The notes below the pieces were generated by a model. The model saw nothing but the letters and a program-made list of their open reading frames with translations, ran no database searches and was not told where the DNA came from. Position numbers and translations under genes: made by a program. This document shows positions 1 through 64,000 of a stretch of DNA of 64,000 nt, piece after piece. How positions within the stretch are numbered: position 1 is the stretch's first letter; every line of letters starts with the position of its first letter. The stretch is from Actinomycetota bacterium. Its GTDB lineage: Bacteria; Actinomycetota; Actinomycetes; Streptosporangiales; Streptosporangiaceae. The stretch covers positions 1-64,000 of the forward strand of contig DAHVAR010000052.1 in the NCBI GenBank assembly GCA_027314515.1, written 5' to 3'.

Positions 1-3000
1 CCTGCACCCTGACCGGCTCGGGTCCCTACCGGGTCCTGGCGAGCAACTCGGGTCAGGCGGAGAGCTACAAGTTCCAGCTCGCGGACGTCACCGATCCGTC
101 CGGCTGCGCTCCGGTGGCACAGCAGGTCTTCGGCCAGGTGCCCGCGCTGTCGGCTGACCTGTGCAGCAGTCTCACCGTGACTGCTGCCGGGAGCTACCAG
201 ATCTATACCGTCGACAAGCGGTTCGCGACCCAGCCCGGCACGCTCTACAGCTCCAGCGGCGCGCAGGCCTGTACCGGCACCGGGTGGGCCTGCCAGCTAA
301 CGCCAGGCACCTACAGCTATGTGCAGGACTACCTGCTGCCTGGTGATGAGGTCAGCACCGTCTTCATCGACGCGACGCAGAGCCGGGGGTGCGTGGCGGC
401 CAACGACACCGGGTTCGCTTCCGGGGACGCGACCGGAAGCTTCGCCGGGGCTGGCGAGGAACAGTGCCTTACCCTGCCCACCCGCGCGGGCCTGTCGGAC
501 TACCTTTGCAGCCAGCCGGTCGCCTCCGGGTCGCAGGGGCAGGTGCTCGGGGTGGTGGACTCGGCGGGCACGCAGATGTGCCCGGCCGCCTTCACCTACT
601 GGAGTTTCGGGACCTGCGCGCTGACCGGGACAGCGCCGTTCCGGGTCATCCTCGTCCCGTCCGGACCCGGCAGCACTTTCCGCCTGCTCATCCAGCGGAC
701 AGGCTCGACAGCGGGCTGCGCCGCCTGGCCGGCGTCGGCGTACGGCAACGCCGCGGGTGCTCAGGTGACGCTCACCAGGACTGATAACGCCAGGTGCTTC
801 GTCATCCCGCCCGCGGGGCGGTCCGCCGCCGAACTCGTCGAGGATGCCGACCTGACCGACGGAGCCCAGGCCGCCCTCACCGTGAACGATCCGTCCGGCA
901 ACACGCTGTGCAGCGGGAACGGGTATCCGACCAGCTGGACGATCTGCAACTACAAGGCCAATGTCACCTACACCGCGATCCTCGTCATCACCCGAATGCC
1001 GATTATCGGCACTAGCGACACCTATTACCTGGCTCGCCGGGATCTCACCGGGAACGCGGCCTGCTCGTCGCCGGTCTCGACCTCGCCCGGCCAGCCCACC
1101 ACGAGCTTCACGCTGGGCTCCAGCATCGCTGCGCGGTGCTACCGGGTCAGCGCTGCCCAGGCCGACAAGCTCATGTTCGCCTTCCGGGAGTCGGCCCCGT
1201 TCGACTCCAGCGCGTTCGATACACCGCCCGCAGTGATGCTCGTCACGAATGGTGCCGGGAAAGTGATCTGCTCCTGGATGCTGTACTGCCCGGCAACCGG
1301 GTCGGCTGAGTACCAGGCGGTCGCGCTGACCGTTGACTACACCGACGTGGCCATCACCGCTCACCTGGACACCTGGGTGGTCGCGACCTCGGCCGGCTGG
1401 GCCCGGGCGTGCCAGCGGAACCAGTTCTCCACTGGCACGACGTCGGCGGCGGTGAGCGACACGCTGACCGACAGCGCGGATGTCTACTGCGGTGTGGTGA
1501 ACATCCAGCCGAACCAGTACCTGTCCATTTACGGCAGCGACACCGCTATCGCGCCCAGCGCGCTCTGGGTAAATGCCTACACGGCGAGTTCCTGGGCAAA
1601 CCCCTCCCAGAACCTCGGGATTTGCGGTATCGGCGTTGACTGGTGCGATATCGGCCCGGTCCAGCAAGCAACCCAGGCGCTGCTGATCGTGACGCCGTAC
1701 GACCAGTCACAAGATCCGATCAGCTTCGCCATGCAGGCGGTATGCCGCTACGGGTGCTCGGTGCCGCCGGCATCCCCGGTGTACACATCGATCAGCCCCC
1801 CGGCGCAGGCTGCCGGCCCGGACAACACCGTCGTGCTGACCGGCACCGGGCTGAACTTCAGCACCCCGTTCTACCTGATGGCTCAGGACGGGTCCGACTA
1901 CTCCCCGGCCGTCCCGCTCTCGGTGAACGCAGCGGGCACGCAGCTGACCCTGCGACTGGACACGACCAGCGTGCCCCTGGGCACCTACGACGTCTCAGCC
2001 GGAGATTTCTGCTCGCCGGCCCCGTGCCCGGACTGGCTGCTGAACGCCTACACGGTCAAGAACGCTCCGGCCCCGGCTCCGGCGACACGGCTCGTTCCGC
2101 TTGCGCCTGCGCGGGTCCTGGACACCCAGACCGGACTGAACACCCGCCGGACGCCTGTCCCGGCTCGCGGCACCATCACGTTCAAGGTAGCCGGACACGC
2201 GGGCGTGCCGGTCTCCCATGTCGACGCCGTGGTCCTGGACGTGTCGGCCGTCGCGCCGTCCCGCGCCGGATACGACACGGTAACGGTCGGCCTCGGGTTC
2301 ACGCCGGTCGGGCCCGCGCAGATCCTGAACCAGGCGAGGGTTAGCGCCGGGCGCGCGTTCACCCTGAAGGCGGCCGGCGCTGGCGGCGTGCCAGAGCGGG
2401 GGGTCGCAGCGGTTGCGCTCGACGTGTCGGTTTCCAGCCCGGCGAGGACCGGCACCCTCGTCGCGTACGCGAGCGGGACAAAGCGGCCGGGCGTCACGAG
2501 CATCAGCTTCACCGCTAACCAGCCGGTCACCGAGCTGGTCATCGCCCAGGTGGCCGATCGGAGGGTGCAGCTGTACAACGCCTCAGGCGGCGCCATCAGG
2601 CTGACCGCTGATGCGGTGGGCTACTACTCGGCTAGTGGCTCGACGTTCCATCCAGCAGACGCGCTGCGGGTGATGGACACCCGCAGCGGATTCGGCGGCG
2701 CCGGCGAGGCGGTCTTGCCGCAAGCGGCGGCTAAGCTCAGCCCGCTGTGGAGCACGGTGCTCCCGTCCGGTGCCAACGTGACCGCGGTTGCGCTGAACGT
2801 GACCGTGCTCGATGCCCTGCGCGCTGGGTCGCTCACGGGCTTCCCCGACGGCGTGCTGTACCAGGACGGGGTGACGCTCCCGAACAGCACGTCCCTGCCG
2901 GGAACACCGAACATCGCGTTCCTGCGCGGGCAGACTCAATCCAACCTGGTGATCGTTCCCACCAGCGCACTCGCTAACTTCTACAACGGCTCGAACCGCA

Positions 3001-3044
3001 ACGTCCAGATCGTCGCCGACATCGAGGGGTACTACACGAGCTAG
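1..3044 (+). CDS. Large secreted repeat protein with IPT/TIG-like and GYY-type domains, 5' end outside window
   Basis: The reading frame is already open at base 3, so the N-terminus, including any signal peptide, lies outside the window. The visible part is about 1013 residues. Its first half is a run of Cys-rich units, each with a pair of cysteines and a short phrase such as CTLTGSGPYRV or CALTGTAPFRV, which suggests disulfide-bonded extracellular beta modules. Around base 1780-2060 there is an IPT/TIG-like segment (SISPPAQAAG..VVLTGTGLNFS). The last third holds two copies of the actinobacterial surface domain that opens with RVLDTQTG or RVMDTRSG and closes with VGYYS or EGYYTS. Such domains are common in exported actinobacterial proteins, often beside hydrolase domains. 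No catalytic domain is visible here. Function unknown; adhesion or wall association is inference. Confidence 0.75.
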   Translation, partial: CTLTGSGPYRVLASNSGQAESYKFQLADVTDPSGCAPVAQQVFGQVPALSADLCSSLTVTAAGSYQIYTVDKRFATQPGTLYSSSGAQACTGTGWACQLTPGTYSYVQDYLLPGDEVSTVFIDATQSRGCVAANDTGFASGDATGSFAGAGEEQCLTLPTRAGLSDYLCSQPVASGSQGQVLGVVDSAGTQMCPAAFTYWSFGTCALTGTAPFRVILVPSGPGSTFRLLIQRTGSTAGCAAWPASAYGNAAGAQVTLTRTDNARCFVIPPAGRSAAELVEDADLTDGAQAALTVNDPSGNTLCSGNGYPTSWTICNYKANVTYTAILVITRMPIIGTSDTYYLARRDLTGNAACSSPVSTSPGQPTTSFTLGSSIAARCYRVSAAQADKLMFAFRESAPFDSSAFDTPPAVMLVTNGAGKVICSWMLYCPATGSAEYQAVALTVDYTDVAITAHLDTWVVATSAGWARACQRNQFSTGTTSAAVSDTLTDSADVYCGVVNIQPNQYLSIYGSDTAIAPSALWVNAYTASSWANPSQNLGICGIGVDWCDIGPVQQATQALLIVTPYDQSQDPISFAMQAVCRYGCSVPPASPVYTSISPPAQAAGPDNTVVLTGTGLNFSTPFYLMAQDGSDYSPAVPLSVNAAGTQLTLRLDTTSVPLGTYDVSAGDFCSPAPCPDWLLNAYTVKNAPAPAPATRLVPLAPARVLDTQTGLNTRRTPVPARGTITFKVAGHAGVPVSHVDAVVLDVSAVAPSRAGYDTVTVGLGFTPVGPAQILNQARVSAGRAFTLKAAGAGGVPERGVAAVALDVSVSSPARTGTLVAYASGTKRPGVTSISFTANQPVTELVIAQVADRRVQLYNASGGAIRLTADAVGYYSASGSTFHPADALRVMDTRSGFGGAGEAVLPQAAAKLSPLWSTVLPSGANVTAVALNVTVLDALRAGSLTGFPDGVLYQDGVTLPNSTSLPGTPNIAFLRGQTQSNLVIVPTSALANFYNGSNRNVQIVADIEGYYTS

Positions 3045-3050
3045 GGCGTG

Positions 3051-3084
3051 CGGGCCGGCCGGCGCGGCGCAGGCGGCCGGCCCG
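3051..3084 (+). terminator. GC-rich hairpin after the secreted protein gene
   Basis: A perfect 11-bp stem (3051-3061 with 3074-3084) and a 12-base loop begin seven bases after the stop codon. No T-run follows. It ends directly against the promoter of the next gene, so it would separate the two transcription units. Confidence 0.6.
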
Positions 3085-3112
3085 TTGCACTACTCTGACG
3101 GTGCACTACTCT
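3085..3112 (+). promoter_or_regulatory. Putative promoter of the DUF4229 gene
   Basis: TTGCAC (3085-3090) and TACTCT (3107-3112) are separated by 16 bases. The -10 element ends nine bases before the ATG at 3122, so the transcript would be almost leaderless. The 12-mer TGCACTACTCTG occurs twice here (3086 and 3102). Confidence 0.45.
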
Positions 3113-3121
3113 GGCACTGTC

Positions 3122-3370
3122 ATGCGCGCGACACTGACGTACACACTCCTGCGGGTGCTGATCTTCCTGGCGGCGGCCCTCGTCCTGGCGCTGTTCGGAG
3201 TGCACGGCATCACGCTGCTCGCAGTGGCGCTGGTGATCAGCTCGATCATCAGCCTGCCGCTGCTCTCCAGGCTGCGCGACCGGATGTCCTCCTCGCTGAC
3301 CGGCCGGATCGGCCGGTTCCACGCCAAGCTGGACGCGGGCACCCGGGCCGAGGACGGCGACAAGGCCTGA
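3122..3370 (+). CDS. DUF4229 small membrane protein
   Basis: This is an 82-residue protein with two hydrophobic helices (roughly residues 5-22 and 28-44), separated by a short turn and followed by a basic, charged tail ending in DGDKA. Length, helix pattern and the LPLLSRLRDRMS segment after the second helix fit the actinobacterial DUF4229 family, whose function is not known. I chose the ATG at 3122 rather than the GTG at 3101 because MRATLTYTLLR is a usual family start and the promoter sits just in front of it. Confidence is moderate because the family is short and low in information. Confidence 0.7.
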   Translation: MRATLTYTLLRVLIFLAAALVLALFGVHGITLLAVALVISSIISLPLLSRLRDRMSSSLTGRIGRFHAKLDAGTRAEDGDKA

Positions 3371-3405
3371 CTCGCCGGTAGGGCCGCACAGCGTCCCGCG
3401 GGGGC

Positions 3406-3777
3406 CTATCCGGCCGCCGGTTTGCGGTCCAGCTCGAGGATCAGTGCAAGCGCCATCTCAACTTGTTCCATGGTCGCCTGGTCGACGCTTCCGATCCGGC
3501 GTACAAACCGCGAGGAGACGACGGCTCTGACCGCCCTGCATACGGCGCGGCTCGGTCGCTCGATACCGGCGTCCGGCGCCACCTCGATGCGGAGCGCCGA
3601 CGGGGCTAGCGAGCTGGACAAGGGGACGACGACGATGAGTTCTTCCGGTACGCCGGTGCTCAGCTCGTCGGCGGAAACCACGACCGCGGGGCGGGTCTTG
3701 CCCGGCTCGCCAGCGCGTCCTGCACCAAGCGCGACGAGCCAGACCTCTCGGCGACGCGGGGCGTCAGTCAAGGCCAT
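3406..3777 (-). CDS. mazF: MazF/PemK-type mRNA interferase toxin
   Basis: A 123-residue protein of the MazF/PemK family, endoribonucleases that cleave mRNA at short sites. The N-terminus REVWLVAL followed by GKTRPAVVVSAD is the usual first strand and substrate-binding loop. VVVPLSSS and the conserved RFVRRIGSVD segment towards the end also match. The ATG at 3777 is preferred over an upstream start at 3927, because the intervening sequence runs through the antitoxin gene and has no toxin-like residues. It overlaps the antitoxin gene by 14 bases, so the two are translationally coupled with the antitoxin first, as is usual in these modules. Confidence 0.88.
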   Translation of the reverse strand: MALTDAPRRREVWLVALGAGRAGEPGKTRPAVVVSADELSTGVPEELIVVVPLSSSLAPSALRIEVAPDAGIERPSRAVCRAVRAVVSSRFVRRIGSVDQATMEQVEMALALILELDRKPAAG

Positions 3778-4000
3778 CTTCGAGGGTGGATTCCCATTCC
3801 CCGATCTCGCTCTGAGCGTCGGGATTCCGCGAGTCGATGCGGCTGGCCTCGCGCTCGGAGCGCCAGATGGCTTCGCGTCGACGTTCGTCGGCGATCTCGG
3901 AGAGTAGTGCGGCCAGCGATATTCCACGCTCGCGGGCCTGGCCGGCGAGCAGGTCGTGCGTCGCGCGACTCACTCTGATGGTGCTGGTCTGGCTAGCCAT
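3764..4000 (-). CDS. Ribbon-helix-helix antitoxin (MazE-like)
   Basis: A 78-residue protein. STIRVSRATHDLLAGQARERG is a ribbon-helix-helix DNA-binding N-terminus: a short beta strand followed by two helices. The acidic C-terminal tail (EIGEWESTLEDGLD) is the part expected to bind the toxin. The first gene of a toxin-antitoxin operon, it should neutralise the MazF-type protein encoded directly downstream and repress its own promoter. The ATG at 4000 is chosen because a good -10 element (TACAAT) lies eight bases upstream and the residues before it show no family features. Confidence 0.85.
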   Translation of the reverse strand: MASQTSTIRVSRATHDLLAGQARERGISLAALLSEIADERRREAIWRSEREASRIDSRNPDAQSEIGEWESTLEDGLD

Positions 4001-4007
4001 ACCAGCG

Positions 4008-4013
4008 ATTGTA
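4008..4013 (-). promoter_or_regulatory. -10 element of the mazEF-type operon
   Basis: On the minus strand this reads TACAAT, a close match to the actinobacterial -10 consensus, ending seven bases before the antitoxin ATG at 4000. The transcript would be leaderless or nearly so. No strong -35 is visible. Confidence 0.5.
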
Positions 4014-4069
4014 GCGCCTGGACGTAGCGACACCCCAAGTCGACAGGCGCCATTGCGCGTCCGCGGCGG

Positions 4070-5716
4070 TTACCGGCCGGGCGCTGCCTGCTCGGCGAGC
4101 CAGCCGCCCGACGTCAGCATGGTGAGGATGGCCTGGACGGCGGCTGACCGGCTGACGGCCGAGGTGTCGATGACGAGCTCCGCGTCGGCAGGCACCTCGT
4201 ACGGATCGGACACGCCGGTGAACTGCCCGATGAGCCCGGCCCGAGCCTTGGCGTACAGGCCCTTGCGGTCACGTGCCTCGCACACCTCGACCGGCGTGGC
4301 CACGTGGATGAGGAAGAAATCCCCGGCCTGGCTGACCATCTGCCGGACCTGCGCTCTGGCGGCAGCGAACGGCGCAATCGGCGCGCAGATCGCGATGCCG
4401 CCATGCCGCGCGATCTCGGCGGCCACGAAGCCGATCCGGGCGATGTTGAGGTCCCGGTCGGTCCGGGAGAACGTAAGCCCCGCCGACAGCAACTGGCGGA
4501 CCAGGTCCCCGTCCAGCAGCGAAACCTGACGGTCGCTTCGCTCGGTCAGCACGTCCGCCAGGTCCCTGGCGATCGTCGACTTGCCCGAGCCGGACAGTCC
4601 GGTCAGGAACAGCACCAGCCCCCGCTGCGACCTCGGCTGGCGTACCCGTCGCAGCTCGCGTGCGACTGCGGCGGGCATGACCCAGAGCGGGACCTCGCTT
4701 CCGGCGTCGAGCAGGTCACCGAGCTGGTCGGCGGACAGGTCCTCTTGCTCGGTCCCGGCCTCGATCAGCGCGTGCGGTCGCCACACCTCGGCCCGCGGGT
4801 CGTAGGCCCAGTCGCCGGACGGCACGATCGGGATCGTGGCAGCGGCAGCCAGGTCCGGGCCGGCCGGCCCGCCTGCGAGGTCGGGCGCAGCGTCGTCGGC
4901 CATCAGGTGCGTCGCGCCGTAGGCCGCCGCCACTCTGGCGTGCGTGGCGAGCTCACGCGCCCGGTGCGGCGGCCCCGGTACTGGCCCCGCCGGCAGCGGC
5001 ACCGGGACGACCTTGGTGCCGGGCGGCAGGCTCGGCACGGCCGCCAGCACGGCGCGGATCAGCGCCTGCGGCGTGCCGACCACCTCGGCGCGGCCGCCGA
5101 CCAGGGGAAGGATCAGTACCCGTGCCCTGAGCTGACCTGCCAGGTGCCTGATCTGGCCGATCTGCCGGCCCGACAGCGGGGACCTGCTCGCGAATGCCAG
5201 CACCGGCCCGTCGCCCAGCTCCGCCCGGCATTGCGCCGGGGTCAGCATCAGCCTGCGGAACGGCCCGTGCTCCGGGACCCGGCTCGCCGACACCGGCCCG
5301 GCGAGCCGGACCATGCTGACCTGAGCCGGGTCGGTCAGTCCCAGCGGATGCGGGCCGTCGTCACGCGGCAGGTCCGGACCCAGGACCGTTCGCTCACCGA
5401 TCGCCAGCACCGCGATCGGCGTGCCCTCCGGGTCCGCCAGCAGCAGGCGGTCCGATATCTGCACGGCGGGCGGCAGCGCGGCCGCCGGAACGTCCAAAGT
5501 CACTACGGCCGGGAACGGGGTTCCATCGGCGAGCCGCCAGCCTTCCAGCACCGCAGCCGCGTCGGCCATCGTCATGAATCCGCCGAGCGGCGCGTACGCG
5601 CCGGACAGCAGCAGCTCAAGGTTGCCGAGCTGACTCGCGCTGAGCGTGCACGCCGGCAGCGAGCTGAGCTCGGCGGGGGACACAGCCTGCGCCTCAGCGG
5701 TCACGTTCTCCTCCAT
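4070..5716 (-). CDS. cysC: Adenylyl-sulfate kinase with N-terminal ATP sulfurylase-like domain
   Basis: About 548 residues in two parts. The C-terminal 200 residues are an APS kinase: P-loop GLSGSGKST, then LLDGDLVRQLLSAGL and DRDLNIARIGFVA, the DGD and arginine-binding regions of CysC, which phosphorylates adenylyl sulfate to PAPS. The first 350 residues have the PUA-like and nucleotidyltransferase layout of ATP sulfurylase (LLLSGAYAPLGGFM near the start). However, the active-site segment expected to read Q-x-R-N-P-x-H-x-x-H appears as FASRSPLSGRQIGQI, without the histidines, and the later GRDHA-type loop is GATHLMADDAAPD. This half is probably not a working sulfurylase. I chose the ATG at 5716; in-frame starts at 5734 and 5800 are possible. 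Confidence 0.82.
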   Translation of the reverse strand: MEENVTAEAQAVSPAELSSLPACTLSASQLGNLELLLSGAYAPLGGFMTMADAAAVLEGWRLADGTPFPAVVTLDVPAAALPPAVQISDRLLLADPEGTPIAVLAIGERTVLGPDLPRDDGPHPLGLTDPAQVSMVRLAGPVSASRVPEHGPFRRLMLTPAQCRAELGDGPVLAFASRSPLSGRQIGQIRHLAGQLRARVLILPLVGGRAEVVGTPQALIRAVLAAVPSLPPGTKVVPVPLPAGPVPGPPHRARELATHARVAAAYGATHLMADDAAPDLAGGPAGPDLAAAATIPIVPSGDWAYDPRAEVWRPHALIEAGTEQEDLSADQLGDLLDAGSEVPLWVMPAAVARELRRVRQPRSQRGLVLFLTGLSGSGKSTIARDLADVLTERSDRQVSLLDGDLVRQLLSAGLTFSRTDRDLNIARIGFVAAEIARHGGIAICAPIAPFAAARAQVRQMVSQAGDFFLIHVATPVEVCEARDRKGLYAKARAGLIGQFTGVSDPYEVPADAELVIDTSAVSRSAAVQAILTMLTSGGWLAEQAAPGR

Positions 5717-5838
5717 CCCGCTCGCACCGGGCATGCCCGAGGTTACACGTCCGGCCAGCGTCATGACCAAGGCGCCAACCCGCGCGTGAACGCCCCTCAA
5801 GTATGGTGAAGTGATCTTCGGTCAAGTATGTTTCGACT

Positions 5839-7365
5839 ATGCATGCTTCACCAGTTGGGACGCCTAAGCCTGCTCACCTGTTCGACCGGGACGCCGAGTG
5901 GACCGGGCTGGTCTCCTTTGCCGCCGACGCCCGGCCAGGCGCCACGCTGGGCGTAGTGAGCGGGCGGCGTCGGCAAGGCAAGAGCTATCTCCTCCAGGGG
6001 CTGGCGACAGCCCTGGGCGGGATCTACTTCCCGGCCTTGGAGCTGACCGAGACGGTCTCACTGCGGTTGTTCGCCGACGAGCTGATCCGCTTCAGCGGGT
6101 CGCCGGTCCCGCCGTTCCGGGACTGGCTTGACGCCATTCCGTACCTGTTCCGGCTGGCCGGGGATCGTATCGTCCCGGTGGTCATTGATGAGTTCCCCTT
6201 CCTGGCCAAGGCGTCACCCGGCCTGCCGTCCATCATCCAGCGGGAGCTTGGCCCGGGAGGAAGCGGATCTACCAGCCGCACGCGGCTGCTCCTGTGCGGC
6301 TCAGCCATGTCAGTGATGGGCGGGCTGCTTTCCGGGTCGGCGCCGCTGCGGGGGCGGGCGGGCTTCGAGCTGATCGTCCACCCCTTCGGCTACCGAGACG
6401 CCGCACGGTTCTGGGGCATTACCGACCCCAAGCTGGCGGTGCTCGTGCATTCAGTGGTCGGCGGAACTCCCGCTTACCGGCGGGAGCTCCTGCGCGACGA
6501 CGCCCCCGCCGACCTCGCTGACTTTGACCCCTGGGTGATCCGGAGCGTGCTGAATCCGCAGACCCCGCTCTTCCGGGAAGCCCGCTACCTGCTCGCCGAG
6601 GAGACCGAGATCCGCGACCCTTCGCTTTATCATTCTGTGCTCGCGGCCGTGGCCGAGGGGAATAACACCTCGGGCGGAATCGCCAGCTATATCGGCCGGA
6701 AATCTAACGAGGTCGCGCATCCCCTGCGTGTCCTGGAGGATTCCCGGCTGCTGATCAAGGAGCCCGACCTGTTCAGGTCGGGACGAGCGAGATATCGCAT
6801 CGCCGAGCCGCTCATCACCTTCTACCAGGCCATCATGAGCCGGGAATGGGCACGTCTCGAACTCGGCGGCGGATCAGCGGTCTGGTCCGGAGCCCGCGCA
6901 CGTTTCCTGTCACAGGTAACGGGACCGCATTTCGAAGCGATCTGCCGCGACTACGCGATCGAGGCCGATCCCGCGGTCTTCGGCGGGCCGCCGGGGCAGA
7001 TAGGGTCCGGTGTGGTCTCGGACCCTGCCAACCGGACCCAGATCCAGATCGACGTCGCAATGCTCGCGCCGGCCGAGCACGGGCGGCCGCGTAAGATTCT
7101 CTCCCTCGGCGAGGTGAAGTGGGACCGGGTTATGGACCTGCGCCACGTCGAGCGCCTGCGCCGCGCCCGGGATCTGCTCGCGGTCAAGGGATTCGACACC
7201 CGGCACACGGTACTCGCCTGCTACTCAGGCGCAGGCTTCGACCGTGAACTGCTAGCCAGCCAACGCCCCGACATCCGTCTTGTCGGCGTGGATCAGCTCT
7301 ACGCGCATGAGCGTCACACTGTCAGTGGAGCACGCGCGCGAACTGGTCCTCCGGCTTGCGGATGA
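5839..7365 (+). CDS. Archaeal-type AAA ATPase with DUF234 nuclease-like C-terminus
   Basis: A 508-residue protein of the ATPase_2 / DUF234 type. Near residue 35 there is a P-loop, GRRRQGKSY; near residue 113 a Walker B, VVIDEFPFL. A helical winged-helix region follows, and the last 130 residues carry QIDVAML..LSLGEVKW, the D..ExK pattern of the PD-(D/E)xK fold typical of DUF234. Genes of this family are widespread in archaea and actinobacteria and tend to occur as solitary, mobile-looking genes; their job is not established. The 3' end overlaps the convergent methyltransferase gene by 44 bases. A remnant of a second family member lies at 30803-31040. Confidence 0.85.
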   Translation: MHASPVGTPKPAHLFDRDAEWTGLVSFAADARPGATLGVVSGRRRQGKSYLLQGLATALGGIYFPALELTETVSLRLFADELIRFSGSPVPPFRDWLDAIPYLFRLAGDRIVPVVIDEFPFLAKASPGLPSIIQRELGPGGSGSTSRTRLLLCGSAMSVMGGLLSGSAPLRGRAGFELIVHPFGYRDAARFWGITDPKLAVLVHSVVGGTPAYRRELLRDDAPADLADFDPWVIRSVLNPQTPLFREARYLLAEETEIRDPSLYHSVLAAVAEGNNTSGGIASYIGRKSNEVAHPLRVLEDSRLLIKEPDLFRSGRARYRIAEPLITFYQAIMSREWARLELGGGSAVWSGARARFLSQVTGPHFEAICRDYAIEADPAVFGGPPGQIGSGVVSDPANRTQIQIDVAMLAPAEHGRPRKILSLGEVKWDRVMDLRHVERLRRARDLLAVKGFDTRHTVLACYSGAGFDRELLASQRPDIRLVGVDQLYAHERHTVSGARARTGPPACG

Positions 7366-8155
7366 CGTAACACAACTCGTCGTGACCGCTCGTGAAGCGA
7401 CCGCCGGACAGCCACCCGACCAGCGTGCGCGCCGCCGCTGCCACCGCCAGCCAGCCAGTCCCGCGTTCGGCCTGATGCGCCTGCCGATGCACGACGACAA
7501 GCCCGTGCCTGCCAATGAAGGCACGGATGCCGCGCTCGGACGCGATCGGCTCGTACCGGGCCGGGAACGGACCTGGCTGGCCGGGCCTGGCGAGCCGCAT
7601 CGCGAGTACCCGCGCGAACTGCGGCAGCATGCGGTCGATCGCCGCGGCCGCCGTCTGCCGGTCGCCAGTTCGCAACAGCAGCAGGCCGCCGGGCCGCAGC
7701 GCGCCGACCAGCCGGTCGAGGACAAGATCGGCGTTCACGATGCGGTGCAGCAGCATGGAGCACTGCACGAGATCGAAGGAACGCGGCGCCAGCGGCACCA
7801 GCCTGAGCTCGGCCAGCGTCGCCGTGCGCAACTCCGGGCGGCTGTCGGCTGCCGCGCGCGTGGCCGGGCAGTCATCATCGATCTGCGACACCACCAGGTC
7901 GGCCCCGCTGGCTCGGATCGCGGCCAGGTCGAGCTCAGGACCGGCCGTGGTACAGCCCGCCTGGAGTATGCCGATCGCGCGCCCCCGGTGCTGGACCGCG
8001 TACTCGACGGCGAACCGGGTGAACGGCTCCGCGGTCGCGCCAGCCCCGACAGTCCAGGTTCCTCGTACCGTCGCCATTGCCGCCCTGTGCTTGCCCTTGG
8101 CGCCAGGGCCGGTCGTCACGACGTCGAGGCCTGGCGGATTGTCTGCGCTTGCCAC
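7322..8155 (-). CDS. SAM-dependent methyltransferase, class I
   Basis: A 277-residue protein. The segment AIGILQAGCTTAGPELDL is the glycine-rich motif I of a Rossmann-fold methyltransferase. DLVVSQIDDD supplies the acidic residue that binds the ribose of SAM, SFDLVQCSMLLHRI is motif IV/V and LRPGGLLLLRTGD the strand after it. The N-terminal VRGTWTVGAGATAEPFTRFAVEYA precedes the fold. The substrate cannot be told from sequence. The gene stands alone, convergent with the DUF234 ATPase gene and divergent from mfd. It resembles methyltransferases found in actinobacterial specialised metabolism, but no biosynthetic gene is adjacent. Confidence 0.75.
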   Translation of the reverse strand: MASADNPPGLDVVTTGPGAKGKHRAAMATVRGTWTVGAGATAEPFTRFAVEYAVQHRGRAIGILQAGCTTAGPELDLAAIRASGADLVVSQIDDDCPATRAAADSRPELRTATLAELRLVPLAPRSFDLVQCSMLLHRIVNADLVLDRLVGALRPGGLLLLRTGDRQTAAAAIDRMLPQFARVLAMRLARPGQPGPFPARYEPIASERGIRAFIGRHGLVVVHRQAHQAERGTGWLAVAAAARTLVGWLSGGRFTSGHDELCYVIRKPEDQFARVLH

Positions 8156-8387
8156 GGAGACTTAGCGTAGCCCTTTAATTACGCTGAGTTCGGTTGCGGT
8201 GGCAATTCGCCGGCGCGTCGTGAGCGTTTCGCTGCGGGCAGCCGCCCGGCGGGTGGCCAGTCTCCGGCGAAGCGCGGCCGGCAGGCCGTAAACTATGACT
8301 ATCCCGTTGCCTGTACTGCGCGGTCGTGCGGGCAGTGGCCGGCTGCAATTCGGCGCGGGCCTTTCGTGCTGCCTAAGTTAGGACGAA

Positions 8388-12095
<3,708 letters not shown>

Positions 12096-12144
12096 GTGCG
12101 GACAGCCCTGGCCTGACCAGGTGACCGTGGAGGACAGGGTAAGG

Positions 12145-12831
12145 ATGAGGATCATCAAGTCCCGTTCATGGCTGCGGGTAACTGCCGCGGCCGCCGTGGC
12201 CGGCCTCGCCGTGTCCGCGTGCGGCACGATGCAGATGGGCGCCGCGGCGATCACTGGGAACAGCCGGGTTACCTCGGGCTCGCTGACCGCCGAGGTCGCC
12301 AATCTCAACGCCGCCTATCAGGCGGACAAGGCGAAGGGCATCAAGCCGCAGCGGCCCGTTGGCCAGGAAGCCCAGCAGGTGCTCACCTGGCTGATCCTGT
12401 TCCGCATCTACGACCGGATCGCGGTCCGCGACCACATCTACGTCACCCGGGCTCAGGCGGGCCGGCAGCTATCCCAGCTGGCCAGCCAGGCCGCGACGAA
12501 CAAGGTGACGCTGGTGCAGTACGTGTCGGCCGGCGGGGCCGTGCCGCCGAACCTGACCCAGCAGCTGGGACGGTACTTCGCGATCTTGTCCGAGCTGGAG
12601 AGCCGGATCACCGGCGGGAAGCCGCCGGTCACCTCGGCCGAGCAGGCAAAGCTGCAGTCGGCGGTGGCTCACGACCAGTGCCTCGCGGCCAAGGACCTGG
12701 CCGTCAGGGTGAACCCGCAGTACGGGGTCTTCGACTACCGCAGCTACTCCGTAGTGCTGGCGCCGCCGACGCTGGCCGCCGCGCCGTCGTCGTCCCCGAC
12801 GGCGAAGGCGCTCACCACGCCGCCTTGCTGA
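12145..12831 (+). CDS. SurA N-terminal-like lipoprotein
   Basis: A 228-residue exported lipoprotein. After a basic start (MRIIKSRSWLR) comes a hydrophobic stretch and the lipobox LAVSACG, so the mature protein would be anchored through its Cys at about residue 24. The rest is helical, with Gln-rich segments (QEAQQVLTWLILFRIYDRI) resembling the SurA-type chaperone N-terminal region found in actinobacterial proteins between mfd and mazG. No parvulin isomerase domain follows. I chose the ATG at 12145 because it follows a purine-rich site and starts a proper signal peptide. A role in folding exported proteins is inferred from the family. Confidence 0.8.
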   Translation: MRIIKSRSWLRVTAAAAVAGLAVSACGTMQMGAAAITGNSRVTSGSLTAEVANLNAAYQADKAKGIKPQRPVGQEAQQVLTWLILFRIYDRIAVRDHIYVTRAQAGRQLSQLASQAATNKVTLVQYVSAGGAVPPNLTQQLGRYFAILSELESRITGGKPPVTSAEQAKLQSAVAHDQCLAAKDLAVRVNPQYGVFDYRSYSVVLAPPTLAAAPSSSPTAKALTTPPC

Positions 12832-12847
12832 GCACCCGGAGCGGCAG

Positions 12848-13570
12848 ATGACCGCGGCACACGGAGCGCGGCTGCTCGAGCTGGTCAAGGTCATGGACAC
12901 GCTGCGGCTCAACTGCCCCTGGGACGCTAAGCAGACGCACGCGAGCCTGGCGCCCTACCTGCTCGAGGAAACTTATGAGACCGTCGACGCGCTCGCGTCC
13001 GGTGATCCGGCCGCGGTGCGCGAGGAACTCGGCGACGTGCTGTTGCAGGTGGTGTTCCACGCGCGGGTGGCACAGGAGCGGACCGACGGCACCGGATACG
13101 ACATCGACGACGTGGCCGACGGCATCATCGCGAAACTGACCAGGCGCCATCCGCATGTCTTCGGCGATCTGACCGTGTCCGGGGCCGACGAGGTCACGCT
13201 GAACTGGGATGCGATCAAGACAGCCGAGCGGGCCGCGGCGCGCTCGGCGGCCGGGGAACCGGGCAGGCCAGGCGAGCCGCCCCAGCCGTCCGCGCTGGAC
13301 GGCGTGCCGATGAGCCAGCCGGCCGTGTCGCTGGCCGCGCAGCTGCTCCGTCGGGCCGGGCGGGCCGGCGCGCCCGGCGAGCTCGCCGATCTCCCGGCCG
13401 CCGCGACCGGCGTCAGCGACCTCGGCCGGGAGCTGTTCGCACTGGTCAACCGTGCCCGGGCGGAGGGCCTGGAGCCAGAGCTCGAGCTGCGGGCAGCGGC
13501 ACGGGCCTACGCCGACCGGGTGCGCGCCTGGGAAGCCGGGGCCCGCTACGACACCGATGCCGGCGGATAG
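12848..13570 (+). CDS. mazG: Nucleoside triphosphate pyrophosphohydrolase MazG
   Basis: A 240-residue MazG protein, which hydrolyses (d)NTPs to monophosphates and pyrophosphate and helps clear damaged nucleotides. The motif set is complete: LRLNCPWDAKQTHASL, then EETYETVDA, and EELGDVLLQVVFHARVAQE, giving the E-x-x-E..E-x-x-D metal site, followed by RRHPHVFGD. One MazG domain is clear. The last 100 residues (GEPGRPGEPPQPSALDGV onward) form a shorter, Pro/Gly-rich second half, as in other actinobacteria. It begins 16 bases after the lipoprotein gene and is probably co-transcribed with it. Confidence 0.93.
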   Translation: MTAAHGARLLELVKVMDTLRLNCPWDAKQTHASLAPYLLEETYETVDALASGDPAAVREELGDVLLQVVFHARVAQERTDGTGYDIDDVADGIIAKLTRRHPHVFGDLTVSGADEVTLNWDAIKTAERAAARSAAGEPGRPGEPPQPSALDGVPMSQPAVSLAAQLLRRAGRAGAPGELADLPAAATGVSDLGRELFALVNRARAEGLEPELELRAAARAYADRVRAWEAGARYDTDAGG

Positions 13571-13844
13571 ACCCGCCGAGGCCGGCCGGCGCCTCGCCGC
13601 GGGCCGCAAATCGCCATCGCCGGCTCTGTTGGCCGTGACCGGCTGCCGCCCGTTCCTAATGTGAACGCTTTTGCCGGGTGCTGTTGTATTCCAGCAGTAT
13701 TACACTGGAATTGTCGCGATGATTCTAACCGCGCTTGCGTGCAAATGTATATGTCATGGCAGATTTGCGGAACCCGGCAATTGCCGCCCTCTTGCGGCCT
13801 GTATCGGCGGATAGCATTCGTCCACCAGCGGGACATTCACCAAG

Positions 13845-14432
13845 GTGAGCGGGGGCTGGAAGGTACCCAAGATCGCCTGCACGGCAGAGGACAGGATCAC
13901 CGTGCAGTGGGTGGGCCTCGATGGCGCCACGACCGGCACGGTGGAGCAGGACGGCACGGCCGAGCAGTGCTTTAAAGGCGTAGCTGTCTACACGAGCTGG
14001 TATGAGATGTACCCGGCGGGTTCGGTCACGGTTGGCAAGACCGTCGTTGCCGGGGACAGCATCGGCGCCCTGGTGAGTCGCAGCGGCTCCAGCTACACGC
14101 TCAAGCTGACCGACTCCACCCACCCGGCCAACAGCTTCACCAAGACGGCCAGTTGCGCGACCACCACCTGCCTGGACGAGAGCGCGGAGTGGATTACCGA
14201 GCGCCCGGCCTACTCCTCCACCGGAGTCGTGCCGGAGGCCCAGCTCAAGTCGGCGACGTTCTTCGGCGGCACGGAGACGGCAGGCGGGACGACCAGCTCG
14301 ATATCCGGTTACTCGGGCCCCGTCTACGACATCACCTGCGTCGACTCGACCGCCAGCTATGACATCGTGGCTACCTCCGGCCTGAATTCAGTCGGAAAGA
14401 GCTTCACCAACATCTGGAAGAACAGCTACTAG
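13845..14432 (+). CDS. G1 (eqolisin) glutamic peptidase domain, 5' end probably broken
   Basis: The 195 residues match the G1 family of acid glutamic peptidases. VQWVGLDG and TVEQDGT place the catalytic Gln at residue 35; SAEWITERP gives the catalytic Glu at 115; YTSWYEMYP, DSIGALVSRSGSSYTL and the final FTNIW are family landmarks. The only available start, GTG 13845, lies inside the conserved strand: bases 13821-13844 still read like family sequence (STSGTFTK, then VSGGWKVP). The frame is stopped by TAG at 13812-13814, and no signal peptide can be placed in frame. These enzymes are normally secreted, so this copy is probably a 5'-degenerate gene, unless the TAG is a sequencing error. The 270 bases upstream hold no other convincing gene. 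Confidence 0.7.
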   Translation: MSGGWKVPKIACTAEDRITVQWVGLDGATTGTVEQDGTAEQCFKGVAVYTSWYEMYPAGSVTVGKTVVAGDSIGALVSRSGSSYTLKLTDSTHPANSFTKTASCATTTCLDESAEWITERPAYSSTGVVPEAQLKSATFFGGTETAGGTTSSISGYSGPVYDITCVDSTASYDIVATSGLNSVGKSFTNIWKNSY

Positions 14433-14464
14433 TCCACAGGGGCGCAGCGCCAGGGCGCCTTGCG

Positions 14465-14495
14465 AGGCCCGCGACCCAGAGTGGGTCGCGGGCCT
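14465..14495. terminator. Bidirectional terminator hairpin
   Basis: A perfect 13-bp stem (14465-14477 with 14483-14495) and a 5-base loop lie between the convergent peptidase and VapC genes. It can serve both strands. No long T-tract follows on either side. Confidence 0.75.
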
Positions 14496-14505
14496 CTCCC
14501 TTGCG

Positions 14506-14889
14506 CTAGCGGGCGGCGTCGAGGATGAAGTCGTGGCCAAGGCTCAGCAGGACCTGGTCAGCGGTGAGTAGCTGGAGTCCCGAATGTCTAGCCTGCGCGA
14601 CGAGAAGGCGGTCGAACGGGTCGTGCCTGGTGAGTTCGGGGAAGTCGCGGATCGCCTCGGCGTGCTCGGCGGTGACGCTGAGCACCTCCAGGCCCTGGGC
14701 GGTGAGCCTGGCCGGGAGGCCGGCCGGGACGGACAGCTTGCCGAGCATGGTCTTGATGGTCAGCTCCCACACCGTGGCCGCGGAAACGTGCACGCCCTGT
14801 GCCGAGGTGATCGCCTGCCGGGCCTGCGGGCCGAGGCGCGGGCTGTCGTCGAGCAGCCATAGCAGTGCCTGGCTGTCAAGGAGCAGCAT
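14506..14889 (-). CDS. PIN-domain toxin (VapC-like)
   Basis: A 127-residue PIN-domain ribonuclease. The acidic catalytic residues sit in LLLDSQALLWLL at the N-terminus, AATVWELTIK in the middle, and RHDPFDRLLVAQA plus LLTADQ towards the end. WLLDDSPRLG and the K-M-L-G-K-L segment are typical of the subgroup paired with Phd/YefM antitoxins. It should cleave RNA when free of its partner. The gene overlaps the 3' end of the antitoxin gene by 14 bases and follows it in the same transcript. Confidence 0.88.
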   Translation of the reverse strand: MLLLDSQALLWLLDDSPRLGPQARQAITSAQGVHVSAATVWELTIKTMLGKLSVPAGLPARLTAQGLEVLSVTAEHAEAIRDFPELTRHDPFDRLLVAQARHSGLQLLTADQVLLSLGHDFILDAAR

Positions 14890-15145
14890 CGCCGCGCTCG
14901 CCGGGCTGGCCGTGCGCCGGCCCGTAGAACATCCGCTGGATGTCCGGGTCGATGCCGAACGCCTGGTCGTCGTAGGAGATCTCGCCCTTCAGCCCGCCGA
15001 ACGTTACTGCCGCCGCATGGTGCGGCACCAGATCTGCGACCGGGGTTCCGGCCTTGGAGATCACGACCCGCTCGCCGGCCGCGACCTGTTCCAGCAGGCG
15101 AGACAGGTGTGTCTTTGCCTCGTGGATGTTAACCCTCACCGTCAT
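14876..15145 (-). CDS. Phd/YefM family antitoxin
   Basis: An 89-residue antitoxin. VNIHEAKTHLSRLLEQVAAGE is the canonical Phd/YefM N-terminus, which dimerises and binds DNA, followed by RVVISKAGTPVADLVPH. The C-terminal half (GGLKGEISYDDQAFGIDPDIQRMFYG) is the toxin-wrapping tail. First gene of the pair with the PIN toxin downstream. The ATG at 15145 has a promoter-like element immediately upstream, which fixes the start. Confidence 0.9.
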   Translation of the reverse strand: MTVRVNIHEAKTHLSRLLEQVAAGERVVISKAGTPVADLVPHHAAAVTFGGLKGEISYDDQAFGIDPDIQRMFYGPAHGQPGERGDAAP

Positions 15146-15151
15146 GCCTCT

Positions 15152-15180
15152 ATGTTAATGACCAGACTTAGTTTAGTCCA
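15152..15180 (-). promoter_or_regulatory. Putative promoter of the phd-vapC pair
   Basis: On the minus strand, TGGACT (15180-15175) and TAACAT (15157-15152) are separated by 17 bases. The -10 ends six bases before the antitoxin ATG, so the mRNA would be leaderless. The spacer contains GACT..AGTC half-sites that could bind the antitoxin. Confidence 0.45.
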
Positions 15181-15278
15181 CTGGCGACCGCGCGCTCGCG
15201 GTACCAACCCCCGGGTAACGTAACCGGACGATCCGGCTACGGCGTGCCCAGTGGGACGGGCACGACGGGCTCTACTAG

Positions 15279-17037
<1,759 letters not shown>

Positions 17038-17041
<4 letters not shown>

Positions 17042-17577
17042 TAGGGCCTGCTGACCTCGCCGCGATCGCCCGGCAACTCGGCAGGCCACCGCGCGGCGCC
17101 ATGGCGGTCGCGCACCGCTGCCCGTGCGGCTTGCCGGACGTGGTGCAGACCGCTCCGCGGTTGCCCGACGGCACCCCGTTTCCCACCCTGTTCTACCTGA
17201 CCTGCCCGCGCGCGTGCGGCGCGATCAGCGGGCTCGAGGCCGGCGGAGTGATGCGGGAGATGACTGCGCGGCTGCAGGCGGATCCGTCGCTGCGCGCCCG
17301 CTACCTGGCGGCGCACCAGGACTACCTGGCCCGCCGTGACGGGGCTGCGGCGGCGGCCGGGCTGGAGCCGCTGCCACCTGGCACGCAGAGCGCAGGCGGC
17401 ATGCCGGACCGGGTGAAGTGCCTGCATGCGCTGGCCGCACACGCGCTCGCAGTGCCGGGGGTGAACCCGCTGGGGTCCGAGGCGCTGCAACAGGCCGGAC
17501 AGTGGTGGCACGCCGGACCGTGCGTGTGCCCGGTGCCCGCAGACCAGGGGACCGACTCCGGCCGGAAGGCGGACTGA
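17038..17577 (+). CDS. DUF501 domain protein
   Basis: A 179-residue cytoplasmic protein of the DUF501 family, which almost always lies between the FtsB-like gene and ppx in actinobacteria. Conserved features are AIARQLGRPPRG, HRCPCGLPDVVQTAPRLPDGTPFPT, the paired Cys of LTCPRACGAISGLE, and DRVKCLHALAAH with GPCVCP near the end. The Cys/His content hints at metal binding, but no function is established. The GTG at 17038 overlaps the upstream stop codon (GTGA), and its stop overlaps the ppx ATG, so all three are coupled. Confidence 0.9.
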
Positions 17578-18539
17578 TGACTAAGCGCGTGGCGGCCATC
17601 GACTGCGGCACGAACTCGCTCCGGCTGCTCATCGCCGACGTTGACGTGGCGCGGCACGCGCTGACCGATGTCGAGCGGCGAATGGAGATCGTCCGGCTCG
17701 GGCAGGGCGTGGACGCCACCGGCATGCTCGCGCAGGATGCGCTGGAGCGGACGCTGCGCATGCTGGCTGAGTACGCCGGGCAGATCGCGGCGGCCGACGT
17801 CACGGCGGTGCGGATGGTTGCCACCAGCGCCACCAGGGACGCCGCCAACGCCGCCGATTTCTCGGCCGGCGTGCACGCCGCCCTCGGGATCACACCGGAA
17901 GTGATCAGCGGTGGCGAGGAGGCCAGGCTGTCGTTCGCCGGCGCGACGGCTGAGCTTGCCGGCGACGGCACCGGTGGGTCGCCGGCTCCGCCCTACCTGG
18001 TGGTCGATATCGGCGGCGGATCGACCGAATTCGTTCTCGGCGGGAACGGGCTCGCACCGGCCAGCGACTTGGCCGCCATCTCGGTCGACGTCGGCTGCGT
18101 GCGGTTGACCGAGCGGCACTTGCACTCCGATCCGCCGACGGCGGCTCAGATCCGGGCCGCGGCCGCGGACATCGACCACGCGCTGGACGACGTCGCAGCG
18201 GCCATCGCCGTGGGCGATGCCCGGACGCTTGTCGGCCTGGCCGGCTCGGTCACCACCGTGGCGGCGATCGCGCTCGGCCTGCCGGCCTACGATCCGGCGC
18301 TGACGCATCACGCCCGGATCCCGGCGCCGGACGTGCACGCGGTCACCTCGCAACTGCTGGCCCAGACACACGCGCAGCGGGCCGCGATCGGGTCCCTGCA
18401 TCCCGGCCGGGTGGACATCATCGGTGCCGGGGCGCTCATCCTGGACCGGCTCATGCAGCGGTTCGGCTTCGCGGAGATGGTGACCAGCGAACACGACATC
18501 CTTGACGGCATCGCCTGGTCCGTTGCCGCCGGCGAGTAA
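17577..18539 (+). CDS. ppx: Ppx/GppA-type exopolyphosphatase
   Basis: A 320-residue member of the ASKHA superfamily that removes phosphate from polyphosphate or pppGpp. It shows [17 protein letters not shown] (phosphate 1 motif), [37 protein letters not shown] (phosphate 2) and [13 protein letters not shown]. It is the short form without the C-terminal HD domain, as is usual in actinobacteria. The start overlaps the DUF501 stop (ATGA). Confidence 0.93.
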
Positions 18540-19362
18540 CGACCGGGCCGCCGCTCCGCCGGGCAGCGGCTGGCCGGGTGACCCCGCGACAGCCGCGACG
18601 CCGGCGGCCCGCAACCCGGCCGAGGTACGCGCGCTCGCCGCTGCCGCCGGGTCGCTGGCCGAGGTAGCCGCGCTCGAGTCGGTGTGCCGTGCCTGCGACC
18701 GGCTGGTGCGCTGGCGTGAGCAGGTCGCCGCGACCAGGCGCCGGTCGTTCGCCGCGCAGGCCTACTGGGGCCGCCCGGTGCCCGGCTGGGGCGACGAGCG
18801 GGCGTCCATCCTGATCCTCGGCCTGGCGCCTGCCGCCCATGGCGGCAACCGGACCGGCCGGATTTTCACCGGCGACCGCAGCGGCGACGTGCTGTTCGCC
18901 TCGCTGTGGCGGTGCGGTCTCGCCGCCCAGCCGGAGTCCGTGGCGGCCGGCGACGGTCAGCGGCTCAGCACTGTGCGGATGGCAGCGGCGGTACGCTGCG
19001 CGCCGCCGGCGAACAAGCCAGCGCCTGTCGAGCGCGATGCCTGCGCGCCCTGGCTTGCCGCCGAGTTGCGACTGCTGCGCGAGTCCCTGCGGGTTGTCGT
19101 CTGCCTCGGGCATTACGCCTGGCAGGCGTTGTGGCCGCAGCTAGCAGCCGGCGGCTACGCGGTGCCGCGGCCGCGGCCGGCCTTCGGTCACGGCACGCAG
19201 GCGCTGGTCCCGGCCGCATCGGCTGCCGCCGGCCAGGAGAGCGGGCCCGCCCTGACGGTGCTGGGCTGCTACCACCCGAGTCAGCAGAACACCTTCACCG
19301 GCAAGGTCACCGCCACCATGCTCGATGCCGTCTTCAGCCGGGCTGCGGAATTGTCCTCCTGA
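18502..19362 (+). CDS. Family 5 (UDGb-type) uracil-DNA glycosylase
   Basis: A 286-residue glycosylase of the UDG superfamily, which excises uracil and related deaminated bases. The family 5 layout is clear: a first Cys pair in [11 protein letters not shown], the active-site segment [19 protein letters not shown], then [17 protein letters not shown] with more cysteines for the iron-sulfur cluster, and the second motif [13 protein letters not shown]. The TTG at 18502 is the longest start and overlaps ppx by 38 bases; about the first 45 residues are low complexity, so a start further in, such as the GTG at 18580, is possible. The 3' end overlaps the convergent STAS gene by 29 bases. Confidence 0.85.
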
Positions 19363-19801
19363 CCTCGCCGGCGTGGCCGCTGATCTGAGCAGCCCGGCTC
19401 GCGGGCGGGCCAGCCGGCCTCGGGCGGTCCAGGCGGTGCACGACCGAAAGGCACGGCAATTCGTCCGCCAGCCCGGCGACCGCGATGATGCGCTGGACCT
19501 GCTCACTCGGCCCGGCGATGCGCAGCGGCTGGCCGCCCTGCGCCGCATGCCTTCGCAATCGCACGAGCACGCCCAGCCCGCGGGCGTCGCAGAATGCCAG
19601 GCATGTCAGGTCGAGCAGGACCGGAGCGCCGTGCTGGTCGATCAGCCTCATGATGCTGCGTTCAGCCTCGTCAGCGGTGGCGATGTCAAGCTCGCCGATG
19701 AGCGAGATGACGACAGTGCCGCCGGTAGTGGCCCGGTCCGCGATGGCGAACGGCACCGGCGGATCCGCCAGCTCCGGGTTGTCCGTTGAGGCAGGGCCCA
19801 T
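19334..19801 (-). CDS. STAS-domain anti-sigma factor antagonist, phospho-site missing
   Basis: A 155-residue protein with one STAS domain (about residues 25-120). [20 protein letters not shown], then [19 protein letters not shown], then GLADEL match anti-anti-sigma factors such as SpoIIAA and RsbV, which release a sigma factor by binding its anti-sigma kinase. The place where these carry the phosphorylated serine (D-S-S/T-G) reads D-A-R-G here, so the usual switch cannot operate. A Pro/Arg-rich tail follows the domain. I used the ATG at 19801; the residues upstream of it are encoded by a tandem repeat. It is near two GAF/ANTAR genes. Confidence 0.8.
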
Positions 19802-19820
19802 CGCGGTTTGCTGCCTCCGG

Positions 19821-19850
19821 CTTACCCACATCGGCCTTACCCACATCGGC
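19821..19850. repeat. 15-bp tandem duplication
   Basis: CTTACCCACATCGGC occurs twice head to tail, just upstream of the STAS gene start. It belongs to a 471-base gap (19802-20272) without a convincing gene that contains three unrelated short tandem repeats. Confidence 0.85.
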
Positions 19851-19880
19851 GTTGCCTACGGCGGCGCGTACAGGACGGCG

Positions 19881-19912
19881 GACGACCTGCCCGCCGGACG
19901 ACCTGCCCGCCG
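19881..19912. repeat. 16-bp tandem duplication
   Basis: GACGACCTGCCCGCCG occurs twice head to tail, 30 bases from the 15-bp repeat and with a different unit. Confidence 0.85.
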
Positions 19913-19916
19913 GATC

Positions 19917-20015
19917 GCGAGTGGCTGTGAATGCGGCTGCCCGGATGTCCCGGATGACCGAGTCGAGATCGTCGGTCGCTTCCCGCAGCCAGCGCTGGGC
20001 GCGGTCATCGCTGAT
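19917..20015 (-). pseudogene. Possible remnant of a histidine-kinase dimerisation segment
   Basis: On the minus strand, one open frame reads ISDDRAQRWLREATDDLDS followed by VIRDIRAAAFTATR. This resembles the end of the dimerisation helices of NarL-type GAF sensor kinases, where DDLD..IR.IR..F is common. No start codon lies in frame before an upstream TGA, and no ATPase domain follows. It may be a gene remnant or a chance open frame; evidence is weak. Confidence 0.25.
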
Positions 20016-20220
20016 GCCCCGCGGGGAAGCTATGCGCTGTCCGGGCCGAAGCGGCAGAGGTCTGGATGGCCAGCTCCTGGTTCGGCAGTTAGTGCCTCAC
20101 CAGGAGTCTGGGGTGAGCATTACTGAGGCCGCCGGGGACCTGGGCGGCCAGGAATTCATAGTAAACCAGTCGTGAACGGAGCGGATAGCCTGCGCCGGGA
20201 CAGCCAGGACCAGCTATCTG

Positions 20221-20269
20221 CGATGGGCAGGGCTTCCCGCGATGGGCAGGGCTTGCCGCGATGAGCAGG
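20221..20269. repeat. 19-bp tandem repeat, about 2.6 copies
   Basis: CGATGGGCAGGGCTTCCCG (20221-20239) is repeated with one change (20240-20258) and partly again (20259-20269). It lies directly after the stop codon of the minus-strand GAF gene. Confidence 0.85.
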
Positions 20270-20272
20270 AAG

Positions 20273-21139
20273 CTACAACCGAGTCTCGCCGAGCAGGACC
20301 TGCCGGGCGACCTCGCTGACCGGCCGGCCGTCAGCGAACGCCCGAGCCGCCAGCAAGGCCCCTGCGTCCGCAATGCTGTAACCGCCTTGTGCGGATATAG
20401 CGCCAACGGCCTGGTGTATCGGCAACTGCAGATCGCTGTCGCTGAAGATTTCGAGAATGCCGAGGCCGTCACCGGCCGGGAAGTTGTCGCTCTCGGTCAG
20501 CAGGATGCCGGTCAGCACGTCGGCCATCAGCGTCGTCGCCGTAGCCATCCGCTGAGGCTCGGCCGGCTGGCAGGCGGTGGCGCAACCGAAGGCGCACACC
20601 GCGCCAAAGGTGGCCCGGCCGCTGCCGAGCGGAGCAGCGCTCACCGCCTGCACTCCCAGCTCAGCTACCGCCGGCCCGTACATCGGCCAGCGGCTGACCA
20701 GAGCGGGTCCCGCGACCAGCACCGGCCCGGTGCCGCCGAAGGCATCGGTCTCCGGGCCCTCGGCCAGCACCAGTTCGAGATCGTGTGCCGCATGCGCCGT
20801 GCGGTCGGACACCGCGACCATCGCCGCGGCCCCCGCTTGGCTGCCGAGCATCGCCAGCACGCTGGATGTCCCCGCCAGGCGCGCTAGCTCACGTATCAAC
20901 GGCTCGTGACCCTGATCGGCGAGCCGTTCGTGGATCGTGGCCGACATCAGGTGGCGCAGCTCGGCGCGACGGTGCAGATCCGCCAGCCGCACGTGCAGCA
21001 CCCTGCGCTCCTGCGGTGCGGTGATGGCGCTCTGTTCATGATGAGCCGCGCGTCGTGCCGAGCCGGCGGCTCGCTCGCGCTCGAGCGCGGCTCGCTGGCT
21101 GAGTGATGGGATCCCGGCGTCGGCATTTTCGCCACTCAC
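20273..21139 (-). CDS. GAF and ANTAR domain regulator
   Basis: A 288-residue cytoplasmic protein. An Arg/Ala/His-rich helical N-terminus (about residues 15-60) leads into a GAF-like sensor domain (about 65-215; SVLAMLGSQAGAAAMVAVSD, QAVSAAPLGSGRATFGAVCAFG). The last 50 residues (LPIHQAVGAISAQGGYSI..ARAFADGRPVSEVARQVL) fit an ANTAR helix bundle, which binds RNA hairpins and prevents transcription termination. No ligand is predictable. It is divergent from a second GAF/ANTAR gene 98 bases away. GTG start at 21139. Confidence 0.75.
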   Translation of the reverse strand: MSGENADAGIPSLSQRAALERERAAGSARRAAHHEQSAITAPQERRVLHVRLADLHRRAELRHLMSATIHERLADQGHEPLIRELARLAGTSSVLAMLGSQAGAAAMVAVSDRTAHAAHDLELVLAEGPETDAFGGTGPVLVAGPALVSRWPMYGPAVAELGVQAVSAAPLGSGRATFGAVCAFGCATACQPAEPQRMATATTLMADVLTGILLTESDNFPAGDGLGILEIFSDSDLQLPIHQAVGAISAQGGYSIADAGALLAARAFADGRPVSEVARQVLLGETRL

Positions 21140-21237
21140 GTACCCCAGATTACGCGCTGCCGTCCGGAAGCGGGCCAGCCGCGGGAGTCCCGCCGGCGAG
21201 GCCGAACGTGCGCTAGCCTTACGAGTGAGGGCGGGCG

Positions 21238-22002
21238 ATGAGAGCGGACGGCAGGATTATGGGAGATCCGGACCTCCGGCTCGCCGCGAAGCTGGTCGAG
21301 CTGGCCGAAGGCGTTGACGGCAACCGCACGGAGCGCGCGTGGACCGGGCAGCTCACGGGGAGCCTCGCCGAGATCCTGGCGCCTGCCGAGATGTGCCTGA
21401 TGCTTGCAGACCCGGCCGGGCGCCTGATCTCGGCGGCGGCCAGCAGTCGCCGGGCTCGGGATCTGGCCGAGTTCGAGGACAGCCACCAGGAAGGCCCGTG
21501 CACGGACTGTGCCGCGACGGCCAGGCCGGTACTCAACGAGGATGTGGACGCGGAAGTGGCGCGGTGGCCGGGCTTCGGACGCGCCGCCCGTACGGCCGGC
21601 TTCGGCTTCGTGTCCGCGTTGCCGATGACACGGCTGGCGCTCAAGATTGGCGTAGTCGGAGTGTTCGGCCCGGGTAGGCGCCAGCTCAGCCCGGCGGATA
21701 CGGACCGGGTCCAGGTTGTCGTGAGGGCGGCGGCTGCCGCTATCTCGACGCAGCGCGAGATCCAGCGCAGCGCGCTCACCGTCCGGCAGCTACAGCAAGC
21801 ACTCGACAGCCGCGTCCTGATCGAGCAGGCAAAGGGCGCAACGGCGGCACGGCTAGGGATCACGCCGGACGCGGCCTTCGGCCTGCTGCGCGCGTTCGCG
21901 CGGCGGGAATGCAGTCGGCTCTCCGACGTTGCCGACCGGGCTATCAGGGGTGAACTGCCGGTGCAGGAGCTACTTGCCCCGCGTCATCGCGCGGGCGGGT
22001 AA
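21238..22002 (+). CDS. GAF and ANTAR domain regulator
   Basis: A 254-residue protein. The GAF domain spans about residues 25-170 (LAEILAPAEMCLMLADPAGRL, EGPCTDCAATARPV, GFGFVSALPMTRLALKIGVVGVFG). A linker helix (REIQRSALTVRQLQQALDSRV) precedes the ANTAR domain (LIEQAKGATAARLGITPDAAF, then LLRAFARRECSRLSDVADRAI). The EGPCxD phrase is typical of actinobacterial GAF-ANTAR proteins. It probably senses a small ligand or redox state and acts on nascent RNA. The ATG at 21238 follows a GGGCGGG purine tract; the ATG at 21259 (MGDPDLRLAAKLVEL) would also be a normal family start. Confidence 0.88.
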   Translation: MRADGRIMGDPDLRLAAKLVELAEGVDGNRTERAWTGQLTGSLAEILAPAEMCLMLADPAGRLISAAASSRRARDLAEFEDSHQEGPCTDCAATARPVLNEDVDAEVARWPGFGRAARTAGFGFVSALPMTRLALKIGVVGVFGPGRRQLSPADTDRVQVVVRAAAAAISTQREIQRSALTVRQLQQALDSRVLIEQAKGATAARLGITPDAAFGLLRAFARRECSRLSDVADRAIRGELPVQELLAPRHRAGG

Positions 22003-22007
22003 TACTC

Positions 22008-22078
22008 GTCCATCAGCAGTGCTGCTCCCTCCCTCCCTCCCTCCCTCCCTCCCTCGCGCCGTTGCTCTTGAGCGGGCG
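22008..22078. repeat. Duplicated fragment of the cheR 3' end, split by a tetranucleotide repeat
   Basis: The stretch matches 22936-22989, the last codons of the cheR-type gene. TCCATCAGCAG..GCTCCC is found on one side of the repeat and CCGTTGCTCTT.AGCGG on the other. Read on the minus strand it would encode LKSNGA..GAALLMDE, against LKSNGAGTGAVLLMEA at the true C-terminus. The (CCCT)7 tract puts the two halves in different frames. It is either the tail of a lost paralogue or a local duplication. Confidence 0.6.
22027..22054. repeat. (CCCT)7 microsatellite
   Basis: Seven perfect copies of CCCT. On the minus strand this is seven G-triplets separated by single A residues, a strong G-quadruplex motif. 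It sits between the stop of the GAF/ANTAR gene and the start of the coiled-coil gene. Confidence 0.95.
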
Positions 22079-22145
22079 CATAGGTGACGGCGGCATCGGG
22101 TGCGGCGGCGCCCATTGCGAAGAACCGGACGTGGTACATGCTGGA

Positions 22146-22856
22146 ATGATGAACGATGAGAAGGCTGCGGCCCGGGCGGGGCATGCAGCCTCAGCCCAGC
22201 CCGAGGCCGAGGCTGCGCGCGAGCATGCGGCGGACGACCGCGAGCGCCAGGCGGATGAGCGTGACCGCATAGCCAGCGAGCGGGAGGCCCTGGCCGATGA
22301 GCGGGAGCGGCGCGCTGACGAACAGGAGCAGCGCGCTGACGAACGGGAGCAGCGCGCTGACGAGCGCCAGCGGGAGGCCGATGAGCGGGAGCGTGACCTC
22401 GATAGTCGCGCGCGAGGGGCCGGCGCTGGTGCTGCGACCTTGCACCAGCGCACGCTGGAAGCCATCGACCGGGCACGAGAGTTGCTGGCGCTGAGCGCGG
22501 AGCGCCTCAACCGGCAGGCGGCGAGCGTGAAGCGGTGGCAGGGCGCCGACTCGCGCGACCGGGCGGGCCAGGTGCGGGAGCAGGAGGAGGTCGACCGGGC
22601 GTCGGCAGAAGCCGGCCGGGCCCTGGCGGCCTTGCCGCCGGACCCCGGCAAACCGCTCCAGCAGGCCGGGGCCAGCCGTCAGCGGGCCGTGCGGGCGATC
22701 CGCGACCTGGCCACCAACCACGACGAAGTCGCCCGCGCCTATGCCGAGCTAGCCGCCATAACCCCCGGCCGGCGCGAGGAGTACCAGGCCTGCGCCGAAC
22801 AGGCTCGCGAGGCGGCGCGCAAGGCCCGGCAGGCATTGCGCACGCTTACCGAATGA
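22146..22856 (+). CDS. DERE-repeat coiled-coil protein, function unknown
   Basis: About 236 residues, almost entirely charged helix. Residues 20-95 are a seven-residue repeat with core ADERE (RERRADEQEQRADEREQRAD and so on), encoded by near-identical 21-bp units around 22311-22400. The second half (TLEAIDRARELLALSAERLNR, later IRDLATNHDEVARAYAEL) is a more varied helical region. There is no signal peptide or membrane segment, so it is a cytoplasmic long coiled coil. Two ATGs (22146 and 22149) overlap; either may be used. It lies between a GAF/ANTAR gene and the cheR-cheB genes, suggesting a scaffold or modulator, but that is inference. Confidence 0.7.
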   Translation: MMNDEKAAARAGHAASAQPEAEAAREHAADDRERQADERDRIASEREALADERERRADEQEQRADEREQRADERQREADERERDLDSRARGAGAGAATLHQRTLEAIDRARELLALSAERLNRQAASVKRWQGADSRDRAGQVREQEEVDRASAEAGRALAALPPDPGKPLQQAGASRQRAVRAIRDLATNHDEVARAYAELAAITPGRREEYQACAEQAREAARKARQALRTLTE

Positions 22857-22918
22857 CATCTCCGCTGGACCAGCGCAGCGACTGCTGAGTGCGCTGGCCG
22901 GACATGCGCGCACTCGGC

Positions 22919-24694
22919 CTAGTCGTGGTCGTTCGCCTCCATCAGCAGCACCGCTCCCGTGCCCGCACCGTTGCTCTTCAGCGGCGAGCACGTCACTGTG
23001 CAGGAGATGGACCGGCCGATCCGGTTGATGGCGGCAAGCTGGACCGGGCCGGTCCGCCGGCCGCTGGCCAGGCAGTGCTGGATGATGCCGCGCACCTTCG
23101 CAGTCGGCAGGCCGAATTCCAGGCCGAAGAACGGCTGATCGCGCACTTCGCCTGCGCGCAGCCCCCAGAGTTCCTCGGCTCCCTTGTTCCAGCTTCTGAC
23201 CAGCAGGTCAGCGTCGAGTACCACGACCCCAGCGGCGATGCTGAACAGGACGCCCTCCAGGAACGTCCGCGCTTCGTCCAGTTCGGCGCTTCGAGCTCGC
23301 ATCTCCTCGTTCATGGTTTCGAGTTCTTCGTTGCCGGACTGGAGTTCCTCGTTGGTGGTTTCCAGTTCCTCGTTCGTCGACTGGAGTTCCTCATGCGCGG
23401 TATCCAGGTCCTGCCTGTTGCGCTCGAGTTCCAGCTGGAGCTTGGTGGGGGCAGTGGAGTCGATGAACATCAGCATGACTCCGGCATTGAGCCCGCCGCT
23501 GCCCCAGAGCGGCTGAATATGAATATCGAGGTACTGAACTTCCCCTTCGCCCGCATGCCGCTCCACCGAGGTAACCCGCACAACCCGGTGCTCGGCGTGG
23601 GCGCGCTCGATCAGCGACCTCAGCTCGACCGGCCGGTAGGAGATCTCCAGGTCCTGGAACTGCCGGCCGATATCCCTGGATGTCATCCCGAACATAGTGC
23701 GCATCTGGCCGTTGATCAGGGCTACCGTGCCGTCGGCGTCGACCCCGGCAACCGCGAACGGAGCGGACTCCAGCGCCAGGTCCCTTAGCTCGCGCTTCCT
23801 GCTGATTTCGCGAATGTCAGGTGCCGCTAGCTTGACCGGAGTCGTCTGATACCGGGGCAAAGCGGCACCGGGACGGCGCCGGAAGATCCGCTGCCGCATG
23901 CTGACAACCTCGAATCGCTCACCGTCCGACAGCAGCATCTCGGCCTTGCCGAGGAAGAGGATGCCGCGCTCCCGCAACGCGAAGTGGAACCTGTCGATGA
24001 CCTGGGCCTGCGTTTCCACGTTGAAGTACATCAGCGTGTTGCGGCACACCAGCAGGTCGAGCCGCGATATCGGCGCGTCCCTGGTGATGTCATGGCGGCC
24101 GAAGATAACTCTCCGCCGCAGGTCCGGCCGGAACGCGTACTGGCCGCCGTTCTGCTCGAAGTACTTGCCCCGCAGGTCTGCCGGAAGCGAATCGAGCGCC
24201 TTGATGGCGTAAAGGCCGGCCCGCGCATCGCGCAGCGCGTCGTCGTCGACGTCGGTGCCGTATATCTTGACGCGCTTCGCGCACTCTTCGACGCCCATTG
24301 CTTCGGCGAACGCAATCGCCAGGGAGTACGCTTCCTCGCCGCTGGCACAGCCGGCGCTCCATACCCGGATCTCGCGCTCTTGCCCGGCTGCGGCCAGCAG
24401 TTCGGGCATGATCTCCCGCTGCAGGTAAGCCCAGGTTTCACCATCCCGGAAGAAGCTCGTCACGTTGATCAGCACGGTGTTGAACAGATGCCGGAACTCT
24501 TCGGTAGTGCTCTCCAGCTGGTCCCGGTAGTCGACGTAGTCGGCTGCCCCCGCCTCGTGCATCCGCTTGCGGATGCGCCGCGCCAGCGACGAGCGCTTAT
24601 AACCGGTCAAGTCAAAGCCGCGCGCGTCCCGGATGAATTCCAGCAGGTCTTCGAGGCTGCCGTCCGCTTCGTCGGGGTTTGGCTCCTCCGTCAT
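22919..24694 (-). CDS. CheR-type methyltransferase fused to PAS domains
   Basis: A 591-residue multidomain signalling protein. Residues 15-275 are a CheR methyltransferase: an N-terminal helical domain (GFDLTGYKRSSLARRIRKRM), the SAM site VWSAGCASGEEAYSLA, IYGTDVDDDAL and DLLVCRNTLMYF. A PAS domain follows (about 300-420), then a coiled coil of LQSTNEELETTNEELQSGNE type (about 430-475) and a second PAS domain (about 485-590). CheR methylates glutamates of chemoreceptors, but no receptor, CheA or flagellar gene is present. The partner CheB gene lies 8 bases upstream in the same operon. Its 3' end is partly duplicated at 22008-22078. Confidence 0.92.
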   Translation of the reverse strand: MTEEPNPDEADGSLEDLLEFIRDARGFDLTGYKRSSLARRIRKRMHEAGAADYVDYRDQLESTTEEFRHLFNTVLINVTSFFRDGETWAYLQREIMPELLAAAGQEREIRVWSAGCASGEEAYSLAIAFAEAMGVEECAKRVKIYGTDVDDDALRDARAGLYAIKALDSLPADLRGKYFEQNGGQYAFRPDLRRRVIFGRHDITRDAPISRLDLLVCRNTLMYFNVETQAQVIDRFHFALRERGILFLGKAEMLLSDGERFEVVSMRQRIFRRRPGAALPRYQTTPVKLAAPDIREISRKRELRDLALESAPFAVAGVDADGTVALINGQMRTMFGMTSRDIGRQFQDLEISYRPVELRSLIERAHAEHRVVRVTSVERHAGEGEVQYLDIHIQPLWGSGGLNAGVMLMFIDSTAPTKLQLELERNRQDLDTAHEELQSTNEELETTNEELQSGNEELETMNEEMRARSAELDEARTFLEGVLFSIAAGVVVLDADLLVRSWNKGAEELWGLRAGEVRDQPFFGLEFGLPTAKVRGIIQHCLASGRRTGPVQLAAINRIGRSISCTVTCSPLKSNGAGTGAVLLMEANDHD

Positions 24695-24702
24695 AATGCA
24701 CT

Positions 24703-25308
24703 CTATTCCTGTTCCACGAGCCCGCGGATAACCGTAGCTATCTCGTCCAGGGGCAGGATGAAGTCGGCCGCGCCGGCCGCGATGGCGGCCTGCGGCATGC
24801 CCTTGAACTCCGCGAGTTCGGGGTCCTCCACGATGACCGTCCCGCCCCGCGCCTTCACGGCGGAGGAACCCATGGCGCCGTCGCTGCCTGTTCCGGTCAG
24901 CACGCAGGCGAGCGCTCTGGGCCCGTAGGCTCCGGCGACGGACTCGAACAGCAGGTCGGCAGAGGGCCGCACGAAGTGCACGAGCTCGCTGCTGGACAAG
25001 ACGAGCACTCCTCCCGCTTCGACCAGGAGATGATGATTCGGCGGCGCCACGTAGACCATGCCAGCCCTGGCCCGGTCGCCTTCGCTGGCGAGCACGACTG
25101 GCAACTTAGTGCGCCGGCCAAGCACGTCGGCAATGATGGTCTTGTGCCGGGGATCGAGGTGCTGGACGACCACGACCGGGACCGGGAAGCCGGCTGGCAG
25201 GCCGCCGAGCACGTGGCCGAGCGCGCTGATCCCGCCGGCCGAGGCTGCGATCGCAACTATCCGGTACGGCTCTCCCGAGTCAGCGGGGGCTGACTCCGGC
25301 ACGCTCAT
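24703..25308 (-). CDS. CheB-type protein-glutamate methylesterase
   Basis: A 201-residue stand-alone CheB catalytic domain. The triad is visible: Ser in IAASAGGISAL, His in VVQHLDPRH and Asp in LTGTGSDGAMG. The usual N-terminal receiver domain is missing, so activity would not be controlled by CheA phosphorylation. It precedes the CheR-PAS gene by 8 bases and the two are surely co-transcribed. In other bacteria CheB and CheR are often fused into one protein with PAS domains; here they are split. The targets are unknown. Confidence 0.92.
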   Translation of the reverse strand: MSVPESAPADSGEPYRIVAIAASAGGISALGHVLGGLPAGFPVPVVVVQHLDPRHKTIIADVLGRRTKLPVVLASEGDRARAGMVYVAPPNHHLLVEAGGVLVLSSSELVHFVRPSADLLFESVAGAYGPRALACVLTGTGSDGAMGSSAVKARGGTVIVEDPELAEFKGMPQAAIAAGAADFILPLDEIATVIRGLVEQE

Positions 25309-25598
25309 GGCACCGCCGGAGGCGGCTGGTAACGCACAGGTTCAGCGTAGCGACCCCCGGTGCCGGGGAGTAGCCCGGCGGCAACTGACCTTAGTAGCGT
25401 GCCATGGCCGGCTGCTGGCGCTTCGCCGACCGGCCGGGAGCCGCGGCGAGTCGGCTGGGACTACTGAGGGTTAATGACAATAGCGCAGTCGTTACTCGGT
25501 GTATCAGAAGTGCGAAAGATCGCATCGGCAAGATACCGGCAATGGCAGGAATAGTTGTCGGCTAATTGTCTAATCTAGAGTCTCAGATGGGCGCGGGG

Positions 25599-25604
25599 TA
25601 TCAT
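25599..25604 (+). promoter_or_regulatory. -10 element in front of the tRNA gene
   Basis: TATCAT lies six bases before the first base of the tRNA, in an unusually AT-rich stretch (25450-25600) of a 302-base gap with no gene. No clear -35 is seen. Confidence 0.4.
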
Positions 25605-25610
25605 CGCAAT

Positions 25611-25684
25611 GCCCCCGTAGCCCAAGGGAAGAGGCGGTCCCCCTAAAAGGGTCCCCAGTGTCGGTTCGACTCCGACCGGGGGTA
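25611..25684 (+). tRNA. Short (class I) tRNA with UAA anticodon, identity uncertain
   Basis: The cloverleaf can be folded by hand. The 7-bp acceptor stem is 25611-25617 with 25677-25683; U8 and A9 are present. The D stem is GCC/GGC around a loop with GG; the T stem is GTCGG/CCGAC with loop TTCGACT. The discriminator base is A, and the 3' CCA is not fully encoded (CCG follows). The anticodon stem (GTCCC/GGGTC) has one T-T mismatch and the loop CCTAAAA gives anticodon UAA at 34-36, with C instead of U at 33. UAA reads the leucine codon UUA, but the variable region is only about 5-6 bases, not the long arm of a leucine tRNA. It may be a rare or degenerate tRNA. Confidence 0.75.
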
Positions 25685-25849
25685 CCGCTTAGCTGCGGCT
25701 AAAGGCGCGCGTGCCTGGAATCGACCTCAGTTTCCTATGCTGACGCGCCATTCAACCGACGCTAATTGCCTGCTGAGATCGCCGGGATTAGGCCGGGCGA
25801 GCAACGGCAGATTACGCGCGGATTCTGCGCCCGGCGCGTTTGTGGTCAA

Positions 25850-26260
25850 TCACCCGCTCACGTCCGGCCCGGCCCGGTCGAGCGTAATCCTGACGATCAG
25901 GCGTTTTTCTCTGCGCATGGCGTCGCGGTAGTCATCCCAGTCCGGGTGCTCGCCCGAGATCCGCCGGTAGTAGTCCTCGAGGAGCGGCAACGCGTCCGGC
26001 AGGCGGATGAGCTCGGCATTGCCCTCGGCCTGGACCCACTCGCCGAAGAAGCCGTCGTTGAGCACGCACAGCGACGCTCTCGGGTCTCTCGCCAGGTTCT
26101 TCGCCTTGACTGCCGTTTCCCTGGTGCTGATCAGCACGCGGCCGCCATCGTCCACCGCCGCGACCACCGGGGAAAGCTGCGGGCGGCCGTCTGACCTGGT
26201 GGTAGCCAGAACTGCCCGCGGATGACCGGACAGGAACGCGGTGGCGCGCCTGATGTCCAC
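25850..26260 (-). CDS. PPOX-class (F420- or flavin-dependent) oxidoreductase
   Basis: A 136-residue split-barrel protein of the pyridoxamine 5'-phosphate oxidase superfamily. It opens with AFLSGHPRAVLATTRSDGRPQLSPV, then GRVLISTRETAVKAKNLARDP, LCVLNDGFFGEWVQAEGNAEL and DWDDYRDAMRREKRLIVRIT, the standard order in actinobacterial PPOX-class enzymes. Many of these use cofactor F420, but the cofactor cannot be decided from sequence. It is followed at a gap of 7 bases by no partner in the same direction except the DUF4287 gene upstream, with which it may be co-transcribed. Confidence 0.85.
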   Translation of the reverse strand: MDIRRATAFLSGHPRAVLATTRSDGRPQLSPVVAAVDDGGRVLISTRETAVKAKNLARDPRASLCVLNDGFFGEWVQAEGNAELIRLPDALPLLEDYYRRISGEHPDWDDYRDAMRREKRLIVRITLDRAGPDVSG

Positions 26261-26267
26261 CGCGCGG

Positions 26268-26495
26268 TCAGGCGCGGTTGAGCCTGGTGCGGCGCTGGAG
26301 TTCGTACTCGTGCACGATCGCGCTGGCGTACCCGTGCGACAGCCCGTGCTCGTCAGACAGCCAGTTAGCGCGCTCGCTGCGTCTCAGGAACGCCGGACCC
26401 GATTCAAGACGGCTGAACCACTCTCGGAGTTGCAGACCGGTCACGGCCGGAATGCGGGCGATCAGGTTCTGATGCATCTCCGGAGAGTGGGTCAT
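26268..26495 (-). CDS. DUF4287 domain protein
   Basis: A 75-residue soluble protein matching DUF4287: it begins HQNLIARIPAVTGLQLREWF, then FLRRSERANWLSDEHGLSHGYASAIVHEY. The GLSHGYA motif is a family landmark. These proteins occur alone or attached to DUF5655 and have no proven role. I chose the ATG at 26495 because the extra 49 residues of the longest frame show no family similarity. It ends 8 bases before the PPOX gene start. Confidence 0.8.
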   Translation of the reverse strand: MTHSPEMHQNLIARIPAVTGLQLREWFSRLESGPAFLRRSERANWLSDEHGLSHGYASAIVHEYELQRRTRLNRA

Positions 26496-26675
26496 GGACA
26501 ATGCGCACCTCCAGGTCGTCTCCCGGGCGAGGGAGTCCCTGGAGTCGAGCGTGCACCACTCGGCGCGCTGTGACAACCCCCAGATGAAACCGTTCCGTAA
26601 TGCCCTGTTTGGCGCAACGCCGCCTGCCGGGCACAGCGTCACAGGCCCGTATCCGGCTTCGTTAGCTAACCGGGG

Positions 26676-27893
26676 CTAGCTGAGCCGCTCGAAGATCATC
26701 GCCATGCCCTGTCCGCCGCCTACGCACATCGTCTCCAGCCCGATCGACTTGTCGTGGAACTGCAGGCTGTTCAGCAGGGTGGAGGTGATCCGCGCGCCGG
26801 TCATGCCGAACGGGTGGCCGACCGCGATGGCGCCGCCGTTGACGTTGAGCTTGTCGATGTCGATGCCCAGGTCTTTGCAGGACGGAATCACCTGGGCGGC
26901 AAACGCCTCGTTGATCTCCACCAGGTCGACGTCGTCGATCGTCATGTTCGCCCGGCGGAGGGCCTGGCGTGACGCCTCGACCGGGCCGAGGCCCATGATC
27001 TCCGGCGAGAGCGCGGTGACTCCGGTCGACACGATCCTGGCCAGCGGGGTGATGCCCAGCTCGGCAGCCCTGGTGTCGCTCATCACGATCACGGCGGCGG
27101 CACCGTCGTTGAGCGGGCAGCAGTTGCCGGCCGTCACCGTCCCGTCCGGCCGGAACACCGGCTGAAGCTGCGAGACCTTCTCCAGCGTGGTGCCGGGCCG
27201 GGGCCCGTCATCGGCGGCGACGACAGTTCCGTCGGGCAGCGTGACCGGGGTGATGTCCCGCTGCCAGAAGCCGTTGGCAAGGGCCTTCTCGGCCAGGTTC
27301 TGCGACCGGACGCCGAACTCGTCCTGCGCCTCGCGGCTAATGCCGCGCAGCTCGGCAACGTTCTCGGCGGTCTGGCCCATGGCGATGTAGATATCGGGCA
27401 CATTGCCGTCTTCGCGTGGATCGTGCCAGCTGAAGCCGCCCTTGGCCATCTCCCCGGCGGTGGCCTCGGCGGCCGCGAAGACCGGGTTCTTGGTGTCCGG
27501 CGCTCCGTCGCTGCTGCCCTTCCCGAACCGGCTGACGGTCTCCACGCCAGCCGAGATATAGATGTCGCCCTCGCCCGCCTTGATCGCGTGGAAGGCCATC
27601 CGGGTGCTCTGCAGCGAGGACGAGCAGTACCGGGTGATTGTGGTCCCCGGCAGCGTGTCGTAGCCGAGCATGACCGCGACCACCCGCGCCATGTTGTAGC
27701 CCTGCTCCCCGCCGGGCAGCCCGCAGCCCAGGATCAGGTCGCTGATCTGCGCGGGATCTACCTGCGGCACCTTGGCCAGCGCGGCCGTCACCATCGCCGC
27801 GGTGAGGTCGTCGGGACGGATGGTGGTCAGCGATCCCTTGAACGCCCGGCCGATGGGCGAGCGGGCGGTGGCGACGACGACTGCCTCGGGCAT
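26676..27893 (-). CDS. Acetyl-CoA C-acyltransferase (thiolase)
   Basis: A 405-residue thiolase. The nucleophilic Cys is in RYCSSSLQSTRMAF, the His in NGGAIAVGHPFGMTGAR and the second Cys in MCVGGGQGMAMIFERL. NEAFAAQV is also conserved. It cleaves 3-oxoacyl-CoA with CoA or condenses acetyl-CoA units. The sequence looks like the fatty-acid-type FadA/acetyl-CoA acetyltransferase group. No pcaF is found in the pca cluster 4 kb away, so this enzyme could supply that step, but this is not shown by the sequence. Confidence 0.93.
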   Translation of the reverse strand: MPEAVVVATARSPIGRAFKGSLTTIRPDDLTAAMVTAALAKVPQVDPAQISDLILGCGLPGGEQGYNMARVVAVMLGYDTLPGTTITRYCSSSLQSTRMAFHAIKAGEGDIYISAGVETVSRFGKGSSDGAPDTKNPVFAAAEATAGEMAKGGFSWHDPREDGNVPDIYIAMGQTAENVAELRGISREAQDEFGVRSQNLAEKALANGFWQRDITPVTLPDGTVVAADDGPRPGTTLEKVSQLQPVFRPDGTVTAGNCCPLNDGAAAVIVMSDTRAAELGITPLARIVSTGVTALSPEIMGLGPVEASRQALRRANMTIDDVDLVEINEAFAAQVIPSCKDLGIDIDKLNVNGGAIAVGHPFGMTGARITSTLLNSLQFHDKSIGLETMCVGGGQGMAMIFERLS

Positions 27894-27923
27894 GATTGCT
27901 CCCTGCGAGACTCTCTGGCTGGC

Positions 27924-27951
27924 TGTCCTGCGCTAGTTGTCCTGCGCTAGT
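27924..27951. repeat. 14-bp tandem duplication
   Basis: TGTCCTGCGCTAGT occurs twice head to tail between the divergent thiolase and cystathionine beta-synthase genes, about 30 bases from the thiolase start. Confidence 0.85.
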
Positions 27952-28090
27952 TAACCCGACAGTAGCTTACGTAAAAGATACTGCCATCCCCCTGGCCTGC
28001 CTGGTGCCCGCGCGGGCTGGTGCCCCGGTCCGGTAGCGTCGATTACCTGGGAACATGGTGAGCCGGGAAGAACCAGAAGGCGGCAACACG

Positions 28091-29485
28091 ATGCAGGTGC
28101 ATGACTCCCTGATCGGTCTGGTCGGGAACACCCCGCTGGTTCGGCTCCGCAAGGTCACCCGCGACTTGCCGGGAGCCGGCGCCGGGCCGGTCGTGCTCGC
28201 CAAGGTCGAGTATTTCAACCCCGGAGGCTCGGTTAAGGACCGGATCGCGCTGCGGATGGTCGAGGCCGCCGAGAAGTCGGGTGAGCTGCGGCCGGGCGGC
28301 ACGATCGTCGAGCCCACCTCGGGCAACACCGGCATCGGACTGGCCATCGTGGCCCAGGAAAAGGGCTACCGCTGCCTGTTCGTCTGCCCGGACAAGGTCA
28401 GCCAGGACAAGATCAGCGTCCTGCGGGCCTACGGGGCGGAAGTGGTGGTCTGCCCGACGACCGTCTCGCCGGATCACCCCGACTCTTACTACTGCGTCTC
28501 GGACCGCCTGGCCGCCGAGACGCCCGGCGGCTGGAAGCCGAACCAGTACGCGAACCCGGAGAACCCGCAGTCGCATTACCTGTCCACCGGCCCGGAACTC
28601 TGGGCACAGACCGACGGCCGCATCACGCACTTCGTTGCCGGCGTCGGTACTGGCGGCACGATCTCCGGCACTGGCCGGTACCTCAAGGAGATCTCCGGCG
28701 GCCGCGTCAAGATCATCGGCGCAGATCCCGAGGGCTCTGTCTACTCTGGCGGGACCGGCCGTCCGTACCTGGTCGAGGGGGTCGGCGAGGACATCTGGCC
28801 GGAGACCTACGACAAGAACATCTGCGACCAGATCATCGCCGTCAGTGACGCGCAGTCCTTTTTGATGACCCGCCGGCTGGCACGCGAGGAAGCGCTGCTG
28901 ACAGGCGGGTCGTGCGGCATGGCGGTGGTGGCCGCGCTCCGGGTGGCCGCGACCGCCCGGCCGGACGACGTGATCGTCGTGCTGCTGCCCGACGGCGGCC
29001 GCGGCTACCTGGCCAAGATCTTCAACGACGAGTGGATGGCGGATTACGGCTTCCTCACCGAGGAGACCACCGAGCCACGGGTCGGCGACGTGCTCAAGCG
29101 CAAGGCGGGATCGGCGCTGCCCGCGTTCGTGCACGCCCACCCGACCGACACCGTCAGGAACGTGATCGCCAGCCTGCGCGATTTCGACGTGTCGCAGTTG
29201 CCGGTACTGAGTGCCGAGCCACCGGTGATGGCGGCCGAGGTCGTCGGCTCGATCGTGGAGCATGACCTGTTGGACGCGCTGGTCCGCGGGGTGGCCGCGC
29301 CCGACGACGAAGTAGCCGGGCTGATGTCGCCGCCGCTTCCGTCGGTCGGTTCCGGCGAGCCGGTCAGCGTGGCGGCGCGCGCGCTCAGCGCTGCGGGTGC
29401 CGCCGTAGTGCTCGTCGACGGCAGGCCGGCCGGCGTGATTACCAGGCAAGATGTCCTGACATTCTTGTCTGGCGAGCCCGGGTAA
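28091..29485 (+). CDS. Cystathionine beta-synthase
   Basis: A 464-residue PLP enzyme condensing serine and homocysteine to cystathionine. The catalytic half shows LVGNTPLVRL, the PLP lysine in NPGGSVKDRIALRM, TSGNTGIGLA and the glycine loop GVGTGGTISGTG. Residues 335-460 hold two CBS motifs (DTVRNVIASLRDFDVSQLPV and VSVAARALSAAGAAVVLVDG). The N-terminal haem site of animal enzymes is absent, as in bacteria. The ATG at 28091 follows GAAGGCGG. The next gene completes transsulfuration. Confidence 0.94.
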   Translation: MQVHDSLIGLVGNTPLVRLRKVTRDLPGAGAGPVVLAKVEYFNPGGSVKDRIALRMVEAAEKSGELRPGGTIVEPTSGNTGIGLAIVAQEKGYRCLFVCPDKVSQDKISVLRAYGAEVVVCPTTVSPDHPDSYYCVSDRLAAETPGGWKPNQYANPENPQSHYLSTGPELWAQTDGRITHFVAGVGTGGTISGTGRYLKEISGGRVKIIGADPEGSVYSGGTGRPYLVEGVGEDIWPETYDKNICDQIIAVSDAQSFLMTRRLAREEALLTGGSCGMAVVAALRVAATARPDDVIVVLLPDGGRGYLAKIFNDEWMADYGFLTEETTEPRVGDVLKRKAGSALPAFVHAHPTDTVRNVIASLRDFDVSQLPVLSAEPPVMAAEVVGSIVEHDLLDALVRGVAAPDDEVAGLMSPPLPSVGSGEPVSVAARALSAAGAAVVLVDGRPAGVITRQDVLTFLSGEPG

Positions 29486-29573
29486 TGGCGCAGGGGACAA
29501 TGCCCGTTCCCGGTCGGAGCAGTCGGCAGGGACCGCCGCCGCAGTGAGCAAGGCACGCGCAAAGGAGCGCTTG

Positions 29574-30758
29574 ATGGACAGCCGCGATGCGTTCGAAACC
29601 CTGGCGATCCATGCCGGCCAGGATCCTGATCCGGTCACCGGCGCGGTGGTGCCGCCGATCTACCAGGTGTCGACGTACAAGCAGGACGGCGTCGGCGGCC
29701 TGCGCGGCAAGGAACTCGGCGCGGCGGCGCGCTGGATCGAGGGATACGAGTACTCGCGCACCGACAACCCGACGCGGGGCGCGCTCGAGGAATGCCTGGT
29801 CGCGCTCGAGGGCGGCGCGCGCAGCCTGGCGTTCGCGTCCGGGATGGCCGCGTCCGACTGCCTGCTGCGGGCCGTCTGCGCGCCCGGCGACCACGTGCTG
29901 ATCCCCGACGACGCCTACGGCGGCACCTTCCGGCTGTTCGACAAGGTGCTCACCGGGTGGGGCGTCAGCTACCGGCCGGTGCCGATGTCCGACCCGGCGG
30001 CCGTGCGCGCCGCGCTGGCCGAGCGTCCGGCGCGACTGGTCTGGGTCGAGACGCCGACCAACCCGCTGCTCGGCATCGCCGATATCGCCGTGCTGGCGAA
30101 GCTGTGCCGCGGGGCCGGCGCGTTGCTGGTGGTCGACAATACCTTCGCCTCGCCCTACCTCCAGCAGCCGCTGGCACTCGGCGCCGATGCCGTGGTCCAC
30201 TCGACCACCAAGTACATCGGCGGACACTCTGACGTGGTCGGCGGCGCTGTCGTCGTTGCCGATCCCGGCCTGGGCGAGCGGCTTTACTTCACCCGGAACG
30301 CGGTCGGATCGGTGCCCGGCCCGTTCGACTCGTGGCTGACGCTGCGCGGGGCCAAGACCCTGGCGGTCCGGATGGACCGGCACTGCCACAACGCGCAGCG
30401 CGTCGCCGACATGCTGACCGGGCACCCGCGGGTCAGTCAGGTCTTCTATCCGGGCCTGGCGGCTCATCCCGGCCACGAGGTGGCCGCTAAGCAGATGCGC
30501 GGGTTCGGCGGGATGGTGTCGTTCCGGGTGCGCGGCGGCGCGGGCGAAGCGGTCGAGATCTGCGGGCGGACCAGGCTGTTTGCCCTCGGCGAGTCGCTCG
30601 GCGGGGTCGAGTCGCTGATCGAGCTGCCGGCCAGGATGACGCACGCCTCGGTGACCGGCTCCGCGCTGGAGGTGCCAGCGGACCTGGTCCGGCTGTCAGT
30701 CGGGATCGAGTCGGCCGACGACCTGATCGAGGACCTGCGCGCGGCCCTTCAGCCGTGA
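29574..30758 (+). CDS. Cystathionine gamma-synthase / gamma-lyase family enzyme
   Basis: A 394-residue PLP enzyme of the Cys/Met metabolism family. AIHAGQDPDPVTGAVVPPIYQ opens the protein; YSRTDNPTRGALEECLVALEG binds PLP phosphate across the dimer; the PLP lysine is in HSTTKYIGGHSDVVGG; GGVESLIELPARMTHAS is the C-terminal signature. Family members either make cystathionine from O-succinylhomoserine or cleave it to cysteine. Next to cystathionine beta-synthase, the lyase role (reverse transsulfuration) is more likely. The start at 29574 has AAAGGAG at good spacing. It begins 88 bases after the previous gene. Confidence 0.93.
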   Translation: MDSRDAFETLAIHAGQDPDPVTGAVVPPIYQVSTYKQDGVGGLRGKELGAAARWIEGYEYSRTDNPTRGALEECLVALEGGARSLAFASGMAASDCLLRAVCAPGDHVLIPDDAYGGTFRLFDKVLTGWGVSYRPVPMSDPAAVRAALAERPARLVWVETPTNPLLGIADIAVLAKLCRGAGALLVVDNTFASPYLQQPLALGADAVVHSTTKYIGGHSDVVGGAVVVADPGLGERLYFTRNAVGSVPGPFDSWLTLRGAKTLAVRMDRHCHNAQRVADMLTGHPRVSQVFYPGLAAHPGHEVAAKQMRGFGGMVSFRVRGGAGEAVEICGRTRLFALGESLGGVESLIELPARMTHASVTGSALEVPADLVRLSVGIESADDLIEDLRAALQP

Positions 30759-30802
30759 TCACGTAAACAATGCGTCGCCGGCGGTGGCAAGTGCTTTCGC
30801 GA

Positions 30803-31040
30803 TCATGATTCCCATGCGGTGAGAAGATCGTCGGGGCCGAGCGCCACCGGGCTTCTGGCCGACACGCCGCCGCGTGAGACCGCCACGAGGTGGGTGTCTT
30901 CACTTGCCCCCGGCACCCGGGACCGCGCGGCGATAAGCGCAGCGAGGTCACGCTCGTCGAACGGGTGGCTGTCCCGCCACTTGATCGAGCCGGCGAATGC
31001 GATCCGCTGCGCGACCGCGGCAGGCCCCGAGCAAGCCGCT
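30803..31040 (-). pseudogene. C-terminal remnant of an AAA/DUF234-type ATPase
   Basis: On the minus strand about 75 residues (RIAFAGSIKWRDSHPFDERD, then LAALIAARSRVPGASEDTHL, ending PDDLLTAWES) are homologous in pattern to the nuclease-like C-terminus of AAA ATPases of the DUF234/DUF4143 kind, where G-S-I-K-W is the ExK-like strand. No P-loop or N-terminal half is present: upstream is the divergent pcaB gene, which probably displaced it. An ATG at 31087 could start a 94-residue peptide, but this looks like a gene stump. An intact distant relative lies at 5839-7365. Confidence 0.65.
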
Positions 31041-31089
31041 CGCGCGCTCCGGCGGGTACGGCTGACGCCAGCATCGGCGGCGCGCAATC

Positions 31090-32481
31090 ATGGGTCGGGT
31101 GAGCGGATCCGGCCGCAGCGGCCTGTTCGACGCGCTTTTCGCCCGCGGCGCCGTCGGCGTCGGTGACCTGGACTGGCTGCAGGCGCTCCTGGATGCCGAG
31201 GCCGGGCTGGCCAGGGCGGCGGAGCGGGCTGGCCTCGCGGAATCCGGCGCCGGCGCGGCGGTCACCGCCGCCGCCAGGGCGGAGCGATTCGACGTAGCCG
31301 AACTCGGCCGCCAGGCGGCACTCACCGGGAACCCGGTCCCCGCCCTGGTGCGCGCGCTGACCGCGCTCGTGCCCGCCGAGGCGAAGGCGGCCGTGCATCC
31401 CGGGGCCACCAGCCAGGACATCATCGACACCGCCGCCATGCTGCTGGCCAAGCGGGCGATCGCCGTCATCGGCGCTGACCTCGACGTGGCGGCAGCCGCC
31501 GCGGCCGGGCTTGCCCGCGCCCACGCCGGCACCGTGATGGCCGGCCGGACGCTGCTGCAGCAAGCGGTACCCGTCACGTTCGGCCTGGTCGCGGCGGGCT
31601 GGCTGGCCGGCATCGACGAGTCCGGGCGGGAACTGCGCCGGCTGGCCGCGACCAGGCTGGCGGTTCAGTACGGCGGCGCGGCCGGCACGCTGGCATCGCT
31701 GCGCGCGGACGGGCCCGCCGTCGCGGCGCTGCTCGCCGCCGAACTCGGCCTCGCCGAGCCAGTGCTGCCCTGGCACACCAGCCGGCAGCGGATCGTGCAG
31801 CTCGCCGCCGCGCTGGCCGGCGTCTGCGCCGCGCTCGGCAAGATCGCCAGGGACGTGACGCTGCTAGCGCAGACGGAAATCGCCGAGCTTGCCGAGGGCA
31901 GCGATGATCCGCGGCAGGGCGGATCATCGGCCATGCCGCACAAGCGGAATCCGGTCGCGTCCGTGCTGGTGCTCGGCTGCACACGGCGCGCGCCAGGCCT
32001 GCTGGCGACGCTGGCGCAAGCGGCCGAGCAAGAACATCAGCGGGCCGCCGGCGCCTGGCACGCGGAATGGGAAACGCTGTCGGATCTGCTGCGGCTGACC
32101 GGATCGGCGGCCTCGTGGTCGGCTGCCCTGCTGACTGGCCTGCGCGTGGACGCGGTCAGGATGCGCGCCAACCTGGACGCGTCTGGCGGCCTGATGCTGG
32201 CCGAGCACGTGGCGGCGCAGCTAGCGCCGGCGGTGGGCAGGCTTGCCGCGCACGACATGGTGGCCGCTGCGGCAGCGCGCGCTGCCCGGCAGGGCACCCG
32301 ACTTGCCGAGGCATTGCTTGCCGACGCGGCCGCCGCAGGTGCATTGCGCGCGGCGGGCCTTGGCGAGCGCGAGCTTGCCAGCGCGCTCGACCCGGCCCGC
32401 TATCTCGGGGCGACAGCGGACTTCATCGGCCGCGCGCTCGCCGCACACGAGCCGGAAGGGAGTTCGCCAGTTGAACGATGA
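31090..32481 (+). CDS. pcaB: 3-carboxy-cis,cis-muconate cycloisomerase
   Basis: A 463-residue member of the fumarase/aspartase superfamily. The signature GGSSAMPHKRNPVASVLVL is complete; VHPGATSQDIIDTAAMLL and AGRTLLQQAVPVTFGLVAAG are the other substrate loops, typical of PcaB. It converts 3-carboxymuconate, the ring-cleavage product of protocatechuate, to 4-carboxymuconolactone. It is the first gene of a pca run in the same direction. The ATG at 31090 is used; the GTG at 31102 is an alternative. The 3' end overlaps pcaC by 11 bases. Confidence 0.93.
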   Translation: MGRVSGSGRSGLFDALFARGAVGVGDLDWLQALLDAEAGLARAAERAGLAESGAGAAVTAAARAERFDVAELGRQAALTGNPVPALVRALTALVPAEAKAAVHPGATSQDIIDTAAMLLAKRAIAVIGADLDVAAAAAAGLARAHAGTVMAGRTLLQQAVPVTFGLVAAGWLAGIDESGRELRRLAATRLAVQYGGAAGTLASLRADGPAVAALLAAELGLAEPVLPWHTSRQRIVQLAAALAGVCAALGKIARDVTLLAQTEIAELAEGSDDPRQGGSSAMPHKRNPVASVLVLGCTRRAPGLLATLAQAAEQEHQRAAGAWHAEWETLSDLLRLTGSAASWSAALLTGLRVDAVRMRANLDASGGLMLAEHVAAQLAPAVGRLAAHDMVAAAAARAARQGTRLAEALLADAAAAGALRAAGLGERELASALDPARYLGATADFIGRALAAHEPEGSSPVER

Positions 32482-32848
32482 GGAACGCGCGGCAGCGGGC
32501 ACGCGCACGCGCCGTGAGGTACTCGGCGATGAGCACGTCGACCAGGCCGCGGCGAACACCACCGACTTCACCGCGCCGTTCCAGGACTTCATCACCCGGT
32601 ACGCCTGGGGCGAGATATGGACCAGGCCCGGCCTGTCCCGGCCGGAGCGCAGCATGATCACGATCGCGATGCTGGCGGCCCTCGGCCGTGACGAGGAGCT
32701 CGCATTGCACATCCGGGCGGCACTGCGCAACGGCCTGCGCCCGGACGATATCCGCGAAGTCCTGCTCCAGGTGGCCGTCTACGCCGGCGTCCCGGCCGCC
32801 AACCGCGCGTTCGCGATCGCCGCTTCCACGATTGACAGTTATTCGTAG
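32471..32848 (+). CDS. pcaC: 4-carboxymuconolactone decarboxylase
   Basis: A 125-residue CMD-family protein. TRREVLGDEHVDQAAANTTDF, the segment FQDFITRYAWGEIWTRPGLS, then RSMITIAMLAALGRDEELALH and REVLLQVAVYAGVPAANRAF match PcaC. It decarboxylates 4-carboxymuconolactone to the 3-oxoadipate enol-lactone. The TTG start at 32471 follows GAAGGGAG at good distance and overlaps the end of pcaB. In many actinobacteria pcaC is fused to pcaD; here they are separate genes. Confidence 0.9.
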   Translation: MNDEERAAAGTRTRREVLGDEHVDQAAANTTDFTAPFQDFITRYAWGEIWTRPGLSRPERSMITIAMLAALGRDEELALHIRAALRNGLRPDDIREVLLQVAVYAGVPAANRAFAIAASTIDSYS

Positions 32849-32921
32849 TACGCACAACTGTTCAGATAGCGGTGGTCTTTAGATATCGTTACGGTAAAGC
32901 AGACGGGAGGACAGGTCGGAA

Positions 32922-33767
32922 GTGGCGCAGATCGTGACGCTAGCCGAAGCGATCTCGGCGGCCATCCGTGATGGCGACACCGTGGCGATGGAGGGCTTCA
33001 CCCACCTGATCCCGCACGCCGCCGGACACGAAGTCATCCGGCAGCGGCGGCGAGATCTGACGCTGGTGAGGATGACCCCGGACATCATCTACGACCAGCT
33101 CATCGGCGCTGGCTGCACGCGCAAGCTGGTCTTCTCCTGGGCGGGAAATCCCGGTGTCGGTTCGCTGCACCGGTTCAGGGACGCGGTGGAGAACGCCTGG
33201 CCGCGCCCGCTCGAGCTGGAGGAGCACAGCCACGCCGGGATGGCCAACCGGTTCGCCGCCGGCGCGGCGGGCCTGCCGTTCGCGGTACTGCGCGGTTACC
33301 GGGGTACCACCCTGCCCGCCCATACCGCCGGCGTCGCCGACATCGTGTGCCCGTTCACCGGCGAGACCCTCACTGCGGTGAGCGCCCTGCGGCCCGACGT
33401 CGCGGTGATCCACGCCCAGCGGGCCGACGCGCAGGGGAACGTGCAGTACTGGGGAATCAGTGGCGTGCAGAAGGAGGCTGTGCTGGCCGCGAGCCGCTCG
33501 GTTGTCACGGTCGAGGAGATCGTGGACCGCCTTGACCCGCGCCCTGGTGCGGTGGTGCTGCCGTGGTGGGCCATCAGTTACATCGCGGTCGTCCCCGGTG
33601 GCGCGCACCCGTCCTATGCGCTCGGTTACTCCGCCCGCGACAACGACTTCTATCAGGCTTGGGACGCGATTTCGAGAGACCGGCAGCGGTTTGCCGACTG
33701 GCTGGACGAGCATGTCTACGGCCGCGCCGCAGCCGGGCACGCGAGCCGGAGCGTGACCGCATGCTGA
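32922..33767 (+). CDS. pcaI: 3-oxoadipate CoA-transferase, subunit A
   Basis: A 281-residue family I CoA-transferase alpha subunit. VTLAEAISAAIRDGDTVAMEGFTHLIPHAA opens the fold and the GAGCTRKLVFSWAGNPGVG region carries the substrate loop. It transfers CoA from succinyl-CoA to 3-oxoadipate together with PcaJ. The sequence is of the longer actinobacterial PcaI/CatI type. The GTG at 32922 has GGGAGGACAG in front. The 73-base gap after pcaC is AT-rich and may hold an internal promoter. It overlaps pcaJ by 7 bases. Confidence 0.92.
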   Translation: MAQIVTLAEAISAAIRDGDTVAMEGFTHLIPHAAGHEVIRQRRRDLTLVRMTPDIIYDQLIGAGCTRKLVFSWAGNPGVGSLHRFRDAVENAWPRPLELEEHSHAGMANRFAAGAAGLPFAVLRGYRGTTLPAHTAGVADIVCPFTGETLTAVSALRPDVAVIHAQRADAQGNVQYWGISGVQKEAVLAASRSVVTVEEIVDRLDPRPGAVVLPWWAISYIAVVPGGAHPSYALGYSARDNDFYQAWDAISRDRQRFADWLDEHVYGRAAAGHASRSVTAC

Positions 33768-34585
33768 CCTACACAGCGGACGAGATGATGACCGTTACCG
33801 CGGCGCGATCGCTGCGCAACGGGATGACCTGCTTCGTCGGCATCGGCCTGCCGAGCGAGGCGGCAAACCTGGCCCGCGCGACGCATGCGCCGGACCTCGT
33901 GCTGATCTACGAGTCGGGAACTATCGGCTCGAAGCCGGGTCAGGTGCCGCTGTCCATCGGCGACGGCATCCTCGCCGAGACGGCTGACTCGGTCGTGAGC
34001 GTGCCGGAGATCTTCAACTACTGGCTGCAGCCAGGGCGCATCGACGTCGGCTTCCTCGGCGCCGCCCAGCTCGACCGGTACGGCAATATCAACACCACGG
34101 TGATCGGACCGGCCTACGACAGCCCGGGTGTGCGCCTGCCCGGCGCGGGCGGCGCGCCGGAGATCGCCGGGGCGTGCAAGGAGGTGACGGTGGTGCTGCG
34201 CCAGTCGCGGCGGACGTTCGCCCGGCAACTCGACTTCGTCACCTCGGTCGGGTTCGGCGACGGGCCAGGGTCCCGGCAGCGGCTCGGCCTCTCCGGCGGC
34301 GGCCCGCGCCTGGTGATCACCGATCTCGGCGTGCTGCGTCCCGATCCGGACACTTGCGAGCTCGTGCTGACAGGCATCTACGCTGGAGTTCCGGTCTCGC
34401 GGGTGCAAGAGAACACTGGCTGGGACCTGAAGGTGTCGGCCGAGCTGGCCGAGATCCTGCCGCCGACGGAGGCTGAGCTGGCGGCGCTGCGCGACCTGCT
34501 TGCCAGCAGGTCCCCGGCAGCGAGCCCGGCAGCGCCAGCGCCGGTCGCGCCAGCGCCGGTCGCGGCTGCCGGAGTCGGCGACTGA
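33761..34585 (+). CDS. pcaJ: 3-oxoadipate CoA-transferase, subunit B
   Basis: A 274-residue CoA-transferase beta subunit. The catalytic glutamate lies in DLVLIYESGTIGSKPGQVP, followed by LSIGDGILAETAD and VGFLGAAQLDRYGNINTTVIG. The last 30 residues are an Ala/Pro tail (AAPAPVAPAPVAAAG) encoded by a short DNA repeat and not part of the fold. It pairs with PcaI to make 3-oxoadipyl-CoA, which a thiolase then splits to succinyl-CoA and acetyl-CoA. Confidence 0.92.
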   Translation: MLTYTADEMMTVTAARSLRNGMTCFVGIGLPSEAANLARATHAPDLVLIYESGTIGSKPGQVPLSIGDGILAETADSVVSVPEIFNYWLQPGRIDVGFLGAAQLDRYGNINTTVIGPAYDSPGVRLPGAGGAPEIAGACKEVTVVLRQSRRTFARQLDFVTSVGFGDGPGSRQRLGLSGGGPRLVITDLGVLRPDPDTCELVLTGIYAGVPVSRVQENTGWDLKVSAELAEILPPTEAELAALRDLLASRSPAASPAAPAPVAPAPVAAAGVGD

Positions 34586-34627
34586 GGCCCGGCTGCCGGA
34601 TCCGGTGAGCGAGAGAGGAAAGAATCC

Positions 34628-35368
34628 ATGACTGCCAGTGATCAGCGGGCTGCGGGCCGGCTCGCGTTGCCGCGGTACTCGTCGGCGGCCGGCGTTCATC
34701 CGCCGCTGGACTGCCCGGGCTACAAGTCGTCCCGGCTGCGCGCACCGAGTCAGCCGCTGGTGCCGATGCCGCAGCGGCTGACCGAGATAACCGGGCCGCT
34801 GTTCGGCGCGGAGCGGGTCACCGCCGGTGACGCTGACCTGACGACCGGCCGCGGCGGCGAGCCGCTTGGCGAGCGGATCATCGTCAGCGGCCGGGTGCTG
34901 GACTCCGACGGGCGCCCGGTGCCGGACACGCTCATCGAGATCTGGCAGGCCAATGCCTCCGGCCGGTACGCGCACAAGGTCGACGACCACCCGGCGCCGC
35001 TCGACCCGAACTTCACCGGCGCCGGCCGCTGCGTCACCGACTCGCTGGGCCGGTACCGCTTCCTCACCATCAAGCCAGGCGCCTATCCGTGGCGGAACCA
35101 CTTCAACGCCTGGCGGCCGGCCCACATCCATTTCTCGCTGTTCGGCCGGGCGTTCACCCAGCGCCTGGTCACCCAGATGTACTTCCCGGCCGACCCGCTG
35201 TTCCCGCTGGACCCGATCTTCAACTCGATCCCCGATCCGGCGGCCCGCGCGCGGCTCATCTCAGCGCTCGACATGGAACTGACGCAGCCGGACTGGGCGC
35301 TCGGCTACCGCTGGGACATCGTCCTGCGGGGCCGGACCGCGACCGTGTTCGAGACGGAGGGAAAGTGA
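34628..35368 (+). CDS. pcaH: Protocatechuate 3,4-dioxygenase, beta subunit
   Basis: A 246-residue intradiol dioxygenase beta subunit. The iron site can be seen: a Tyr in SGRYAHKVDD, a Tyr in KPGAYPWRNHFNAWRPAHIHF together with two His in AHIHF. GRVLDSDGRPVPDTLIEIWQ is the intradiol signature, and the N-terminal DYxSTxxR-like segment is GYKSSRLRAPSQPL. With PcaG it opens protocatechuate between the hydroxyls to 3-carboxymuconate. The ATG at 34628 follows AGAGAGGAAAG. It overlaps pcaG by 4 bases. Confidence 0.96.
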   Translation: MTASDQRAAGRLALPRYSSAAGVHPPLDCPGYKSSRLRAPSQPLVPMPQRLTEITGPLFGAERVTAGDADLTTGRGGEPLGERIIVSGRVLDSDGRPVPDTLIEIWQANASGRYAHKVDDHPAPLDPNFTGAGRCVTDSLGRYRFLTIKPGAYPWRNHFNAWRPAHIHFSLFGRAFTQRLVTQMYFPADPLFPLDPIFNSIPDPAARARLISALDMELTQPDWALGYRWDIVLRGRTATVFETEGK

Positions 35369-35994
35369 GCGAAGGCATCACCCCGTCCCAGACCGTGGGG
35401 CCGTTTCTTGCCATCGGCCTGCCCTGGGCCGACGGGCCATTCGTTGTGCCGCCGGGAACCCCTGACTCGATCGTGATCGAGGGCCGGGTGCTGGACGGCG
35501 ACGGCCAGCCGGTCCCGGACGCGCTGGTGGAGACCTGGCAGGCCGACCCGGATGGCCGGTTCGACCACCCCGACGACCCGCGCGGGCGGGCCGTTGCCCA
35601 GGGCGGCTTCCGCGGATTCGGCCGCTCCGCGACGAACCCGAGCGGGAACTACCAGATCGTGACCCTCCGGCCTGGCCCGCTGCCCTGCCCCGACGGCGGG
35701 ACCGAGGCACCGCACCTGGACGTCTCGGTGTTCGCTCGCGGTTTGCTGGACCGGGTCGTGACCAGGATCTATTTCGCTGACGAGGCACAGGCCAATGCCG
35801 CCGACCCGGTGCTGGCATCGATCACGGACCCGGCCCGCCGGGCAACTCTGATCGCGGCTGAGGCCGGTGATGCTGCCGCCGGTGATGCTGGCGCCGGTGA
35901 TGCTGGCCGGACGGCCGGCGATGGCACGTGCGGCCGCTTCAGGTTCGACATCCGGCTGCAAGGCGAGCTGGAGACCGTCTTCTTCGATGCCTGA
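35365..35994 (+). CDS. pcaG: Protocatechuate 3,4-dioxygenase, alpha subunit
   Basis: A 209-residue alpha subunit. TPSQTVGPFLAIGLPW is the typical N-terminus, then GRVLDGDGQPVPDALVETWQ and PHLDVSVFARGLLDRVVTRI. The alpha chain does not bind the catalytic iron but shapes the active site. Near residue 170-185 there is a small GDAAAGDAGAGDAG insertion, coded by three copies of a 15-bp unit, just before the conserved CGRFRFDIRLQGELETVFFD end. GTG start at 35365, overlapping the pcaH stop; 8-base overlap with pcaD. Confidence 0.95.
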   Translation: MSEGITPSQTVGPFLAIGLPWADGPFVVPPGTPDSIVIEGRVLDGDGQPVPDALVETWQADPDGRFDHPDDPRGRAVAQGGFRGFGRSATNPSGNYQIVTLRPGPLPCPDGGTEAPHLDVSVFARGLLDRVVTRIYFADEAQANAADPVLASITDPARRATLIAAEAGDAAAGDAGAGDAGRTAGDGTCGRFRFDIRLQGELETVFFDA

Positions 35995-36817
35995 GCCAGC
36001 CCGGCCGCCGGCGCCGCTCGCGCTCGCGCTCGCGGCGCCGGTCACCGGCCCGCCTGGCGCGCCGGTGCTCGTCCTCGGCAACTCTCTTGGCACCAGCGCC
36101 GAGGTCTGGGACCGGCAGTTGCCCGCCTTCGGCGAGAACTTCAGGCTGGTGCGCTATGAGCTGCCCGGCCACGGCGGCTCGGCCGCCTGGCCCGGCCCGT
36201 ATACCATCGCCGGGCTTGGCGCCGGCGTGCTCGCGCTGCTGGACTCCCTCGGCGTGCCTCGAGCCGGCTACTGCGGGATCTCGCTCGGCGGCATGATCGG
36301 GATGTGGCTGGCGGCCAATGCGCCCGGCCGGATCGCCGCGCTCGGCCTGGTCTGCACCGCCGCGCACCTGCCGCCGGCCGGTGACTGGCTGGACCGCGCC
36401 GGCCGGGTCCGGACGGCAGGCCTGGCCCCGATCTCGGCGGCGGTCGTCAGCCGCTGGTTCACCCCGGCCTATGCCGCGACGGAGCCGGCCGTCGTGGCCC
36501 GGTTCCGGGCCGGGCTCGAGCGGACCGATCCGGACGGGTACGCAGGCTGCTGCGAGGCCATCGCGGACATGGACCTGCGGGGCGCCCTGCCCGCCATCAC
36601 CGCGCCCGCGCTGGTGATATCCGGCGCCGAGGATCCGGCGACGCCGCCCGAGTGCGGCGCCGCCATCGCCAGCCGGATTGCCGGCGCGCGCCTTGAGGTG
36701 ATCCCCGGCGCGGCACACCTGGCGGCTGTCTCGGCGCCTGATCTGGTCACCACCGCCCTGCGCCGGCACCTGACCGCAGCGGCAGCCTGCGATGCTGGCT
36801 GGGGACACGAGCGCTAG
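35987..36817 (+). CDS. pcaD: 3-oxoadipate enol-lactonase
   Basis: A 276-residue alpha/beta hydrolase. The nucleophile elbow is YCGISLGGMIGMW; the oxyanion loop VLGNSLGTSAEVWDRQLP and PGHGGS are typical of PcaD; the acid is in VISGAEDPATPPE and the His in IPGAAHLAAV. It hydrolyses 3-oxoadipate enol-lactone. It is not fused to PcaC. The ATG lies inside the pcaG end, so translation is coupled. The regulator gene follows after 12 bases. Confidence 0.92.
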   Translation: MPEPARPPAPLALALAAPVTGPPGAPVLVLGNSLGTSAEVWDRQLPAFGENFRLVRYELPGHGGSAAWPGPYTIAGLGAGVLALLDSLGVPRAGYCGISLGGMIGMWLAANAPGRIAALGLVCTAAHLPPAGDWLDRAGRVRTAGLAPISAAVVSRWFTPAYAATEPAVVARFRAGLERTDPDGYAGCCEAIADMDLRGALPAITAPALVISGAEDPATPPECGAAIASRIAGARLEVIPGAAHLAAVSAPDLVTTALRRHLTAAAACDAGWGHER

Positions 36818-36829
36818 CATGCGCTGGAG

Positions 36830-37732
36830 ATGACAACTTCCGGGCGCAGAGCGAACACCTTGGGTACGCGCGAACAGCAGGCGAGAAGCCAGCCGGGCGC
36901 AGGCGGCCGCGTGACCGCCGACGGCGCGGGCCGCCGCGATGCCAACGAGCCAGCCGGCACCGGCCGCGACAGCGACTTCGTTCAGTCGCTCGACCGCGGG
37001 CTCGCCGTGATCAGGGCCTTCGGCCCCGGCCGGGAGCGGCTGAGCCTCAGCGACGTGGCCAGGGAGACCGGCCTCACCAGGGCTGCGGCCCGCCGCTTCC
37101 TGCTCACCCTGGTCAAGCTCGGCTACGTGCGCAGCGACGGCCGGGAGTTCTCGCTCCGCCCCCGAGTGCTCGAGCTCGGCTACGCGTTCCTGTCCGGCCT
37201 GGCGATGCCCGAGATAGCCTCGCCGCACCTGGAAGAACTCGTTGCCCAGGTGCGGGAGTCGTCGTCGATCTCGGTGCTGGACGGCCACCACATCGTCTAT
37301 GTCGCGCGAGTGCCGACCAAGCGGATCATGACGGTCGCGATATCGGTTGGCACCCGGTTCCCCGCGCACGCGACCTCGATGGGCCGGGTGCTGCTGGCCG
37401 GGTTGAGCCCGGAGGACCTGGAAAAATACCTCAGCGAAGCGAACCTCGAGGCGCTCACCGCGCGAACGGTCACCGATCCGGCCCGGCTACGGGACATTGT
37501 CCGCGAGGCCGGCCGGCAAGGTTACGCGATCGTCGATCAGGAACTCGAGGAAGGGCTGCGCGCAATCGCCGCGCCCATTCACGGTGCAGGCGACGCGGTC
37601 ATCGCGGCGATCAATTTGTCCGCGCACGCCAGCCGGGTCAGCATGGCCGCGATGCGGACTCAGCTGCTGCCCGCACTGCTGGAGACAGCCAGCCGGATCG
37701 AGGCAGACCTCAGGTCGCAGGGCGCGAGCTGA
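36830..37732 (+). CDS. pcaR: IclR family regulator (PcaR type)
   Basis: A 300-residue IclR-type regulator. After a 45-residue disordered N-terminus comes a winged helix-turn-helix (FVQSLDRGLAVIRAFGPGRE, then LSLSDVARETGLTRAAARRF), then the ligand-binding domain (HIVYVARVPTKRIMTVAISV, GTRFPAHATSMGRVLLAG, VDQELEEGLRAIAAPI). This pattern is shared by PcaR, PcaU and PobR, which activate protocatechuate or 4-hydroxybenzoate genes. As the last gene of the pca run it probably controls that run and maybe the transporter. The effector is not predictable; beta-ketoadipate or protocatechuate is likely. Confidence 0.88.
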   Translation: MTTSGRRANTLGTREQQARSQPGAGGRVTADGAGRRDANEPAGTGRDSDFVQSLDRGLAVIRAFGPGRERLSLSDVARETGLTRAAARRFLLTLVKLGYVRSDGREFSLRPRVLELGYAFLSGLAMPEIASPHLEELVAQVRESSSISVLDGHHIVYVARVPTKRIMTVAISVGTRFPAHATSMGRVLLAGLSPEDLEKYLSEANLEALTARTVTDPARLRDIVREAGRQGYAIVDQELEEGLRAIAAPIHGAGDAVIAAINLSAHASRVSMAAMRTQLLPALLETASRIEADLRSQGAS

Positions 37733-37806
37733 CTAACCTGCGGCGTTCCTGAGGCCGCAGTGGCTTTCCCGGCGATACGGTCCCGCCGGCCGGTAAACGT
37801 GACCCG

Positions 37807-37836
37807 TTGACACCGATACGCAAGGCTGATTAGGTT
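37807..37836 (+). promoter_or_regulatory. Putative promoter of the aromatic ABC importer operon
   Basis: TTGACA (37807-37812) and TAGGTT (37831-37836) are separated by 18 bases. This would start transcription about 125 bases upstream of the binding-protein gene at 37971. The gap 37733-37970 contains nothing else I can name. Confidence 0.45.
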
Positions 37837-37970
37837 TCTACATTGCGCATAGTCGTGCGCCACGCGAACATTCGGCTCGGAACCAACCTGGAGTGCCCGG
37901 CCATCGCCTTACTGTCCGGGGCAATGCCAGACAGGCCGGCTGGCGCGGGCGCTGGCCTTGAGGAGACGGT

Positions 37971-39323
37971 ATGGAAGATCAGGAATCCGGCCGGCTGGCT
38001 GGCCAGGATCTCCAGCTCAGCAGACGCTCGGTGCTGCGGGGAATAGGGTTCGGCGCTGTCGCGGCGGGCGCGAGCGGGCTTCTTGCCGCTTGCGGCTCAG
38101 GTATCAAGGGGGCCGGCTCGGGCGCGGCCGGCACCATCAACATCGGCTTCATCACACCGCTGACCGGGAACCTGGCCGGGTTCGCGTCCGGTGACCAGTT
38201 CGTGCTGAGCCTGGTCAAGGGTACGTCGATATACAAGAGCGGGATCAAGATCGGCGGCAAGACGTACAAGATCAACGTCAACGTCCAGGACAGCCAGTCG
38301 AGCCCGACCCGCGCGGCTCAGGTGGCGCAGCAACTCATCGCGAACCACGCCGACCTGATCCTGACCACATCGACGCCGGAGACTACCAACCCGGTAGCGG
38401 CAGCCTGCCAGAAGGCCGGCACCCCGTGCCTGTCAACGGTCGTGCCGTGGGAGTCCTGGTACGCCGGCCTCGGCGGCAACCCGCTGAAGCCGACCACGGA
38501 CTTCAAGTACGTGTCGACGTTCTTCTTCGGGCTGAAGGAGTTCAACGGCACGTTCGAGCCGATCTGGAACCGCATCCACACCAACAAGGTCGTGGCCTGC
38601 CAGTACCCCAATGACGCGGACGGCAATGCGTTCCGCTACGGCTTCGAGCCGCTGATCAAGGCGGACGGCTACACGGTCGTGGACGGCGGTGCGTACACCG
38701 ACCTGACGGCCAGCTTCACCTCGATGATCTCGCTGTTCAAGAGCAAGAACTGCGAGGTGTTCAGCAATTGCCCGCTACCGCCGGACTTCAACACGTTCTG
38801 GCACCAGGCCTCCCAGCAGGGCTTCAAGCCGAAGATCGCAACGGTGGCCAAGGTGCTGCTGTTCCCGGCCGACTGCGACGCGCTCGGTCCCGCCCTGGTC
38901 AACAACATCGCCACCGACTCGTGGTGGGGCCCGTACATGCCCTACAGCTCATCGCTGGACGGCATGACCGCCGGCGCCCTCGCCACGGCGTACCAGGCCA
39001 AGTCCGGACAGCAGTGGCTGCAGTCGCTCGGCTCCACCTACTCGCTGTTCGAGGTGGCCAAGGAGGCGCTCAGCAAGGTCAGCGACCCGCATGACAAGGC
39101 TGAGGTCGCGGGCGCCCTGCACAACGTGAGCTACTCCGGCATCTGCGGGCCGATCAACTTCGCCGCCGGCCCGGCCCCTGGCGTGGGCATCATCCGCCCG
39201 GTCGGCGTTCAGTGGAAGGCTCAGCCCGCTGGCAGCAAGTACCCGGTCGAGATGAAGGTCGTGGACAATTCGCTGAACCCCAGCGTGCCGATCGGCGCGA
39301 ACCTCGTGGCGACGAATGCCTGA
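37971..39323 (+). CDS. Branched-chain-type ABC substrate-binding lipoprotein (Tat)
   Basis: A 450-residue periplasmic-binding protein of the Leu/Ile/Val-binding family. The N-terminus has a twin-arginine motif (LSRRSVLRGIGFG) followed by the lipobox LLAACG, so it is exported folded through Tat and anchored as a lipoprotein. INIGFITPLTGNLAGFASGD, DSQSSPTRAAQVAQQLI and STVVPWESWYAGLGGNP are family segments. It comes straight after pcaR and is followed by two ATPases and two permeases in overlapping genes. The ligand is likely an aromatic acid, judged from location only. Confidence 0.9.
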   Translation: MEDQESGRLAGQDLQLSRRSVLRGIGFGAVAAGASGLLAACGSGIKGAGSGAAGTINIGFITPLTGNLAGFASGDQFVLSLVKGTSIYKSGIKIGGKTYKINVNVQDSQSSPTRAAQVAQQLIANHADLILTTSTPETTNPVAAACQKAGTPCLSTVVPWESWYAGLGGNPLKPTTDFKYVSTFFFGLKEFNGTFEPIWNRIHTNKVVACQYPNDADGNAFRYGFEPLIKADGYTVVDGGAYTDLTASFTSMISLFKSKNCEVFSNCPLPPDFNTFWHQASQQGFKPKIATVAKVLLFPADCDALGPALVNNIATDSWWGPYMPYSSSLDGMTAGALATAYQAKSGQQWLQSLGSTYSLFEVAKEALSKVSDPHDKAEVAGALHNVSYSGICGPINFAAGPAPGVGIIRPVGVQWKAQPAGSKYPVEMKVVDNSLNPSVPIGANLVATNA

Positions 39324-40197
39324 TCCGGCAACTGCCGGCCAGGCCGGTACCGGGGTTGCGGGTGCCGTAGCCCCGGCTACCGGCGTGGCCGGCACCGGCG
39401 CGTCACCAGCCTTGCTGGAACTCGATGCGGTCTGCAAGAGCTTCGGCAAGGTCGTTGTCGCCGACAACCTGTCGCTCGCGGTCGGCGAGGCTGACCTGGT
39501 CGGAATCGTCGGCCCGAACGGCGCCGGCAAGAGCAGCCTGTTCGGGCTGATCGCCGGCGACCTGGCACCGTCGTCGGGCCACATCAGATTCGCCGGGAAA
39601 GGTGTCACCAAGGCGGATGCGGCGGCCCGGTGCCGGCTCGGCATCGGCCGCACGTTCCAGGTGCCCAAGCCGTTCGGGGCGATGACGGTCTTCGAGAACG
39701 TGCTCGTCGCGGTGCAGCAAGGCGGCGGCCTGCGGGGCCGGTCGAGCTACGCGGCGGCCGTCGAGGTGCTGGAGCGTACCGGGCTGGCCGCCGATGTCAA
39801 CCTCCCGGCAGAGCGGCTCAGGCTGCTCTCCCGGAAGCGGCTGGAGGTCGCCAGGGCCATCGCCACCCGGCCGAAGCTGCTGCTGCTCGACGAGGTAGCC
39901 GGCGGGCTGACCGATCCGGAAGTTGCGCAGCTGGCCGGCATCGTGCGAGCGATTTCCGCCGAGGGCATCGCGATCATCTGGATCGAGCACGTCGTGCACG
40001 CCCTGACGGCGACGGTCGGCCGCCTGCTCTGCCTGTCCGGCGGGCTGATCATCGGCGACGGCGAGCCCGAAGCGGTGCTGGCCATGCCCGCGGTCCGCGA
40101 GGTATTCCTCGGCACCGAGGTCACCGCGGAACTGCGGGCGGCGGGCCCTGTGACCGGTCCCGCGGCGGTTAGCGCGGCCGGCCGGGAGCCGGTATGA
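39316..40197 (+). CDS. ABC transporter ATPase, LivG-like
   Basis: A 293-residue ATPase: Walker A GPNGAGKSSL, the LivG-specific insert RCRLGIGRTFQVPKPFGAMT, and Walker B LLLLDEVAGGL. The signature loop, usually LS-Y/G-G-Q, reads LLSRKRLEVARAIA, a variant seen in some members of this family. A low-complexity Ala/Gly/Thr stretch of about 30 residues precedes the fold. It overlaps the binding-protein gene by 8 bases and the next gene by 4. Confidence 0.9.
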   Translation: MPDPATAGQAGTGVAGAVAPATGVAGTGASPALLELDAVCKSFGKVVVADNLSLAVGEADLVGIVGPNGAGKSSLFGLIAGDLAPSSGHIRFAGKGVTKADAAARCRLGIGRTFQVPKPFGAMTVFENVLVAVQQGGGLRGRSSYAAAVEVLERTGLAADVNLPAERLRLLSRKRLEVARAIATRPKLLLLDEVAGGLTDPEVAQLAGIVRAISAEGIAIIWIEHVVHALTATVGRLLCLSGGLIIGDGEPEAVLAMPAVREVFLGTEVTAELRAAGPVTGPAAVSAAGREPV

Positions 40198-41078
40198 CCA
40201 CGGCCGGGACCACCGACGCAAGCCCGCTGCTCGAGGTGGCCGGGCTGAGCGTTCACCACGGCCAGCTGCAAGCGCTGCACGACGTCAGCATCGCGGTGCC
40301 GGCCGGCCAGGTGCACGCGATGATCGGGGCGAACGGTGCTGGCAAGTCCACCTTGCTCCGCACCATCGCCGGCCTGCACGCTCCTACCGCCGGCTCGGTC
40401 CGGCTGGACGGTCGCGACATCACTGGCCTTCGGCCGGAGCGACGGGTGGCGGCCGGCATCGCGCTGGTGCCCGAGGGCCGCAGGCTCTTCCCGTCGCTGT
40501 CGGTGGAGGAGAACCTGCTGGTCGGTGCCAGCAGCCGGCGCACGGGCGAATGGAGCATCGATGCCATCTACGACCTGTTCGGCTGGATGCGAGACCGGCG
40601 TCGGCAGCGCGCCGCGCAGCTATCCGGCGGCGAGCAGCAAGCGGTGGCCATCGGCCGGGCGCTGGCAGCTAACCCGAGCGTGCTGCTGCTGGACGAGCTC
40701 TCCCTGGGCCTGGCGCCAGTCGTCGTCCGCCGGATCTACGCGACGCTGCCCCAGCTAGCCGCATCCGGAATGACGATCCTGCTGGTCGAGCAGGACGTCA
40801 GCCAGGCGCTTGCGGTCGCTTCGCACGTGCATTGCCTGCTCGAGGGCCGGGTCACGCTGGCCGGACCGCCGGCCGGGCTGACCGGCGCGCAGATCGAGGC
40901 GGCCTACTTCGGGGTCTCCGCGGCCAGCAACGGCAACGGCGACGGCTCGCCGCCCGGTACGCCCGCCAGCGCGGGGCCGGCCAGCGTGGCGCCCGCTGGT
41001 TCAGTGCCCGCCAGTTCAGTGCCCGCCAGCTCAGGGCCAGCCCGGCAGGCTGATCAACCGCCAGGAGTGCATATATGA
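40194..41078 (+). CDS. ABC transporter ATPase, LivF-like
   Basis: A 294-residue ATPase. VHHGQLQALHDVSIAVPAGQ, Walker A GANGAGKSTLL, LVPEGRRLFPSLSVEENLLVG (LivF hallmark), a normal signature LSGGEQQAVAIGRAL and Walker B LLLDELSLGLAP are present. The last 60 residues are a Ser/Ala/Pro-rich tail with SVPASS repeats, coded by a DNA repeat (about 40990-41040). It forms the second nucleotide-binding subunit of the same importer. Confidence 0.93.
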   Translation: MTTAGTTDASPLLEVAGLSVHHGQLQALHDVSIAVPAGQVHAMIGANGAGKSTLLRTIAGLHAPTAGSVRLDGRDITGLRPERRVAAGIALVPEGRRLFPSLSVEENLLVGASSRRTGEWSIDAIYDLFGWMRDRRRQRAAQLSGGEQQAVAIGRALAANPSVLLLDELSLGLAPVVVRRIYATLPQLAASGMTILLVEQDVSQALAVASHVHCLLEGRVTLAGPPAGLTGAQIEAAYFGVSAASNGNGDGSPPGTPASAGPASVAPAGSVPASSVPASSGPARQADQPPGVHI

Positions 41079-41947
41079 CCTGGGTCAACGCGGTGATACA
41101 GGGCGTCATGCTCGGCGGCTTGTACGCACTGTTCGCGTGCGGGCTGTCGCTGATGTTCGGCGTCATGAAGGTGATCAACCTCGCGCATGGTGACCTGGCC
41201 ATGGTGGCCGCCTATATCGCGCTCGGCGTGGTCACGATCACCCACGTCCCGGCCGTCTGGTCCTTCGTGCTGGTCGTGCCGATTTTCGCGGCCCTCGGCT
41301 ACGTGCTGCAGCGAACGCTGCTGCAGGCGTCGCTGAACCGTGGCGTGATCACCACGCTGCTGGTCACGTTCGGGCTGTCGGTCGTCATCGAGAACGCGCT
41401 GCAGCAGTTTCTGTCCGCGAACAGCAGGGAACTGAACATCGGCTCGCTGGTCTCCGACTCGTTCAGCATCGGCTCCCAGATCACGATCGCCTACCTTGAC
41501 CTGGCCATCCTGGTGGTCGCGGTGGCCGTTTTGCTGGGCCTGCAGTACTTCCTGTCGTCCTCCCGCAGCGGCCGGATGATCCGCGCGGTGGCCGACGACC
41601 GCGAGGCGGCGCAACTCTCCGGCATCAACTACCGGCACGTCTTCGGGATCGCGACCGCGATCGCCTTCGGCACGGTGGCACTGGCTGGCCTCGCCTACGG
41701 CATGTACACCCAGTTCGACCCGACGACCGGGACCACGGCCCTGCTGCTGTACGCGTTCGAGGCGGTCGTCATCGGCGGCCTCGGGTCACTGTGGGGCACG
41801 CTGGCAGGCGGCATCCTGCTCGGCGTGGCGCAGCAGGTTGGCGCCCAGTACCACGCGGCCGATCAGGTACTTGCCGGGCAGTTGCTCTTCCTCATCATCC
41901 TGGTGCTCCGGCCGCAGGGCATCACCAGCCGCAGGGAACTCGCATGA
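41075..41947 (+). CDS. ABC transporter permease, LivH-like
   Basis: A 290-residue integral membrane protein with about eight hydrophobic helices. VIQGVMLGGLYALFACGLSL at the N-terminus, GVMKVINLAHGDLAMV and GGLGSLWGTLAGGILLGVAQ near the C-terminus are LivH landmarks. It forms half of the transmembrane channel. Genes are coupled on both sides by 4-base overlaps. Confidence 0.93.
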   Translation: MTWVNAVIQGVMLGGLYALFACGLSLMFGVMKVINLAHGDLAMVAAYIALGVVTITHVPAVWSFVLVVPIFAALGYVLQRTLLQASLNRGVITTLLVTFGLSVVIENALQQFLSANSRELNIGSLVSDSFSIGSQITIAYLDLAILVVAVAVLLGLQYFLSSSRSGRMIRAVADDREAAQLSGINYRHVFGIATAIAFGTVALAGLAYGMYTQFDPTTGTTALLLYAFEAVVIGGLGSLWGTLAGGILLGVAQQVGAQYHAADQVLAGQLLFLIILVLRPQGITSRRELA

Positions 41948-43038
41948 GCGCAGTCGGACAGGACACCCAGGCCGCCGGCGGCCAGCACCCGCGGGTCGCC
42001 GCCCGCGGGCCGGCCGCCGGCCGGGTGGTGACGCGCTCACGGCGGTCAGCCCTGTGGGCCGGGCTGGCCGCGGTCGTCGCGATCGCCATCCTCGGCTACC
42101 TGCCGTACCTTGTCTTCTCCGACACCACAGGACTGATGGTCCAGTTCTTCCAGTTGCTGATCATGGCCAGCATGTGGAACCTGCTGGCCGGCTACGCGGG
42201 CCTGGTCTCGGTCGGCCACCAGGCGTTCATCGGGCTCGGTGCCTACTTCGTGGTGCTGCTGGCCATGCACGGCCTCAGCCCGTTCACGGCCATCCCGATC
42301 GCCACCGCGGCGACCGGCGTGGTCGGCCTGCCGGTCTGGTGGCTGGTCTCGAGGTTGCGCAGCGGGTACTTCGCGATCACCATGTGGGTCATCGCGTCGG
42401 TCTGCATGCTGATCATCATCCAGATCTCCTCGCTCGGCAGCGGAACCGGGATCGCGCTGAGCGGCCTGACCCAGAGCCCGACCCTGCTTGCCGCCGACAC
42501 CTACTGGGCCACGCTCGCGGTTGCCGTGCTGGCCATTGCCGGCATCTACGCGCTGCTGCGCAGCCGGCTAGGCCTGGCGCTGACCGCGATCAGGGACGAC
42601 GAGGCCGGCGCGAAGAGCATCGGCGGCCGGGTCGGCTCGGTGCAGCGCCTGGTCTTCCTCGTGACCGCGCTCGGCTGCGGCGCGGCCGGCGCGGTGTACG
42701 CGATCGGCCAGCAGTTCATCGTCCCGACGGCCGCGTTCGACGTGTCGTTCACCGCCGAGATGATCTTCATTACCATCATCGGCGGGATCGGCACCATCGA
42801 GGGGCCGATCATCGGCACCATCGTGTTCTTCATCCTGCAGCAGACGCTGTCCGCGGACGGCACCTGGTACTGGATCGTCCTCGGCCTGGTGGCCATCGCG
42901 GTGGCGATCTGGGCGCCGCGCGGCATCTGGGGACTGGTCTCGGAGCGGTTCGGGATCCGGCTGTTCCCGGTCGGCTTCTACGTCTGGCCGGCTGGCGAGC
43001 AGCCGCGCCGCTTGCTGGCGCGCTCGGCCCGCCCGTAG
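41944..43038 (+). CDS. ABC transporter permease, LivM-like
   Basis: A 364-residue membrane protein. After a 30-residue cytoplasmic leader come about nine helices with NLLAGYAGLVSVGHQAFIGL, SRLRSGYFAITMWVIASVC and GGIGTIEGPIIGTIVFFILQ, all typical of LivM. It is the second channel subunit and last gene of the importer operon. No terminator hairpin with a T-run is obvious after it. Confidence 0.93.
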   Translation: MSAVGQDTQAAGGQHPRVAARGPAAGRVVTRSRRSALWAGLAAVVAIAILGYLPYLVFSDTTGLMVQFFQLLIMASMWNLLAGYAGLVSVGHQAFIGLGAYFVVLLAMHGLSPFTAIPIATAATGVVGLPVWWLVSRLRSGYFAITMWVIASVCMLIIIQISSLGSGTGIALSGLTQSPTLLAADTYWATLAVAVLAIAGIYALLRSRLGLALTAIRDDEAGAKSIGGRVGSVQRLVFLVTALGCGAAGAVYAIGQQFIVPTAAFDVSFTAEMIFITIIGGIGTIEGPIIGTIVFFILQQTLSADGTWYWIVLGLVAIAVAIWAPRGIWGLVSERFGIRLFPVGFYVWPAGEQPRRLLARSARP

Positions 43039-43432
43039 CGTCGCCGGGGTCGTACGAGCCGATAAGTACGTCCTACCCGGCTCCCGAGAGGACGCAGTCA
43101 ACGTCGGCTGACTCAGTGCGGAGCACCAGGTCCCGGTGGGTAAGGCCGGCCCGTGGGAGATTGTTGAGGTGCTCCGGCTCGTGCGCGATGAGCCAGTGCG
43201 GCGGACCCGGGGCTGGCGTCGTTGTGACCTTTGCGAGCGCCCCAAGGGACCCGGCCAGGCGCGACCTCTCAATCCCGCTGTCCAGATGGACCCCGATGGC
43301 AACCCGGTCTACCTCGGCGGCCGTGGAATCAGGGTGCGGGGCGGATCTGCCGTGGTTACGCGGCACCGTCAGCATCCGCTGACACAGGCATTACTGCTGC
43401 GGCCAACGTGCTCATCTGCCGCGTTCAGCGCG
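43039..43432. other. 394-base gap without a recognised gene
   Basis: Between the LivM stop and the PIN-toxin stop no recognised gene was found. The minus strand has an open frame at 43073-43375 (about 100 residues, with HLDSGIERSRLAGSLGAL and PPHWLIAHEPEHLNNL), which looks somewhat protein-like but matches no family I know. The plus strand also has an open frame from 43136 running beneath the toxin gene, which is likely only a shadow. Confidence 0.4.
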
Positions 43433-43876
43433 CTATCCGGCGAAGGTGACGGCCAGGATGTCAAGGCCGTCGATACGGTCGAAGTGCCGGGTGCTGGCTG
43501 TTCCGACGCGCCACCCGGCCATGACGGCGGTCGCTGCGACGAGCCGGTCGTGCGCGCCGACGTCCTGGCCCGTGGCGGCGAGCTCAGCCCAGATTCGGGC
43601 GTGCGCGCGGGCGGCGAGGAGCCCGAAGGGCACCGTGGGAAATGCGGCTAGCACTGCCTCGACGAACGCTTCGCGGCGGGCTCGGCGTTCCGCGGACGCG
43701 CGGTGCACGCCATGCAGCAGCGCTGAGGCAGTGATGGCGGCTATCGCGACCTCTTCGTCCGGGCCGAGCTGTTCTTCCAGCCGCTCGCTGACGGCGGCCA
43801 TGGCCGTGGCGGGCGGCAGGCGCCGGACTGCCCGTTCAAGATCGATAAAGACGGTCGTGTCTAGGAGCGTGCCCAC
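43433..43876 (-). CDS. PIN-domain toxin (VapC-like)
   Basis: A 147-residue PIN ribonuclease. The catalytic acids are in LLDTTVFIDLERAV, the AAITASALLHGVHRAS segment, and GAHDRLVAATAVMAGWRVGT near the end; F-D-R-I-D-G-L-D is the normal last strand. It differs in sequence from the PIN toxin at 14506-14889, so it is not a recent copy. It overlaps the upstream antitoxin gene by 16 bases. Confidence 0.88.
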   Translation of the reverse strand: MGTLLDTTVFIDLERAVRRLPPATAMAAVSERLEEQLGPDEEVAIAAITASALLHGVHRASAERRARREAFVEAVLAAFPTVPFGLLAARAHARIWAELAATGQDVGAHDRLVAATAVMAGWRVGTASTRHFDRIDGLDILAVTFAG

Positions 43877-44148
43877 GGGTCACCCGGAACCGGCCCGGTA
43901 TCGGCGAGCACGGCCTCCATGTCGTCCGCGAAACCCGGATCGGGCGGCGCGGCCACGGCGAGCAGCCCAAGAGCCTCCCTCAGCGGGCGGCCGTGCCGCG
44001 CCGGCGCAGGGCCTGCTGCCGTGTCGTCGGGATGGATGATCACGAATGTCGGCCGTTCGTGGTTCATGACAACCACACGTTCATGCCGGGCGACGGCCTC
44101 GCGGGCGTGGCGGGGAATTCGGACCTCCTCGGCCCTGATCGTGGTCAT
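43861..44148 (-). CDS. Phd/VapB-type antitoxin
   Basis: A 95-residue protein. IRAEEVRIPRHAREAVARHE and RVVVMNHERPTFVIIHPDD resemble the DNA-binding N-terminal half of Phd-type antitoxins. The C-terminal half is Pro/Ala-rich and acidic (PDPGFADDMEAVLADTG), as expected of a toxin-binding tail. Identification also rests on the overlapping PIN toxin gene. An inverted repeat that could be its operator lies 20-48 bases upstream. Confidence 0.8.
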   Translation of the reverse strand: MTTIRAEEVRIPRHAREAVARHERVVVMNHERPTFVIIHPDDTAAGPAPARHGRPLREALGLLAVAAPPDPGFADDMEAVLADTGPVPGDPWARS

Positions 44149-44168
44149 GCGTCACCTATAGCACCTCA

Positions 44169-44196
44169 CCGTACTGAAGAGTACGGTTCCGTACGG
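44169..44196 (-). promoter_or_regulatory. Operator-like palindromes upstream of the antitoxin gene
   Basis: CCGTACT (44169-44175) and AGTACGG (44180-44186) form an inverted repeat with a 4-base centre, followed after two bases by the palindrome CCGTACGG (44189-44196). On the minus strand a TATA-like -10 (CTATAG, around 44156-44162) lies between this and the antitoxin ATG at 44148, so bound antitoxin would cover the -35 region. Confidence 0.55.
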
Positions 44197-44318
44197 GCCG
44201 AGCCGGGGTACTCGCTGACAGTCGCAGGCCCACGTGGAAACGCACTCTTCTGCCGCACCCCGGCCGCCGAGTAGCTGACGGGCTCGACTGGCGCCGGACT
44301 AGCCCGTTTCCCCGGTAA

Positions 44319-45449
44319 TTAACTCTCGCCCCAGACCTCGTGCGCGACTTGCACCACGAGACGGAGCTTCGCGCGCTGCTGTTCCTGGGTGAGCACGTTG
44401 CCCTCGACGGTGGAGGAGAAGCCGCACTGCGGCGACAAGCACAGCTGATCCAGCGGGACGAAACGGGCTGCTTCGTCGATCCGGCGCTTGAGCGCGTCAA
44501 CGCTCTCCAGCTCACCGCGCTTGGTCGTGACCAGGCCTAGCACGACCATCTTGCCCTTCGGCACGAACCGCAGCGGCTCGAAGCCGCCGGACCGCTCGTC
44601 GTCGTACTCCAGGAAGAACCCGTCGACGTCAAGCTGGCTGAACAGGGCCTCGGCGACGAAATCGTAGCCGCCTTCGGCGGCCCAGGACGACCGGAAGTTG
44701 CCGCGGCACATGTGCGTGGTCACCTTCATGTCCGCAGGCCGGCCGGCTATCGCCTGGTTGACCTGCCGGATGTAGCGCAGGTGCAGGTGCTCGGCGTCCT
44801 CGCCGCGCTCGGCGATCTCGGCTCGCTGGGCCGGGTCGTTCAGGTAGGCCAGGCTGGTGTCGTCAAGCTGCAGGTAGGTGCAGCCGAGCTGGCCCAGGCG
44901 CTGCACCTCCTCGTGGTAGGCAGCGGCCAGGTCCGCCCAGAACTGCTCCATGTCGGGGTAGACGCTCGCCTCGATCGAGGCCGGGCCGCCGCGGTAGTGC
45001 ACCATGTTCGGCGACGGGATGGTCAGCTTCGGCGTGATGCCGCTGACCACGGACTTCAGGTAACGGAAATCGTCCTTGAAGATCGTGTGGTCCAGGTGGA
45101 TCTTGCTGCCGACGTGCAGCGCAGCCGGGGTGAACTCGATCTCGCCGCTGGCGTTGCGGAAGTGAACCGCGAGGTTGCCGGGCGCCTTGGTGATCCCGCC
45201 GAGCTGGTAGATGAAGTCCATGTGCCACGACGCGCGGCGGAACTCGCCGTCTGTGGCCGACTGCAGCCCGACATCGGACTGCATCATGACCACGTCCGCG
45301 ATCGAGGCATCCTCGACGGCCCGCAGGTGCTCGGCCCCGATCCTCCCCGCCGCGAAGTCGTCGCGGGCGGCCAGCAGCTCGGGCGGGCGGAGCAGGCTGC
45401 CGACGTGGTCGGCACGGAACGGCGGCGAGGTGTGCATGGAAGTCAGCAT
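44319..45449 (-). CDS. Single-domain MetE-like (cobalamin-independent) methyltransferase
   Basis: A 376-residue protein of the catalytic half of cobalamin-independent methionine synthase (YxjG/YxjH-like), about half the length of full MetE. FRADHVGSLLRPPELL, DGEFRRASWHMDF and YLQLDDTSLAYL are conserved. The zinc ligands are all there: His and Cys in TTHMCRGN, Glu in FFLEYDDERSG and Cys in LSPQCGF. The methyl donor and acceptor are not predictable. It is the last gene of an operon after pobA (15-base gap), so it may handle a methyl group from an aromatic substrate or simply make methionine. The ATG at 45437 is a possible alternative start. Confidence 0.85.
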   Translation of the reverse strand: MLTSMHTSPPFRADHVGSLLRPPELLAARDDFAAGRIGAEHLRAVEDASIADVVMMQSDVGLQSATDGEFRRASWHMDFIYQLGGITKAPGNLAVHFRNASGEIEFTPAALHVGSKIHLDHTIFKDDFRYLKSVVSGITPKLTIPSPNMVHYRGGPASIEASVYPDMEQFWADLAAAYHEEVQRLGQLGCTYLQLDDTSLAYLNDPAQRAEIAERGEDAEHLHLRYIRQVNQAIAGRPADMKVTTHMCRGNFRSSWAAEGGYDFVAEALFSQLDVDGFFLEYDDERSGGFEPLRFVPKGKMVVLGLVTTKRGELESVDALKRRIDEAARFVPLDQLCLSPQCGFSSTVEGNVLTQEQQRAKLRLVVQVAHEVWGES

Positions 45450-45464
45450 CCCTTTCTTAGCGGG

Positions 45465-46664
45465 TTAGGCGGATCCGGACGCCGGCTGCGGAATCGCGAA
45501 GCCGGTGTAGTTCTCGGCCAGCGAGGTGGCCGCCGCGGTCGAGCTGGCCACGTAGCGCAGCTGTGAGAGCTGCAACTGCGCTTCCATCTCGTCGGCGCCC
45601 GGCGAGCGGTGCAGCATGGTCGTCATCCACCAGGAGAAGTGCGTTGACCGCCAGACCCGGCTCAGGCAGGTGGCCGAGTAGGCGGCGGCGAGTGTGCCGT
45701 CGCCGCGCAGCATGGCGTCCAGGGCAGGAGCCAGCACGGCTACGTCGGCCAGCGCCAGGTTGAGGCCCTTGGCTCCGGTCGGCGGCACGATATGGGCCGC
45801 GTCGCCGGCCAGGAACAGCCGGCCGTACCGCATCGGCGCGCTGACGAAGCTGCGCATGGGCGTGATGTTCTTGTCCAGCACCGGCCCCTGCTGAAGAGTC
45901 CAGCCCGGCAGCTCGAACCGGCGGCTCAGCTCGGCCCAGATGCGATCATCGGGCCACTGGGCGATGTCGGCGTCCGGGGCGACCTGCAGGTAGAGCCGGC
46001 TGACCGACAGGCTGCGCAGGCTGTGCAGCGCGAACCCGTTCCGGTGGTGGGCGTAGATCAGCTCATCGGTGGACGGCGGCACGTCAGCCAGGATGCCCAG
46101 CCAGGCGTACGGATACTCGCGCTCCCAGGTGGTCAGCGCACCGCCCGGTATCGCGGCCCGGCAGATCCCGTGGAATCCGTCGCAGCCGGCGATGACATCG
46201 CAGTCGACGTCATGACGTGTTCCGCTGGCATCGGTGTAGCTGAGCCGGGGCCGGCCGGTGTCGAGGCGGGATACCTCGGTGCCGGTGACGCCGAACTCGA
46301 CCGCGCCGTTGTCGGCGAGCCTGCGGGCGATGAGGTCCTTGACCACCTCGGTCTGCGCGTAGACGGTCACGGTCCGGCCGCCGGTCAGCTCGCGGAAGTC
46401 GATGTGCCGCCGCTCTCCGTCAAACTGCAGGTAGATGCCGCCGTGCTCGAGGCCTTCGCGGTCGAGCCGGCCGCCCAGGCCGACCTCGCGCAGCAGCGTC
46501 ACGCTGCCGTCCTCCAGCACGCCGGCGCGCTGCCGCGCCTCGCAGTACTCCCGGCTGCGGATCTCGACCAGCACCGAGTCGATGCCGCGGAGCGCGAGCA
46601 GGTGCGAGAGCAGCAGCCCGGCCGGACCGGCCCCGACGATTCCTACCTGCGTGCGAGTTCGCAT
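45465..46664 (-). CDS. pobA: 4-hydroxybenzoate 3-monooxygenase
   Basis: A 399-residue flavoprotein hydroxylase. The FAD site is VGIVGAGPAGLLLSHLLAL; EARQRAGVLEDGSVTLLREV, the DG motif in VIAGCDGFHGICRAAI and LFLAGDAAHIVPPTGAKGLN follow, all close to PobA. It uses NAD(P)H and oxygen to make protocatechuate from 4-hydroxybenzoate, which then enters the pca pathway encoded 10 kb away. The Tyr and Ser residues that bind the substrate phenol and carboxylate lie in the expected region (SRLYLQVAP). It lies between the aldehyde dehydrogenase and MetE-like genes in one operon. Confidence 0.95.
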   Translation of the reverse strand: MRTRTQVGIVGAGPAGLLLSHLLALRGIDSVLVEIRSREYCEARQRAGVLEDGSVTLLREVGLGGRLDREGLEHGGIYLQFDGERRHIDFRELTGGRTVTVYAQTEVVKDLIARRLADNGAVEFGVTGTEVSRLDTGRPRLSYTDASGTRHDVDCDVIAGCDGFHGICRAAIPGGALTTWEREYPYAWLGILADVPPSTDELIYAHHRNGFALHSLRSLSVSRLYLQVAPDADIAQWPDDRIWAELSRRFELPGWTLQQGPVLDKNITPMRSFVSAPMRYGRLFLAGDAAHIVPPTGAKGLNLALADVAVLAPALDAMLRGDGTLAAAYSATCLSRVWRSTHFSWWMTTMLHRSPGADEMEAQLQLSQLRYVASSTAAATSLAENYTGFAIPQPASGSA

Positions 46665-46694
46665 GGTCGTAACGAAGTTGCGGCTGCGGCCGGG

Positions 46695-48152
46695 TTAGAA
46701 CGGGTATGGCGCGATATCGCCGCGGATCGTCACCCAGCGAGTGTCGGTGAAGGCATCGAGGTTGGCAGAACCGCCAAAGCGCGCCCCGGTGCCAGATGCG
46801 CGAATGCCGCCGAATGGCGTGTTCGGCGCGTCGTCGACAGTCTGGTCGTTGATGTGCACGATCCCGGTCGGAATCTGCCGCGCCAGGTCAAGGCCGCGCA
46901 TCACGTCCCTGGTCAGGATGCCGAGGGACAAGCCGTATTCAGAATCGGCGGCAAGCTTGGCCACTTCGTCCGCAGTGCCGAAGCGGATCACCGGGGCGAC
47001 CGGGCCGAATACTTCGCTGGCGTAGGCGGGCATCGATGGCGCGACGTCGCTCAGCACCGTGGGCTGGTAGAACAGGCCCTCGTAGGTACCGCCTGCCGCG
47101 AGGGTGGCGCCTGCCTGGATACTGCCCGTTACCAGGGTATGGATCTTGTCCCGCTGCCGCTCGTCGATGATCGGACCGATGGCCGCCTGACCCGACGCCG
47201 GGTCGCCGACCGGCAGGTGACCGGCCTTGGCCGCGAGCCGGGCGACGTAGTCGTCGTACACCGACTCGTGCACCAGGTGCCGGCCCGTCGTCATGCAGAT
47301 CTGGCCCTGGTGCAGGAACGAGCCCCAGGCGCCGGCCGACGCGGCCTTGTCCAGGTCGGCGTCTTCCAGCACGATCAGCGCGGAGTTGCCGCCGAGTTCC
47401 AGGTGCACGCGCTTGAGGAGCTGGCCGGCCAGGGCGCCGACGCGGCGGCCGGCGCTGGTGGATCCGGTGAACGAGATGACGCCGGTCCTTGAGTCGGCGA
47501 CGAGCGCCTCTCCGACGTCCGGGCCGCCGGGAAGCACATGCAGCAGGCCTTCGGGCAGGCCGGCCTCTTCGAACACCCGCGCCAGCACCACTCCGCCGCA
47601 CACCGCCGTGCGCGGGTCGGGCTTCAGCACCACGGCGTTGCCAAGCGCGAGCGCGGGCGCGACCGAGCGGATGGCCAGGATCTGCGGGAAGTTGAAGGGC
47701 GAGATGACGCCGACGACACCGACCGGCACCCGCTCGGCGAAGCTCAGGTGCGGCTGCTCGCTCGGCAGCAGTTCACCATATGGCCGGGACGGCAGGGTGG
47801 CCGCTTCGAATATCTCCTCGGTCGCGACGTGAGTCTCGAACTGAGCGGCGGGCGGGATCTTGCCGCCTTCCCGGATGCTCCAGTCCTCGATCTCGGCCGC
47901 GTTAGCCAGCCAGATCTCGGCGGCCTTGCGCAGGATCGCGGCGCGCTGCGGGTATGGCGTCGCCGCCCAGGCAGGCTGTGCGGCGGCCGCCACGGCCGTC
48001 GCCGCCGTGATGTCAGCGGCTGACGCAATGCCGACGCGGGCTAGCTCGCTGCCGGTGGCCGGCTCGATGACGGCCGCCTGGCCGCCGCCCGCTTCCTTCC
48101 AGCCGCCGGAAAAGGCCTTACCCATCCAGATGGATCGGTCCAGCAATGTCAC
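46695..48152 (-). CDS. Aldehyde dehydrogenase, benzaldehyde/vanillin type
   Basis: A 485-residue NAD(P)-dependent aldehyde dehydrogenase. GVVGVISPFNFPQILAIRSV, the glycine motif SFTGSTSAGRRVG, the catalytic Glu in LELGGNSALIV and Cys in GQICMTTGRH are present, with FGGIRASGTG near the end. The set resembles benzaldehyde and vanillin dehydrogenases. As first gene of the pobA operon (30-base gap) it probably oxidises a 4-hydroxybenzaldehyde-like compound to 4-hydroxybenzoate. The GTG at 48152 with an AGGGG site in front is chosen; the longer frame up to 48236 has no family sequence. Confidence 0.9.
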   Translation of the reverse strand: MTLLDRSIWMGKAFSGGWKEAGGGQAAVIEPATGSELARVGIASAADITAATAVAAAAQPAWAATPYPQRAAILRKAAEIWLANAAEIEDWSIREGGKIPPAAQFETHVATEEIFEAATLPSRPYGELLPSEQPHLSFAERVPVGVVGVISPFNFPQILAIRSVAPALALGNAVVLKPDPRTAVCGGVVLARVFEEAGLPEGLLHVLPGGPDVGEALVADSRTGVISFTGSTSAGRRVGALAGQLLKRVHLELGGNSALIVLEDADLDKAASAGAWGSFLHQGQICMTTGRHLVHESVYDDYVARLAAKAGHLPVGDPASGQAAIGPIIDERQRDKIHTLVTGSIQAGATLAAGGTYEGLFYQPTVLSDVAPSMPAYASEVFGPVAPVIRFGTADEVAKLAADSEYGLSLGILTRDVMRGLDLARQIPTGIVHINDQTVDDAPNTPFGGIRASGTGARFGGSANLDAFTDTRWVTIRGDIAPYPF

Positions 48153-48394
48153 CAGCGCACCCCTTTGTGAAGTCCGTTTAACTGACGCGCGGCGGTAACG
48201 CCAGGGGAGTGAGAACTCCGTGCGCTCCACGAACAACAGTTACGTGCCCGAACACTGGCAAATCTAGGTGCGCTGGCAGCCGGGTGTCAACGCCGCCCGG
48301 TCACCGCCGCCGGGTGTCACCGCCGCGACGCACCCGGGCCGATTCGCAACCCAGCCCGAGCACGTCGCAGCGGCTCGACCGCAGCGGCGGCCGG

Positions 48395-48631
48395 TTACTG
48401 CTTCTTGCTGGTCCACCAGGCGCCGACGCCGCAGATGACGGCGACGACGACCCCGACGATGCCGCGGTAGAGGTGGCCGCCGCTCTTCACGTGGCTGCCG
48501 GAGTTAAGGAACGACGGTGCCGCGCCGGCGAACCACAAGATTCCCAGGATGAGCGAGATGACGGCGATGACCGCGAGAATGATCACCAGCGAGCGCTTTG
48601 AGCCGCCGCTGGACACGCTTTGTGAACTCAC
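48395..48631 (-). CDS. Small two-helix membrane protein, unrecognised
   Basis: A 78-residue protein with a Ser-rich basic start, one helix at about residues 14-34 (LVIILAVIAVISLILGILWF), a polar loop, and a second helix at about 54-72 (YRGIVGVVVAVICGVGAWW), ending TSKKQ. Its ATG has a strong ribosome site (AAGGAGGAAC). I do not recognise a family. The 242 bases between it and the aldehyde dehydrogenase gene start are not clearly structured. Confidence 0.7.
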   Translation of the reverse strand: MSSQSVSSGGSKRSLVIILAVIAVISLILGILWFAGAAPSFLNSGSHVKSGGHLYRGIVGVVVAVICGVGAWWTSKKQ

Positions 48632-48788
48632 AGTTCCTCCTTGGCAGCTGGCCGCCTATGACAAGAGAAGGGCTCGGCGTTACCAGCGATGATTTACGAC
48701 CGGCACGGTACTACCGGTTGCCATCCCCACGGGGCTAAATAACTACAAAGAGTGCAAAATTTTTGGCGACAGGAATGCGTCGCGCCGA

Positions 48789-49478
48789 TTACGGCTGCCA
48801 GACCATCAGGACGAGTATTACCAGCCAGATCAGGTTCACCACGCCGCCCATGGCGGCGATCCGGCCGCGCTCGACCGAGGCGACGTGCGCAGCCACAGCG
48901 GTATTGCCGCCTGGCTGGCCCGGACCTAGCTGGGCGGGACCCGGCTGGCCCGTGCCCGGCTGGCCTGTGCCTGGTGGTTCGGGCCCGGCCGGTCCGGTGG
49001 CGTCGGCATCACCTCGGGCATCCGCCTCGTCAGGAACGGCTGCCTGTAGCGGCGGCCCCGCGGGTGCCAGGGCCCTGATGGCGCGGCGCTGATCGCGGAT
49101 GACGAGCACGAGCAGCACGATCGCGACGACGAACAGCGTCATGGAGACCGTCAGCCACGGGCGCGCGAAGTCGTGCTTCAGCTCGCCAAGCACGATGCCG
49201 AAGACCAGCACCAGCAGCGAGGCGGCAGTGAAGATCACGGTAATCCGGCTGAGGTAGCGCACGACCGCCACGTCGCGCTGGCGGATGTACCGCGGCGTCG
49301 AGGAGATCGCCAGCGCGACCGGGCCGATCGTGAAGATGGCGAATCCGATGTGCAGCCAGAGCACGAGCCGGTCGGAGAACGACATGGAGTCGATCGTAGG
49401 CCCACCGGCCGGGCGCGCGCCCACCGACGCCGACTCTGCCCCGCCTGTCTCACCTTCGACCGTCGCATGCATGCTCAC
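48789..49478 (-). CDS. DUF2269-like integral membrane protein
   Basis: A 229-residue protein with four hydrophobic helices, three in the N-terminal half (LWLHIGFAIFTIGPVALAI, ITVIFTAASLLVLVFGIVLG, LTVSMTLFVVAIVLLVLVI) and one at the C-terminus (GGVVNLIWLVILVLMVW). Between the third and fourth lies a Gly/Pro/Gln linker with GTGQPGPAQLGPGQPG repeats. The layout, with a His in the first helix, fits the DUF2269 family of unknown role. A shorter start at 49385 (MSFSDRLVLW) is possible because the first 31 residues are low complexity. Confidence 0.6.
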   Translation of the reverse strand: MSMHATVEGETGGAESASVGARPAGGPTIDSMSFSDRLVLWLHIGFAIFTIGPVALAISSTPRYIRQRDVAVVRYLSRITVIFTAASLLVLVFGIVLGELKHDFARPWLTVSMTLFVVAIVLLVLVIRDQRRAIRALAPAGPPLQAAVPDEADARGDADATGPAGPEPPGTGQPGTGQPGPAQLGPGQPGGNTAVAAHVASVERGRIAAMGGVVNLIWLVILVLMVWQP

Positions 49479-49642
49479 GGCGCTCCGCGCCAGTTCGCGC
49501 CGGCTTGTCCGAAGAACTCAGCGACCTTCTGCAACTGCGTGTCGACGTGGTCACGGACGAGCTGCGCAGGGAGCCGCCGTGCTGGCTAACGCCGCGCTGC
49601 CTTACTCAGCGGCCGCCGTTACTGTCCGCAGCAGGCAGTCGG

Positions 49643-51652
49643 TTACCTGGCGTACTGACGCCGCGTCCGGAGGAAGTCGGTGACCACGTACTCGCCGAGG
49701 CTGTCCGGTAGTGCCCGCAGCACGCGGCCGCCATTGCGCCGGGCTACCTCGTCCACGAACGCGGACAGCCGCTCGTCGTCGGCGAGCATGAACACGTTCA
49801 TCGTGGCGCGCCGCCTGGTCATCTTGTCGACTTCCGCCAGGGTGAGCTCCAGCGTCTCCGGGGAGGGCGGCCAGTCGAACCAGAACCGGCCGTCTCGCCG
49901 CAGGTGCGCGGTCGGCTCACCGTCGGTGATGACCATCACGACAGGATTGTGCTCGGGCCGGCGGTCCAGGAACCGGCCGGCCAGGACGAGCGCGTGGTGC
50001 AGGTTGGTGCCCTGCACCATGTCCCAGCTCAGCCCGGCGAGCTCGGTCTCGCCCAGTTCGCGGGCGTAGTTGGAGAAGCCGATGACCTGGATCGCGTCTT
50101 GCGGGTACTGGCTGCGGACGAGCGCGTGCAAGGCCAGCGCGGTCTGCTTCGCGGCTCCCCAGGTGCCGCGCAGCGCCATCGAGTACGACAGGTCGACGAG
50201 CAGGCAGACGGCCGCCGACGCGCGCCGGTCGGTCTCCGCCACCTCGAAGTCATCGACCGAGAGCCGGACCGGCCCACGGCGCCGGACGGGGTTCGCGGCA
50301 GCCGGCGCGACCGGCCCGTCAGGGAGTTCCCGTCGTGGTGCCGCCTGGCGAAGCAGCGCGTTCCGCACGGTGGTGGCGGCGTCGATTGCCTGCTCGTCGC
50401 CGAAGCGCCAGGGCCGGGTGCTGCCGGTGTACTCCCCGGCCTGCCCGGCGTCGCGCTGATCGTGGTCGCCGGTCCCGCCGTCCGGCAGCCGGGCGAATAC
50501 CTTCCGCAGGGCGGTCTGGCCGAGCCTGCGCACGGCCTTCGGCGTCAGCTCGAGCTTGCCGCCGGTGCGCTGCAGGTAGCCCTGCTGCTCGAGCTCGCGC
50601 TCGATCTGCCGCAGCGCCGTGACGTCGTCGACCGCCTGCCGGCCCAGCGCGCGCCTGATCGCTTCCTCGTCGACGTCGTCAAGCCGCGCACCCGGGTAGT
50701 CCTGGCGCAGCGCGTCCTCGAGGTCAGCCAGGTCAGCAAGCTCAGCCAGGGCCGCGGTCGCGTCGCTGAGGCCAAGCGGTTCGCTGCCGGTCATCCCCGG
50801 CTGCGGCCCGCCCTGGTCCATGTCCGGGCGCCTGGCTCGCAGCGAGTCGGCAAGCCGGGCCATCTCAGCAGCCAGGCCCGCGTCCTCGAGCGCATGCGCC
50901 ATCAGCCCGGACAGCTCGTCGCGCTGCGCGTCGGTCAGCGAGTCGAGCAGCCGCTCGGCCGCCGCCATCTGCCGGACCAGCGCATCCACCAGTTCTTCCA
51001 GGTTGGCCGGCCGGCCGGGGAACATATCGCCAAACCGGCTGGAGAAGTCGTCGAAATCCCGCTGCGTGTGCTCGCCGCGCGCGTCGGCCTCCAGCATGGC
51101 GTTCAGCGCGGCCATCATGTCCTTGACCCGCTTCAGCGCCTGCGGGTCGGGGTCGGCCAGCGCCTGCCGCATGCCGCGGAACTGGCTGTCAAGCACCTCA
51201 CTGCGCAGCAGTGACTTCAGCTTCTCGAACGTCGCGCGAGCCGCTGCCGACTGCCAGTCGTAGTCCGCAAGCTGCCTGATGGCCTGCGCGGTATCCGATG
51301 GCAGCGCGTCCAGCTCGGCCTCGCGCAACCGCGCCGAGTCGGCCGGGTTCGGGAACAGCTCAGCGCGTTCCTGGCCGATGGCGGTGTCCAGCAGCGCCCG
51401 GACCTGCTCGAGAATGCCGTCCAGGCGGCCGCGGCCGCGGATCTCGCGCTGCCGTTCCCGCACCCGCCGGAGCAGGTCGTCGAGCCCGCGGTGGCCGGAC
51501 AGCCCGCGCCGCAGCAGGTCCGCGAGCGCGCTGGCCGGATCGGTGCCCTCCAGCACTGACTCGCCCAGTGCGTCGACGGCGCCGCGCACGTCATAGGGAG
51601 GCTCGAGCGGATCCGGGCCGCCGGCGTAGGGACCGTAACGGTAACCTCTCAC
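49643..51652 (-). CDS. VWA-domain protein, partner of the MoxR/BchI-like ATPase
   Basis: A 669-residue protein. The first 430 residues are mostly helical and charged (DPASALADLLRRGLSGHRGLDD, then MFPGRPANLEELVDALVRQM). The last 200 form a von Willebrand A domain with an intact metal site: D-x-S-x-S in CLLVDLSYSMALRG, the Thr in VQGTNLHHALV and Asp in VMVITDGEPTAH. VWA proteins next to AAA+ ATPases act with them as adaptor and motor, as in cobalt or magnesium chelatase and MoxR systems. It is encoded 99 bases after its partner; the target is unknown. Confidence 0.87.
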   Translation of the reverse strand: MRGYRYGPYAGGPDPLEPPYDVRGAVDALGESVLEGTDPASALADLLRRGLSGHRGLDDLLRRVRERQREIRGRGRLDGILEQVRALLDTAIGQERAELFPNPADSARLREAELDALPSDTAQAIRQLADYDWQSAAARATFEKLKSLLRSEVLDSQFRGMRQALADPDPQALKRVKDMMAALNAMLEADARGEHTQRDFDDFSSRFGDMFPGRPANLEELVDALVRQMAAAERLLDSLTDAQRDELSGLMAHALEDAGLAAEMARLADSLRARRPDMDQGGPQPGMTGSEPLGLSDATAALAELADLADLEDALRQDYPGARLDDVDEEAIRRALGRQAVDDVTALRQIERELEQQGYLQRTGGKLELTPKAVRRLGQTALRKVFARLPDGGTGDHDQRDAGQAGEYTGSTRPWRFGDEQAIDAATTVRNALLRQAAPRRELPDGPVAPAAANPVRRRGPVRLSVDDFEVAETDRRASAAVCLLVDLSYSMALRGTWGAAKQTALALHALVRSQYPQDAIQVIGFSNYARELGETELAGLSWDMVQGTNLHHALVLAGRFLDRRPEHNPVVMVITDGEPTAHLRRDGRFWFDWPPSPETLELTLAEVDKMTRRRATMNVFMLADDERLSAFVDEVARRNGGRVLRALPDSLGEYVVTDFLRTRRQYAR

Positions 51653-51751
51653 CCTCGCTCACCTCCACGCTCCGGTCCGTTCGCTCCGGTCCGTTCGCTA
51701 CCGTCCGTCTGGCCGGCTCGCATGCGGGCGGCCACCGAACGCCTGCTGGCC

Positions 51752-53212
51752 TCAGGTTCGGTACACCGCCCCGCCGTCGATCGCGTCCTTCGACAGCCGG
51801 CGCATCAGGTACAGGCCTTCGAGCGCGAACTCCAGCGCCGCGGCGGCCTGGCCGAGCGACTCGCTGCCGTCCATCTTCAGCCGGTCCATGATCTTCGCCA
51901 GGCCGGGCACCTCGCCGATCCGGCGCAGCAGGTCAGCAGCCGGAACCAGGTCACCGGTCTCGACCACGCCGCCATCGGCGAACCTCGCCAGCAAGCCGGA
52001 AAGGTCGGCGTTGCCAAGCAGCGCACGGAACGTGTCACCGGAGGCGCGACGCAGCAGGTGGTCAAGGACTTCCTGCTCGCGCCCCTCCTCGCTGACCTCG
52101 AACTCGACCTTCCCGCGCAGTGTGCTGATCACCGACGGCAGGTCACATGCCCGCGCCACTGGCTGGTCCTCGCCGGTGATCGCGGCCCGGCGCACCGCGG
52201 AAGCGGCCACCGACTCGGCGGCCGCGATCGCGAACCGCGCCGACACGCCGGACCGGGAATCAACGGCCGGGGAGGCCCGGACCAGCCGGGTAAACCGTGC
52301 GATCACCTGGATCAGGTGAACGGGAACGAGGGCTCCGGGGTCAGCCCCGTCCCACGCGAGCCGCGCTTCCTGGTCGATCAGAGCCAGTTCGGACTCGAGC
52401 GAGGCCGGGTAATGGGTGCGGATCTCCGCCCCGAACCGGTCTTTCAGTGGCGTGATGATCCGGCCGCGGTTGGTGTAGTCCTCCGGGTTCGCGCTGGCGA
52501 CCAGCACCAGATCCAGCGGCAGCCGCAGCGCGTACCCGCGCACCGCGATGTCACGTTCCTCCAGCACGTTCAGCAGCGACACCTGGATCCGCTCGGCGAG
52601 ATCGGGCAACTCGTTGAGGCAGAAGATGCCGCGGTTGGTCCGCGGCAGCAAGCCGAAGTGGATGGTCTCCGGGTCGCCGAGCGTCCTGCCCTCGGCCACC
52701 TTGACCGGGTCGATGTCACCGATGAGGTCGCCGACGCTGGTGTCCGGCGTCGCTAGCTTCTCCCCGTACCGGTCGGCGCGAGGCCGCCAGCTCACCGCCA
52801 GATCATCGCCCTGGCCGGCCAGCAGCCGCTGGCAGCGCGCGCAGACCGGAGCAAACGGGTGGTCGTTGATCTCGCAGCCGGCGACGACCGGGGTCCAGTC
52901 GTCGAGCAGGCCGGTCAGGGTTCTGATCAGCCTCGTCTTGCCCTGCCCTCGCTCGCCGAGGAGGATCACGTCGTGCCCGGCGATGATGGCCCGCTCCAGG
53001 TGCGGCAGCACTGTCTGGCCGAAGCCGATGATGCCGGGGAACGCGTCTTCGCCCGCGCGCATGCGCTCCAGCAGATTGTGCCGCAGTTCCTGCTTGACGG
53101 TGCGAAGCTGATGACCGCTGGCGCGTAGCTGGCCAAGCGTGCTGATCTCCGGCGGAACTGTGCCCGGCGGCTGGGCGGATGCTGGCTGGTTGCGAGTCTT
53201 AGGCTGCACCAT
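51752..53212 (-). CDS. MoxR/BchI-like AAA+ ATPase
   Basis: A 486-residue AAA+ protein similar to magnesium-chelatase subunit I. The P-loop is ILLGERGQGKTRLI (about residue 83), the Walker B region GIFCLNELPDLAERIQVSLL and the sensor 1 segment LVLVASANPEDYTNRGRII. A Cys pair in DHPFAPVCARCQRLL near residue 120 is a further family feature. The usual chelatase subunits for chlorophyll or cobalamin are not nearby, and the VWA protein follows, so a chaperone or remodelling role is more likely than a chelatase. Divergent from the ROK gene. Confidence 0.88.
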   Translation of the reverse strand: MVQPKTRNQPASAQPPGTVPPEISTLGQLRASGHQLRTVKQELRHNLLERMRAGEDAFPGIIGFGQTVLPHLERAIIAGHDVILLGERGQGKTRLIRTLTGLLDDWTPVVAGCEINDHPFAPVCARCQRLLAGQGDDLAVSWRPRADRYGEKLATPDTSVGDLIGDIDPVKVAEGRTLGDPETIHFGLLPRTNRGIFCLNELPDLAERIQVSLLNVLEERDIAVRGYALRLPLDLVLVASANPEDYTNRGRIITPLKDRFGAEIRTHYPASLESELALIDQEARLAWDGADPGALVPVHLIQVIARFTRLVRASPAVDSRSGVSARFAIAAAESVAASAVRRAAITGEDQPVARACDLPSVISTLRGKVEFEVSEEGREQEVLDHLLRRASGDTFRALLGNADLSGLLARFADGGVVETGDLVPAADLLRRIGEVPGLAKIMDRLKMDGSESLGQAAAALEFALEGLYLMRRLSKDAIDGGAVYRT

Positions 53213-53259
53213 TCGACACTATGTCGAGGCACTTGGTGCTCGCATCCTGGGAGGCGTGA

Positions 53260-54207
53260 ATGGCTGAATCCCGTCCGGCACTTGCGGTGGACATCGGCGG
53301 GACGAAGCTAGCGGCCGGCCTGGTGGAGCCGGCCGGCCGGGTTCTTGCCTGGTCTGTCGTGCCCACCCCGCCCGGCCTGGACGCCGAGCAGTTGTGGCGG
53401 ACCCTGGACGCGCTGATCTCAGCCGTCCTGGACGGCGTGGACCCGGCCGAACTGGCCGGCTGCGGATGTGGTTGCGGTGGCCCGATGGAATGGCCGGCGG
53501 GAGTGGTGTCACCGCTGAACATCCCGGCGTGGCGCGACTTCCCGCTGCGCGGCAGGCTGGCCGAACGCCTCGGCATCCCGGTGAGGGTGCACAACGACGC
53601 CGTCTGCCTGGTGGCCGCCGAGCACTGGCGAGGTGCCGGGCGCGGCCGGGGCAACGTGCTCGGCATGGTGGTTTCGACCGGCGTCGGCGGTGGCCTGGTG
53701 CTGGACGGCAGGCTGGTCCAGGGCGCGTCCGGTAACGCCGGTCACATCGGCCACGTGGTGGTGGATCCGGAGACCGGTCCGCCGTGCGGCTGCGGCGGAC
53801 GCGGCTGCGCCGAGGCTATCGCCCGCGGGCCGGCGCTCGTTGCATGGGCGCAATCGGAGGGCTGGCGCCCCGACCAGAGTGACGCGACGGCCAGGGACCT
53901 GGCTGCCGACGGGGCACTCGGCCATCCAGTCGGGGTCGCCGCGATGCGGCGGGCCGGCCGCGCGCTCGGCATCGCGATCGCGTCCGCCACCTGCCTGTGC
54001 GACCTTGAAGTCGTGTCGGTCGGCGGCGGGCTTTCGCAAGCCGGCCCGCTGCTGTTCGACCCGCTCGAGGAAGCGCTGCGCGCGCACGCCAGGCTTGGTT
54101 TCGCGCGCCAGGTCAGCGTGGTCCCGGCCCTCCTCGGCCAGAGCGCGGGCCTGGTCGGCGCTGCCGCGCTGATCTTCGCGGCCGACCGTTACTGGGCTGG
54201 CGACTGA
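53260..54207 (+). CDS. ROK family sugar kinase
   Basis: A 315-residue ROK protein. The ATP phosphate loop is AVDIGGTKLAAGLVEP; VVSTGVGGGLVLDG, the ROK signature GHIGHVVVDPETGPPCGCGG and the zinc motif C-x-C-G-x-x-G-C-x-E (CGCGGRGCAEAIA) are intact. It lacks an N-terminal HTH, so it is an enzyme and not a repressor, probably a glucokinase or a related hexose kinase. It begins 47 bases from the divergent ATPase gene. Confidence 0.88.
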   Translation: MAESRPALAVDIGGTKLAAGLVEPAGRVLAWSVVPTPPGLDAEQLWRTLDALISAVLDGVDPAELAGCGCGCGGPMEWPAGVVSPLNIPAWRDFPLRGRLAERLGIPVRVHNDAVCLVAAEHWRGAGRGRGNVLGMVVSTGVGGGLVLDGRLVQGASGNAGHIGHVVVDPETGPPCGCGGRGCAEAIARGPALVAWAQSEGWRPDQSDATARDLAADGALGHPVGVAAMRRAGRALGIAIASATCLCDLEVVSVGGGLSQAGPLLFDPLEEALRAHARLGFARQVSVVPALLGQSAGLVGAAALIFAADRYWAGD

Positions 54208-54272
54208 GCTAGCGGACAACTGGGCCGGAACCGGTGAGCGAGGCCGGACGCGCCTGGTGCGACAATCCAGGC

Positions 54273-55511
54273 ATGAGTTCCTCGGCGGCCGCTCGGCGAG
54301 ACGCCCTGCCGGTCCGGCCGGCTGACGTCGTGGCGGCGCGCGCCTTGCTTCAGCCGATCGTCAGGCAGACGCCGCTGCTTGAGTCGAGCGCGCTGACCGC
54401 GATGATCGGCGGCCCGGTCTACGTCAAGTGCGAGAACCTGCAGCGCGGCGGGTCATTCAAGGTGCGCGGCGCTTACCTGCGAATCGCGCGGCTGAGCGAA
54501 GCTGACCGAGCGCGCGGCGTTGTCGCTGCCAGCGCCGGCAATCATGCGCAGGGCGTCGCGCTCGCCGCTACCGCCCTCGGCGCCAGGGCGACCGTGGTCA
54601 TGCCGGCCGCCGCGCCGCTGCCGAAGGTTGCGGCGACTCGTTCCTATGGCGCTGACGTCGTGCTGCATGGCGCGAGCGTCGAGGACGCGCTGGCAAGGGC
54701 CCGGCAGTTGGCCGAGGAGACCGGCTCGATCTTCATTCATCCCTTCGATCACCCTGACGTGATAGCGGGGCAGGGCACCGTCGGGCTCGAGATCGCTGAG
54801 CAGTGCCCGCAGGTACGCACGATCGTGCTGCCCGTCGGCGGCGGCGGGCTCGCCGCCGGCGTCGCAGTCGCGGCCAGCGATATGCTGCCCGGCGCCCGGC
54901 TGATCGGCGTCCAGGCCGAGGCGATAGCCCCGATGCGCAGCTCCATCGAGGTCGGGCATCCGGTGACTGTCACGCCGGCTGCGACGATGGCAGACGGCAT
55001 CGCGGTTGCCCGGCCCGGCGAGCTGACCGTGCCGATCCTGGCCGCCACGCAGGTGCAGATCGTGACAGTGACCGAGGAGAACCTGTCCCGCGGGCTGCTG
55101 CTCTGCCTGGAGCGGGCCAAGCAGGTCGTCGAGCCGGCCGGCGCGGCCGGGGTCGCCGCGATCCTGGAGCATGCCGCGCTGTTCGAGCCGCCGGTCGTCG
55201 TCGTGCTCTCCGGCGGCAACATCGATCCGCTGCTGCTGTCCAAGGTGCTGCGGCACGGACTGTCAGCGGCCGGGCGGTTCCTGGCGTTCCGCTGCAAGCT
55301 GCCCGACCGGCCCGGAGCGCTGGCAACTTTGCTGATGGAACTTGCCGCGCTCGGCGCCAACGTGCTCGACGTCGTGCACGAACGGGTCACCGCGGACTTG
55401 CGGGTCGACGAGGCGGAGGTCAGCCTGCACCTGGAGACCAGGGGGCCCGAGCACACCGACTCGGTAATCAGCCAGCTGCGCAAGGCCGGCTACACGCTGC
55501 TGTTCGGCTAG
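54273..55511 (+). CDS. ilvA: Threonine ammonia-lyase with ACT domain
   Basis: A 412-residue PLP enzyme that converts threonine to 2-oxobutyrate. The lysine is in LQRGGSFKVRGAYLRI, then SAGNHAQGVALAA, the glycine loop VLPVGGGGLAAGVAV and LSGGNIDP. The last 80 residues form an ACT domain (FRCKLPDRPGALATLLMELA), of the shorter type. The length is that of the biodegradative or actinobacterial form rather than the long IlvA. The ATG at 54273 starts a normal N-terminus. The symbol is by function; tdcB is also used. Confidence 0.9.
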   Translation: MSSSAAARRDALPVRPADVVAARALLQPIVRQTPLLESSALTAMIGGPVYVKCENLQRGGSFKVRGAYLRIARLSEADRARGVVAASAGNHAQGVALAATALGARATVVMPAAAPLPKVAATRSYGADVVLHGASVEDALARARQLAEETGSIFIHPFDHPDVIAGQGTVGLEIAEQCPQVRTIVLPVGGGGLAAGVAVAASDMLPGARLIGVQAEAIAPMRSSIEVGHPVTVTPAATMADGIAVARPGELTVPILAATQVQIVTVTEENLSRGLLLCLERAKQVVEPAGAAGVAAILEHAALFEPPVVVVLSGGNIDPLLLSKVLRHGLSAAGRFLAFRCKLPDRPGALATLLMELAALGANVLDVVHERVTADLRVDEAEVSLHLETRGPEHTDSVISQLRKAGYTLLFG

Positions 55512-55523
55512 CCGGCTCCGCTG

Positions 55524-56453
55524 CTACCGGTGGCTGGCACGGCCGGCCTGCTGATCGAGCCAGCGCTGCCGGATCACGATGGTCCCGGCCAGCTTGTCGT
55601 GCAGGCACTGGGCACGCGGGTCGAGCAGCGTCATGGCGGTATCGGCGGCCCAGAGCAGCCCGCCGGGGATGTTCAACGGGCTTACCAGCAACAGGAAGAT
55701 GACGGGGCCGACGAGAAAGGACACAGTCCGGATCCCGGCCGCGCGGATCCCGATTGCGGAACGGTCAGCGGCTGTGACGACCCGGGTGCCCAGCGCTCGC
55801 TTGCCGAGGGTGGCGCCCCAGGCCGCGTGCTGGATCCAGTAGTAACCCAGCGCGATGCCGAACATGGCGAGGAACCAGAAGAGCAGCGCACGCTGGTTCG
55901 ACGGATCACGGGCGATGCCGTTGACGGCCGCCTGTGCACCGGGCGAATTCAGGTTCGTGTACTGAGTCGTGACGGCCTGCAGCTGGCGCCAGATCCGCAA
56001 GAGCGGCGAGATGAACGTCACGGTGGCTATGCCGAAGATGACTATCCAGTCCAGGACAGACGCGGCCAGCCGCTCCCAGGGCGCCGCGATGACCGGATCA
56101 CGAAGCGCCTGCGGTCCGAACGCGCGGCGTGAGCCGCCGCCGGGGCGCTCGTACCCCGGCTGCTGGAAGCCCGACTGGCCGGTTGCCTGGCGACCGGGTC
56201 CGGAGCCCGCTGAGCCGAACTGCCGTCGTCCCGGCCTGGACGCTGGCGGTGCCCCGTACTTCGGCTGACCTGGCTGTGGCGGGGCCAGATAGGCCTGCGG
56301 CATCGACCCGCCGTCTAGGTACGGTGACGGCGGCAGCGGCTGAGCCGTTCCCTGCTGACCTGAGAACTGAAGCTGCTGGCCTGGCGGCAGTCCTGGCTCG
56401 TCGGTCGCGGTGCTGGTCTCGGCCGCGGCGCTGGTCTCGTCCTGCGGTGTCAT
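55524..56453 (-). CDS. RDD family membrane protein
   Basis: A 309-residue protein. A 110-residue Gln/Pro/Gly-rich cytoplasmic N-terminus precedes a three-helix RDD domain: AAPWERLAASVLDWIVIFGI, QHAAWGATLGKRALGTRVV and LLDPRAQCLHDKLAGTIVI. RDD proteins are small integral membrane proteins, some implicated in ion or metabolite transport. It lies downstream of a second RDD gene in the same direction (83-base gap), so they are likely an expanded pair. Confidence 0.85.
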   Translation of the reverse strand: MTPQDETSAAAETSTATDEPGLPPGQQLQFSGQQGTAQPLPPSPYLDGGSMPQAYLAPPQPGQPKYGAPPASRPGRRQFGSAGSGPGRQATGQSGFQQPGYERPGGGSRRAFGPQALRDPVIAAPWERLAASVLDWIVIFGIATVTFISPLLRIWRQLQAVTTQYTNLNSPGAQAAVNGIARDPSNQRALLFWFLAMFGIALGYYWIQHAAWGATLGKRALGTRVVTAADRSAIGIRAAGIRTVSFLVGPVIFLLLVSPLNIPGGLLWAADTAMTLLDPRAQCLHDKLAGTIVIRQRWLDQQAGRASHR

Positions 56454-56536
56454 CCTGGCGCCGATCCGTCATGCGGCCGGGCTTAGCGAAGTAACCCCTG
56501 GTGTAGCGGCGACAGCCTTGACGGCAGCCGGTCCCG

Positions 56537-57442
56537 CTACCAGGCGCCGCCTTGCGGCCGGGATAGCTGGTAGTCCTTCTTGATGACAACTGTATGCGCG
56601 GCTTTATCGTGCAGGCACTGCCGGCGCGGATCCCAGGTCAGCCACAGCTCGTTGACCAGGTCGAACAGCCACCCTACGAACGGCACGAGTGGCGACAGCG
56701 CATAGATAGCGGCCCGGCCGCAGGCCGGCCCTGCGCCTACCGCGGGGTTGCCGTCGGCCTTCACCACTTTGGTGCGGAGCGCCCGCTTGCCGATGGTCTG
56801 GCCCCACCGCCAGTGCTGCACCCAGTCGTAGAGGAAAGCCACCAGGTAGAAGGCCAGACCGACGGCGAAGAGCTTGCCGATGAGATGGCTGTCGGCGCTC
56901 GCCAGGGCGCTCCTGGCAGCGGGGACGGTGCTGAGCCTGGTCCCCGGGTACTGGTTCGCGAGCGCGGTGAGCTTGCGGATGAAGGTGCGCCAAGGCGGTA
57001 CCCACAGCGGCGAGAAGATGACCATGAGAATCAGCCCGTCGATGACGCGCGCGAGCAGCCGCCGCCACCATTCGGCCAGCGCCGGATCCTTGCCCGTCGC
57101 CCGCTGACCGTACGGCTGATAGGGCTGCCCGTAGCCGGGCGGGGTGCCGTAGCCAGGCTGGGGGTAGCCGGGCGTGGTTTGCGCGGAGCCGGGCTGGGGG
57201 TAGCCGGGTTGGGGGTAGCCGGGGTATGCCTGGCCGGGCGGGGCGGCGTAGCCGGGCGTGGCTTGCGCGGAGCCGGGCTGGGGGTAGCCGGGGTCGTATG
57301 CCTGGCCGGGGTCGTATGCCTGGCCGGGGTCGCCGAAATAGGGCTGGGCCTGCGCGCCAGCTCCGGAGCTCGCGCCGCTCTCGCCGACGGCCGGATCGGG
57401 CTGCGGGCCGGGCGACGCGGCGGAATCATGTGGCTGATTCAC
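56537..57442 (-). CDS. RDD family membrane protein with PGYPQPG repeats
   Basis: A 301-residue protein. The first 130 residues are a Pro/Gly/Tyr/Gln-rich repeat region (units like PGYPQPGSAQ and PGQAYDPGQAYDPG), followed by the RDD domain: WWRRLLARVIDGLILMVIFS, QHWRWGQTIGKRALRTKVV and LTWDPRRQCLHDKAAHTVVI. The GTG at 57442 is chosen because a longer frame from 57550 has no family features; the ribosome site is weak. A tandem paralogue of the gene that follows. Confidence 0.85.
   Translation of the reverse strand: MNQPHDSAASPGPQPDPAVGESGASSGAGAQAQPYFGDPGQAYDPGQAYDPGYPQPGSAQATPGYAAPPGQAYPGYPQPGYPQPGSAQTTPGYPQPGYGTPPGYGQPYQPYGQRATGKDPALAEWWRRLLARVIDGLILMVIFSPLWVPPWRTFIRKLTALANQYPGTRLSTVPAARSALASADSHLIGKLFAVGLAFYLVAFLYDWVQHWRWGQTIGKRALRTKVVKADGNPAVGAGPACGRAAIYALSPLVPFVGWLFDLVNELWLTWDPRRQCLHDKAAHTVVIKKDYQLSRPQGGAW
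57112..57345. repeat. Repeat tract encoding the Pro/Gly/Tyr-rich N-terminus
   Basis: Repeated copies of GGGTAGCCGGG-type units, with GGTCGTATGCCTGGCCG repeated near 57290-57325, code for the repeats in the RDD protein above. The units are similar enough to permit slippage. Confidence 0.75.
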
Positions 57443-57588
57443 CTGGTCATGATGCCCTATCGGCTTAGCCCGTGCATAGCCGTACGTCAGCCCTGGCACT
57501 GGCCGCTGGTACCTGGCAGTGCAGCGCCGGCCGGTCCAGCCGGATAGCACGGCACGTCACCGGCTGTACCTCAGCGCGCCGGGCAGCG

Positions 57589-58755
<1,167 letters not shown>

Positions 58756-58875
58756 TCAGCAGCATCTGCTTGCAAGTCAGGATGTGCAACTGAGCCCTAC
58801 TGCGGCAAGCAATATGCTCAATCGCCTGACGATGATGCTAGCCTGCTTGTACAGGTTGTAGTGGGGTTCTCTGTC

Positions 58876-59355
58876 ATGATCGATACGCTGGACGGGCGGC
58901 TGATCGGGCTCTTGATGGCCGAGCCGCGGGTTGGCGTGCTCGAAGCTTCGAGACGGCTCGGCGTCGCGCGCGGCACTGTTCAGGCCCGGCTCGACCGGAT
59001 GCAGGCCCGAGGCGTCATCACCGGCTACGGCCCGGACATAGCCCCGGCCGCCCTCGGTTACGGGGTGATGGCGTTCATCACCCTGGAGATCAGGCAAGCC
59101 GGCGGGCACGACCCGCTGGCCGACCGGCTGGCCGCCATCGCCGAGGTGCTCGAGGCGCACACGATCACCGGGGCGGGCGACATGCTGTGCCGGGTAGTCG
59201 CCCGCAGCAACGCCGATCTCCAGCGGGTGATCGACTCGATCGTCGGGCTCGACGGCGTGGTCCGGACATCTACCGTCATCGTGCTGGACAGCCCGCTGCC
59301 GCACCGCGTGCTGCCGCTGGTCGGCGCCGCGGCCGCCGGCTCGGGCCAGGTCTAA
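58876..59355 (+). CDS. Lrp/AsnC family regulator
   Basis: A 159-residue regulator. MIDTLDGRLIGLLMAEPRVG and LEASRRLGVARGTVQARLDR are the HTH domain, GVITGYGPDIAPAALGYGVM the linker, and LEAHTITGAGDMLCRVVARS and LQRVIDSIVGLDGVVRTSTV the ligand-binding (RAM) domain. It is expressed divergently from hppD and probably controls it in response to an aromatic amino acid or metabolite. A TTGCA..TGCAA inverted repeat at 58770-58789 lies in the shared 159-base promoter region. Confidence 0.9.
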   Translation: MIDTLDGRLIGLLMAEPRVGVLEASRRLGVARGTVQARLDRMQARGVITGYGPDIAPAALGYGVMAFITLEIRQAGGHDPLADRLAAIAEVLEAHTITGAGDMLCRVVARSNADLQRVIDSIVGLDGVVRTSTVIVLDSPLPHRVLPLVGAAAAGSGQV

Positions 59356-59371
59356 GCTCGTCACCCGCCGC

Positions 59372-59420
59372 CTGACCAGCACGGCCCCTGATCAGCACGG
59401 CCCCTGATCAGCACTGGCCC
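59372..59420. repeat. 16-bp tandem repeat, three copies
   Basis: CTGACCAGCACGGCCC, CTGATCAGCACGGCCC and CTGATCAGCACTGGCCC lie head to tail directly after the Lrp gene and before a gene remnant. Confidence 0.85.
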
Positions 59421-59442
59421 GGAGCGAGATAGAGCCGGTGGC

Positions 59443-59643
59443 CATGAAGGACTCGGTGCGGTCTACTCCGGGATCGTCCCGCAAGCCGTCGACCCGCTGC
59501 GGGCCGCGTTCGGCATTCCGGCCGACCATGAGCCGATCGGCGCCATCGCGGTGGGCCATACCGCCGGCACCGAGCAGATCGACCTAGCCTCCCGTCGCAG
59601 GCCGTTGACCGAGATGGTGCATTACGGGCACTGGCGGGGCTAG
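59443..59643 (+). pseudogene. C-terminal remnant of a nitroreductase-family gene
   Basis: One plus-strand frame ending at TAG 59641 reads HEGLGAVYSGIVPQAVDPLR, then AAFGIPADHEPIGAIAVGHT, and RRRPLTEMVHYGHWRG. This is the end of a nitroreductase-like flavoprotein, where LGIP..PVGVVALGH..RRPLDEVVH is common. There is no start codon in frame, the flavin-binding N-terminal part is missing, and the 16-bp repeats sit at the break. The rest of the gap to the TetR gene is empty. Confidence 0.6.
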
Positions 59644-59678
59644 ACGCTGAGTTAACAGCGGGGAGGGCGGCCCAGGGC

Positions 59679-60302
59679 TCAGCTCGCGCCGGCGTCGGCG
59701 AGCTTGAGGGCCACGTCCAGCACGGCTTGTTTCAATTCGGCCGGGTCGGCCACCCGGTCTTGGTAATGCATGCAGCAGAAGCTGATGCTCATCAGGCACG
59801 ACGCGGCCCTGACCTGGTCGTGCACCGGAGCGCCCGGCACAGTCAGCAGGTCGACGAGGGCATCGAGCCGCTCCCGGAAGAGCTCGCCCCGCTCTTTAGC
59901 CGCCGCCAGCGAGCTGACCGCGGCCTGATTCTGATGCAGCAGCCGGAACACTTCCGTCCCGTTGACGATGATGTCCAGGTAGCGACGGACGATCCCATCC
60001 CGGCTCTCGGCCGAGCGGGGCTGCTCCTTCCCCCAGGCGATCAGCTCGTCGATCTCGGCCATGTAGTCCTCGACCAGGCTGCGGACGATGTCTTCCTTCG
60101 ACTTGAAGTAGTAGTACAGCGCCGCCTTGGTGACGCCCAGCCGCTCGGCGATCTCCCTGAGGGACGTCTGCTCGTAGCCCTGCTCGGCGAAGAGCTGAAG
60201 GGCAAGCTCACGCAGTCGTGACCTGGTATCGCGGCCGCGATCGTGGCGGTCGCTGTCGACGTTGGCGCTGTCGACGTTGGCGGCGTTGATGTTGCCTGAC
60301 AT
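59679..60302 (-). CDS. TetR family repressor
   Basis: A 207-residue TetR-type regulator. RDTRSRLRELALQLFAEQGY, then ETSLREIAERLGVTKAALYYYFKSKEDI-like sequence (QTSLREIAERLGVTKAALYY) form the DNA-binding domain. The C-terminal ligand domain contains Cys-rich SCLMSISFCCMHYQDRVADP. The N-terminus holds an ANVDSANVDSD duplication from a 15-bp DNA repeat. It is divergent from a DHA2 efflux pump gene 186 bases away, with two operator copies between them, so it most likely represses the pump. Confidence 0.92.
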   Translation of the reverse strand: MSGNINAANVDSANVDSDRHDRGRDTRSRLRELALQLFAEQGYEQTSLREIAERLGVTKAALYYYFKSKEDIVRSLVEDYMAEIDELIAWGKEQPRSAESRDGIVRRYLDIIVNGTEVFRLLHQNQAAVSSLAAAKERGELFRERLDALVDLLTVPGAPVHDQVRAASCLMSISFCCMHYQDRVADPAELKQAVLDVALKLADAGAS

Positions 60303-60340
60303 AACCTCGCGCGTTAGTCCTTCCGCCGGCCCGGGTAACC

Positions 60341-60360
60341 TACTTGACGGCCGGTTAGTA
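60341..60360. promoter_or_regulatory. TetR operator copy 1
   Basis: TACTTGACGGCCGGTTAGTA. Its reverse complement matches the second copy (60387-60406) at 18 of 20 positions, and TACT..AGTA makes each copy a quasi-palindrome, as expected of a TetR dimer site. It lies about 39 bases from the TetR start. Confidence 0.7.
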
Positions 60361-60386
60361 CCCAGCTTAGCCTGCAGCTGACCGAA

Positions 60387-60406
60387 TACTAACCGGTCGG
60401 CAAGTA
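60387..60406. promoter_or_regulatory. TetR operator copy 2
   Basis: TACTAACCGGTCGGCAAGTA, an inverted copy of 60341-60360, centre to centre 46 bases. It lies 83 bases upstream of the efflux pump gene, so repressor bound at both sites would cover the divergent promoters. Confidence 0.7.
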
Positions 60407-60488
60407 AATTTTGAGGCGTCGCTGACTCCAGGGTGCGCGCGTTCGGTCGGGTGCGCGAGTCCGGGAGAGCGGAGCAAGGAGCCCTTTC

Positions 60489-62060
60489 GTGACAGACAAC
60501 CAGGCTGCCCAGGTAACGGGCGATGTGCCAACCGGGCCGAAGCGGGAGATACTCATCGTCCTGCCTGGCCTGCTGCTGACGCTCATCATCGCGATGCTCG
60601 ACCAGCTGGTCGTCTCGACGGCGCTGCCGCGAATCGTCGGTGACCTCGGTGGCCTGAACCACCTGGCCTGGGTGGTGACTGCCTACATCCTGGCGTCGAC
60701 GATTACCACGCTGTTCTACGGCAAGCTCGGCGACATGTACGGCCGCAAGCGGTTCCTCATGATCGCGATCGTGCTGTTCCTGATCGGCTCGGCGCTCTCC
60801 GGGCTGGCGCACTCGATGGACCAGCTCATCGCGTTCCGGGCGCTGCAGGGCCTCGGCGCGGGCGGCTTGATGGTAGGCGCCATCGCCACCATCGGCGACC
60901 TGGTGTCGCCGCGGGAGCGCGGTCAGTACATGGGCTACATGATGGCGGCGATGATGCTGGCCATGATCGCCGGACCGCTGGTCGGCGGCTACATCACGCA
61001 GCACTGGTCGTGGCGGTGGATCTTCTACATCAACATGCCGATCGGCGGCGCGGCGCTGGTCTACCTGTGGGCGACGCTGCACCTGCCGCGCAGGCGCGTC
61101 GAGCACAAGATCGACTACCTGGGCGCGACGGTGATTGCCATCTTCTCCACCGCCGTGGTGCTGCTGACCAGCTGGGGCGGCAGCCAATACGCGTGGGGAT
61201 CCTGGCAGATCATCATGCTCGCGGTCATCGCGGCGCTGGCCCTGATCGCGTTCTTCCCGGTCGAGGCCAGGGCCGCCGAGCCGATGCTGCCGCTGCACGT
61301 CTTCAGGAACCGCAACTTCTCCCTGGCCTCGGCGATGAGCCTGCTGCTGGGCATGGCCATGCTGGGAGCCCTGACGTTCCTGCCGCTCTACCAGCAGACC
61401 GTGCAGCACGCATCACCCACCGGGAGCGGCCTGCTGCTGATCCCGATGATGCTCGGCTCGACCGTGACCTCGCTGATCGCCGGCCTGGTGACAAGCAAGA
61501 CCGGTCGTTACAAGGTCTTGCCGATCATCGGCGCGGTGATCATGACGGTCGGCCTCTACCTGCTGACGCACCTCGGGGCCGGTACCAGTCGCCTGGAGTC
61601 TTCGCTGTACTTCGTCGTGCTGGGCATCGGCATGGGCTTCCTGATGCAGATCACCTCGCTGATCGCGCAGAACAGCGTGCCGCAGCAGGACATGGGCGTA
61701 GCGAGCAGCTCGCGGAGCTTCTTCCAGCAGATCGGCGGTTCGCTGGGGGTGTCCTTGTTCGGCGTCATCTTCTTCCGGCGCTTCGCCGCCACGATGGCGA
61801 CCCTGCTGCACACGCATCAGCAGGTCGGCGGCGGCGCGAACCTCGACCCGGCGACCATCGACAACCTGCCAGCCGAGGTGAAGAGCGTCGCCTTCCACGC
61901 CATCAGCAGTGCCATCACCGGGGTTTTCTGGTGGACGATACCCGCCACGGCGGCAGTGTTCTTGCTGGCTCTGCTGGTCAAGGAGATCCCGTTGCGCGGC
62001 CGGATCGAGCCGGCTGCGCAAGAGGCGCCGGCCGAAGCGCAGCTGGTCCACGGCGCCTAG
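60489..62060 (+). CDS. DHA2-type drug:proton antiporter (MFS)
   Basis: A 523-residue major facilitator protein with about 14 helices, as in EmrB/QacA. LPGLLLTLIIAMLDQLVVST begins helix 1 with the D-x-x-I/V-V motif, RIVGDLGGLNHLAWVVTAYI is motif D1, GKLGDMYGRKRFLMIAIVLF motif A and RALQGLGAGGLMVGAIATIG motif B. It exports drugs or other amphipathic molecules in exchange for protons. The gene has a GTG start and lies next to its presumed TetR repressor. Confidence 0.93.
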   Translation: MTDNQAAQVTGDVPTGPKREILIVLPGLLLTLIIAMLDQLVVSTALPRIVGDLGGLNHLAWVVTAYILASTITTLFYGKLGDMYGRKRFLMIAIVLFLIGSALSGLAHSMDQLIAFRALQGLGAGGLMVGAIATIGDLVSPRERGQYMGYMMAAMMLAMIAGPLVGGYITQHWSWRWIFYINMPIGGAALVYLWATLHLPRRRVEHKIDYLGATVIAIFSTAVVLLTSWGGSQYAWGSWQIIMLAVIAALALIAFFPVEARAAEPMLPLHVFRNRNFSLASAMSLLLGMAMLGALTFLPLYQQTVQHASPTGSGLLLIPMMLGSTVTSLIAGLVTSKTGRYKVLPIIGAVIMTVGLYLLTHLGAGTSRLESSLYFVVLGIGMGFLMQITSLIAQNSVPQQDMGVASSSRSFFQQIGGSLGVSLFGVIFFRRFAATMATLLHTHQQVGGGANLDPATIDNLPAEVKSVAFHAISSAITGVFWWTIPATAAVFLLALLVKEIPLRGRIEPAAQEAPAEAQLVHGA

Positions 62061-62083
62061 CCGGACGTAACCGGAAACGAGTT

Positions 62084-62117
62084 GACGCCGGCCCCCGCCA
62101 CTGCGGAGGCTGGCGTC
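62084..62117. terminator. Hairpin between convergent efflux and greA genes
   Basis: A 10-bp stem with one G-T pair (62084-62093 with 62108-62117) and a 14-base loop lies 23 bases after the pump stop and 19 bases after the greA stop on the other strand. No strong T-tract. Confidence 0.55.
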
Positions 62118-62136
62118 AGCGATCTTGGAGTGAGCC

Positions 62137-62637
62137 TTACCCGCCGGTGTACGGGACGGCCTCGAGAATCTCGACCGTGGTAGCGCGGCCGTTCGGCAGG
62201 GTGTAGGTCGCGGTCTCGCCCACCTTCTTGCCGGAGATCGCGCTGCCAAGCGGCGACTTGGGCGAGTAGACGTCGATCGGCGAGCCGACCTCTTCGCGCG
62301 AGGCGAGCAGGAAAGTCACCTCGTCCTCGTCGCCCGCGAACCTGATCGTGACCGTCATGCCGGGGCCGACCACGCCCTCGGCGTACGGAGCCTCGCCAAC
62401 CCTGGAGGTCTCCAGGATCTGCGTCAGCTGCCTGATCCGAGCCTCCCTCATGCCCTGTTCGTCCTTGGCCGCGTGATAGCCGCCGTTTTCCCTGAGGTCG
62501 CCCTCTTCCCGCGCTGCCTCGATCTTCTTCGCGATCTCGACCCGGCCGGGGCCCGACAGATAGTCGAGTTCAGCCTTGAGCCGGTCGTACGCCTCCTGAG
62601 TGAGCCAGGTAAAGGTGTCGTCGCGAGTCTCGGTCAC
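62137..62637 (-). CDS. greA: Transcription elongation factor GreA
   Basis: A 166-residue GreA. The N-terminal coiled coil includes WLTQEAYDRLKAELDYLSG, the tip acidic pair that stimulates transcript cleavage lies in EEGDLRENGGYHAAKDEQG, and the C-terminal domain has SPIDVYSPKSPLGSAISGKK. It rescues backtracked RNA polymerase. The GTG at 62637 is preceded by GAGGAG at good spacing, so it is preferred to the longer frame from 62742. A TTGACA on the minus strand (62737-62742) may belong to its promoter. Confidence 0.95.
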   Translation of the reverse strand: MTETRDDTFTWLTQEAYDRLKAELDYLSGPGRVEIAKKIEAAREEGDLRENGGYHAAKDEQGMREARIRQLTQILETSRVGEAPYAEGVVGPGMTVTIRFAGDEDEVTFLLASREEVGSPIDVYSPKSPLGSAISGKKVGETATYTLPNGRATTVEILEAVPYTGG

Positions 62638-62932
62638 GGGTACTCCTCGGATGGGTGCGGAGTTAGGTCCGCTGGGCCGGTCGGCCCATTGGGGGTAATC
62701 CTTCAGGCTAACAAGGCTCTGCAAGTACGTCGTACCTGTCAATGCCCCAGGCTAAACAAGTCAGGTCGAAACTGGGCAAATAATGCACGTCCCCGGGGAT
62801 CTCGCAGTCTGCGGATGGGCCACGCTCGCGCCGTTCCTGGCGGGGCCAGGTTCGTCGCCCCGGTGCCACCAGCCGAGTGGATTCCGGAATAGTGTCTTAT
62901 TTCGTATGCCTCGGCGCGACCTGGAGGTCGGG

Positions 62933-63163
62933 ATGGCCAATCATCCGGTTCTTGGTTATCTGGTATGGGCGGTGCTGTTCGGTGCCGTATTCGCCTGGGA
63001 GGGCCTGGCCCTTAGCGGAATCAGCGGTAGCGTGCCCACGCTGAGCGCGACATTCCGCTTCATAATGCGGTACCCGCCCGGCCGGTGGGCGCTGTTCGCG
63101 CTGTGGCTGTGGGTCGGCTGGCACCTTTTCGTGCGCGGCTGGCACTTCCTGCTGCGGTCATGA
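62933..63163 (+). CDS. DUF6186-type small membrane protein
   Basis: A 76-residue protein with two hydrophobic helices (HPVLGYLVWAVLFGAVFAWE and RWALFALWLWVGWHLFVRGW). The VGWHLFVR motif is typical of DUF6186, found in streptomycete-like genomes beside DUF6256 genes. The function is not known. The start at 62933 has GGAGG eight bases upstream. Confidence 0.65.
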   Translation: MANHPVLGYLVWAVLFGAVFAWEGLALSGISGSVPTLSATFRFIMRYPPGRWALFALWLWVGWHLFVRGWHFLLRS

Positions 63164-63199
63164 CCGGCCAGGCGAGTCCCCGGCCTGCGGAGCAGTGAG

Positions 63200-63634
63200 A
63201 TGTCGTCACACCTGTTCCGATCCGACCTGGATCCCATTCTGGGCGGCTATGTCATTTTCATGGTGGTGCTGGCTGTCAGCCTGTGGGCGCAGCGCCGGCG
63301 GGCGGCAGCGGGTAAGCCCGCCGAGCGGCTCACCGGGCGCCGGGACCACGGCTGGCCGGCGCTGATCACGCACGTCCTGACCGACGCACTCGGCGGCTAC
63401 CTGGTGCTGATGGTCGTCGTAGTGCTGTACTACTACGGCGTCGCCAAAGTTGGCGGCAGTTTCCTGGCCAGCGCCGCCACCGGAACCCTGCTGCTCCTGG
63501 GGATCAGCCTGCCGGTTTTCCTCGCGGTCTCGTGGCTGACCCAGCGGCCGTCCGGGCGATCGTTCCCCGGCGCCAGGCTCTCTCCGCGCGGCCCGGGCCG
63601 CCGGAGGGACAAGGCGGGCAAAGCGCCACAGTGA
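63200..63634 (+). CDS. DUF6256-type membrane protein
   Basis: A 144-residue protein with three hydrophobic helices (about residues 14-30, 63-82 and 91-112) and a basic tail. SDLDPILGGYVIFMVVLAVS and TDALGGYLVLMVVVVLYYYG are the family's repeated GGY phrase. It follows the DUF6186 gene by 36 bases and the pair is likely an operon. No function is known. Confidence 0.65.
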   Translation: MSSHLFRSDLDPILGGYVIFMVVLAVSLWAQRRRAAAGKPAERLTGRRDHGWPALITHVLTDALGGYLVLMVVVVLYYYGVAKVGGSFLASAATGTLLLLGISLPVFLAVSWLTQRPSGRSFPGARLSPRGPGRRRDKAGKAPQ

Positions 63635-63672
63635 CCGGGCGGGCCCGGCAATCGCACCGATTATCCTGCGAT

Positions 63673-64000
63673 ATGGACCTTTTCCCCGCCCCGCGCTCAT
63701 GGTCGCAGTACGTCGCGTTCGGTGACAGCCTGACCGCCGGCCGAGGCGACGTCGGCCCGGACGGGCGCCCGATCGGCTGGGCGAGGCGGCTGGCCGCCCT
63801 GCTCACTGACCGGACCGGGGTGAACTGCGCGCTGACGAACCTGGCGGTCGACGGCGCCACCGTTAGCCGGGTGCTGGCCGACCAGCTGCCCCGGCTCGGC
63901 GACCTCGCCCCCGACCTGGTCAGCGTTACCGTCGGGATGAACGACATCCGGGGTCCGCAGTTCAGTCCGGATCGGTTCGCCGCCGACGTCGGCCGCCTTC
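63673..64000 (+). CDS. SGNH/GDSL hydrolase, 3' end outside window
   Basis: The first 109 residues of an SGNH hydrolase are visible. Block I is VAFGDSLTAGRGD with the nucleophilic Ser, NLAVDGATVSRVL is block II and SVTVGMNDIRGPQF block III. No signal peptide is present, so this is an intracellular esterase-like enzyme. A TATCCT about six bases before the ATG at 63673 suggests a leaderless mRNA. The catalytic Asp-His part lies beyond the window. Confidence 0.85.
   Translation, partial: MDLFPAPRSWSQYVAFGDSLTAGRGDVGPDGRPIGWARRLAALLTDRTGVNCALTNLAVDGATVSRVLADQLPRLGDLAPDLVSVTVGMNDIRGPQFSPDRFAADVGRL

Follow-up and report, generated by a model that had tools for sequence, protein, structure and literature searches.

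A compact tRNALeu(UAA) gene with C33 in the Streptosporangiales, probably a working reader of UUA

The tRNA gene and its neighbors

The window, that is, the whole stretch of 64,000 nucleotides that was analyzed, carries on its forward strand at 25611-25684 a 74-nt tRNA gene that does not encode the CCA end and that ARAGORN called as tRNA-Leu(taa) at 25611-25686. The first-pass annotation had described a class-I-sized tRNA with a UAA anticodon, a C at position 33 and a U-U mismatch in the anticodon stem, and each of these features was confirmed by ARAGORN, by the sequence and by the fold. The cloverleaf consists of an acceptor stem of 7 bp, a D-stem of 3 bp, an anticodon stem of 5 positions with U28·U42 inside it and a T-stem of 5 bp. 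In the lowest-energy fold, the acceptor and T stems are formed, as is the anticodon stem with its 7-nt loop CCUAAAA. According to sequence and alignment, the D-arm at 25620-25635, GCCCAAGGGAAGAGGC, is of the leucine type defined by the published determinants (PMC9976931), with a 3-bp stem, A14, A15, G18G19 and an A20a-like A. The anticodon arm at 25637-25653 reads GUCCC-CCUAAAA-GGGUC, with C33 at 25643, UAA at 25644-25646 and U28·U42 at 25638 and 25652, and it is followed by the variable loop CCCAGU at 25654-25659, whose last base (25659) aligns as U48, the partner of A15. The gene ends in the discriminator A73 (25684). Thus, the molecule has C33 where the tRNA family (RF00005) has U33, and a 6-nt variable loop where a class II tRNALeu has a long variable arm.

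A whole-genome search with RF00005 gave the window tRNA 38.8 bits, above the gathering score of 29 for the tRNA family. This is the covariance-model support that the first-pass annotation had asked for, although a cmscan of the window itself did not report a tRNA at 25611-25684, which is presumably a filter or clan effect. The folding energy of the tRNA alone was unexceptional (z -0.93), and therefore the case for a real tRNA rests on comparison. An alternative fold with a slipped anticodon stem and a 5-nt loop was ruled out, since orthologs with a U30-A40 pair are unable to form it, and a match to tRNA-Sec stayed at chance level (18 bits).

Upstream of the gene lies a putative -10 promoter element, the hexamer TATCAT at 25599-25604 of the same strand, whose 3' end is 6 bases before the tRNA; most orthologs from Streptosporangiales, those with C33 and those with U33 alike, have TATGAT or TATCAT in the same position. 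On the other side of the tRNA, two conserved neighbors are encoded on the reverse strand, a PNPOx-family gene at 25850-26260 (PF01243), with a homolog at the U33 locus of relative G020, and a thiolase gene at 26676-27893 (PF00108/PF02803), whose homologs are found at the locus in G020, G029 and G031. Near the tRNA a TTA triplet occurs in a single ORF, at 26268-26642, and it was not counted as a codon since it lies upstream of the likely start of a DUF4287 gene. At 48920-48998 of the window, ARAGORN also called a tRNA-Thr(cgt) that is probably false, as it has no RF00005 match and a normal Thr(cgt) tRNA is present on contig C185 of the same genome.

Orthologs, distribution and the change at position 33

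Homologs of the window tRNA were present in 44 of the 60 relatives searched, and it shares with this group the D-arm GYCCAA..GGnAGAGRC, the UAA anticodon, the short variable loop and the conserved locus. Genomes with C33 (G029 and G031) and genomes with U33 (G020 and G030) have common flanking genes, the PNPOx-family protein and the thiolase on one side and ppx/enolase-side genes on the other, which indicates that these tRNAs are orthologous and occupy the same chromosomal site, and that base 33 changed in place. Over 27 aligned sequences, 99.6% of the stem cells are paired (99.3-100% per helix), and 9 pairs, distributed over three of the four helices, changed on both sides, a result that none of 500 shuffles reached. 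The anticodon stem takes part in this covariation, with G-U, A-U, G-C and U-A at 28-42, G-C and A-U at 27-43, and C-G and U-A at 30-40; the only one of the 27 sequences in which 28-42 is unpaired is the window copy. U48 is present in 26 of the 27.

We searched for the compact tRNA with a pattern that required the leucine D-arm and, behind it, the UAA loop, and because this pattern was matched exactly the counts are lower bounds. Matches were obtained in 245 of 249 Streptosporangiales genomes, belonging to 55 of 57 genera, and in 82 of the 398 genomes of a sample of the phylum, with carriers that include Mycobacterium, Nocardia, Rhodococcus, Gordonia, Corynebacterium, Arthrobacter, Microbacterium, Bifidobacterium and Amycolatopsis, among others; scattered matches were also found in other phyla and in phages. 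A compact tRNALeu(UAA) is, hence, the rule in Streptosporangiales and common in actinobacteria, and the premise of the first-pass annotation that a UUA reader should have a long variable arm does not hold. Our search of the literature, among open-access papers, did not find this compact tRNA group or its C33 described.

Some observations on individual genomes may be added. The compact UAA tRNA was absent from the pattern search in genus g17 (G024, G630 and G653), and in G024 neither this search nor 20 stretches of the genome contained any UAA tRNA, although a compact tRNALeu(CAA) is present, so that G024 may be without any UUA reader. tRNALeu(UAG) is likewise class-I-sized in the window's genome (contig C77, 119-191), in G029 and in G024, and in G005 a compact tRNALeu(CAA) gene with an unusual D-arm is present in two identical copies.

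U33 is responsible for the U-turn in the anticodon loop and is regarded as near-universal in elongator tRNAs, C33 being very rare among them. Among the 150 matches listed from the order, which were tallied by eye, C33 was found in about 70, from some 22 genera that include Nocardiopsis and, with Actinomadura mexicana, Actinomadura; the remainder have U33, as in Nonomuraea, Streptosporangium, Actinomadura fibrosa and Spirillospora. In the sample of the phylum, C33 occurred in none of the matching genomes except the window's, and actinobacteria outside the order have U33. That C33 is peculiar to this tRNA was evident in G029, where 49 of the 50 distinct tRNAs have U33 and the sole exception is the C33 ortholog. 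In an rpoB tree the sampled U33 family members formed one clade (99/95) nested among the C33 genomes, and at least two changes at position 33 are needed; nevertheless, the backbone is weak and the long-branch genome G037 is placed unsurely, and either a gain or a reversion at position 33 fits this backbone. Further predicted tRNAs with C33 in place of U33 lie on contigs of Chloroflexota, Cylindrospermum and Myxococcota, in stretches rich in tRNA genes.

Leucine identity and the reading of UUA

The E. coli LeuRS recognizes A73, A14, A15-U48, G18G19 and A20a, but neither the anticodon nor the variable arm, which is dispensable for this enzyme, and tRNAs without a variable arm are still charged with leucine (PMC9976931). 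All of these determinants are present in the window tRNA (A73, A14, A15-U48, G18G19 and a D-loop A before the 3' D-stem), and they are kept across the ortholog group with isolated exceptions. We infer from them that the tRNA is charged with leucine.

ARAGORN, run on the RF00005 matches, assigned to the window's genome class II leucine tRNAs with CAA, GAG and CAG anticodons, a compact UAG tRNA and two compact UAA tRNAs. A normal long-armed (bldA-like) UAA tRNA, the search for which had been proposed by the first-pass annotation, was found neither in this genome, a 280-contig draft that is 97.9% complete and for which the result is therefore provisional, nor in the full tRNA set of the closed relative G029. 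The latter comprises 57 tRNAs, the leucine ones having CAA, CAG, GAG and UAG anticodons besides the C33 UAA ortholog (46.1 bits with RF00005), and this compact C33 tRNA is the sole UUA reader of G029.

The rarity of UUA, which had been expected at the outset, was borne out by counts from sampled genome stretches with a simple GC3-based gene caller, with 12 TTA in 64,976 codons in the window's genome and 10 in 47,329 in G029. The few UUA codons fall within genes. At the UUA position of a Ser/Thr kinase of G029, three other genomes have Leu, and Leu was the aligned residue in 5 of the 7 comparisons made for UUA positions in C33 genomes, a small set.

Taken together, these results suggest, with a probability of about 80%, that the product of the gene is a functional compact leucine tRNA, which reads UUA and in which C33 is tolerated. 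Transcribed from its own putative promoter, the tRNA would be charged by LeuRS through A73, A14, A15-U48 and D/T-loop contacts, which in the E. coli enzyme are all independent of a long variable arm, and would then decode UUA. In one large Streptosporangiales group a C replaces the U before the anticodon, and the weaker U-turn to be expected from it would be tolerated since these genomes hardly use UUA, which may be a slow codon in them.

A slow UUA could also be what selection has kept. According to this explanation, C33 would be an adaptive brake that limits the expression of the few genes with UUA, a structural counterpart of bldA control. The stability of C33 over about 22 genera and its presence in the only UUA reader of G029 agree with such a role, as does a pooled TTA rate in C33 genomes below that of U33 genomes (22 in 180,392 versus 34 in 135,176 codons; Fisher p 0.0097). 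However, the difference was not significant genome by genome (Mann-Whitney p 0.32, 8 versus 7 genomes), and the genomes are not independent; an effect that looked strong in five genomes was gone as a significant one over fifteen. We consider the brake unlikely, and a little less likely still the fuller version in which a large Streptosporangiales clade reads UUA only via a C33 elongator kept as a brake, a U33 tRNA having been added in the window's genus.

The window copy, the second UAA tRNA and known relatives

The first-pass annotation had also considered a decayed tRNA and a second reader of UUA. A second UAA tRNA does exist, at 31473-31547 of contig C233 of the window's genome, but it is compact too and not long-armed. 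It has U33, the mismatches C27·C43 and C31·A39 and a weak fold, and no -10-like box was found at the usual position. Among the relatives searched, only the sister species G006 also has this second tRNA, and U28·U42 was likewise seen only in G006 and the window's genome, the window tRNA being identical in both. The coincidence of mismatch and second tRNA in the same two genomes, maybe as one event, is a hint, not a proof, that U28·U42 could reflect relaxed constraint. With a mismatched stem and a further UAA tRNA in its genome, this particular copy could be losing its function, even if the family as a whole is functional.

Such a copy would be a decaying pseudogene, losing its function after the C233 tRNA took over UUA, and its RF00005 score is low in comparison with the 63.1 bits of a U33 ortholog. 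Nevertheless, its sequence is the same in two species, the -10-like box and all other stems are intact, and the presumed successor has worse stems and lacks a positioned -10 box. C33 itself is common to many genera with covarying stems and is thus not a sign of decay, so that only U28·U42 points toward a pseudogene. Decay of the window copy appears improbable, and under the preferred reading of a working tRNA that tolerates C33, the U·U mismatch gained by the C33 copy in the two genomes with a second, U33 tRNA would be consistent with relaxed constraint. A differently charged UUA reader (ambiguous decoding), as initially suggested, or an amino-acyl donor outside translation, which the rarity of C33 in elongators, its expected disadvantage on the ribosome and the near absence of UUA would favor, is very improbable, since the leucine determinants are intact, the same locus holds U33 orthologs, the neighbors that C33 and U33 genomes have in common are metabolic or unrelated genes, among which no transferase-like partner was noticed, and G029 has UUA codons in genes and no other tRNA to read them.

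The closest known system is bldA of Streptomyces, also a tRNALeu(UAA) with leucine determinants that is the sole UUA reader of a high-GC actinomycete. The bldA tRNA has U33 and a long variable arm, whereas the window-type tRNA has C33 and a short loop. In the phylum sample, a genus that appears to be Streptomyces-like (g48) had no match to the compact pattern. According to a review, the developmental role of UUA possibly does not extend beyond Streptomycineae (PMC4255298). Compact tRNALeu of class I size with UAA, UAG or CAA anticodons, mostly with the same D-arm type, were also found in phages (Streptomyces phages Karimac and Alone3, Synechococcus phage S-CREM1 and Sinorhizobium phage Phosso) and tRNA arrays, and a mycobacterial tRNA cluster holds a short-loop tRNALeu(TAG) (PMC6582537). 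These belong to mobile or phage sets and have U33, whereas the gene in the window lies on the chromosome in conserved synteny and is inherited vertically. The tRNALeu(UUR) of animal mitochondria also reads UUA and lacks a long variable arm, with A73 and A14 being important (PMC9976931). It differs in its mitochondrial origin and degenerate structure. We know of no C33 rule for this tRNA. The eukaryotic cytosolic initiator tRNA naturally has C33, as does the window tRNA, but it is not an elongator and its sequence is unrelated.

Within a tRNA group that is widespread and apparently functional, the noteworthy part is thus C33 in a lineage-wide UUA reader, the sole one in the closed genome G029. 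A sense-codon tRNA of this kind offers in culturable genera such as Nocardiopsis and Actinomadura a direct test of the need for U33 in decoding. Moreover, much of Actinomycetota has a UUA isoacceptor that lacks the long variable arm by which tRNALeu is often recognized, which bears on annotation and on the extension of the bldA model to other actinomycetes.

Elsewhere in the window's genome, a 3' half resembling that of tRNATyr (GTAAAACCGTCGGCTCAGCCTACGTTGGTTCGAACC) occurs in many copies on contigs C31, C108, C195, C267 and C275, perhaps as remnants left by integrating elements.
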